A stretch of DNA of 35,000 bases from Betaproteobacteria bacterium. Lineage in GTDB: Bacteria > Pseudomonadota > Gammaproteobacteria > Burkholderiales > Thiobacillaceae. Within the stretch, counting starts at the first letter, position 1. Each line of letters starts with the position of its first letter. The stretch spans positions 1-35,000 of the forward strand of contig JAGUXX010000249.1 in the NCBI GenBank assembly GCA_020061585.1, read 5' to 3'. Under the pieces are notes generated by a model. It was not told where the DNA came from. It did no database searches and worked only from the letters and a program-made list of their open reading frames with translations. Below, in pieces: positions 1 through 35,000 of this stretch. Position numbers and translations under genes: made by a program.

Positions 1-372
1 CAGGCGGCCGGCGAAAAGCGCGAGCCGCCGTTGCTCGCCAGCGACCAGGGCCGCCGCCTGCTGGCCAGCCTGCACGACCCCAGCGGACTAGGCCACGAGG
101 GCGAATGGTTGCTGGTGCTGCGCGAGGAAAACCATCAGGCCGCCATCGACAACCTGATCGCGGCTTTCCGCCTGACCCTGCGCGAAGCGGAAGTGCTGTT
201 CTGGGTGACCAAGGGCAAGACCAACAAGGACATCGGCGAAATCCTGCAAACCAGCCCGCGCACGGTGAACAAGCACCTGGAACATGTATTCGAGAAACTG
301 GGCGTCGAAACCCGCACGGCGGCGGCGAATCTGGCGTTGAGCCGGGTCGGGACGCAGCGCGGCGAGCGTTGA
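1..372 (+). CDS. LuxR-family transcriptional regulator, C-terminal part
   Basis: The reading frame is open from the first base, so the gene is cut at its 5' end and about 123 residues are visible. The last 65 residues form a LuxR/GerE helix-turn-helix: the LTLREAEVL start of the domain, then the TNKDIGEIL and SPRTVNKHLEHVFEKLGV helices that contact DNA. The preceding part is probably the end of a PAS or other sensory domain, but too little is present to name it. A strong palindrome follows the stop codon and may end transcription. It runs towards the CoA-ester-lyase operon on the other strand, so a regulatory link to that operon is possible but unproven. Confidence 0.85.
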   Translation, partial: QAAGEKREPPLLASDQGRRLLASLHDPSGLGHEGEWLLVLREENHQAAIDNLIAAFRLTLREAEVLFWVTKGKTNKDIGEILQTSPRTVNKHLEHVFEKLGVETRTAAANLALSRVGTQRGER

Positions 373-384
373 TCCGCTGGAACG

Positions 385-419
385 AAGACCTGACAGGTTT
401 GTAAAACCTGTCAGGTCTT
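385..419. repeat. Perfect 16-bp palindrome, possible bidirectional terminator
   Basis: Two 16-bp arms (385-400 and 404-419) are exact reverse complements around a 3-base loop. The core is ACCTGACAGGT. It lies 12 bases after the LuxR-family stop codon and in the 3' region of the convergent CoA-lyase operon, so it could terminate from both sides. I have the impression that similar CCTGACAGG palindromes occur as dispersed elements in many bacterial genomes; this is from memory and unverified. Confidence 0.7.
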
Positions 420-420
420 A

Positions 421-448
421 CTGGATACCCGTATACGCTGGAATGACG
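421..448. repeat. Degenerate REP unit
   Basis: The sequence opens with CTGGATACC and ends with GGAATGACG, the two ends of the 27-bp REP unit found six more kilobases along the operon, but the central CCGGC/GCCGG stem has decayed. It sits just past the end of the five-gene minus-strand operon. Confidence 0.5.
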
Positions 449-500
449 CCAATACAAAGGGTTACCGCTAGAACAAATTTGCCTTGGCAAGGGGCAAGGT

Positions 501-1496
501 TCACGTTGCGAAGAAGGCGGTTTCGGCTGATTGCGGCAATTCCAGGCCGGTGACCCGCGCCTTTTGCAACACTTCCCAGTAATAGCGATAGGTGGCGCGG
601 TCGTGCAGTTCGCCGGCGTGCTGGATCGGCCCCCAATCCGCCTGTTGCGCCGCAAGCAGGATGGCGGCGCCGGTTTCGACTTCGCTGTAATCCGGTTGCA
701 TGGCGTCGACGATGGGCTGGATCTGCGTCGGGTAGATGCTCCACTGGCGCAGGAAACCGAATTCCATGCGGGCGCGCCGCGCGTCCTGATAGGTGGTGTA
801 CGGGTTTTTCAGGTCCAACGTGACGTTGTGCGCCGGGATCACGCCATTGGCCAACGCGGCGGACACCACTTCGCACTTGGCGCGGGCGATCAGCCGATGT
901 TCGAACTGGCCGGGGCTGCGCATGGCGCTGGCGGGAATGGCGCCGTGGTGGCCGGAGACGAAGTCCATCAGGCCGAAGTCGAGCACCTGCAACCACGGCA
1001 GCGTGGCGATGCGGTGCACGTCGCGCAGGGCGCCATGGGTTTCGATCAGGATATGAATCGGGATCTCCCGCTCGATGCCGTGCATCGAACACATGTGCTG
1101 GATGAAATCGATCATCTCGGCGGCGTGGTCGTAGGCGGTGCTCTTCGGCAACGTGAGGTAGGCCAGCCGCTCGCCGGCGCCGCCGACCAGCTGCTCCACA
1201 TCCTGCCGCCAGGCGGGGTGCGAATAGTCATGAATGCGCGCGCCGCACAGACGCTGCTGATTGGCTTCGCCGCGCAACACCCGGACGATCATTTCGGCAT
1301 GCTCGCGTTCACGCCCGGCCGGCGCGCCGTCTTCGCAATCGCAGGTGATGTTGAACACCGGTCCGAGTTTTTCCATCAGCGCCAGCGCTTTCAGGATCAG
1401 TTTTTCACTGCCGGCGAAGTGTTCGCAGGCGGGGATTACCGGGAACGGTTTCTCGCCGGCGAACAGCGCGGTATTGGGGTGTACGGGTTGGTTCAT
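501..1496 (-). CDS. CitE/HpcH-type CoA-ester lyase (paralog C)
   Basis: A 331-residue protein of the HpcH/HpaI aldolase / citrate lyase beta-subunit superfamily, TIM-barrel enzymes that use Mg2+ to cleave or form C-C bonds in CoA esters such as malyl-, methylmalyl- or citramalyl-CoA. Visible landmarks are the acidic metal-binding stretch CDCEDGAPAG, the barrel strand ILIETHGALRDVHRIA and the LDFGLMDFVSGHHG loop. The start at 1496 is chosen because GAGGAGA precedes it by 4-5 bases; an ATG eight codons upstream lacks this. It is the last gene of the minus-strand operon, behind a mesaconyl-CoA hydratase. It is divergent from the other two CitE-like proteins here, so it may have another substrate or act as a malyl-CoA thioesterase. 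The family call is firm; the substrate is inference. Confidence 0.85.
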   Translation of the reverse strand: MNQPVHPNTALFAGEKPFPVIPACEHFAGSEKLILKALALMEKLGPVFNITCDCEDGAPAGREREHAEMIVRVLRGEANQQRLCGARIHDYSHPAWRQDVEQLVGGAGERLAYLTLPKSTAYDHAAEMIDFIQHMCSMHGIEREIPIHILIETHGALRDVHRIATLPWLQVLDFGLMDFVSGHHGAIPASAMRSPGQFEHRLIARAKCEVVSAALANGVIPAHNVTLDLKNPYTTYQDARRARMEFGFLRQWSIYPTQIQPIVDAMQPDYSEVETGAAILLAAQQADWGPIQHAGELHDRATYRYYWEVLQKARVTGLELPQSAETAFFAT

Positions 1497-1515
1497 CTTG
1501 TCTCCTCGTTTCAAC

Positions 1516-1579
1516 GTCACCCTGGCGCAAGCCGGGGACCAGTCAGTGGCGCCTGGATTCCGGCTTGCGCCGGAATGAC
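1516..1579. repeat. Inverted pair of REP units (BIME-like)
   Basis: Two 27-bp units (1516-1542 and 1553-1579) face each other. Each is a hairpin with a CCGGC...GCCGG-type stem, one end reading GTCA and the other CCAG. The pair fills the gap between the mesaconyl-CoA hydratase and the last CoA-ester lyase gene, so its transcript would form stable hairpins there. Confidence 0.85.
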
Positions 1580-1581
1580 AG

Positions 1582-2640
1582 CTACATTGCGCGTGGCATC
1601 AACACGGTGTAATCCAGATCGAGCACGACATTGGGGTGATATTTGCCGTCGACTTTCGCCTCGGCCAGCTCGGGTGGGGTTAGATTCTTCAGGCCCAGCA
1701 TGCGCAGACGCAGCGCGCCCAGATCCGCGCGCCCGGGCAGTGTCCATTTTTCCAGCACCTCGCTGCGGGTGTAGAGCGTGTCGCCGGCGAACGTCGGATT
1801 GCAGTGCGTGCCGGCGTTGATGGCGGCGACCAGCAAGGCATTTTCCAGGCCTTCGTAACTCAGCGCGCGGCATACGGAAATGACGTGACCGCCATACACC
1901 AGGCGCTGGCCGAAGGTCGAGTCACGCATCAGATGCGCGTCGAAATGCAGCCGCGCCGGGTTCTGGTACAGGCGGGTGGCGAAGGTGTGGTCGGACTCGT
2001 CCAGCGTCATGCCGGCCGGATGGTCGATGCATTCGCCCACTTGATAATCGTCCCAGCGCCATTCGCCGCCGGTCAGACCGGTCTCGAATTCGCGGCAATC
2101 GAGGAAGTCCGGTACCACCAGACGCTCGGGTTTCACCCGCGCGCTGGTTTCCGGAATCACTGCCGGCGGCGCCGGGCGCGAGCGGTCGCGCTGCTTCACC
2201 ATCACCCAGCGGATCCAGGTCAGCACCGCCTCGTCGTTCTGATTCACCGCCGTCGAACGCACCCAGACCACGCCGCTGTCGCCGCTGCTGTTCTGCTTCA
2301 GGCCGATCACCGTCGATTCCGCCGCCAGGCTGTCGCCGACGTAGACCGGCGCGAGCCAGCGCACATCGGCATAGCCCAGATTGGCGACGGCGTTCAGGGA
2401 AATATCGGCCACGGTCTTGCCGAACGCCAGATGGAACACCAGCATTTCATCCAACGGCCGCGCCGGATAGCCCAGCGCATGCGCCACCGGCGCGGCGCAG
2501 CCGATGACATGGCGCGTACCGGTCAGCGCCAGATACAGCGCGATATCGCCCTCGCCGACGGTGCGCGGCGTGGCGTGCACGAAGGTGCGGCCGAGATGAA
2601 AGTCTTCGAAGAAATTGCCGGTGCTGGCTTTGTTCATCAT
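1582..2640 (-). CDS. mch: Mesaconyl-CoA hydratase (MaoC-like double hotdog)
   Basis: A 352-residue enzyme expected to interconvert mesaconyl-CoA and beta-methylmalyl-CoA, as in the 3-hydroxypropionate, ethylmalonyl-CoA and methylaspartate routes. It aligns by eye along its whole length with alphaproteobacterial mesaconyl-CoA hydratase as I remember it: NFFEDFHLGRTFVHATPRT near the N-terminus, FGKTVADISLNAVANLGY, the IRWVMVKQRD join, the second-domain YQNPARLHFDAH and VYGGHVISVCRALS hydratase motifs, and a C-terminal LDYTVLMPR. Length is normal for the two-hotdog family. Two adjacent ATG codons (2640, 2637) could start it; AGGA lies just upstream. It is the fourth gene of the operon and the best functional anchor for the pathway. 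Confidence 0.9.
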   Translation of the reverse strand: MMNKASTGNFFEDFHLGRTFVHATPRTVGEGDIALYLALTGTRHVIGCAAPVAHALGYPARPLDEMLVFHLAFGKTVADISLNAVANLGYADVRWLAPVYVGDSLAAESTVIGLKQNSSGDSGVVWVRSTAVNQNDEAVLTWIRWVMVKQRDRSRPAPPAVIPETSARVKPERLVVPDFLDCREFETGLTGGEWRWDDYQVGECIDHPAGMTLDESDHTFATRLYQNPARLHFDAHLMRDSTFGQRLVYGGHVISVCRALSYEGLENALLVAAINAGTHCNPTFAGDTLYTRSEVLEKWTLPGRADLGALRLRMLGLKNLTPPELAEAKVDGKYHPNVVLDLDYTVLMPRAM

Positions 2641-2656
2641 CGCATTCCTGTAATGC

Positions 2657-2717
2657 GTCATTCCGGCGTATGCCGGAATCCAGTGGCTTACTGGACCCCG
2701 GCCTGCGCCGGGGTGAC
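2657..2717. repeat. Inverted pair of REP units, one inside a coding end
   Basis: Units at 2657-2683 and 2691-2717 face each other between the mesaconyl-CoA hydratase gene and the upstream CoA-ester lyase gene. The second unit is read through by the lyase gene and encodes its last residues, VTPAQAGVQ; the stop codon follows directly. Confidence 0.9.
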
Positions 2718-3602
2718 GGTATTGGATAGGCTTTCCGTCTCCATCTTCTCGATCATGGCGTGAATCATCAAGGTGCGCCGCGCCGCCTCGACATGCAGAT
2801 TCTCCACCAGACGACCTTCGACGACCGTCACGCCGCGGCCATCGGCATTGGCTTCGGCGAATGCGGCGATGATCTTGCGCGCGCGTTCGACACTGGGCGC
2901 CTGCGGCGTGAAGGCGTCGTTGGCATACTGAATCTGCAACGGGTGGATTACCGTCTTGCCGTCGAAACCCAGATCGCGCGCCATGCGGCAGGCATATTCG
3001 AAGGTCGGCATGTCCCGCATATCCAGATACACGCCATCGACAATCGGCAGACCGTGCGCCCGCGCCGCCAGCAGGCAATGCGACAGGCTGTAAAGCAGCG
3101 GCAAACGGTCCGGCGTGATGCGCGCATGCAGTTCGTTGGTCAGGTCGGAGGTGCCCATCACCAGACAGCGGATGCGCTCGCTGCTGCCGGCGATTTCCTC
3201 GGCGCGCAACACCGCCAGCGGCGTTTCCAGCATCACCATGATCGGCAGATGCGCGCCGCCGGCGGCATCCAGCGCCGCCAGCGCGGCGAGCACATCGGCG
3301 CGACTCTGGATGCGCGGAAACAGGATGGCATCCGGCTTCAGCGGCGCGATCGCGGTCAGATCGTCCAATCCCCAGGCGGTGTCGTGCCGGTTGACCCGCA
3401 CCACCACTTCGCGCTGGCCGTAACCGCCTTGTCGCAGCGCCGCCGCCGCGTTGCGCCGGGCTTCGGTCTTGCGTTCGACGAGGACCGATTCCTCCAGATC
3501 GAAGATCAGCGTATCGACGCGCAATTCGCGGCCCTTGGCCAGGAAGCGCGGCACGCAGGCCGGGATGTAGAGCATGGAACGGCGGGGGCGGTAGTGGGAC
3601 AT
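2688..3602 (-). CDS. CitE-like CoA-ester lyase (paralog B), REP-derived C-terminus
   Basis: A 304-residue protein of the malyl-CoA/citramalyl-CoA lyase (CitE) family and the most canonical of the three here. It begins RRSMLYIPACVPRFLAKG, carries the metal-binding IFDLEESV, the substrate loop VVRVNRHDT, the MVMLETPLAVL strand with its catalytic-site glutamate, the MGTSDLTNEL loop and the conserved GKTVIHPLQI near the end. The start at 3602 follows AAGGAAA by 6 bases. Its likely role is reversible cleavage of beta-methylmalyl-CoA to glyoxylate and propionyl-CoA, or of malyl-CoA to glyoxylate and acetyl-CoA, downstream of the hydratase; citramalyl-CoA is an alternative. The last nine residues are encoded by a REP unit, which has replaced the original C-terminal tail. 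Confidence 0.88.
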   Translation of the reverse strand: MSHYRPRRSMLYIPACVPRFLAKGRELRVDTLIFDLEESVLVERKTEARRNAAAALRQGGYGQREVVVRVNRHDTAWGLDDLTAIAPLKPDAILFPRIQSRADVLAALAALDAAGGAHLPIMVMLETPLAVLRAEEIAGSSERIRCLVMGTSDLTNELHARITPDRLPLLYSLSHCLLAARAHGLPIVDGVYLDMRDMPTFEYACRMARDLGFDGKTVIHPLQIQYANDAFTPQAPSVERARKIIAAFAEANADGRGVTVVEGRLVENLHVEAARRTLMIHAMIEKMETESLSNTVTPAQAGVQ

Positions 3603-3621
3603 GGTGATTTCCTTGGCGCCC

Positions 3622-3691
3622 GTCATACCGGCGCCGGCCGGTATCCAGATTCCGTACGTAACGACTGGATACCGGCATTCGCCGGTATGAC
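3622..3691. repeat. Inverted pair of REP units
   Basis: Units at 3622-3648 and 3665-3691 face each other around a 16-base spacer containing TACGTA. They lie in the gap between the acyl-CoA ligase gene and lyase paralog B. This pair carries the CATACCGG/CCGGTATG variant of the stem. Confidence 0.88.
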
Positions 3692-3720
3692 GAAGAAAAA
3701 GCGCGGGCGGGAATGTGGCG

Positions 3721-5385
3721 TCATGCCGACCGCCCGATCGCCAACGCCGGCGACAACTGCTTGCGAATGATCTTGGCGTTTTTGGTGCGCGGGAAATCGG
3801 CCGCCAGGTAGACGATCTTCGGCGCCTTGTAGCCGGCCAGATGCTCGCGGCCGAAGGCGGCCAGTTCATCGGCCGTCACGCTGGACCCCGGATGCAGCAT
3901 CACATATGCCACCACCAGCACCTTGTCGACGGCCAGTTCCTCCCCAGTTGCGGCGCAATCGGCGACTGCCGGATGGGTTTTCATGACCCGTTCGATCTCG
4001 TGCGGCGATACCCGGTAGCCGAAGGAATTGATGATGTCGTCGCGCCGGCCGAGAAACCAGATATAGCCGTCCGCGTCGAAACGGGCGTAATCGCCGGTGA
4101 GGAACCAGCGCTCCTTGAACGCCTTGCCGGTTTCCTCGGGCAGATTCCAGTAGCGCATGAACAGGCCGGGATCATCGGCCGGCAGGCAGATCATGCCCTC
4201 CTCGCCAGCCGCGACCTCGCGCAGAGTTTCCGGATCAAGCAGGCGCACATCGTGGCCGGGTTGCGGAAAGCCGGCGGATCCGGGGCGGATCGGCCGGAAC
4301 CTGTTTTCCGACAGGTAATAGGACACTTCCGACATGCCCACCGCTTCGTAGATTTCCACACCGAAACGGTCCTTCCACAGGCCCAGCATCTCGTCCGACA
4401 GGTGTTCGCCGGCGCTCATGCAATGCCGCAGGGTCGGCACGTCGCCGCCGGTGAAATTCGTTTTCTGGATGATCTGGCGGTAGATGGTCGGCACGCCGAT
4501 GAAGATCGTCGCGCTGTGCTTGGCGATCAGGCGTATCCAGCCATCGGCGTCGTTCTTGCCCTCATGCACGATCACCGTCTTGCCGCGATACAGCGGGTCC
4601 ATCAGGCCGGAGCCGAGCACATAGGTCCAGTTGAATTTGCCGGAATGCACGATGCGGTCGTGCCCGTCTTCCGCGAAGTCGAACCAGTATTGCGCCGCCG
4701 GTTCGCGGCCGATCATCGCCCGGTGCGCGTGCAGCACGCCTTTCGGGTAGCCGGTGGTGCCGGAGGTGTAGACCAGATAGGCCGGGTCGTGCGACTTGCT
4801 GTTGTGCGGCGGCGCGCAACTGCCGATTTCCTCCAGCTCGCTTTCCAGATCGCGCACCTCGATGCCGCTGGCCGGCAGCAATCCGCCTGGGCCGGTCAGC
4901 AACACGAAGCGCAAATGCGGCAACCCGACCAGTTTTTCGCGCAGGCCTTGCCACATCGCCTTGTCGGTGACCAGCACGCTGGCTTCGGAATCGCGCGCCA
5001 GATACACCACTTCCTCGGCGGTCAGCAAAGTTGAAGTCGGCACCGCGATCGCGCCGCGCTTCATCGCGCCAAGAAAAGCGGTGGGATAGGCCAGCGAATT
5101 GGGCAACCGGATCAGCACCCGTTCGCCCAGCGCCACGCCGAGATTGCGCAGCAACTGGGCAAACCGGGAAGTGGATTGCACCAGTTGCCGGTAGGTCGCG
5201 GTGGACACGCCCAGCGCATCGTCCTCGACGATCATCGCCAGCTTGTTTTCATTGGCGGTGCCCAGATGCGCATCGGTACAGGCCACGCCGATGTTGAAGT
5301 GCTCGGGCAACTGCCAGTTCCAGGCGGGAAGGGGTTGAAGGGGCATGGTGGACTCCAGCGAGGATAGGGATACGGGGGCGTTCAT
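3721..5385 (-). CDS. Acyl-CoA ligase, benzoate-CoA-ligase-like (AMP-forming)
   Basis: A 554-residue adenylate-forming enzyme that should activate a carboxylic acid to its CoA thioester through an acyl-AMP intermediate. The ATP/AMP motif YTSGTTGYPKG is at residues 206-216, the EAVGMSE motif lies mid-protein, WFLTGDYA and GRRDDIINSFGYRVSP mark the hinge, and the catalytic lysine is in TKNAKIIRK near residue 538. Overall it resembles the benzoate/2-aminobenzoate-CoA ligase group. The start at 5385 has GGAG eight bases upstream; a second ATG 13 codons later (5346) has an equally good GGAG and is a real alternative. Second gene of the operon, between two CoA-ester lyases. Context suggests a dicarboxylate such as mesaconate as substrate, but the sequence alone does not show it. 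Confidence 0.88.
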   Translation of the reverse strand: MNAPVSLSSLESTMPLQPLPAWNWQLPEHFNIGVACTDAHLGTANENKLAMIVEDDALGVSTATYRQLVQSTSRFAQLLRNLGVALGERVLIRLPNSLAYPTAFLGAMKRGAIAVPTSTLLTAEEVVYLARDSEASVLVTDKAMWQGLREKLVGLPHLRFVLLTGPGGLLPASGIEVRDLESELEEIGSCAPPHNSKSHDPAYLVYTSGTTGYPKGVLHAHRAMIGREPAAQYWFDFAEDGHDRIVHSGKFNWTYVLGSGLMDPLYRGKTVIVHEGKNDADGWIRLIAKHSATIFIGVPTIYRQIIQKTNFTGGDVPTLRHCMSAGEHLSDEMLGLWKDRFGVEIYEAVGMSEVSYYLSENRFRPIRPGSAGFPQPGHDVRLLDPETLREVAAGEEGMICLPADDPGLFMRYWNLPEETGKAFKERWFLTGDYARFDADGYIWFLGRRDDIINSFGYRVSPHEIERVMKTHPAVADCAATGEELAVDKVLVVAYVMLHPGSSVTADELAAFGREHLAGYKAPKIVYLAADFPRTKNAKIIRKQLSPALAIGRSA

Positions 5386-5415
5386 TCGGTGGCTCCGCGA
5401 CTGAAAATGGAGACC

Positions 5416-5488
5416 GTCATACCGGCGCAAGCCGGTATCCAGTTCTTCACGCGTATCCATTCTGGACCCCGGCATTTGCCGGGATGAC
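5416..5488. repeat. Inverted pair of REP units
   Basis: Units at 5416-5442 and 5462-5488 face each other in the gap between lyase paralog A and the acyl-CoA ligase. The arms keep the GTCAT...CCAG ends and CCGGC...GCCGG stem of the other pairs. Confidence 0.88.
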
Positions 5489-5509
5489 GAGCAACCCACG
5501 GTGGCTGTT

Positions 5510-6637
5510 TCACAAAATCACCCCATAAGGCCAATTTTCACGAACCACTTGCGCCGGCAACATCGCCAGCACCTTCAGCGCGAAATCGGTGTCGGCCGCC
5601 GACAAGGCCCGCAACGCATGCGCGCGCAACAGCACTTGCAGGGCCTTGCCGAACATCGGCGGGTCGAGCATTTCGCCTTCGAACTTGATCGCGCCGCCAA
5701 GCAGCGCATCGGCTTCCACCGCCGCTTTCAGCACGCGGATGTTGCGCGCCACCTCGGTCGGCGACGGCGTGTAGGCGACTTTGCACAGATGGATGTGGCT
5801 GGGGTGGATGACTTGTTTGCCGGTCAGGCCCATCGCCGCTTCTTCGCAAGCGTGGCGATAGACCACGCGCGACTCGTCATCGCCATGCAGATCCAGCCAG
5901 CGCCGGATGTCGTGCGGTTCCAGATAGTTTTCCGGCATGCCGGCCTGGCCGATCAGCACTTCGACGCCGCCGATGACGCCGACGCCGTTGATGCGCGCCT
6001 CGAAGATGATCTGGTGCAGGAAGTAGGACAGCTCCTGGGTCCAGCCGCGCGGCGTGATCTGGATGCCCATCGCCTTGGAGAAGTCGTGGATGCCGAACAC
6101 CACATGCTGCACCGTCGGGTAGGCCATGATGTCCGGGGCGATCTTCAGCGACTTGGGATGCTCGATGATCGGCTGGATGGTGATGCGCGGATTCATCCCG
6201 ACCAGGCACGCCGACAAATCGCGGATCTCCGCCGCGCCGTAAGCCTCGCCGGCTTTGGCCAGCATTACCACATCGATGTGGTCGGCCAGATCCTTGACCA
6301 TTTGCAGATCGAGTTCGTATTCCGGCGTACGAAACGGGTTGATGCGCACCGCCACCGCCAGATCGTCGCGATTCAGGCCGGGCAATTCCCGGCGCAGCAG
6401 ATCGCGTGACAAGGCTTTCTGGCGGCAGCCATCTTCCAGGTCGAACAGCAGGGTTTGCGCATGACAATGCCGGGCATGCTTCTGAAACCGCGACGCGGCG
6501 GTCTCCAGGTCTTCGTACAGCCCCAGCGCCGGCGCGTATTTCACCGGTGGGTAGTAGAGCTGGATGCCGGGCCAGAAGTTACCCAAACCAGCACCCAAGT
6601 CCGCATTGCCGCCAACTTCGCGACTCGCGATGACCAT
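5510..6637 (-). CDS. CitE-like CoA-ester lyase (paralog A)
   Basis: A 375-residue member of the HpcH/HpaI aldolase / CitE superfamily and first gene of the minus-strand operon. Landmarks are LYYPPVKYAPAL at the barrel entry, LLFDLEDGCRQKA with the metal-binding acidic pair, AVAVRINPFRT, TIQPIIEHPKSL, VVFGIHDFSKAMGI and GKQVIHPSHIHL. It is longer than paralog B by about 70 residues, through N- and C-terminal extensions. The start at 6637 has GAGGAG 6-7 bases upstream. With two paralogs and mesaconyl-CoA hydratase in the same operon it is probably a methylmalyl-, malyl- or citramalyl-CoA lyase or thioesterase. Which paralog does which step cannot be told from sequence. Confidence 0.85.
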   Translation of the reverse strand: MVIASREVGGNADLGAGLGNFWPGIQLYYPPVKYAPALGLYEDLETAASRFQKHARHCHAQTLLFDLEDGCRQKALSRDLLRRELPGLNRDDLAVAVRINPFRTPEYELDLQMVKDLADHIDVVMLAKAGEAYGAAEIRDLSACLVGMNPRITIQPIIEHPKSLKIAPDIMAYPTVQHVVFGIHDFSKAMGIQITPRGWTQELSYFLHQIIFEARINGVGVIGGVEVLIGQAGMPENYLEPHDIRRWLDLHGDDESRVVYRHACEEAAMGLTGKQVIHPSHIHLCKVAYTPSPTEVARNIRVLKAAVEADALLGGAIKFEGEMLDPPMFGKALQVLLRAHALRALSAADTDFALKVLAMLPAQVVRENWPYGVIL

Positions 6638-6746
6638 GTCGAACTCCTCGTCACTCGATCAAAGTGGAGCCGGGTCGATGCCCGTTCCTAGTATGGACAG
6701 AACGCTATTCCGAAAATTGCTGCCGCACTGCACAAATATTTCAAGC

Positions 6747-6790
6747 TTGGGTATTGAAAAACCCAATATTTTGATCGGCTAATATTGGGT
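6747..6790. promoter_or_regulatory. Putative operator with three TTGGGT half-sites
   Basis: In the 263-bp gap between the divergent lyase operon and the fumarase gene, a perfect 13-bp inverted repeat (6758-6770 and 6781-6793, core ACCCAATATT) surrounds a 10-base spacer. A third half-site TTGGGT lies at 6747-6752. A weak -35/-10 pair (TTGATC at 6771, TATATG at 6793) overlaps it and points towards fumarase. The layout suits a shared operator for a dimeric regulator; the regulator is not identified. Confidence 0.5.
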
Positions 6791-6844
6791 TTTATATGCG
6801 TTCACGCGGCGCGATACTGTTCACCGTCGCGTCTGTCCACGCTT

Positions 6845-6871
6845 CTGGATTCCGGCCTGCGCCGGAATGAC
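6845..6871. repeat. Single REP unit
   Basis: One complete 27-bp unit beginning CTGGATTCCGG and ending GGAATGAC lies 29 bases upstream of the fumarase start codon. It is the only well-formed copy in the window that is not paired. Confidence 0.85.
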
Positions 6872-6900
6872 GAGATCGGACCATTGCCAAGGGGAAGTTC

Positions 6901-8433
6901 ATGACCATCATTCGCCAAGAAGATTTCATCCAGTCCATCGCCGACGCCTTCCAGTTCATTTCGATCTATCACCCGCTCGATTTCATCCGCGCGATGAAGG
7001 CCGCCCACGACCTGGAACAGTCGCCCGCCGCGCGCGACGCGATGGCGCAGATCCTGATCAACTCGCGGATGTGCGCCGAAGGCCATCGGCCGATCTGCCA
7101 GGACACCGGCATGGCGGTGGTATTCCTGAAAATCGGCATGAACGTGCGCTGGGAGGGCGAAGCCAACATCACCGATTGGGTCAACGCAGGCGTGCGCCGC
7201 GCCTACCTTGATCCGGATAACCCGTTGCGCGCCTCGGTCCTCGCCGACCCGGCCGGCGCGCGCCAGAACACCCGCGACAACACCCCGGCGGTGATCTACA
7301 TGGATCTGGTGCCAGGCGACACGGTCGACGTCAAAGTCGCGGCGAAAGGCGGCGGCTCGGAAAACAAGGCGCATTTCACCGTGCTCAACCCGTCCGATTC
7401 GATCGTCGACTGGGTGCTCTCGGTGTTGCCGGAAATGGGCGCCGGCTGGTGCCCGCCGGGCATCCTTGGGCTAGGCATCGGCGGTTCGCCGGAAAAGGCG
7501 CTGCTGATGGCCAAGGAAGCGCTTCTCGACCCGATCGACATCCATGAACTGCGCGCGCGCGGCGCCAGCAATCGCATCGAGGAGCTGCGTCTGGAGCTGC
7601 TCGACAAGGTCAACGCGCTGGGCATCGGCGCGCAAGGCCTGGGCGGGCTGACCACCGTGCTCGACGTCAAGATCAAGGACTTCCCGACCCACGCCGCCAG
7701 TCTGCCGGTCGGGCTGATTCCCAACTGCGCCGCCACCCGCCACATTCATTTCACGCTGGACGGCTCCGGCCCGGCGGTGTTCACGCCACCTGCCCTTTCG
7801 GAATGGCCCGATTTGAGCCAAACCCAAGCATCAAATGGACCGGCCGCCGCCCGCCGGGTCAATCTCGACACGCTGAGCGCCGCCGACACCGCCACCTGGC
7901 AAGCCGGCGAACAGCTCCTGCTGTCCGGCAAGCTGCTCACCGGCCGCGACGCCGCGCACAAGAAACTGGCGGAGCTGATCAGGGCCGGCCAGCCGCTGCC
8001 GGTCGATTTCCACAACAAGTTCATCTACTACGTCGGCCCGGTCGACCCGGTGCGCGACGAAGCCGTCGGCCCGGCCGGCCCGACCACCGCGACGCGCATG
8101 GACAAATACACCGACCTGATGCTGGGCGACCAGGTCGGCCTGCTCGGCATGGTCGGCAAATCCGAACGCGGCCCGGAAGCCATCGCCTCGATCAAGGCGC
8201 ACGCCGGCGTCTACTGCATCGCCGTCGGCGGCGCGGCTTATCTGGTCGCCAAAGCGATCAAGCATGCCCGCGTGCTGGCCTTCCCGGAACTGGGCATGGA
8301 AGCGGTCTACGAATTCGACGTGGAAAACATGCCGGTCACCGTCGCCGTCGATAGTCGCGGCAACTCGGTGCACGACAGCGGCCCGAAAGAATGGCGGATG
8401 AAAATCGGCAAGATTCCGGTCAGGAAGGCATAA
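6901..8433 (+). CDS. Class I (4Fe-4S) fumarate hydratase
   Basis: A 510-residue, oxygen-sensitive iron-sulfur fumarase catalysing fumarate to malate. Class I enzymes can also hydrate mesaconate to citramalate, which fits the neighbouring genes. Three cluster-ligand cysteines are visible: C66 in CQDTG, C184 in GWCPPGILGLGIGG and C276 in PNCAATRH. SENKAHF and the C-terminal beta domain (GKLLTGRDAAHKKL, PTTATRMDKY) are intact, and the length matches the fused alpha-beta form. The ATG at 6901 is preceded by AAGGGGAAG. It is transcribed away from the CoA-lyase operon with a shared promoter region and ends 27 bases before a convergent exporter gene. Confidence 0.93.
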   Translation: MTIIRQEDFIQSIADAFQFISIYHPLDFIRAMKAAHDLEQSPAARDAMAQILINSRMCAEGHRPICQDTGMAVVFLKIGMNVRWEGEANITDWVNAGVRRAYLDPDNPLRASVLADPAGARQNTRDNTPAVIYMDLVPGDTVDVKVAAKGGGSENKAHFTVLNPSDSIVDWVLSVLPEMGAGWCPPGILGLGIGGSPEKALLMAKEALLDPIDIHELRARGASNRIEELRLELLDKVNALGIGAQGLGGLTTVLDVKIKDFPTHAASLPVGLIPNCAATRHIHFTLDGSGPAVFTPPALSEWPDLSQTQASNGPAAARRVNLDTLSAADTATWQAGEQLLLSGKLLTGRDAAHKKLAELIRAGQPLPVDFHNKFIYYVGPVDPVRDEAVGPAGPTTATRMDKYTDLMLGDQVGLLGMVGKSERGPEAIASIKAHAGVYCIAVGGAAYLVAKAIKHARVLAFPELGMEAVYEFDVENMPVTVAVDSRGNSVHDSGPKEWRMKIGKIPVRKA

Positions 8434-8460
8434 GTCTGACGACTCGAACGTTGCTCCAGA

Positions 8461-9246
8461 TCAAATCAGCCCACCGGCAAGCCCCGCGCCTATCAGCAGC
8501 ATCATGCCGGCGACCGTCAGTTCGATGAAGCGCAGCGTGACTTTCTTCAACAGTCGCTTGCCGAGGTAGACGCCCAGAAACGCCGACAGGGTGGCGGCCA
8601 ATACCAGAACGGCGCTGTCGCCCCGCAGCATCTGCCAGCCGCCGGTGTGGAAGGCGGCGCCATAGACCGCCAGGCGCACGCTATCCACCAACACCGTGCA
8701 GGCCGCGCCGGTGCCGACGTAGGCGTCTTTCGACAGCCCCGCCTTGATCAGGAAGGCCGAACGCAACGCCCCCTGATTGCCCGACAGCCCGCCGAAGAAG
8801 CCGGACAGCAGGCCGCCAACCGGCAGCCAGGTGGGCGAAATCGACAGTTTCGCGAAGCGCGGCCAGAGTTCCAGCAGCGCAAAACCGGCGATGAGCACGC
8901 CGATGACCGCCTTGACCGGCGTGATTTCGTGCAATTGGCCGGCCAGTTCATAACGGGCGAATGCCGGCATGTCGGCGAACAGGAGCAGCAGACCGGCGCC
9001 GGCGATGGCCGCCAATGCCGCCGGCAGGCCGAAACGGGCAACAATGCGCCAGTTGGCGTCGCGGCCGACCAGGCCGATCTTGAACAGGTTGTTGGCCAGA
9101 TGCACGATAGCGGTCATGGCGACGGCCACCGGCACCGGAAAGAACAGCGCGAACACCGGCATCAGGATGGTCCCGAGACCGAAGCCAGAGAACAGGGTCA
9201 GGCCGGAGGCCAGCAACGCCACGCCACAAATCAGCAAGAGTTCCAT
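8461..9246 (-). CDS. TauE/SafE-family sulfite/organosulfonate exporter (first copy)
   Basis: A 261-residue inner-membrane protein with about eight hydrophobic segments in two repeated halves. The paired glycine-rich motifs SGFGLGTILMP (near residue 20) and SGFFGGLSGNQGALR (near residue 155) are typical of the TauE/SafE (DUF81) family, which exports sulfite, sulfoacetate or related anions. The start at 9246 has AAAGG eight bases upstream. It is convergent with fumarase and divergent from a truncated PadR regulator that probably once controlled it. It is not closely similar to the second TauE/SafE protein at 13976-14773. Transport direction and substrate are inferred from the family only. Confidence 0.88.
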   Translation of the reverse strand: MELLLICGVALLASGLTLFSGFGLGTILMPVFALFFPVPVAVAMTAIVHLANNLFKIGLVGRDANWRIVARFGLPAALAAIAGAGLLLLFADMPAFARYELAGQLHEITPVKAVIGVLIAGFALLELWPRFAKLSISPTWLPVGGLLSGFFGGLSGNQGALRSAFLIKAGLSKDAYVGTGAACTVLVDSVRLAVYGAAFHTGGWQMLRGDSAVLVLAATLSAFLGVYLGKRLLKKVTLRFIELTVAGMMLLIGAGLAGGLI

Positions 9247-9300
9247 GGACGGGCCTTTGCTTGAAAAGCGAATTACGCTATCAGATATCGAGAATTGTGT

Positions 9301-9396
9301 ATGGATCTGAACTCAATGCACATCCTGCACCACGCCGCCGAGGAAGCCGTCTTCGGACCCGGCAGCATCGAACAACACTATCGACTTGGTCAATGA
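9301..9396 (+). pseudogene. Truncated PadR-family regulator remnant
   Basis: A 31-codon reading frame begins MDLNSMHILHHAAEEAVFG and continues PGSIEQHYRLGQ before a stop. The first part matches the N-terminal helix of PadR-like winged-helix repressors (ILHHAAEEPVFG...EELARHGYRLS type); the remainder looks like the same region after a deletion of a few residues, and the rest of the gene is missing. The stop overlaps the 3' end of the convergent rhodanese gene by three bases. Divergent placement beside an exporter is the usual arrangement for a PadR repressor, so the exporter may have lost its local regulator. Confidence 0.55.
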
Positions 9397-9845
9397 CCCG
9401 CAGCCCCGCTGGCACGCTTGTTCGCTGCGAAGCCGCCCTTGCTCTTCCAGCCTTCGATGCCGTCCTGCAGCACCTTAACGTTGTCCCAGCCCAGCAACCG
9501 CATGGCGAACACCGCCTGCGCGGATAGCGAGCCGCTGTTGCAGTAGATCAGCACCATCTTGTCTTGGGTGATTTCGGCGCGGCGGCCCGGAATCTTGCGC
9601 CATTCGATGTTGATCGCGCCGGGGATATGTTCCTTGGCGAACTGGGCCGCGTCGCGCGCGTCGATGACCAGAATGTTGTTCCAGTCTTCGGCCGGAATCT
9701 GCTCCGGCCAGATCAGGCTGGAACCGTATTCGGTGAAATCCATGTAGCCCTCGACGGCATCGGCGACCGCCGCGTCGTCAGAGGCCATGGCCGAACCGGA
9801 AAAGAGTGCCATGCCAAGCAGCAGGCCAATCAGAATTTTCGACAT
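9390..9845 (-). CDS. Periplasmic rhodanese-like sulfurtransferase
   Basis: A 151-residue secreted single-domain rhodanese. Residues 1-21 form a signal peptide (charged start, hydrophobic core, cleavage after AMA). The domain includes VIDARDAAQFAKEHIPGAINIEW and the active-site loop YCNSGSLSAQ with C102, followed by LQDGIEGW. It should carry persulfide sulfur on C102 in the periplasm. The start at 9845 follows AAGGAA by 7 bases; an earlier in-frame ATG 25 codons upstream would spoil the signal peptide. It lies beside the exporter and 115 bases downstream of a VTT-rhodanese gene in the same direction, so it may be part of that transcript. Confidence 0.9.
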   Translation of the reverse strand: MSKILIGLLLGMALFSGSAMASDDAAVADAVEGYMDFTEYGSSLIWPEQIPAEDWNNILVIDARDAAQFAKEHIPGAINIEWRKIPGRRAEITQDKMVLIYCNSGSLSAQAVFAMRLLGWDNVKVLQDGIEGWKSKGGFAANKRASGAAGH

Positions 9846-9959
9846 CGTGGATTCCTTGTGAATGTCAATGAAAGAGAAAGCGCCGGTATGGCTGGGGCCG
9901 CATAAGGTAGTTCGCTGCAAGGCTCGCTGCCATGGACCATCCGGACCAGACGCATACCG

Positions 9960-10937
9960 TCAATTCATCTCCGGACGAACAACTGGCCAACCTTTGGCAT
10001 GCCATGCGGTCATGCCGCCCTGAATGACGCCGACGTCGGTGTAACCGGCTTCGGCGAGCAAGCGCGCGGCCTGGGCGGAACGGCGGTCGGTGCGGCAGAC
10101 CAGACGGATCGGCCGTTGCTTGTGATCCGCCAGTTCGGCGAGCTGCGCCGGCAACGCCTCCAGCGGCAGGCTGCGCGCACCGGCAATATGACCTTGTTCA
10201 CCGGTGAAGTCGGCGGCTGGGCGCACGTCGAGCAGCAGGACATCCGCACCGGCATCGAGTTGTTGTTTCAGCGACTCGATGGGCAACATCGGTTTTTCCC
10301 GCAGCTTGCGCACAAGACGCGGCAGGAAGGCGACGGCGGCGAGCAGTGCCAGCGCGATCAGGCTGTTGCGGATCAGGCTTTCGCCGCCGCTCAGGGCCTC
10401 GCGTCCGACATGGCCCAGCCAGGTATAGGCAAAGGCGCCGGGCAGCATGAACAGCCAGGTCGCCAGCACGTAGGCGACGAATGGAATCCGCGTCAGGCCC
10501 AGCGCGTAATTCAGCAGATTGAACGGAAACACCGGCACCAAACGGGTGAAGGCGACGAAGCGCCAGCCTTCCGCCGTCACGCCCTCGTCCAGGCGCTGGA
10601 TGCGCGGCCCGGCGCGTCGCGCCACCCAATCGGCGCCCAGGTAACGGGCGATGAGGAATGCGAGGGCAGCGCCGACGGTGGCGCCGGTCAGGTTCCACAA
10701 CGTCCCCCACAGCGGCCCGAACAGCGCGCCGCCGGCCAGCGTCAGCACCGAACCGGGCAGGAACAACACCGTGGCCAGCGCGTAGACCAGCATGAACAGC
10801 GGCGGACCAGCCGCGCCGGCGCCCTCGACCCAGGCTTGCAGCGCGGCGGCGTCGAACTGGTCGCGCTGGGTGATGGCGGTGACCACGGCGAGCAGCAGGA
10901 TCAGGCCGAGCAGGATGCGTGTGACGTTTTTGTTCAT
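9960..10937 (-). CDS. VTT (TVP38/TMEM64) membrane protein fused to rhodanese
   Basis: A 325-residue fusion. Residues 1-210 are a DedA-like VTT/SNARE-associated membrane domain: hydrophobic segments at about 7-22, 47-70, 83-98, 153-175 and 190-207, with PGSVLTLAGGALFGPLWG and FTRLVPVFPFNLLNY as the conserved re-entrant signatures. Residues 220-325 are a rhodanese domain (LLLDVRPAADF, GHIAGARSLP) with active cysteine C281 in CRTDRRS. The start at 10937 overlaps the stop of the upstream hydroxylase gene as ATGA, so translation is probably coupled. It may deliver persulfide sulfur at the membrane face; the transported species, if any, is unknown. Confidence 0.88.
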   Translation of the reverse strand: MNKNVTRILLGLILLLAVVTAITQRDQFDAAALQAWVEGAGAAGPPLFMLVYALATVLFLPGSVLTLAGGALFGPLWGTLWNLTGATVGAALAFLIARYLGADWVARRAGPRIQRLDEGVTAEGWRFVAFTRLVPVFPFNLLNYALGLTRIPFVAYVLATWLFMLPGAFAYTWLGHVGREALSGGESLIRNSLIALALLAAVAFLPRLVRKLREKPMLPIESLKQQLDAGADVLLLDVRPAADFTGEQGHIAGARSLPLEALPAQLAELADHKQRPIRLVCRTDRRSAQAARLLAEAGYTDVGVIQGGMTAWHAKGWPVVRPEMN

Positions 10938-11797
10938 CGCGATGCTTGATCCGAGTAGTTGCGCCGATTGATCGCGTAGTCGCTGACCTCGCCCTTGAAC
11001 GGCAGCAGCAGCATGCCGTCCAGACGGTCGACTTGTTGCGGGTCGGTGAAATCGCGGATGCCGATGGTCATGCCGAGCTGGCCGGCGCGCGGCTGTTCGC
11101 GGTAGGTGCCGAACAGCCGGTCCCACCAGGTCAGGCTGAAGCCGAAGTTGGAATTGGTTTCATCGTCCTCGATGGAGTGATGCACGCGGTGCATGTCCGG
11201 CGTCACCAGCACCCAGCGCAAGACGCGATCCACTGCCGCCGGCAATCGGATATTGCCGTGGTTGAACATGGCGGTGGCGTTGAGCATCACTTCGAAGATC
11301 ACCACGGCGACCACCGGCGGTCCGAGCACGGTGATGGTGGCGAACTTGATCAGCATCGACAGGATGATTTCCAGTGGATGAAAACGCGCGCCGGTGGTCA
11401 GGTCGTAATCCAGATCGGCGTGATGCACCCGATGCAGCCGCCACAGGATGGGGATGGCGTGGACCATGATGTGCTGTACCCAGATGACGAAATCCATCGC
11501 GATCACCGCCAGCGGCACGGCGATCAGCCAAGGCACCTGGAAATGATTCAGCAATCCCCAACCGTGCTCCGCGGCGAACGCCGCGACCCCCACCGCCGCC
11601 AGCGGAAACAACAGGCGCAGCACCACGGTGTTGAGCACCACCAGGCCGAGATTGCTGCTCCAGCGCAGGGCTTTCGAGACGGTCAGTGCGCGGCGGGGCG
11701 CGGCGAGTTCCCACAGCGCGACGATGGCGAACACGCCGAAGAAGAAACCGAGCCGGATGACGGGCTCGTTGGCGAGGATGAAGTGTTCGAAGTTCAT
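10934..11797 (-). CDS. Fatty-acid hydroxylase / sterol-desaturase superfamily membrane protein
   Basis: A 287-residue di-iron membrane enzyme. Hydrophobic stretches cover about residues 12-30, 50-75 and 88-105, and the histidine clusters that bind iron are present: HIMVH, HRVHH (twice) and H..HG in the helix between them. The family hydroxylates or desaturates lipids. The start at 11797 follows AGGAA by 6 bases, and an upstream extension of the frame has no initiation signal. The stop overlaps the start of the VTT-rhodanese fusion by four bases, which implies a common transcript and perhaps a joint membrane function in sulfur-exposed cells. The actual lipid substrate is unknown. Confidence 0.88.
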   Translation of the reverse strand: MNFEHFILANEPVIRLGFFFGVFAIVALWELAAPRRALTVSKALRWSSNLGLVVLNTVVLRLLFPLAAVGVAAFAAEHGWGLLNHFQVPWLIAVPLAVIAMDFVIWVQHIMVHAIPILWRLHRVHHADLDYDLTTGARFHPLEIILSMLIKFATITVLGPPVVAVVIFEVMLNATAMFNHGNIRLPAAVDRVLRWVLVTPDMHRVHHSIEDDETNSNFGFSLTWWDRLFGTYREQPRAGQLGMTIGIRDFTDPQQVDRLDGMLLLPFKGEVSDYAINRRNYSDQASR

Positions 11798-11843
11798 GGA
11801 CGTTCCTGTTATTGGCGCGGGATAAAACACCCGCCTGGCGGGA

Positions 11844-12200
11844 CTAAAAAACCAGCACCTTGTCGGCCCAGTTGGTCCAGTAGGCGAGTTTCTCGATGGC
11901 GCCATGCTGGGCGCCAGGGATCAGTTCTTCAACCTTCATGCCGCGCGCCTCCATGCACACGCCGCAGACATCCACCCGCTCCGGGGCCAGGCGAATGATC
12001 TTGTTGAGCATGACTTGCAGGTTGTAGAAACCGTTGGGCGGTTTCTGGCCGCGTTTGGCGATGAATACCGCGTCGCCCATCAGAAATATCCGGATTTCCT
12101 GCTCCGGTTCATGCGCCAGCGCGTTGGCCAGACGCAACGCGTTGTAGGGGCGCTCGGCGCCGTAGGGCGCGTCGTTGATGATGAACAGGTTGCGCGGCAT
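11844..12200 (-). CDS. DsrE-family sulfur-carrier protein (paralog 1)
   Basis: A 118-residue cytoplasmic protein of the DsrE/DsrF/TusD-like fold. It opens with NLFIINDAPYGAERPYNALRLA, has the IRIFLMGDAVF strand, and carries a CxxC pair, C79 and C82, in VCGVCMEARGM. Such proteins bind or pass on persulfide sulfur. ATG 12200 has a perfect GGAGG six bases upstream and shares its A with the stop of the preceding gene (TGATG), so it is translationally coupled to it; a GTG one codon earlier is less likely. It is clearly paralogous to the DsrE protein at 12667-13017, but that one has an extra cysteine (C47) where this one has phenylalanine. Confidence 0.9.
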   Translation of the reverse strand: MPRNLFIINDAPYGAERPYNALRLANALAHEPEQEIRIFLMGDAVFIAKRGQKPPNGFYNLQVMLNKIIRLAPERVDVCGVCMEARGMKVEELIPGAQHGAIEKLAYWTNWADKVLVF

Positions 12201-12646
12201 CACTTGCCTCCACTACGAATCATGCCGCGCAGGTCGTCGTATTCCTTGCGCACCTTCTCGTTGAACAACAGCCCCGGCTTGGCCTGCTTGGGCACGCCCT
12301 CCAGTTCGAGCACGTCCGCCACCAATTGAAAGCTGCTCATGCCGTTGTGATCCTTGCCGTCCGCCGCGATCATCTGGCCGCCATAGAACACGCTGGGCGC
12401 GGGCAGATGGGGCACCAGGCTGGTGGGCAGCAACTGGATCGGCAGCCGATAGACGTTGGCGATCTCCGAGGCGACTTGCAGGTTGTTGTTGCAGCGCTGG
12501 CCGGGCGGATCGCGGTTGACGAAAGTCAGCACCTTGCGGCCGGCGGCATCGACCGCGCCGGGGACGTCGAACGATGCTTGGGCCTGGAGCGTTGCCGCTG
12601 GCGCGATCAAGGCCAGGGCCAGCAGAAATGCGAAAGTGTGTCGCAT
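12200..12646 (-). CDS. Secreted thioredoxin-fold-like protein of unknown function
   Basis: A 148-residue protein with a signal peptide (residues 1-22 or so, cleavage near LQA-QA). The mature part has VLTFVNRDPPGQRCNNN with its only cysteine, C52, and a cis-proline-like segment LPAPSVFYGGQMI followed by a helix, a layout reminiscent of thioredoxin or glutaredoxin folds. I do not recognise a named family. The start at 12646 has AGGAG close upstream. It sits between two DsrE paralogs and is coupled to the downstream one, so a role in periplasmic sulfur or thiol handling is likely but inferred from context only. Confidence 0.75.
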   Translation of the reverse strand: MRHTFAFLLALALIAPAATLQAQASFDVPGAVDAAGRKVLTFVNRDPPGQRCNNNLQVASEIANVYRLPIQLLPTSLVPHLPAPSVFYGGQMIAADGKDHNGMSSFQLVADVLELEGVPKQAKPGLLFNEKVRKEYDDLRGMIRSGGK

Positions 12647-12666
12647 AATTGTCTCCTGAGTGATGT

Positions 12667-13017
12667 TCAGAAATTCAGCAGCCGGTCGGACCACAGGGTC
12701 CAGTCGGTGAGTTCATCCAGCGTGCCTTTATGCACGCCCTCGGCCAGCATGTCCGGGGTCATGCCGCGCGCGTCCATGCAGGTGCCACAGGCGGCGACCT
12801 GGCCGTGGCGCAACACCGGCTTCAACATGCGTTCGATGTTGTAAAAGCCCTGCGGTGTCAGTTGGCCGGATTTGGCGCACATCACCGAGTCACCCATCAG
12901 AAACACGCGGACTTCCACCGCTTCCTTGCGGGCCAGGGAATCCGCCAGGCGCAGGCCGTTGTAGCTGCGCTCGGAGCCATAGGGGGCGTCATTCAGGATG
13001 ACCAGGATGTGGAACAT
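12667..13017 (-). CDS. DsrE-family sulfur-carrier protein (paralog 2)
   Basis: A 116-residue DsrE/TusD-like protein, first gene of the minus-strand group led by the operator at 13081. It has ILVILNDAPYGSERSYNGLRLA, VRVFLMGDSVMC with C47, and the CxxC pair C77/C80 in ACGTCMDARGM. C47 lies near the position of the sulfur-accepting cysteine in DsrE proteins, so this copy, unlike paralog 1, may accept persulfide there. The start at 13017 follows GGAG by 7 bases; an ATG seven codons upstream lacks a site. The gene is divergent from the ArsR-rhodanese regulator and is its most likely target. Confidence 0.9.
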   Translation of the reverse strand: MFHILVILNDAPYGSERSYNGLRLADSLARKEAVEVRVFLMGDSVMCAKSGQLTPQGFYNIERMLKPVLRHGQVAACGTCMDARGMTPDMLAEGVHKGTLDELTDWTLWSDRLLNF

Positions 13018-13080
13018 GTTTTTCTCCAATTCATGCATTGCTCAACGGATCGCCGGTAATCATGATGTCACAAATCAACT

Positions 13081-13100
13081 AATCAAGCGATGACTTGAAT
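13081..13100. promoter_or_regulatory. Operator AATCAA-N8-TTGAAT between DsrE and ArsR-rhodanese genes
   Basis: A near-perfect palindrome with 6-bp half-sites and an 8-base spacer lies 64 bases from the DsrE start and 73 bases from the ArsR-rhodanese start. The same element, with the same spacing and the same trailing ATAC, recurs at 13937-13956. It is the best candidate binding site for the ArsR-rhodanese regulator. Its form resembles the ATTC-N8-GAAT type site I recall for the persulfide sensor SqrR, though the spacing counts differ. Confidence 0.65.
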
Positions 13101-13173
13101 ATACCATTGGAATTTTTAGCTGCTTGGATTTCTTCGGCCTGATGGCGGGATATTTGCCCGATAATCCCGACCC

Positions 13174-13830
13174 ATGAGTCCGAAGAAAAAACTGTTCGAG
13201 CAATTCGCCCGTGTCGCCAAGTCCTTGGCCAGCCCGAACCGCCTGGAATTGCTGGAGACCCTGGCGCAGGGCGAAAAGAGTGTCGATGCCCTGGCGCAGG
13301 CCACCGGCATGTCGGTCGCCAACACCTCGCACCACCTGCAAATCCTGCGTGATTCCGGCCTGTCGGTTTCGCGCAAGGAAGGTTTGCAGGTGTTCTATCG
13401 TCTCTCGGATGACAAGATTCCGACGCTGATGGGCTGTATCAGCGGTATCGCCGAGAAACATCTGGCCGAGGTGGAACGCATCGTGCGCGAGCATTTCGAC
13501 ACCCGTGATTCGCTGACGCCGGTCGGCCGCGACGAGTTGCTTGATCGGGTCAAGGGCGGCGAGACGATGGTCATCGACGTGCGTCCGGCCGCGGAATACC
13601 AGGCCGGGCACATACCCGGCGCGGTCAACATTCCGGTGGATGAATTACCGCAGCATCTGGAGTCGCTGCCGCATGGCCAGGAAATCGTCGCCTACTGCCG
13701 CGGCCCCTATTGCATGTTGGCTTATGAAGCCGTGGCTAAGCTGCGCGCAGCCGGTTATCAGGCGCGGCGTCTTGCCGACGGTTTTCCTGAATGGAAAGCG
13801 GAAAGTCGGCCGGTCGATAGCGGCGCTTAG
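13174..13830 (+). CDS. ArsR-family regulator fused to rhodanese
   Basis: A 218-residue two-domain regulator. Residues 1-105 are an ArsR/SmtB winged helix (AKSLASPNRLELLETLAQGE, recognition helix near SVANTSHHLQILRDSGL). Residues 118-215 are a rhodanese domain (MVIDVRPAAEYQAGHIPGAVNIP) with an active-site loop YCRGPYC holding C175 and C180. The HTH domain has only one cysteine, C88, so it lacks the two-cysteine tetrasulfide switch of BigR/SqrR; sensing may run through the rhodanese cysteines. It is divergent from the DsrE operon and is flanked by two matching operators, which implies autoregulation and control of both neighbours. Likely a sulfane-sulfur-responsive repressor; that function is inference. 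Confidence 0.9.
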   Translation: MSPKKKLFEQFARVAKSLASPNRLELLETLAQGEKSVDALAQATGMSVANTSHHLQILRDSGLSVSRKEGLQVFYRLSDDKIPTLMGCISGIAEKHLAEVERIVREHFDTRDSLTPVGRDELLDRVKGGETMVIDVRPAAEYQAGHIPGAVNIPVDELPQHLESLPHGQEIVAYCRGPYCMLAYEAVAKLRAAGYQARRLADGFPEWKAESRPVDSGA

Positions 13831-13847
13831 TTTCTGACCCGCGTCGC

Positions 13848-13864
13848 GGGGGGCAGCGCCCCCT
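13848..13864 (+). terminator. GC-rich hairpin after the ArsR-rhodanese gene
   Basis: A GGGGGC/GCCCCC stem with a 3-base AGC loop lies 18 bases after the ArsR-rhodanese stop codon. It has no T-tract, only TT, so intrinsic termination would be weak. It separates the regulator from the exporter gene, which has its own operator. Confidence 0.35.
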
Positions 13865-13936
13865 TCGACCGATCGCCCCCCACCGTTCGAGGTACCCCGT
13901 TTAATTCGGTTGACGTTGTCCGTTGTTGCACCCATC

Positions 13937-13956
13937 ATTCAAGCATTCGTTTGAAT
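13937..13956 (+). promoter_or_regulatory. Operator ATTCAA-N8-TTGAAT upstream of the second TauE exporter
   Basis: A perfect 6-bp inverted repeat with an 8-base spacer lies 20 bases before the exporter ATG. Its sequence, spacing and downstream ATAC match the element at 13081-13100. A repressor bound here would block transcription or initiation of the exporter operon directly. Confidence 0.65.
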
Positions 13957-13975
13957 ATACAAACAGGTGCTTGTC

Positions 13976-14773
13976 ATGGACATCTTCGCAATTCTGGCCG
14001 GCCTGGCAACAGGCATGGTGTTGGGTCTGTTCGGTAGCGGCGGTTCGATCATCGCCTTGCCGGCGCTGATGTATCTGCTGCATATCGAGCCGAAATCGGC
14101 CATCGCCATGAGTTTGGGCGTGGTCGGCGTTACCGCCACGCTCTCCGCCATCGACCATTGGCGACGCGGCAATGTGGACGTTCGCGTGGCGCTGGTGTTC
14201 GGCGTCTTCGGCGTCGTCGGCACGTTCGCCGGAGCAAGGCTGGGACTGCTGACGCCGATCGTCATCCAGCTCGGTCTGTTTGCCCTGGTGATGTACGCCG
14301 CCGCCTGGCGCATGCTGAAGCCGGCCAAGTTGCTGGCGTCGGCCGCCGACGAAGTCGTCAGCGTTGGCGGCGGTACGGCGGCGCTGGGCGGCTGCAACGA
14401 TTTCTTCTCCCCCTGCATGACCCGCATCGCCATGCACGGCATCGGTGTCGGTGTGTTGACCGGTCTGGTTGGCGTCGGCGGCGGTTTCCTGATCGTGCCG
14501 GCTCTGGTGCTGCTGTCCGGCATACCGATGAAGCAGGCGGTGGGCACTTCGCTGGCCATCGTTGCCGCCAAGTCCTATGCCGGATTTCTCGGCTACATGG
14601 GCGGCGTGCCGATCGACTACGCCCTGATGGGGGCGTTTACCGCCGTCACGGTCATCGGCAGCTTCGTCGGCACACGCCTGGCGGGGCGCATCTCCCAGGC
14701 AGGACTGAAAAAAGCCTTTGCCTGGTTCCTGGTGGCCGTGGCCACCTACATCCTGATCAACAGCGTGATTTGA
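13976..14773 (+). CDS. TauE/SafE-family exporter (second copy)
   Basis: A 265-residue inner-membrane protein with about eight hydrophobic segments and the two family repeats: [20 protein letters not shown] near residue 20 and [21 protein letters not shown] near residue 165. The central loop holds [13 protein letters not shown] with two cysteines, unusual for a transporter loop. Family members export sulfite or related anions, or import/export sulfur compounds in sulfur-oxidising bacteria. ATG 13976 has AGG eight bases upstream; a GTG three codons earlier is less likely. It directly follows the ArsR-rhodanese gene with its own operator and starts a plus-strand run of sulfur genes up to 19006. 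Confidence 0.9.
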
Positions 14774-14843
14774 TGGTGACCGCGCAATGCGCCTGCCAGC
14801 GCCACGGTCGTTTGAATGATGGATTCATTACAGGCAGCGCAAG

Positions 14844-15962
14844 ATGACATTTACTCCATTGAGATTTCAATCCGCTCTGGCGTCGGGCGGCCTGGCGCTG
14901 ATGCCTTTCGTGTTGATGCAGTTCACGTTCCCGCACCAGGGAAAGATCATCAGCATCAACGACATTGCCAACTGGCACGATCTCGCGACGCTGTTTCTGG
15001 TTGCGGTGCTGCTGGTCAGCACCCTGCTGCATTTTTATCTCGTCGCCAAGCTGTCGTTGGAGTTCCTGCAATGGCGTAAATCCGCTGACGACATGCAAAC
15101 CTTCCTGGCGGACCCGGCAATGAATGTCGGCATTTTCTCGCCCGTCGTGGCGCTCGGCATGAGCGTCAATGTCGTGCTCGGCCCGGTGGCTTTTTTCATT
15201 CCGGATTTTGCACAGGCCGTGCCTGCGCTGCTCGGCTTTGGCATCTACCCCTTTGCCTTGCTGTTCCTGCTCCTCCTTTTCATGACGGTTGCCGTGGGCA
15301 AGACCTGGCTATTTCGTGATGGCAAGCCGATCGCCTTCAACTACAACTGGCTGCTCGACGTTTTCGCCTGGGGCATGGTGGCACTGGCCGGGTCCGGCGT
15401 AACCATGGCCGCCAATGACCCGCAAGTCGCATTGGCAGGAAGCGTCTTGACGTTATGTGCCATCAGCATTGGCCTGTTCATTTACGCGATCAAGGGCATC
15501 TATTTGATCGTGGCCCAGATGACCCATGGCAATACGCCGGCGGAGCCACTCAAACCGGCGCATTTCGTCGTGGTGCCGATCAACTGCCTGTTCGCCATTT
15601 CGATCTTCAAAATCGCCGATTACACGGAGCGCGCGCTGAGTATCGATATCACCGCACTCGCCTTCGCCTCGGTGGTCATCCTGTTTTCGCTGGCGCTATT
15701 CTGGATCGCACTGTGTGGTGTTGCCTTCAGGAATTGGTTTCGCCATCAATTCCCCAAGCCGGATTTCTACCCGTCGCAGTGGGGCCTGGTTTGCGTGCTG
15801 GTTGGATTGGAGGTGTTGGCGGTTTACAGCCATGTCAGCTACTACCCGTCGATTCTGTTGCTGGGCTTCGCGTACGCCAGCATTGCCGTCGCCAGCGCCG
15901 TTTATGGATTTGTATTCCTGAAATTCAGCGGTTTCATCAAGCCGCTGCCTGTCACGGTCTGA
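14844..15962 (+). CDS. Polytopic inner-membrane protein, possibly TDT/TehA-SLAC1-like
   Basis: A 372-residue protein that is almost all membrane: I count about ten hydrophobic segments, beginning SALASGGLALMPFVLMQF and ending VYGFVFLKFSGFI. Ten segments and this length fit the tellurite-resistance/dicarboxylate (TDT) transporter and SLAC1 anion-channel fold, whose members include a sulfite efflux pump. I see no diagnostic motif that proves this. It starts 70 bases after the TauE exporter and is followed by a small protein and a secreted DsrE, so a role in moving a sulfur anion is plausible. I have an unverified memory of TehA-like proteins encoded beside DsrE genes in sulfur bacteria. Confidence 0.8.
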   Translation: MTFTPLRFQSALASGGLALMPFVLMQFTFPHQGKIISINDIANWHDLATLFLVAVLLVSTLLHFYLVAKLSLEFLQWRKSADDMQTFLADPAMNVGIFSPVVALGMSVNVVLGPVAFFIPDFAQAVPALLGFGIYPFALLFLLLLFMTVAVGKTWLFRDGKPIAFNYNWLLDVFAWGMVALAGSGVTMAANDPQVALAGSVLTLCAISIGLFIYAIKGIYLIVAQMTHGNTPAEPLKPAHFVVVPINCLFAISIFKIADYTERALSIDITALAFASVVILFSLALFWIALCGVAFRNWFRHQFPKPDFYPSQWGLVCVLVGLEVLAVYSHVSYYPSILLLGFAYASIAVASAVYGFVFLKFSGFIKPLPVTV

Positions 15963-16042
15963 TGTTGTAGCTCATAGGGAAGCGTTGTTATGAGTCCACC
16001 CGCTTGTTGGAATGCCAGCAAGTCAGCAAGCAAGGAGAAACG

Positions 16043-16357
16043 ATGCAAATCAAAGTGATATCGCAACAACCGCCCGGTGGGCGCTGTACCCTTTACGCCG
16101 GCTATGCTGTCGCGCTTGCATGCCACCTGAAGGCCGAAGTCGATCTGCTATTCAGCAACCAGCGGGAAGCTCACGCTGAGGGCTACCCCAGCCTTTGGCT
16201 GAACGGTGCCGCCATTCAGCCCGATGATGGCGTGATCCTGATGCCGGCCGATATCCTCACGGCGCTAGCGGCGCTTGGTGTGCTGGAGGAGACCTTGCCG
16301 GGTTTGGCGGAAGCCCTGGAAGCGCCTTTGGACCGCATGCTTGAAGCGGAAGGTTAA
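16043..16357 (+). CDS. Small unknown cytoplasmic protein in the sulfur island
   Basis: A 104-residue protein I do not recognise. It begins MQIKVISQQPPGGRCTLYAGYAVALACHL, with two cysteines at residues 15 and 27, then an alternating strand/loop section PSLWLNGAAIQPDDGVILMP and a helical acidic C-terminus. The glycine-rich loop followed by a cysteine at the start of a helix recalls small thioredoxin-like or SelW-like redox proteins, but this is only an impression. ATG 16043 has AAGGAGA close upstream. It lies between the polytopic membrane protein and a secreted DsrE protein, so it probably shares their sulfur-related role. Confidence 0.75.
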   Translation: MQIKVISQQPPGGRCTLYAGYAVALACHLKAEVDLLFSNQREAHAEGYPSLWLNGAAIQPDDGVILMPADILTALAALGVLEETLPGLAEALEAPLDRMLEAEG

Positions 16358-16460
16358 ATCATCAACAGCACGTTTTGACTTTGCTTCGCCAGTCATGCTG
16401 GCGGGGTTTTCGCCTGGCGCAATCCGGGATATTTTGTTTTTCAAACCAAGGAGTTTCACC

Positions 16461-16958
16461 ATGAACCTGTCACGTATCGCACTGTTTTCCGTCCTGATGT
16501 TTTCCCTTGTCCTTGGTTTCAGTGCTTCCGCGGCCGAACTGGATGACCGGCACGCGCTCGAAGGCGTGAAGACCGGCAAGGCCGTTTTCGACATCGCCAG
16601 CGGCAATCCCAAAGCCATCGTCACCATTCTGGGCATCGTCGACGAGACTATTGATGGCTTGAAGCAGCAGGGCGTCGAACCGCACATCGTGGTTGCGTTT
16701 CGTGGGCCGGCGGTCAGGTTTTTGAGCAGCGACAGCGCTGTGATTCCCCCGGAACATGCCGCCACGGCGATGGAACTTGCGGATCGTGTCGAACAGTTGG
16801 CCGCGCGTGGCGTGCGGGTGGAAGCCTGTGGCATCACCACACGCATGATGAAAATCGACCCGGCCAAGCTGATCAAGGGCGCGCACCCGGTCGCCAACAC
16901 CTTTAATTCACTGATCGGCTACCAGACCAAGGGCTATGCGCTGATTCCGGTGTTTTAA
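16461..16958 (+). CDS. Secreted DsrE-family protein
   Basis: A 165-residue protein with a clear signal peptide (residues 1-24, cleavage at ASA-AEL) and a DsrE-like domain: AVFDIASGNPKAIVTILGIVDETIDGL, HIVVAFRGPAVRFLSS, and a single cysteine C123 in VRVEACGITTRMM. Periplasmic DsrE proteins of this type are common beside sulfur-oxidation genes and probably bind sulfane sulfur. AAGGAG lies seven bases before the ATG. A longer upstream frame exists but would hide the signal peptide. It is the third DsrE-like protein of the island and the only exported one. Confidence 0.9.
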   Translation: MNLSRIALFSVLMFSLVLGFSASAAELDDRHALEGVKTGKAVFDIASGNPKAIVTILGIVDETIDGLKQQGVEPHIVVAFRGPAVRFLSSDSAVIPPEHAATAMELADRVEQLAARGVRVEACGITTRMMKIDPAKLIKGAHPVANTFNSLIGYQTKGYALIPVF

Positions 16959-17040
16959 ACCTGGCTTTTATAAAACCGTCATCGTGATGGCGCGGTCTCT
17001 CCGACGTTGGTTGTCGGTAGACCGAGAAGATGCGGACTAA

Positions 17041-17169
17041 TTGATCTACGACCTGAGGCAGGTATTGATTGCTTACGGCCATGATCGGTTGCACTACCTG
17101 GAGTCAGCGGTGGACCACGGTCGCTGCGCGCTGCTCGCCAACCATGTGCCCGAACGGCACGCAGCGTGA
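17041..17169 (+). CDS. Possible 42-residue small protein ahead of the cysteine desulfurase
   Basis: A frame with a TTG start encodes 42 residues (IYDLRQVLIAYGHDRLHYLESAVDHG type composition, ending VPERHAA) and stops at 17169. Its TGA overlaps a GTG by GTGA that is in frame with the cysteine desulfurase, a pattern typical of translational coupling. The amino-acid composition looks protein-like but I recognise no family, and there is only a weak GAGAAG before the TTG. It could be a chance frame or a remnant of a longer gene. Confidence 0.3.
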   Translation: MIYDLRQVLIAYGHDRLHYLESAVDHGRCALLANHVPERHAA

Positions 17170-17207
17170 CTTCGCCCACAGACCAAAATCTGGATTCCCG
17201 ACAAACC

Positions 17208-18359
17208 ATGACCGACACGCCGATCTACCTCGATTACAACGCCACCACACCCATCGACCCGCGTGTGGTCGAGGCCATGCTGCCATTCCTGCGTGCGCAC
17301 TTCGGCAATCCGTCGTCGGATCATGTTTATGGTCGGCGGGCGAAGGCGGCGGTGGCCAACGCGCGCGACGAAGTGGCGGCGTTGATTGGCGCTCAGCCGG
17401 ACGAAATCGTGTTCACCAGTTGCGCCACCGAGGCCAACAACCTGGCCATCCTTGGCGTGGCGCGGGCATTGCAGGGCGGTAGCCGTGACCGACTGTTGTA
17501 TTCCGCCGTCGAACATCCCGCCGTGGCGCAGCCGATGCGGCATCTGGCCGGGGCGGGCTGGCGAGTCGAAACGATCCCGGTGGATGCAAGCGGCCGGGTC
17601 GACGTTGCACAAGCCACCGCACAAATTGCCCATGGCACCGACGTCGCCCTGGTTTCCGTGATGCTGGCCAACAACGAGGTGGGCACGCTGCAACCGGTGG
17701 CCGAAATCGCCACCCATGCACGTGCGGCGGGCGCGCTGATGCATGTCGACGCGGCGCAGGCGGTCGGCAAGATTGCGGTGGACGTGAATGAACTGGGCTG
17801 TGATCTGCTGACGCTGGCCGGGCACAAGTTCTACGCGCCGAAAGGCGTCGGCGCGCTGTATGTGCGTGCCAGCACGCCGATTCAATCCATCCAGTTCGGC
17901 GCCAGCCACGAACGCGGCCTGCGCCCCGGCACCGAGAACGTGCCGCACCTCGTCGCGCTGGGCGAGGCGGCACGTTTGGCGCGACTGGAACTTGAGGTGG
18001 AATCCGCGCGCATCCAGGCGCTGCGCGATGATCTGCATCGCCGCCTGGCCGATGCCATTCCCGGCTTGCTGCTGAACGGACATGCGAGCGAACGGCTGCC
18101 CAACACACTGCATGTTTCCTTCCCCGCCGTCGCCGGCTGGCAATTGCTCGCCGCCACGCCGGACCTGGCCGCCTCAACCGGTTCCGCCTGCCATGCCGAT
18201 CAACATGCCGCCAGCGGCGTGCTGGGCGCGATGGGGTTTTCCGGCGCGCGCGCCGCCGGAGCCGTGCGCCTGTCTCTCGGCCGCTTCAGTACGGCAAAGG
18301 AAATCGCCGAAGCCGCCGCCGTGCTGATCATGGCCTGGCGGCGCCTGGTCTCGCCATGA
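17208..18359 (+). CDS. Cysteine desulfurase (NifS/IscS type)
   Basis: A 383-residue PLP enzyme that removes sulfur from cysteine and holds it as a persulfide. It starts IYLDYNATTPIDPRVVEAMLP, has SCATEANNLAILG and EHPAV near residue 103, the PLP lysine K207 in AGHKFYAPKG, ERGLRPGTENVPHLV, and the catalytic C328 in STGSACHADQ. The long loop with a GSAC motif places it with the NifS/IscS group. ATG 17208 is used here; a GTG at 17166, overlapping the preceding small frame, would add 14 residues. It overlaps the methyltransferase start by ATGA. It closes the sulfur island, where it could feed persulfide to the rhodanese/DsrE proteins, or serve Fe-S assembly. Confidence 0.92.
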   Translation: MTDTPIYLDYNATTPIDPRVVEAMLPFLRAHFGNPSSDHVYGRRAKAAVANARDEVAALIGAQPDEIVFTSCATEANNLAILGVARALQGGSRDRLLYSAVEHPAVAQPMRHLAGAGWRVETIPVDASGRVDVAQATAQIAHGTDVALVSVMLANNEVGTLQPVAEIATHARAAGALMHVDAAQAVGKIAVDVNELGCDLLTLAGHKFYAPKGVGALYVRASTPIQSIQFGASHERGLRPGTENVPHLVALGEAARLARLELEVESARIQALRDDLHRRLADAIPGLLLNGHASERLPNTLHVSFPAVAGWQLLAATPDLAASTGSACHADQHAASGVLGAMGFSGARAAGAVRLSLGRFSTAKEIAEAAAVLIMAWRRLVSP

Positions 18360-19006
18360 CGCCGGCGGACTACGACGCCTGGTACGACACGCCGCGCGGG
18401 CGTTGGGTCGGCGAAACCGAATTACGCCTGCTGCGAAAAATGCTTGCGCTGCAATCCGGCGAAACCCTGCTCGATGTCGGCTGCGGCACCGGCTGGTTCA
18501 CGCGTCGCTTTGCCGCGAGCAATGGCTGGAATGTCACCGGTCTGGACGCCGATGTCGCCCGCCTGGCATTGGCTCGGGAGCGCGCCCGAACCAACACAAG
18601 CAATGAGCGATATATGGAAGGCGATGCCAGATCTTTGCCATTTGCCGATGCCGGCTTCGACTGCGTCGTTTCGGTCGCCGCCCTCTGTTTCATCGACGAC
18701 TGGCGGCTGGCACTGAGTGAAATGATCCGAGTGACGCGGCGGCGGCTGGTGGTCGGGCTGCTCAACCGGCACAGCCTGCTGTGGCGGGAGAAGGGGAGAG
18801 ATGGCGGTACGGGCGGCTATCGCGGCGCCCATTGGCATAGTGTCAACGAAATTCGCTCGGCTCTTGCGGAGAGTCCGCTGCACCATGTTCGGGTGAAAAC
18901 GGCGTTGTTCTTGCCCCGTGGTTCACCCATTGCGCGTGCCTGCGAAGTTTGTCTGCCAAACCGCCTGCACTATGGCGGATTCCTGGTCGTGGCAGCGGAC
19001 AAGTAA
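18356..19006 (+). CDS. Class I SAM-dependent methyltransferase
   Basis: A 216-residue methyltransferase. The SAM-binding motif I is LLDVGCGTGWFTRRF near residues 38-52, with the acidic LDADVAR at the end of strand 2 and EGDARSLPFADAGFDCVVSVAALCF as motifs II-III. It belongs to the Methyltransf_11 group, with no feature that reveals the acceptor. The start ATG overlaps the cysteine desulfurase stop by four bases, so the two are translated together; the substrate may therefore be a sulfur compound or a thiol, but that is speculation. The C-terminal part has ARACEVCLPNRLHYGGFLVV with two nearby cysteines. It ends 133 bases before a convergent regulator gene. Confidence 0.9.
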   Translation: MTPADYDAWYDTPRGRWVGETELRLLRKMLALQSGETLLDVGCGTGWFTRRFAASNGWNVTGLDADVARLALARERARTNTSNERYMEGDARSLPFADAGFDCVVSVAALCFIDDWRLALSEMIRVTRRRLVVGLLNRHSLLWREKGRDGGTGGYRGAHWHSVNEIRSALAESPLHHVRVKTALFLPRGSPIARACEVCLPNRLHYGGFLVVAADK

Positions 19007-19139
19007 TCCGCGCGACGAGCGGGTGTACAAAACCAGATGCATACAGAAATCGACCCGGATCAACGAGATTGACTGGTTGCGAGCGGTGACCGACCAAGCG
19101 TTCACAGAAAGATAGTTGCCGAAGATACAAACTCGGCGG

Positions 19140-20480
19140 TCAGATGTTTCCCGGCGATTCGACCCCACGCTGAATCTCCAGCCGCTTCATCTTTTCCCAC
19201 AACGTTTTACGGCTGATGCACAACAGTTTGGCGGTGTCCTGCACGCGCCAGTCGTTGGCTTCCAGCGCGCGCTGGATGTAGCCGCGCTCCTGGTTGGCGA
19301 TCCAGTCGCCCAGCGCCAGATCGGGGGTGTCGCCGGTCTCCGGCGGGCTGTCGTCGAACAGCAGTTCGGGCGTGATCAGCGGTTGCCGCGCCAGCACCCG
19401 CGCGCGCTCGATGACGTGCTTCAGTTGCCGGACATTGCCCGGCCAGGGGTGAGTCAGCAACTGGCGTTCGGCCGCCGGCGACAGCATGCGCGGCGGTTCA
19501 TTGACGCTGCCGGTCGCGCCGCCGCGCGCCAGAAAGCGGCGCGCCAGCCACAGGATGTCCTCGTGTCGCTCGCGCAATGGCGGCACCCGCACCTGGATGA
19601 CATGGATGCGGTAATACAGGTCTTCCCGGAACTGGCCTTGTTCAACCTTGAGTCTGAGGTCTTGATGGGTGGCGGCCATCAGGCGGAAATCGACCGGTAT
19701 ATCGCCGCCGCCACCCAGACGGCGGATCTGTCGGGTTTGCAGCGCGCGCAGCAGTTTGGCCTGCATCGCGGCCGGCATGTCGCCGATTTCATCGAGGAAC
19801 AGCGTGCCGCCGTCGGCTTGTTCCAGCAGGCCGGATTTGGCGCTGGCGGCGCCGGTATAAGCGCCCTTTTCATGGCCGAACAATTCCGTCTCCATCAAGG
19901 CTTCCGGCAGCGCCGCGCAGTTGATCGCGACGAAGGGTCGCGGCTCTCGGTGACGCAGACTGTGCAGGCGCAGCGCCACCACTTCCTTGCCGACCCCGGA
20001 TTCACCGGTGATCAGCACCGAGGTGTCGCTTGAGGCCAGTCGCCGCAGCAAATCCTCGATGCCGCGCATGGCCGGTGAAATGCCCAGGCTATCCAGGCCG
20101 GCATCGGTTTCGCCGCACGCCTCCAGCGCGTGCAATTTCGCCAGCAGCAGTTCAGGCTCGAACGGCTTGGTCAGGTAATCCACCGCGCCCAGCTTGAGCA
20201 GGCGCACCGCCTGATCGACCGAGCCGTGACCAGTCATGAAAATGAACGGCGGCAGTTTCACGCCTTCTTCCAGCAACGTGGTGTAGATCGCCTCGCCGCT
20301 GGTGCGCGGCAGCAGGATGTCGCTCAGCACCATGTCGTACGGCGTTTTGCGCAGGGCGGCGAGCGCGGCGCGGCCGGACTTGAACCAGTCGCAGCTATAG
20401 CCTTCCAGTTCCAGGCGCAGCGCCAGCGGGCCGCCCATGATTTCGTCATCCTCGATCAGACACAGGCGTTTGGCGGCCAT
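19140..20480 (-). CDS. Sigma-54-dependent response regulator (NtrC family)
   Basis: A 446-residue activator. Residues 1-120 are a receiver with phospho-acceptor D54 (MVLSDILLP), T83 and K105. Residues 135-365 are the sigma-54 AAA+ domain: Walker A GESGVGKE (159-166), GAYTGA (206-211, the tyrosine form of GAFTGA that contacts sigma-54), Walker B LFLDEIGD and arginine fingers in REDLYYRI. Residues 395-435 are a Fis-type HTH (DTAKLLCISRKTLWEKMKRL). The start at 20480 has AAGGAG seven bases upstream and overlaps the kinase gene by 25 bases. Third gene of a binding-protein/kinase/regulator operon. Its probable target is the sigma-54 promoter at 22989. Confidence 0.95.
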   Translation of the reverse strand: MAAKRLCLIEDDEIMGGPLALRLELEGYSCDWFKSGRAALAALRKTPYDMVLSDILLPRTSGEAIYTTLLEEGVKLPPFIFMTGHGSVDQAVRLLKLGAVDYLTKPFEPELLLAKLHALEACGETDAGLDSLGISPAMRGIEDLLRRLASSDTSVLITGESGVGKEVVALRLHSLRHREPRPFVAINCAALPEALMETELFGHEKGAYTGAASAKSGLLEQADGGTLFLDEIGDMPAAMQAKLLRALQTRQIRRLGGGGDIPVDFRLMAATHQDLRLKVEQGQFREDLYYRIHVIQVRVPPLRERHEDILWLARRFLARGGATGSVNEPPRMLSPAAERQLLTHPWPGNVRQLKHVIERARVLARQPLITPELLFDDSPPETGDTPDLALGDWIANQERGYIQRALEANDWRVQDTAKLLCISRKTLWEKMKRLEIQRGVESPGNI

Positions 20481-21934
20481 GCGCTTTCTCCTTGCGGCAA
20501 GGTGACGCGGAAACGGGTGTGACCATCGCGGCTTTCCACGTCGATGCGGCCCCGCAGTTGTTCGACGATCTGGTGCGTCACCCACAGACCGAGGCCATGC
20601 CCTTCTTCGTTGTGACCGGTGAAAGGCTCGAACAGGTGCTTCATCAACTCGGCCGGAATCGCCGCGCCGTCGTTTTCCACTTCCAGGACCAGGTCCCGCT
20701 CGCCACCGACGCAGCGCACCGTGACCTGGCCGGCCTGGCCGGCCTGGCCGGCGGCCTGCAACGCATTCAGCACCAGATTGATCAGCACTTGGCGCAGCAG
20801 GGTTGCGGGCAACCGGCAGGCATCGCCGGCGCGGTTATCCCAGGTCCAATCGATGTCGCGCTTCCTGGCTTCCGGCGCGAGCAGGGTCTGCACATCATCG
20901 ATGTCCCGCGCGAGTAGCGGACGGCTTCTGCCCTTGGTCTCGACCAACAGGGCGGCGACGATGTCGCGGATCTGCGCCAGGCCGCGTTCCAGGTAAGGCA
21001 GGAAACGATCCAGCACCGGGTCGCGCGCGGCGTGGAGCTTGACGGTATCCAGCGAGGTGATCAGGCCGCCCAAGGGATTGTTGATCTCGTGGGCAATGCC
21101 GGCCGACAGTCGGCCCAACGCGGCGAGGCGGTCGGCCTTGACCATGCGTTGTTCCAGCGCGGTCTTTTCGGTCATTTCGGCAAGCATGCGCTCATAGGCC
21201 AGGAACAAGCGTCCCAGCTCGTCGCGGTAGGGGTAGTCGTGGCTGAGCGAGGAAGCGGGATCGTGTTTGCCGAGTGCATCCATGCGCTCCGCCAGACGCC
21301 CGACCGGCGCCGCCATGCGCCGGCCCCAGTACCAGTTGATCGGCAGCAGCACGGAAAGCACCAGGCCGCTGATCAGCAGCGCGCGCCAGGCCAGTTGACG
21401 AAAGCGCGGCCAGTAGAAGCCGGCCGGATGCACCAGCAGCAGATGGCCGATACCGACCTCGTCAGAGATCATCGGTAGCGCCAACAAAATGACATCGTCG
21501 GCTTCCAGCAGCACGGCGCTGGCTTCCGGCACGGCCCGCAACCTGGCTTCCAGTTGCGCATAGCTCGGGCCAAGCCGCGCCAGCGGCGTGCGCATCGGCC
21601 AGCCATCCGGTTGGCTGGAGACAAACACCGCATGCGCGGCATCCAGCAGGATCAAGCCTTCGGCGCGGAACGAGGCGGGTGTGGCGGCTTCGCTGAACGG
21701 CGCGCGGACGATTTCGTAGGCGCGCCAGACATCGTCATGCAACATCGGCGTGTACAGGGTCTTGACCAGCACGCGGCCGAGATTGTCGGAATGCGCCAGC
21801 ATGTCGCGCTTCAGGTTGTCATAGGCCTGCAGCATGAAGGACAAGGTCAAGGTCAACGCGACGGCGGCAATCAGTACGCTGCCCCAGAGCGGAATCTTGT
21901 AGCGGAAGCTGAGATCAAAAACGCGCAGCGTCAT
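20456..21934 (-). CDS. Membrane histidine kinase partnered with the NtrC-type regulator
   Basis: A 492-residue sensor kinase. Transmembrane segments lie at about 14-36 and 183-204, enclosing a periplasmic sensor of about 145 residues with no recognised fold. A HAMP-like linker follows (APVGRLAERMDALGKHD), then the dimerisation helix with H282 in LSAGIAHEINNPLGG, and the ATPase domain with NLVLNALQAA (N box), LEVENDGAAI (G1) and GHGLGLWVTHQIV (G2). A 9-bp tandem repeat around 20728-20756 encodes AGQAGQAGQ between N and G1 boxes and may vary in length. The start at 21934 has only AAGCAAG upstream; the gene overlaps its upstream neighbour by 20 bases, so coupling probably drives translation. Confidence 0.93.
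   Translation of the reverse strand: MTLRVFDLSFRYKIPLWGSVLIAAVALTLTLSFMLQAYDNLKRDMLAHSDNLGRVLVKTLYTPMLHDDVWRAYEIVRAPFSEAATPASFRAEGLILLDAAHAVFVSSQPDGWPMRTPLARLGPSYAQLEARLRAVPEASAVLLEADDVILLALPMISDEVGIGHLLLVHPAGFYWPRFRQLAWRALLISGLVLSVLLPINWYWGRRMAAPVGRLAERMDALGKHDPASSLSHDYPYRDELGRLFLAYERMLAEMTEKTALEQRMVKADRLAALGRLSAGIAHEINNPLGGLITSLDTVKLHAARDPVLDRFLPYLERGLAQIRDIVAALLVETKGRSRPLLARDIDDVQTLLAPEARKRDIDWTWDNRAGDACRLPATLLRQVLINLVLNALQAAGQAGQAGQVTVRCVGGERDLVLEVENDGAAIPAELMKHLFEPFTGHNEEGHGLGLWVTHQIVEQLRGRIDVESRDGHTRFRVTLPQGESAWPPNACV
20728..20756. repeat. Short 9-bp tandem repeat inside the histidine kinase gene
   Basis: About three copies of a GCCTGGCCG-type 9-mer lie in the ATPase domain of the kinase and encode repeated AGQ triplets. 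In-frame copy-number change would only lengthen or shorten a loop. Confidence 0.6.
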
Positions 21935-22781
21935 CTTGCTTGGCGGCGGCTTGCGCCATCCGTTCGACCTCGCTGTACAGGCCCGCGTCGCCGGGCACGA
22001 AACCATCCAGATGCAGTCTGGCAAGAATTCCCCGGCCCTGCGCATTCTGATGCATCTCCGTCAGCACCCGACGCAACGTCTGGAAGGTCTTTTCCGGCAA
22101 ATTGTTCACCGCAACCAACGGTGGAAAGCCGAACTCCCGCGAACGATTGACGATGCGCGTGGCGCTGGTCAGGCGTGGCTCCTCCCGCGCCAGGGCGTCC
22201 CAGACATAACTCTCCACCGCCGCGCCGTCGGCCAGATGCTGCGCCACCGCTTCGATCGCCTTGCGGTGCGACCAAGTAAAAAAGGTCCGGCCAAAGAAGG
22301 TCTTGGGCGATTTCCCCAATGTGGTCAACACGTGGCGCGGAAACAGATAGCCGGTGTGGGAATATGGATCGGCATAGGCGAACACCTTGCCTTCCAGGTC
22401 GGCGATGGAGCGGCTGCGCGTGTCGCGGGCGGGCACGATCAAATAGGAACGGTAGAGCGGCCGGCCATCCTTCAATGGCGTGACCAGCAGGCGAACCCAA
22501 GGTTTCATCAGCACATAGGGGTAGTCGGAAAGCCAGGCGATGTCCAGCCGTTGCTGCTTGATCAGGTCCATGGTGTCGCTGTAGCTGTCGCGCAGCACGA
22601 AGCGCACCGGGACACCAAGCCGCGCTTCCAGATAAGTCTGCCAGTCGGCAAGCAGGGCATGTCGCTCATGCAACAGCGTCGGCGTCAGCCCGATGCGTAG
22701 TGGGGTTGCTTTGCCGCCGGCGCGAGATGGCGAAGAAAACAGCAACAAGCTGCTCAAGGCAATGAATTCGCGTCTGTGCAT
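21915..22781 (-). CDS. PhnD-like periplasmic binding protein, sensor component
   Basis: A 288-residue secreted protein of the PhnD / type 2 periplasmic-binding family. It has a signal peptide with a MHRREF start (possible Tat or Sec), then LRIGLTPTLLHERHALLADWQTYLE, the binding segment LDIAWLSDYPYVLM, and ADPYSHTGYLFPRH, typical of phosphonate/phosphite-type binding proteins. AGGAGA precedes the ATG at 22781. There is no ABC permease or ATPase nearby; the gene instead overlaps a histidine kinase gene, so it probably presents a ligand to that kinase. In tetrathionate sensors of the TtrS type a PhnD-like domain is fused to the kinase, so a sulfur oxyanion is one candidate ligand. Confidence 0.9.
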   Translation of the reverse strand: MHRREFIALSSLLLFSSPSRAGGKATPLRIGLTPTLLHERHALLADWQTYLEARLGVPVRFVLRDSYSDTMDLIKQQRLDIAWLSDYPYVLMKPWVRLLVTPLKDGRPLYRSYLIVPARDTRSRSIADLEGKVFAYADPYSHTGYLFPRHVLTTLGKSPKTFFGRTFFTWSHRKAIEAVAQHLADGAAVESYVWDALAREEPRLTSATRIVNRSREFGFPPLVAVNNLPEKTFQTLRRVLTEMHQNAQGRGILARLHLDGFVPGDAGLYSEVERMAQAAAKQDDAARF

Positions 22782-22816
22782 CCGTTCTCCTGGGAACCTT
22801 GCTTGACCGTGCTTTC

Positions 22817-22832
22817 GTTACGAGATTGTAAC
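22817..22832. promoter_or_regulatory. Activator site 1: GTTAC-N6-GTAAC
   Basis: A perfect 5-bp inverted repeat with a 6-base spacer, extended by CG on both sides, lies 35 bases from the binding-protein start codon on the minus strand. It is the first of three such sites in the divergent gap and the farthest from the sigma-54 promoter (about 190 bases before its predicted start point). Confidence 0.65.
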
Positions 22833-22858
22833 GTCGCATCGTTGCAGGCACACCATGA

Positions 22859-22874
22859 GTTACATCTTCGTAAC
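22859..22874. promoter_or_regulatory. Activator site 2: GTTAC-N6-GTAAC
   Basis: A second perfect copy, centred 42 bases (four helical turns) from site 1. The equal phasing suggests that bound dimers line up on one face of the DNA, as needed for oligomer assembly by an NtrC-type activator. Confidence 0.65.
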
Positions 22875-22909
22875 CTGATCTGGCGTTTGCGCCGATCTCC
22901 CTTGTCCGC

Positions 22910-22925
22910 GTTACGAAGTTGTGAC
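22910..22925. promoter_or_regulatory. Activator site 3: GTTAC-N6-GTGAC
   Basis: Third copy with one changed base, centred 51 bases from site 2 and about 97 bases upstream of the predicted sigma-54 start point. This distance is usual for an enhancer-type activator site. Confidence 0.6.
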
Positions 22926-22988
22926 GCCAACGCCGACGAAGGCCCGACATTCAGCTAATACCCATTCAAATACAAATGGATACGTTCA

Positions 22989-23004
22989 TGGCGCAGAGAT
23001 TGCT
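22989..23004 (+). promoter_or_regulatory. Sigma-54 (-24/-12) promoter for the Crp/Fnr-type gene
   Basis: TGGCGCAGAGATTGCT fits the sigma-54 consensus TGGCACG-N4-TTGCW with the invariant GG (22990-22991) and GC (23002-23003) at exactly the right spacing and only A5 and G7 changed. Transcription would start near 23015, 20 bases before the ATG at 23035. Three inverted-repeat activator sites lie upstream, and a sigma-54 activator gene is encoded across the gap. Confidence 0.75.
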
Positions 23005-23034
23005 ATAGGCCTCTCACGCAACCGGAACACCGTC

Positions 23035-23736
23035 ATGAACCCGTTTTCGATTTCCCAACCCAGAGTTCACGAGATCATCAGCCGACTGGATTATTTCCGC
23101 GGACTGAGTGCGGAAACCCAGCATCATCTGGCCGCCGCCGCGCGGCACGTTCAGATTCGCCGCGACACCCCGGTGTTCTTCAAGGGAGCTCCCGCCGACA
23201 CGCTGCATATCGTGGTCAGTGGTCAGATCAAGGTTTATATGTCACAGGCCAATGCGGCGGAAAAAGTCGTCGCCCTGGTCGACCATGGCGAAAGCTTCGG
23301 GGTCGCGGCGCTCTGGTTGGGCGAAGCGCATATGGCGAATGCGGTCGCCAACAAGGATAGCCATCTGCTGACCCTGGATCGTTATGTATTGCTGCGCGAA
23401 GCCCGCCAGGATTGCGTTCTGGCCGGCCGTTTGATGGACGCCGTATCGCGCCGGGTGATGGATCTGATGCGCAACCTGGAAAGCTGCTCGCCGAAATCGG
23501 CGCAACAGCGGATTGCCTGTTACCTGTCGCAACGCCGACCGCAAGCGGCGCAAACCCATTACGAAGTGCAGCTTCCGGCCGCCAAGCAGGAGGTCGCCAC
23601 CAAACTGAACCTGACCCCGGAAACGTTCTCCCGCGTCCTCCGCCAGTTGGCGAACGCGGGAATCATCGAAGTGCAAGGGCGCTGCATTCGCGTATTGGCG
23701 GCGGAACGCCTGACAACGCTGAATGCCGGCGTGTAA
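23035..23736 (+). CDS. Crp/Fnr-family transcriptional regulator
   Basis: A 233-residue regulator with an N-terminal cyclic-nucleotide-binding-like sensor domain (about 15-125: FFKGAPADTLHIVVSGQIKVYM, GESFGVAALWLG) and a C-terminal winged helix (about 155-222) whose recognition helix LTPETFSRVLRQL keeps the ExxSR of FNR-type proteins. There is no N-terminal cysteine cluster, so it is not an iron-sulfur FNR; a haem or unliganded DNR-like mode is possible. The ATG at 23035 lies 20 bases downstream of a predicted sigma-54 start point. An upstream frame extension crosses the promoter and is rejected. It probably activates the cytochrome gene that follows after 152 bases, but I find no convincing FNR box there. 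Confidence 0.9.
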   Translation: MNPFSISQPRVHEIISRLDYFRGLSAETQHHLAAAARHVQIRRDTPVFFKGAPADTLHIVVSGQIKVYMSQANAAEKVVALVDHGESFGVAALWLGEAHMANAVANKDSHLLTLDRYVLLREARQDCVLAGRLMDAVSRRVMDLMRNLESCSPKSAQQRIACYLSQRRPQAAQTHYEVQLPAAKQEVATKLNLTPETFSRVLRQLANAGIIEVQGRCIRVLAAERLTTLNAGV

Positions 23737-23888
23737 CCGCCTTGAACCCGGCAATAGTTGACAAAATTACTTGGTCTTGGTGATCGAAGATAAGTTTTGT
23801 GTGCGTGGCGGTAAGGGTTTGTCTTGTCTCCATTTACCCTGCATTGCGGCGGAAAGATGTACCGACTGATCAACACGAGGAGACATTG

Positions 23889-25796
23889 ATGAGAAAGACT
23901 TGGACATGGGGCCTGCTGGCCCTTGGTACGGCGGCCTTGATCTACGGTTGTACACAACCATCGGCCAAGATGGCGGACGCAACAATAAAAGGCAGCATCG
24001 AGGATCGGGATGGACACAAGGTCGCCAATGCCACGGTCTGGCTGATTCCCTCGACTGACGTCGCGGCGATGGGCAAATCGCCGATCGAGGTCAAGAAAGA
24101 CGCCAAGAACGACGAACCGCTGGAAGACAATCTGGCGGCCAATCGCGACCGTTACCTGAAGGGCAAGAGCGGCGCCGATGGCAGTTTCAGCGTGGCCGAT
24201 GTACCGGGCGGCAAGTACTTCCTCTACGTCGAACCCGCCGACGCCACCTACCTGCCCGGCGGCGACAAGTCGCGCAGGTCGTTGTCCAGCGCTGAAATGT
24301 CCGGCGCACCGGTGACGATCAAGATTTCCGGCAACACCCCGCCCGGCGCCACCTATGTCGGCACCAGCAAATGTCTGGACTGTCACGAGGAGCATGAAAG
24401 CTTCAAGGGCACGCTGCACCGACTCGGCATTCAGGTGGTCGGTAAGCCGAGCCAGTTGCAGGACTTTTCCCGCTTCCCGAACTACAACCAGGGCCTGAAC
24501 AAACTCATGGCCGGCACCAAGTTCTGGTTCCACAGCTATGACAAGGCGCGCAGCTTCGACAAATACCAGATCAGCGACAAGGCGCCGGCCGATCCGGCCA
24601 GCGTCAGTTTCACCGCGACCTTCTACAAGGATAGCGACGGCGTGCTGAAATTCCGCACCGAGAATGCCAAGGACCCAGCCGATGCACCACGCGTCTATCC
24701 GGTCGAACTGGCTTATGGCGGCGGCGTCTACAAACAACGCTATCTGTTCCGGGTTGGCCCGAATCTGTTCCCCTTCGTGCAGTACAACCAGCTTGGAGAT
24801 AACAGTTTCGGCGACCGTTCCCGCAAACAATGGCGCGATTACCATGCCGACTGGCTGTTCAACGAAGAGACCAGGAAGCTGGTCAACCCGTCGCAGGCCA
24901 AGTCCTTCGACAGCCAGTGCGCCTCTTGCCATTACAACGGCTACACGCTGACCAAGACGGCGGCGGGCGACTTCATCGCTGGTTCGGCGAACGATCCGGA
25001 TGGCGAAATGGACATCGACGGCGATGGCAAGAACAACGAGATCAACTTGGGCTGCGAGACCTGCCACGGTCCCGGCTCCGCCCATACCAAGGCGAAGAAG
25101 GGATACAAGTCGGCCAGCATCGTCAGCCCGGACAAGCTGGCGGCGGAACGCGCCTCGATGATCTGCGGCCAGTGCCACGACCGTCCGCAAGGTCACCTGA
25201 AAAACGACCAACCGGTCAACGCCGAGTGGAAGATGATGCTGCCGGGCACCAGCCGCAATGTTTGGCTGAACCAGTACACCACGCGTGAAGGCGCGGCGCC
25301 GAAGGACTTCTGGGCCGATGGCATCCATTCCAAATCGCACCACCAGCAGTACACCGACTTCATCAAGTCGTCGAAGTATCGCAACGGCAACCATCTGGTG
25401 GCCTGCGGCGATTGCCATGAACCGCACGGCAAGGCCAAATTCGCGCACCAGATGAAGAAGGACGCCCACACCGCCGAGGCCTGCACCACCTGTCATACCA
25501 ACCGCACGGATATGGGCAAGCATGTGATGGAGAAAACCAAGTGCAACATCGAACCGAGCAAGATCACCTGCTCCAACTGCCACGACACCAAGACCATGCA
25601 GACCGGCGCCGGCATGGGCAAGGGCATGGTCGGCAAAGACGGCAAGAACTACTGGATGAACGACATCACCTCGCACATCTATGACGTACCGCTGAAGACC
25701 AACATCGGCGTCAAGGGCGTGGAACCGGGCAAGGCGATGCCGATTCCCTACACCAATGCCTGCGGCGCGGCTTGCCACAACACCAGCAATCTCTGA
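23889..25796 (+). CDS. Octaheme c-type cytochrome, putative lipoprotein
   Basis: A 635-residue exported multiheme cytochrome. The N-terminus has a hydrophobic segment ending IYGC (C21), a near-lipobox, so it may be lipid-anchored. Residues about 30-150 form a carboxypeptidase-regulatory-like beta domain (KGSIEDRDGHKVANATVWLIP). Seven CXXCH haem sites follow, at C162, C344, C389, C426, C506, C532 and C561, plus a C-terminal CX3CH (C625-H630), giving eight potential haems. DIDGDGKNNEIN (375-386) resembles a calcium loop. GAGGAG precedes the ATG by six bases, and a strong terminator follows. The family is periplasmic or outer-surface electron transfer, or a multiheme oxidoreductase for N or S oxyanions; the substrate is unknown. 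Confidence 0.92.
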   Translation: MRKTWTWGLLALGTAALIYGCTQPSAKMADATIKGSIEDRDGHKVANATVWLIPSTDVAAMGKSPIEVKKDAKNDEPLEDNLAANRDRYLKGKSGADGSFSVADVPGGKYFLYVEPADATYLPGGDKSRRSLSSAEMSGAPVTIKISGNTPPGATYVGTSKCLDCHEEHESFKGTLHRLGIQVVGKPSQLQDFSRFPNYNQGLNKLMAGTKFWFHSYDKARSFDKYQISDKAPADPASVSFTATFYKDSDGVLKFRTENAKDPADAPRVYPVELAYGGGVYKQRYLFRVGPNLFPFVQYNQLGDNSFGDRSRKQWRDYHADWLFNEETRKLVNPSQAKSFDSQCASCHYNGYTLTKTAAGDFIAGSANDPDGEMDIDGDGKNNEINLGCETCHGPGSAHTKAKKGYKSASIVSPDKLAAERASMICGQCHDRPQGHLKNDQPVNAEWKMMLPGTSRNVWLNQYTTREGAAPKDFWADGIHSKSHHQQYTDFIKSSKYRNGNHLVACGDCHEPHGKAKFAHQMKKDAHTAEACTTCHTNRTDMGKHVMEKTKCNIEPSKITCSNCHDTKTMQTGAGMGKGMVGKDGKNYWMNDITSHIYDVPLKTNIGVKGVEPGKAMPIPYTNACGAACHNTSNL

Positions 25797-25814
25797 AACG
25801 TCGCTCCATGATTG

Positions 25815-25844
25815 AAAACGCCGGCCAAGGCCGGCGTTTTTTTT
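25815..25844 (+). terminator. Strong rho-independent terminator after the cytochrome gene
   Basis: A 12-bp stem (25815-25826 with 25829-25840, core CGCCGGCC/GGCCGGCG) is followed by a run of eight T. It ends the Crp/cytochrome unit 19 bases after the cytochrome stop codon; as the A-run on the other side is short, it is mainly a plus-strand terminator. Confidence 0.92.
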
Positions 25845-26052
25845 GGGCGCCCCACTACTCGGCATGTCCGAAGCTGGAAAAGCTTCAAAAACCCGTCATG
25901 CCGGCATCCGGAAGTCGTTGATGGAATTTCCCACACCGCGCATCGCGGTGGACAGCGTCGGTGCACGACAGCGGTCCGCGAGCCTGGCGGATGAAGATCG
26001 GCGGCAGAGCGCGCAGCCTGGCCGCTCACGCGACGCACAAACCCGGATTGGA

Positions 26053-26502
26053 CTAACCCTCGGCCGGCTTGGGCGGCTTCTTGTGGAACCGGCGGAATGG
26101 CTTCTTCGCTGGGACGCCGCCAGGCGGAAGTTCTCCGCCGACTTCAACCGACACGGCCTCGGAGGCGACGCCTTCGACCAGCGCAACATCGACGACGGGC
26201 CGACGCGGGGCGGCATTCGCGGACCTCGGCGCCTGCGGATTGCGGCCGCCGCGACCGCGACTGTCACCGCGCGGAGCCCCCTGCGGATTGCCGCCGCGAG
26301 GATTTCCAAGTTGTCCACCGCGGCTCTTGCCCTGCCCGCCGGGCGGATTCTGTTTTTCCTGATGGCCGATGCGATTGCCCGGGGCAAGGGTGATTTCGAG
26401 CTCATGCAGCTCGTCCCATTGCTCTTCGGTACGCTGGTTGTCGGGAATAGCCAGCAAGGCTTGCATGCGGCTACGCGGAGATTGGTTTAACGGTTCGGTC
26501 AT
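26053..26502 (-). CDS. RGG-rich low-complexity protein
   Basis: A 149-residue basic protein. The first 40 residues are a predicted helical segment (SRMQALLAIPDNQRTEEQWDELHELE), and the middle is glycine-, arginine-, proline- and asparagine-rich with RGG, RGDSRGRGG and PRGGNPQG repeats. The C-terminus is basic, ending FRRFHKKPPKPAEG. Such composition is typical of RNA- or nucleic-acid-binding disordered proteins. The ATG at 26502 has no clear ribosome-binding site. It is separated from the cytochrome by a terminator and lies downstream of the CbbO gene on the same strand (51 bases), so it might be cotranscribed. I cannot name a family. Confidence 0.75.
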   Translation of the reverse strand: MTEPLNQSPRSRMQALLAIPDNQRTEEQWDELHELEITLAPGNRIGHQEKQNPPGGQGKSRGGQLGNPRGGNPQGAPRGDSRGRGGRNPQAPRSANAAPRRPVVDVALVEGVASEAVSVEVGGELPPGGVPAKKPFRRFHKKPPKPAEG

Positions 26503-26552
26503 GGCGGCATTATCCCATTAGCGAGCGCGGGCGAACATAGGATGCCCGGCAC

Positions 26553-28685
26553 TCAACTTGTGATGCGTCTGTAGATATCGGATACCTTGAACGGCAACTG
26601 GCGTACATCGTCGAGAATGATGTAGCGGGCCGCGCCATACATATGCGGCAGGTAATCGCGCGCTTCACGGTCGATGGTAATACAAAATGGATGCACACCG
26701 GAACGGCGTGCTTCAAGCAAGGCCATACGCGTGTCCTCGATGCCGTATTGACCACGATAAACATCGAAATAATCATCCGGCCGGCCATCCGACAGCGTCA
26801 CCAGCACTCGGGTGCGCGCTTCGACCTTGTTCAGCAGCCCGGTCAAGTGACGAATGGCGAAGCCCATGCGAGTGTATTCCTGGGCGCGGATGCCGGAAAT
26901 GCGCGCCTTCACCACGTCGTTGTAGGGCTCGTCGAACTCCTTGATGCGGTACAGCTCGCAGCGTTTGCGCGTGGTGCCGGAGAAACCGTAGATCGCATAG
27001 CGGTCGCCCAGCCGTTGCAGCGCCTCGCACAGCAGCACCAGCGCTTCGCGCTCGGCTTCGTTGATCCAGCCTTTGGTGCTGCCGCTCATGTCGACCATGA
27101 AGGCCACGGCGATGTTGCGCTCGGCGCGGTGCTGGCGCACGAACAGGCGATCCGACATCTCGCTGCCGTCCTTGGCATCCGCCAGCGCTTCCACCAGCGC
27201 GTCGATATCGACTTCATCGCCATAGGCCTGGCGTTTGAGCAGCCGGTTTTCGTCGCGCATGGCCTCGAAGGCGTGACGCAAGTGCTTGACCAGACCGGCG
27301 TGTTTTTCCAGCGTCTCACGGTGAAAGTTGTCGAATACCGGCGGCACGTCTTTCTCTCGCATCACGCACCAGTTCTTGCGGTAATGCTGGCGGCCCATGT
27401 CCCACTCGGGATAGAACAGCGCGCCTTCCTCATGATAGGTGCCTTGCCAGACCGCATCCGGATCGGCCTGCACATCATGCAGCAGGCTGGCGTCATACTC
27501 GCCATCGCCGGCCGGCACCAGGTATTCGGGGGGAATCTCGCCGAAATCGAGGAACACCGAGGCCATCAGTTGCCGCACATCGTCCGGCGGCGCCAGCGGC
27601 ATGCCGTCGAGCGTCAACTCCATGTCCATGCGGCCTTCGTCGTCGTTGATCTCGGCTTCGAAGGCTCCCGGATTCCGCTCCGCTGCATCCGGGCTACGCG
27701 GTTTATGACGCTCATGTTCTTCCAGCAACTCCGCCAGTTTGACGCGCAGCCGCGCCTTTTCCTTTTCCTGGCGCGCGGCAAAAGCGATGGCCACCGCGTC
27801 CGGACGCAGTTCGCCCTGATAGCACCAAGGCTGGAAGTCGGGCAGATGGTAGGCGTCGCCCAGCAATTTGACGCTGTCCTCGATGCTGGCCTCCGGTTCG
27901 GCCAGACGCTGGGCGAAACCTTCCCAGCCCGCCGGCAAACCTTCGCCGAGCGCGGTTTTCAGCCGTTCCATGTCGCGGTGCAAGCCGGGCAGTTCGCGCG
28001 CGATACACGCCGTCAGACGCAGCGTTTCCAGCGCGTTCAACTGATGCATCGCCCGGTCCGGCTGCGGAAAACCGGCGCAACTGGCAATCAGATCGGCGCG
28101 GTAGGTGCCGAAGCGGGTCTGCGCCCACAGCAAAGCAACGATGGCTTTCGCCAGCTTGAAGTTGTCTTCGGCGCTGGGCAGCCGCGCGATCACCGCCGGC
28201 AAATACAGCTTCTCGGTGTTGGTGTGGATCGATTCGGCCTGCGCGATGCTCAGCTTGCGGCCGGACAAGCCGCGCACGAAGTTGCCCAGCACGCCGGCCA
28301 CCTCGTCGAACATCACGCCGGCGGTCAGTTCAAGCTGCTTATTGGCCAGATTCGCGGCAAAGCTTTCCACCTGCTCGATGGCCTGCAGCGCGACACGCAA
28401 ACCCAACTGGTCATAGGCGTCGCAGGCATACACCGCCCAGGCTTCGACCTGGCGCATGCCCATGCGGGCGAGCAGTTTCGGCGCCCGTTTGCCGAACTGC
28501 CAGCCGAGTTCCAGATGCGTGCTGGCGATACGCTTGACCCAGGACAGGATGAAGTCGCAGTCTTCGTCGGACAACCCCGCCAGTTCGACGGACAAGTCCG
28601 CGACCTTGTGGAAAGTCAGGTCGGCCTCCAGCCATTCTTCGAGTAGCGCATAGATCGCGTCGGCGCTGCGGGTATTGGCGGTCAT
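26553..28685 (-). CDS. cbbO: CbbO/NorD-type VWA-domain protein
   Basis: A 710-residue protein with a C-terminal von Willebrand A domain. The metal-ion-dependent adhesion site FMVDMSGSTKG is near residue 530, with TLSDGRPDDYFD later in the fold. The N-terminal 500 residues are helical and typical of CbbO/NorD. With its AAA+ partner CbbQ it acts as a chaperone or activator that remodels metalloenzymes: CbbQO activates RuBisCO, and NorQD supports nitric oxide reductase maturation. Neither target is in this window, so either role is possible; CbbO is favoured because the partner resembles CbbQ. The ATG lies three bases after the VapC stop codon, so in this strain it depends on read-through from cbbQ through the toxin-antitoxin genes or on a promoter within them. 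Confidence 0.85.
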   Translation of the reverse strand: MTANTRSADAIYALLEEWLEADLTFHKVADLSVELAGLSDEDCDFILSWVKRIASTHLELGWQFGKRAPKLLARMGMRQVEAWAVYACDAYDQLGLRVALQAIEQVESFAANLANKQLELTAGVMFDEVAGVLGNFVRGLSGRKLSIAQAESIHTNTEKLYLPAVIARLPSAEDNFKLAKAIVALLWAQTRFGTYRADLIASCAGFPQPDRAMHQLNALETLRLTACIARELPGLHRDMERLKTALGEGLPAGWEGFAQRLAEPEASIEDSVKLLGDAYHLPDFQPWCYQGELRPDAVAIAFAARQEKEKARLRVKLAELLEEHERHKPRSPDAAERNPGAFEAEINDDEGRMDMELTLDGMPLAPPDDVRQLMASVFLDFGEIPPEYLVPAGDGEYDASLLHDVQADPDAVWQGTYHEEGALFYPEWDMGRQHYRKNWCVMREKDVPPVFDNFHRETLEKHAGLVKHLRHAFEAMRDENRLLKRQAYGDEVDIDALVEALADAKDGSEMSDRLFVRQHRAERNIAVAFMVDMSGSTKGWINEAEREALVLLCEALQRLGDRYAIYGFSGTTRKRCELYRIKEFDEPYNDVVKARISGIRAQEYTRMGFAIRHLTGLLNKVEARTRVLVTLSDGRPDDYFDVYRGQYGIEDTRMALLEARRSGVHPFCITIDREARDYLPHMYGAARYIILDDVRQLPFKVSDIYRRITS

Positions 28686-28688
28686 GGG

Positions 28689-29435
<747 letters not shown>

Positions 29436-29441
29436 CAGCGA

Positions 29442-30254
29442 TCAGAACAACGACGAAGACAACTCCTGAATCGCCGCCAGCATGTCGCCGTCATCGGTGA
29501 CCGCCTGCGCCACCGCGCTGCGGCAGGCGGTCACTGGATCGATACCGCCCTTGATCAGCTTGCCGGCATGCACCAGCAGACGCGTCGAGGCGCCCTCCTC
29601 CAGGCCGCTGCCTTTCAGGTTGCGCGTCATCTGGGCGAACTTCACCAGTTTTTCGGCCAGCGCCAGATCGACGCCGGATTCGTTGGCGACGATCTTGCGT
29701 TCCAGCTCGGCCACCGGGTAGTCGAATTCCAGCGCGACGAAGCGTTGCCGGGTGGATTGCTTGAGGTCCTTCAACACGCTCTGGTAACCCGGGTTGTAGG
29801 AAATCGCCAGACAGAAATCGTCGGAGGCTTCCAGCAACTGGCCGAGCTTTTCCATCGGCAGCGTACGGCGGTCGTCGGCCAGCGGATGGATCACCACCAT
29901 GGTGTCCTTGCGCGCTTCGACGATCTCGTCCAGATAGCAGATACCACCGACCCGGACCGCGCGGGTCAACGGGCCATCGATCCAGACGGTTTCGCCACCC
30001 TTGACCAGATAACGTCCGACCAGATCGGAGGCCGTCAGATCGTCATGGCAGGAAACGGTAATCATCGGCCGCTTGAGGCGCCAGGCCATGTATTCCATGA
30101 ACCGGGTCTTGCCGCAGCCGGTGGGGCCTTTCAGCAACACCGGCAGCTTGTGCTTGTAGGCCGCTTCGAAGATGGCGATTTCGTTGCCGACCGCCTCGTA
30201 ATACGGTTCTTTCCGGATGTAATGTTCTTCGGGAGCAAGGGATAGTGCGTTCAA
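29442..30254 (-). CDS. cbbQ: CbbQ/NorQ-family MoxR AAA+ ATPase
   Basis: A 270-residue AAA+ protein of the CbbQ/NirQ/NorQ group. Walker A is GPTGCGKT (43-50), Walker B is ICYLDE (105-110); SASDLVG-like [27 protein letters not shown] and [30 protein letters not shown] match CbbQ closely. With CbbO it forms a remodelling complex. There is no suitable ATG: the start is TTG 30254, supported by GGAG seven bases upstream and the family's normal N-terminus. It is followed after 49 bases by a toxin-antitoxin pair that separates it from CbbO. No RuBisCO gene is in the window. Confidence 0.9.
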
Positions 30255-30290
30255 GTTGAAACTCCGTAAAAGGGGAAGGGAGAAGGCAGC

Positions 30291-30322
30291 ATTTCACGTT
30301 TCACATTTCACGCTTCACGCTT
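30291..30322. repeat. TTTCACG-type short tandem array
   Basis: Four to five imperfect copies of a 7-9 base TTTCAC(G) unit lie across the gap between the patatin stop and the CbbQ start and run into the end of the patatin gene. No function is evident. Confidence 0.5.
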
Positions 30323-31156
30323 CTCCCACCGCGCAAGTTTCGTCGGTAAATAGTCGCGCGTGGTGTTGTAGCCGGCATCGAACAGACTGTTCTTCTGACC
30401 CGGCGTCATGTGAAACTCCAGCGGCGACATGCCCTCGGTTTCGATCAGCACGGTGTTCAGCCACAGCGCATCGCTCATGTATTCGCGCGACAAGGTGCTC
30501 ATGAAGGTGCGCATCAGCATGAACAGGTAGTCCGCGACCGGCAGGATACGCCGCGAGAGATGCTCCGCCGCCACTCGGTTATCGCGCAGACGGAAACAGA
30601 ATATCGGTGTGTGGTCGCCCGACCAATCGCGGAACAGACCATCCTCGGCCAGGATGCTGCCATCGGTCAGCACATGCCGGCCGTAATGATGGAACGGAAA
30701 CAGCAATGGAATCGAAATCGAAAACAGCACCGCCCGCGCCACCGACAACTCGGGCGTATTGGCGCGGTTGAAGATCACCGGCTGACCGGAGCGGACATCG
30801 GTCGCCACGACATTCAGATCGATCGGACTATCCTTGAAGCAGGCGCCGCCGATTTCGCCTTCCAGCCAGCGCTCGAAACGCTTGCCGTTGGACAAGCCGC
30901 CGCGCAGCATCAGGTTGACCAATGAATAACCGCGAAACTGACTGAAATCGACATCGCGAAACAGTTGCCGCATGTCTTCCGGCGATTTGCCGAACGCCGC
31001 CAGCGCCGCCACCACGCTGCCGCCGGAAACGCCGACGATATGCCGATAACGGTAGTCCATGTCGCGCAACGCGGTCAATACCCCGACATGCGCGGGCAGT
31101 CGCGTGCCGCCGCCGGCCAGGATGGGCACGATGTATTGTGGATCGGTGGTATTCAA
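30308..31156 (-). CDS. Patatin-like phospholipase
   Basis: A 282-residue patatin-family serine acyl hydrolase. The oxyanion loop is LAGGGTRLPAHVGVL, the nucleophile serine is in GVSGGS, and the second catalytic aspartate is in LTDGSILAED; the DGG/DGA motif is here DGS. Such enzymes cleave acyl chains from phospholipids or lipids. There are no ATG codons near the start: two tandem TTG codons (31159, 31156) follow AGGAGAAT, and 31156 has the better spacing. It lies just upstream of CbbQ on the same strand with about 50 bases between them, so they may share a transcript. A link to CbbQO is unknown. Confidence 0.85.
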   Translation of the reverse strand: MNTTDPQYIVPILAGGGTRLPAHVGVLTALRDMDYRYRHIVGVSGGSVVAALAAFGKSPEDMRQLFRDVDFSQFRGYSLVNLMLRGGLSNGKRFERWLEGEIGGACFKDSPIDLNVVATDVRSGQPVIFNRANTPELSVARAVLFSISIPLLFPFHHYGRHVLTDGSILAEDGLFRDWSGDHTPIFCFRLRDNRVAAEHLSRRILPVADYLFMLMRTFMSTLSREYMSDALWLNTVLIETEGMSPLEFHMTPGQKNSLFDAGYNTTRDYLPTKLARWEKREA

Positions 31157-31267
31157 CAAATTCTCCTGACCATTTCTTCAGTTCGCATCATCAATTTGAA
31201 AAACCACCGAAAAGCCGGCCAGAATCATGACAGCGCGATATTTTCAGCCCTGTTCGCGTAAATTCAG

Positions 31268-31301
31268 CCCACTTTTTCGCATACCCCATTTTTTCGCACA
31301 C
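31268..31301. repeat. Imperfect 17-bp tandem duplication
   Basis: CCCACTTTTTCGCATAC is followed directly by a copy with two changes, in the 155-base gap upstream of the DOMON-like gene and 11 bases before its ATG. The T-rich repeats might affect the promoter or ribosome access, but no known site is recognised. Confidence 0.6.
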
Positions 31302-31311
31302 CTTATCCGGC

Positions 31312-31878
31312 ATGGAAACATCAGGCAACAGCGTCACTGAGCGCTTATCGCGACATTTGCGGCGACTTCCCGCCTCGACAACCCGCGGAGTCGACTCGAT
31401 CATAGTCGACATCATCCGCAATCCGGGCGGCGCGCTGCTGCTGACCTACACGCTGCGCGGCAATCTGGCCGCGCTGCGGATTCCTGAGCCACAAGCGGCG
31501 CGCCGCGCGGATGATCTGTGGCGGCATACCTGCTTCGAAGCCTTCATCGGCATCGCGCATGGCGACGCCTATCGCGAGTTCAATTTTTCACCCTCCGGAA
31601 GCTGGCAGGTTTATACCTTCAACGCCTATCGTCAAGGTCGGTTGCCGCAACCAGCCACCGACCCGAATATCGTTTGCCGGCAAGAACCCACCACTTTCAG
31701 ACTGCAAGCGACGATCCACTCTGATGACCTGCCCACCGCGACCGTGCTGCGCTGCGGCCTAAGCGCAGTGATTGAAGATCACGCCGGAGCGATTGAATAT
31801 TGGGCTTTGCAACATCCGCCCGGCAAACCCGATTTCCATCACCCTGACACCTTCGCCCTGAAACTGGACCTGACATGA
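31312..31878 (+). CDS. DOMON-like domain protein
   Basis: A 188-residue beta-rich protein of the small bacterial DOMON-like group. Landmarks are LLLTYTLRGNLAALRIP, DLWRHTCFEAFIG, YREFNFSPSGSWQVYTFNAYRQG and the C-terminal EYWALQHPPGKPDFHHPDTFAL. DOMON domains bind haem or sugars; in this group the ligand is unknown. There is no signal peptide. The ATG at 31312 has only a weak ribosome-binding site; a tandem 17-bp duplication lies just upstream. Its stop overlaps the NamZ-like gene start by ATGA, so the two products are made together and may act on the same glycan. Confidence 0.85.
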   Translation: METSGNSVTERLSRHLRRLPASTTRGVDSIIVDIIRNPGGALLLTYTLRGNLAALRIPEPQAARRADDLWRHTCFEAFIGIAHGDAYREFNFSPSGSWQVYTFNAYRQGRLPQPATDPNIVCRQEPTTFRLQATIHSDDLPTATVLRCGLSAVIEDHAGAIEYWALQHPPGKPDFHHPDTFALKLDLT

Positions 31879-33095
31879 AATTCGGACTCGACCGCCTGCT
31901 TTCCGAACCCGAACTGCGCCGCCCGCTCGCCGACCGACGCGTCGCGCTGCTGGCGCATCCCGCCTCGGTCACCGCCGATCTGACCCATGCCCTCGACGCG
32001 CTCGCCGCGCTGCCGGAGATCAAGCTCACCGCCGCCTTCGGTCCGCAACACGGCCTGCGCGGCGACAAGCAGGACAACATGATGGAGTCGCCCGACTTCC
32101 TCGACCCGCGACTCGGCATCCCGGTGTTCAGTCTGTACGGCGATGTGCGCCGACCAACGCCGGCGATGATGGACAGCTTTGATGTGCTGCTGGTCGATCT
32201 GCAAGACCTCGGCTGCCGCATCTACACCTTCATCACGACACTGCGCTATGTGCTGGAAGAAGCCGCGCGCTTCAACAAGACCGTCATCGTGCTCGACCGC
32301 CCCAACCCCGCCGGCCGCCCCGTCGAAGGCCTGACCCTGCGGCCCGGCTGGGAGAGCTTCGTCGGCGCCGGGCCGATGCCGATGCGACATGGTTTGACGC
32401 TGGGTGAGATGGGACATTGGTTCGTGCGAACTTTACAGTTGGATGTCGACTATCAGGTCATCGCCATGCGCGGCTGGCAGCCCGATACCGCGCCGGGTTT
32501 CGGCTGGCCGCTGGGCGAGCGGAGCTGGATCAATCCCAGCCCGAACGCGCCCAACCTGTCGATGGCGCGCTGCTACGCCGGAACGGTCATGCTGGAGGGC
32601 ACCACGCTGTCGGAAGGGCGCGGCACCACCCGGCCGCTGGAATTGTTCGGCGCGCCGGATTTCGTTACACCCCATATCGCGCCGCGCCAGATCATCGCCA
32701 AGATGCGGCAACTGGCGCCGGACTGGCTGCACGGCTGCGGCCTGCGCGAATGCTGGTTCGAGCCGACCTTCCACAAACATGCCGGCAAGCTGTGCGCCGG
32801 AATCCAGATTCACGTCGAAGACGGCCGCTACGATCACGCCGCTTTCCAACCCTGGCGCGTCCAGGCGCTGGCGTTCAAAGCGATCCGTCTGTTGCAGCCG
32901 GACTACCCGCTGTGGCGCGACTTCGCCTACGAATACGAACACGACCGGCTGGCCATCGACCTGATCAACGGCGGCGAAGGCTTGCGCCTATGGGTGGATG
33001 ACGCCAAAGCCGCCGCGGGTGATCTGGATGCGCTGGCGGGACCCGACGAAGTTGCCTGGCACGCGCAACGCGAGGCGGTCTCGTTATATCGCTGA
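31875..33095 (+). CDS. NamZ-like (DUF1343) exo-beta-N-acetylmuramidase-family protein
   Basis: A 406-residue protein of the DUF1343 family, whose characterised member NamZ releases N-acetylmuramic acid from peptidoglycan fragments. Conserved stretches are FGPQHGLRGDKQDNM, VFSLYGDVRRPTPAMM, DLQDLGCRIYTFITTL, VIVLDRPNPAGRPVEG, LTLGEMGHWF, SPNAPNLSMARCYAGTVMLEGTTLSEGRGTTRPLELFGAP and FEPTFHKHAGKLCAGIQIHV. The N-terminus, KFGLDRLLSE, lacks a signal peptide, so the enzyme should act in the cytoplasm on recycled muropeptides. The start overlaps the DOMON-like gene as ATGA. Confidence 0.92.
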   Translation: MKFGLDRLLSEPELRRPLADRRVALLAHPASVTADLTHALDALAALPEIKLTAAFGPQHGLRGDKQDNMMESPDFLDPRLGIPVFSLYGDVRRPTPAMMDSFDVLLVDLQDLGCRIYTFITTLRYVLEEAARFNKTVIVLDRPNPAGRPVEGLTLRPGWESFVGAGPMPMRHGLTLGEMGHWFVRTLQLDVDYQVIAMRGWQPDTAPGFGWPLGERSWINPSPNAPNLSMARCYAGTVMLEGTTLSEGRGTTRPLELFGAPDFVTPHIAPRQIIAKMRQLAPDWLHGCGLRECWFEPTFHKHAGKLCAGIQIHVEDGRYDHAAFQPWRVQALAFKAIRLLQPDYPLWRDFAYEYEHDRLAIDLINGGEGLRLWVDDAKAAAGDLDALAGPDEVAWHAQREAVSLYR

Positions 33096-33116
33096 AGCCG
33101 GAAAGGTGGAATTCCT

Positions 33117-33983
33117 TCAGCAGGGTTCGGCGGAAGGCATCTCCGGCAGACCCGGCTCAACCTGGCGCAGCAACTCCGCCTTCTCGTCCGCGCCAATATC
33201 CGGCAATGCCGATACCACTTGGCCCAGAGTCGCGCCGGTCAGCTTCGCCGCTTCGCGCATATCGTCCGGCAACGCCGGATCGTCGGCGCCGTTGCTCAAA
33301 TGCCGCGCGGTATTCACCGCCAGTCGCGCCAAGCGGGCGCGCTGACCTTCGTCGCCGCGAATCAATTGTCGGATCAGTTGCGGCAGGTTCCAGGCATCGA
33401 TCAACAGCAAGGTGATGTCCAGAAAGGCGAATCCGCAGGCCTGCCGCTGCGCCGCTTCGCTGCGTTCGGCGCGGCCGCTGGTCAGCTCGTCCAGCGCCCG
33501 TTGCGGCAACTCGGGGGCGATCGCCCAAAGCTCGACTTCCCCGGCATTGGCCAGCAGCGCGGCCATCGCCAGTTCACTGGCATCCATGTCGTAGTGCAAA
33601 GCGCCCCAGGCCGAGGCGATGCGCGCGGCCAACGCATGCCGCGCCTCGCAGGCCATGAAACCGGAATTTTCCGACGAAACTTCCGGAGCCGATTCGATCT
33701 GCCGCCGCAGCGCGTCGGTGCCCAGAGCCAGCACCACGCCCAGCGGCGTGGTGATGTCGCGCGCCATGCGCAGCGGCAAACGTTCGTTGGCGGCCTTGAT
33801 CAGGCGCAACGCCAGCATCGGGTCATCCAGCATCAGGCCGGCATAAGCTTGAGCGGACAGCGCTTCGCCGCCGGCGATCTCCAGCTCGCGCAGCGCCGTC
33901 TTGCTGGCGGCCTTGATCGGCTGTTCCTGATGCACCAGATATGCCGCCCATTGCGTAGCGCCCCACCAGGCATGACCCGCCAT
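33117..33983 (-). CDS. HDOD-domain protein
   Basis: A 288-residue protein of the HDOD family, a catalytically inert HD relative found in regulatory proteins. It has LSAQAYAGLMLDDPMLALRLIKAAN, a typical TPLGVVLALGTDALRRQI segment, and LAMAALLANAGEVELWAIAPE in place of a full HD motif. ATG 33983 follows GAGGAG by 5-6 bases; an ATG seven codons further up is not supported. It lies alone, convergent with the NamZ-like gene and upstream of rluA on the same strand in the reading direction. The role is unknown; HDOD proteins often take part in signalling or stress responses. Confidence 0.88.
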   Translation of the reverse strand: MAGHAWWGATQWAAYLVHQEQPIKAASKTALRELEIAGGEALSAQAYAGLMLDDPMLALRLIKAANERLPLRMARDITTPLGVVLALGTDALRRQIESAPEVSSENSGFMACEARHALAARIASAWGALHYDMDASELAMAALLANAGEVELWAIAPELPQRALDELTSGRAERSEAAQRQACGFAFLDITLLLIDAWNLPQLIRQLIRGDEGQRARLARLAVNTARHLSNGADDPALPDDMREAAKLTGATLGQVVSALPDIGADEKAELLRQVEPGLPEMPSAEPC

Positions 33984-34075
33984 CGCGTCTCCTCGGATGC
34001 ACACTCCTGTAACAACTTTAGCCGAAACTCGCGCGCGACGAGCACGAAATGGGCCGGCAAGCGTGCAACATCACA

Positions 34076-34756
34076 CTAGAACGGCGGCGGACTGCTGAAC
34101 GCCATCGATTCTCCGCTCAGCGGATGCGGCAAATGCAATTCGCAGGCGTGCAGCAACAGACGCGGGGCGCGCGCCACCGCTTCCGGGTTGGCATAGAGGT
34201 CATCGCCCAGTATCGGATGGCCGATGGCTTGCAGGTGTACCCGCAACTGATGCGAACGACCGGTGACCGGTTCCAGTTCCAGACGCGTGCCGTTTCGCTC
34301 GACATCCGGCGCAAGCACCCGCCAGCGAGTCACGCTGGGCCTGCCCCGTTCAAAATCGACGATATGCTTGGGTCGATTCGGCCAGTCCAGTTCCAGCGGC
34401 AGGTCGATCACCCCCCACTCGTCATCGCCGCCGACACAGGCCTGACCATCGACCACCGCCTGATAGCGCTTGTGCACCTGACGCTGCTCGAATGAGCGGT
34501 TGATGGCGCGCTGCGCCGCAATGCCACGCGCCATCGCCAGCAAGCCGGAAGTCTGCATGTCCAGTCGGTGCACAATCAACGCGTCCGGATAGCGGCGCTG
34601 CACGCGCGCGCTCAGGCAGTCCTGTTTATCGGGTCCGCGACCGGGAACCGACAACAGGCCGCTGGGCTTGTTCAGCACCAGCAGATGGTCGTCGGCGTAG
34701 AGCAGTTCAAATGCCGCGGCGCCAGCGGGCGGCACGGAGGCGGACGGGATGCTCAA
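34076..34756 (-). CDS. rluA: Pseudouridine synthase RluA
   Basis: A protein of about 226 residues that closely follows E. coli RluA, which makes pseudouridine in 23S rRNA position 746 and tRNA position 32. Landmarks are LLVLNKPSGLLSVPGR, VHRLDMQTSGLLAMAR with the catalytic aspartate, VIDLPLELDWPNRPKHIVDFE and VTGRSHQLRVHLQAIGHPILGDDLYANPEA. It has no S4 domain, as expected. No ATG is available: TTG 34756 gives the normal length but has no good ribosome-binding site, so the start is uncertain. It starts 14 bases after the glycine-zipper gene stop, which suggests that they share a transcript. Confidence 0.9.
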   Translation of the reverse strand: MSIPSASVPPAGAAAFELLYADDHLLVLNKPSGLLSVPGRGPDKQDCLSARVQRRYPDALIVHRLDMQTSGLLAMARGIAAQRAINRSFEQRQVHKRYQAVVDGQACVGGDDEWGVIDLPLELDWPNRPKHIVDFERGRPSVTRWRVLAPDVERNGTRLELEPVTGRSHQLRVHLQAIGHPILGDDLYANPEAVARAPRLLLHACELHLPHPLSGESMAFSSPPPF

Positions 34757-34769
34757 GCGCCAGTCTGGA

Positions 34770-35000
34770 TCAACGCGTGACGCGGGCCTGGCCGCCGGAT
34801 TCGAGTATGCGTACTCGCTCGCCGACCCTGAATTGCTCGCCTTTGTCTTCCTGCACGATGGCGATGGTGCGGCTGTAATCGATACGCACCACGATCTCCA
34901 CGCCGGGTTTGCGCGTTGCCGCTTCCTCACCCGCCGCGCCGGCGATGCCACCGACCACCGCGCCGACCACCGCGCCGACCATCGACCCTCGGCCACCGCC
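34770..35000 (-). CDS. SlyB-like glycine-zipper outer-membrane protein, C-terminal part
   Basis: The frame runs off the window edge, so the N-terminus (with any lipoprotein signal) is missing. The visible 76 residues contain a glycine zipper (VGAVVGAVVGGIAGAAGEE) and a SlyB/Pcp-type C-terminus VEIVVRIDYSRTIAIVQEDKGEQFRVGERVRI. The zipper is encoded by 9-bp repeats (34952-34980). Family members are outer-membrane lipoproteins linked to envelope stability. It is followed closely by rluA. Confidence 0.85.
   Translation of the reverse strand, partial: GGGRGSMVGAVVGAVVGGIAGAAGEEAATRKPGVEIVVRIDYSRTIAIVQEDKGEQFRVGERVRILESGGQARVTR

Follow-up and report, generated by a model that had tools for sequence, protein, structure and literature searches.

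A sigma-54-type control region probably linking an AioX-family sensing module to a Crp/Fnr regulator gene beside a multihaem cytochrome

The window, as the whole 35,000-nucleotide stretch analysed is called here, carries an intergenic control region flanked by two divergently oriented sets of genes (Table 1). One is an operon in which a periplasmic binding protein (X), a sensor kinase (S) and a response regulator of NtrC type (R) are encoded together, the XSR arrangement known from arsenic oxyanion systems (PMC5908839). The other consists of a Crp/Fnr-family regulator gene (crp) and, 152 bp further on the same strand, a gene for a multihaem cytochrome. Among solved structures, X is closest to AioX (E 2.8e-50) and ArrX (1.7e-35), followed at a distance by PtxB, the best phosphite binder (1.2e-11). 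A role of X as a phosphonate or selenate uptake protein was rejected, as the protein is an AioX relative with S, R, crp and the cytochrome as neighbours. The sequence-only reading had proposed that the divergent operon encodes a sigma-54 activator of the GAYTGA type. This motif is present in R, and the assignment is very probably right. The form is a minority one, with Y in 3 of 100 R sequences and F in 96. Nine of the twelve positions of the R stretch LGISRKNLWEKM are identical in at least 90% of 100 R (duplicates included). Its gene content identifies the operon as a sensing module of the AioX family with three genes; this had been overlooked, and it alters what the circuit probably senses.

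Table 1. Features of the control region and the genes around it (window positions).
Feature	Coordinates	Strand	Remarks
R, NtrC-type sigma-54 response regulator, GAYTGA	19140..20480	-	PF00072, PF00158, PF02954; helix ISRKTLWEKM; start selected within ORF 19140-20585
S, HAMP/HisKA sensor kinase	20456..21934	-	start selected within ORF 20456-22045
X, AioX-family periplasmic binding protein	21915..22781	-	PF12974; best PDB relatives AioX 6esv, ArrX 6x6b
Operator site 1, GTTACGAGATTGTAAC	22817..22832	.	perfect match; same sequence in G014
Operator site 2, GTTACATCTTCGTAAC	22859..22874	.	perfect match; 42 bp from site 1; pair conserved in relatives
Operator site 3, GTTACGAAGTTGTGAC	22910..22925	.	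one mismatch (GTTAC-N6-GTGAC); 51 bp from site 2
Sigma-54 (-24/-12) promoter box, TGGCGCAGAGATTGCT	22989..23004	+	TGGCGC-N5-TTGCT; GG-N10-GC; in G014 as TGGCGCGGGAATTGCA
Crp/Fnr-family regulator gene (putative target)	23035..23736	+	PF00027, PF13545
Candidate second-tier dyad CTTGG-TGAT-CGAAG in the crp-cytochrome intergenic stretch	23776..23789	.	in an island conserved in G014, there as CTTCG-TGAT-CGAAG; speculative
Multihaem c-type cytochrome, 635 aa	23889..25796	+	7 CXXCH + 1 CX3CH; lipobox-like start by eye

Three GTTAC-N6-GTAAC inverted repeats had been described upstream of crp. All three lie where they were placed and the distances claimed between their centres agree with those measured, but only two are perfect. 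The variant form of the third is shared with the relative G014, and G022 has a similar third site. Measured upstream from the -12 GC of the promoter box, the centres are at distances of 85, 136 and 178 bp; the earlier figure of 97 to 190 bases matches an inferred +1 as the reference point. The window contains three matches at up to one mismatch, whereas 100 shuffles of it gave 0.17 on average and never three. A scan of the whole genome, which had been suggested as a check, gave 32 sites at this tolerance versus 105 with a reversed control pattern, so a lone one-mismatch site carries no weight genome-wide. Perfect sites number only five, two in the window and three on contig C43. The evidential weight of the window sites derives from their pairing, position and conservation.

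The promoter box was also found as announced, with GG at -24 and GC at -12 separated by ten bases, except that the spacer between its conserved blocks is N5 and not N4. It ends 30 bases before the crp ATG, and rpoN is present in the genome. A second exact TGGCRC-N5-TTGCW occurs at 17458 on the plus strand, so the box alone is nothing special here. Both elements resemble those of characterized arsenic systems. For AioR, the consensus GTT-N10-AAC and a footprint over GTTCGGATTTCCGAAC have been reported (PMC5335332), and the RpoN promoter of NT-26 aioB is TGGCACAACGATTGCA (PMC6011840). The window sites fit the AioR consensus and the window box fits the aioB promoter, the GTT-N10-AAC sites lying upstream of the RpoN-type promoter.

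Conservation was followed at two levels. A scan of an 84,980-species genome collection with an X alignment gave 97 confirmed places; the 80 of them that were listed fall in Thiobacillus and other Hydrogenophilales, Rhodocyclales, Sulfuricella, Sedimenticola and others. Together with loci from the genus and family, and with duplicates dropped, these 80 form a training set of 93 non-redundant X, 92 of which could be used for counting sites (one locus with a short flank was dropped). Between -600 and +60 of X, a site at up to one mismatch occurs in 85 of the 92 loci, against 0.68 expected from shuffles, and a perfect one in 65. Among 46 further X kept as a hold-out (8 duplicates dropped), 36 have sites; no site was found within the searched span at 7 of the 92 training loci and 10 of the 46 hold-out loci. 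Training sites less than 80 bp apart fall into spacing classes of 33-34 (7 cases), 40-44 (54), 51-53 (15) and 62 bp (1), with none in between, as helical phasing would give. The comb is less tidy in the hold-out, where spacings of 22-23 (2), 31-35 (9), 38 (1), 40-45 (16) and 90-91 bp (3) were counted. Sigma-54 boxes scoring at least 5 within 220 bp beyond the sites are present at 58 of the 84 XSR loci (out of 93) that this test could use, versus 1.4 in shuffles.

In 23 genomes of the genus, all 11 strict pairs of sites (in 9 genomes) are 41-42 bp apart, even though a range of 32-61 bp was allowed; the reversed control gave none. Across 399 genomes of the order, nine have a strict pair, and eight of these nine are among the 39 X-encoding genomes (Fisher p 3.5e-8, relatedness not corrected). 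In one order genome, G325, a strict pair with 34-bp spacing (L204, 8976-9025) has no relative of X or R in the 17 kb fetched. Two other pairs lie away from X, one after R on C43 and one in G056 before a PhsA-like gene. Chance as the origin of the sites was ruled out by the shuffles, the strict-pair counts in the genus and the enrichment at XSR loci.

The sites occur on 13 of 13 Crp-bearing stretches of the genus with X and/or its R, and on none of the 8 fetched stretches carrying a Crp homologue without X; among these 8, L074 does encode a sigma-54 regulator, though a more distant one. They also accompany X and R where no Crp gene is near. This speaks against the repeats being sites of another regulator, for instance the Crp/Fnr protein itself, next to a fortuitous sigma-54 box. 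Inverted repeats of 16 bp would suit other dimeric regulators too and the box alone is not rare, but the spacing of the sites fits an enhancer-binding protein, and such an explanation is very improbable. The control region is real, and the view that activator, sites and promoter belong to one unit, already put forward from the sequence, is strongly supported by the comparison: they are conserved over the 93 XSR loci, co-occur with X and are missing at Crp genes without it, in a genome that has rpoN.

The idea of a closed circuit found no support. The promoter points to crp only, and between 22701 and 23300 no sigma-54 box is aimed back at the XSR operon (best score 2.0), so that the DNA itself shows only a one-way circuit. 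Some relatives do have such a box: opposite-strand sigma-54 boxes at 20 of the 84 loci are second boxes aimed at X, in other clades. These likely reflect autoregulation, which is absent from the window. They were seen at L139, L141, L149, L157, L158, L164, L170, L180 and others, in many cases together with one additional site 350-590 bp upstream of X.

The arrangement suggests a mechanism in which the periplasmic X would pass its signal to the kinase S, and phosphorylated R would bind the phased GTTAC-N6-GTAAC sites and activate the promoter of the Crp/Fnr gene, presumably with RpoN. The Crp/Fnr protein would then probably form a second tier that acts on the neighbouring multihaem cytochrome gene. 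We hold with good confidence that the region is the target promoter of a three-component system of the AioXSR kind driving the Crp/Fnr gene, with this probable second tier. In this reading, a relative of the arsenic-sensing systems probably acts via sigma-54 to turn on a further regulator, which is encoded next to a multihaem cytochrome.

In comparison, AioXSR of Rhizobium NT-26 and Agrobacterium GW4, which controls aioBA and mcp, likewise combines an AioX-family protein, a kinase and a sigma-54 regulator, and has the operator GTT-N10-AAC and an RpoN-type promoter in common with the window (PMC5335332, PMC6011840). In the window, however, the output is a Crp/Fnr gene with a multihaem cytochrome, Cys106 is replaced by Ser and no arsenite oxidase adjoins. 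ArxXSR and ArrXSR have the same module, and many loci of the set adjoin ArxA/ArrA-like enzymes with the same operator, whereas the window lacks a molybdoenzyme; control of arx by ArxXSR is described as not yet demonstrated (PMC6549141, PMC6683785). TspS-TspR of Acidithiobacillus caldus (sox-II) is also a sigma-54-dependent two-component control, there of a sulfur oxidation operon, but its activator site is TGTCCCAAATGGGACA and not GTTAC-N6-GTAAC (PMC6335251); because of this different site, TspR-type sox control of the window was rejected. The thiocyanate dehydrogenase cluster of Thioalkalivibrio thiocyanoxidans pairs a sigma-54 regulator and a kinase with fccAB; the kinase is GAF-type, and the accessible text describes neither an AioX-type protein nor a GTTAC-N6-GTAAC operator (PMC5744179). 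Neither an XSR-Crp relay nor a Ser-type AioX was found reported in the literature searched, most subscription journals lying outside its reach. By its sequence, the window system would work like AioXSR, yet it lacks two features that define the arsenic systems, Cys106 and an adjacent arsenic enzyme.

AioX binds arsenite via Cys106 (PMC5908839). In the window X this position is Ser85, and the position of AioX Asp210 is Glu. The Cys106 column holds Cys in 88 of the 93 X and Ser in five, those of the window, G014 (L058), L064, L114 and L202. The substitutions in the window X suggest that this protein no longer senses arsenite. An ordinary arsenic-responsive XSR, whose X would still bind an arsenic oxyanion despite Ser85 and whose cytochrome would serve arsenic redox chemistry, is unlikely but deserves mention: AioX and ArrX are the closest relatives of X, ArrX binds arsenate, which shows that the family is not restricted to arsenite (PMC5908839), and an AioA locus equipped with a separate X is found elsewhere in the genome, on contig C170. 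Both pocket changes argue against it, as does the gene content, since no window ORF of at least 120 aa fell into any molybdoenzyme cluster, whether that of AioA, of ArxA/ArrA or another. The cytochrome matches solved structures weakly (multihaem cytochrome 6qvm, E 3.7e-4), and among the loci compared only G014 has a relative (84%). The X of G014, also with Crp and this same cytochrome, is the closest to the window X, followed by those of G022 (Crp and a PhsA-like gene), of an ArxA/ArrA-like locus and of a locus with Crp, FccAB and PhsA-like genes.

Genes beside XSR vary widely across the loci. They include ArxA/ArrA-like, PhsA-like or TtrA-like enzymes, two further molybdopterin enzymes and AioA, as well as multihaem cytochromes (decahaem proteins among them) and Crp with FccAB and/or a PhsA-like enzyme. 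In the training set, multihaem genes, taken as ORFs with at least five CXXCH within 6.5 kb of X, are near 4 of the 5 X without the Cys and 15 of the 88 with it (p 0.006); this rule was fixed after the association had been noticed in that set, and it may count genes outside the operon. In the hold-out, the figures are 5 of 5 (four Ser, one Thr) versus 4 of 41 (p 9e-5), where L255 is closely related to L114 in the training set. On the tree, non-Cys X correspond to three changes only, two of them with multihaem neighbours (L064 has lost Cys and has no multihaem gene), and the sign test on independent pairs gave a median p of 0.5; so few changes do not establish a link that is independent of relatedness. 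A Ser at the Asp210 position accompanies TtrA-like or Mo45 enzymes in 14 of 16 training loci versus 3 of 77, largely in one clade. From these comparisons, pocket and output tend to shift together while the operator stays. At L114, L212, L255, L264 and L265, a non-Cys X lies beside an octahaem and a decahaem cytochrome; the octahaem protein of L114 also matches the cytochrome b561 domain.

Control of the cytochrome by Crp is an inference and the weakest step of the explanation, because the window and G014 lack the TTGAT-N4-ATCAA box beside crp and have in its place the conserved island CTTSG-TGAT-CGAAG. At up to one mismatch, 14 of 25 homologous loci have such a box on a flank of crp (0.67 expected). 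In seven relatives, a TTGAN-N4-NTCAA box starts about 15 nt after crp, ahead of enzyme genes, and in others it is upstream of crp; the XSR-linked Crp/Fnr gene of relatives adjoins genes for FccAB and/or a PhsA-like enzyme. R might instead control crp alone, or crp and the cytochrome as one sigma-54 transcript, with Crp acting elsewhere. The short distance between the two genes on one strand and the absence of any Fnr-type box between them in the window favour this absence of a cascade. It is nevertheless the less probable course, about one chance in three by our judgement, as the adjacency of Crp and cytochrome and the dyad island are kept in G014 and the seven relatives place their box just ahead of the enzyme genes. 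As a regulon marker the dyad CTTSG-TGATCGAAG was rejected: the other exact copy in G014 falls within an ORF, and each search for one-mismatch copies, in five genomes, gave scattered hits.

Returning to the proposed relay, a broader idea can be offered tentatively, at somewhat less than even confidence. XSR may be a general plug-in sensing module in which the operator is fixed while pocket and output change together; with loss of the Cys, multihaem conduits would replace molybdoenzymes, in Thiobacillaceae through a Crp/Fnr relay, and the window would be an independent case whose ligand is not thiolate-bound. If true, GTTAC-N6-GTAAC would be a genome-readable marker of a widespread oxyanion-type sensor family and of the respiratory genes under its control, among them several molybdoenzymes and multihaem conduits that have no assigned substrate. 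Through the Cys-to-Ser switch, the specificity of the sensor becomes directly accessible to a binding experiment, and the Crp relay, if right, is an example of one sensing module wired to a second regulatory tier.

The genome also contains a paralogous circuit on C43. Here X, S and R are accompanied by two sites with a spacing of 41 bp, a box weaker than that of the window and a Crp paralogue (53% identity), after which come a cytochrome and an FccB-like gene (assigned by reading). At this locus (L046, G000 contig C43, 1552-10880), X is of the Cys type, PstS-like and chemoreceptor-like genes precede the XSR-Crp circuit, and a further perfect site lies at 4086, near the start of X. The locus on C170 (L108, 2909-14392 of that G000 contig) has an AioA-cluster gene, one full X (from 10775 on) and one partial X (9557-9946). 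Its sites are ATTAC-type variants, which possibly insulate the AioA locus from its paralogues. Elsewhere in the window, a VWA-domain protein and a CbbQ/NirQ/NorQ-type AAA protein are encoded on one strand at 26553-30254, a pair that we take to be of the kind activating rubisco or NO reductase. A SLAC1-type channel, a DsrE-like protein and a NifS-like cysteine desulfurase are encoded close together at 14844-18359, and this clustering suggests a sulfur-handling neighbourhood.
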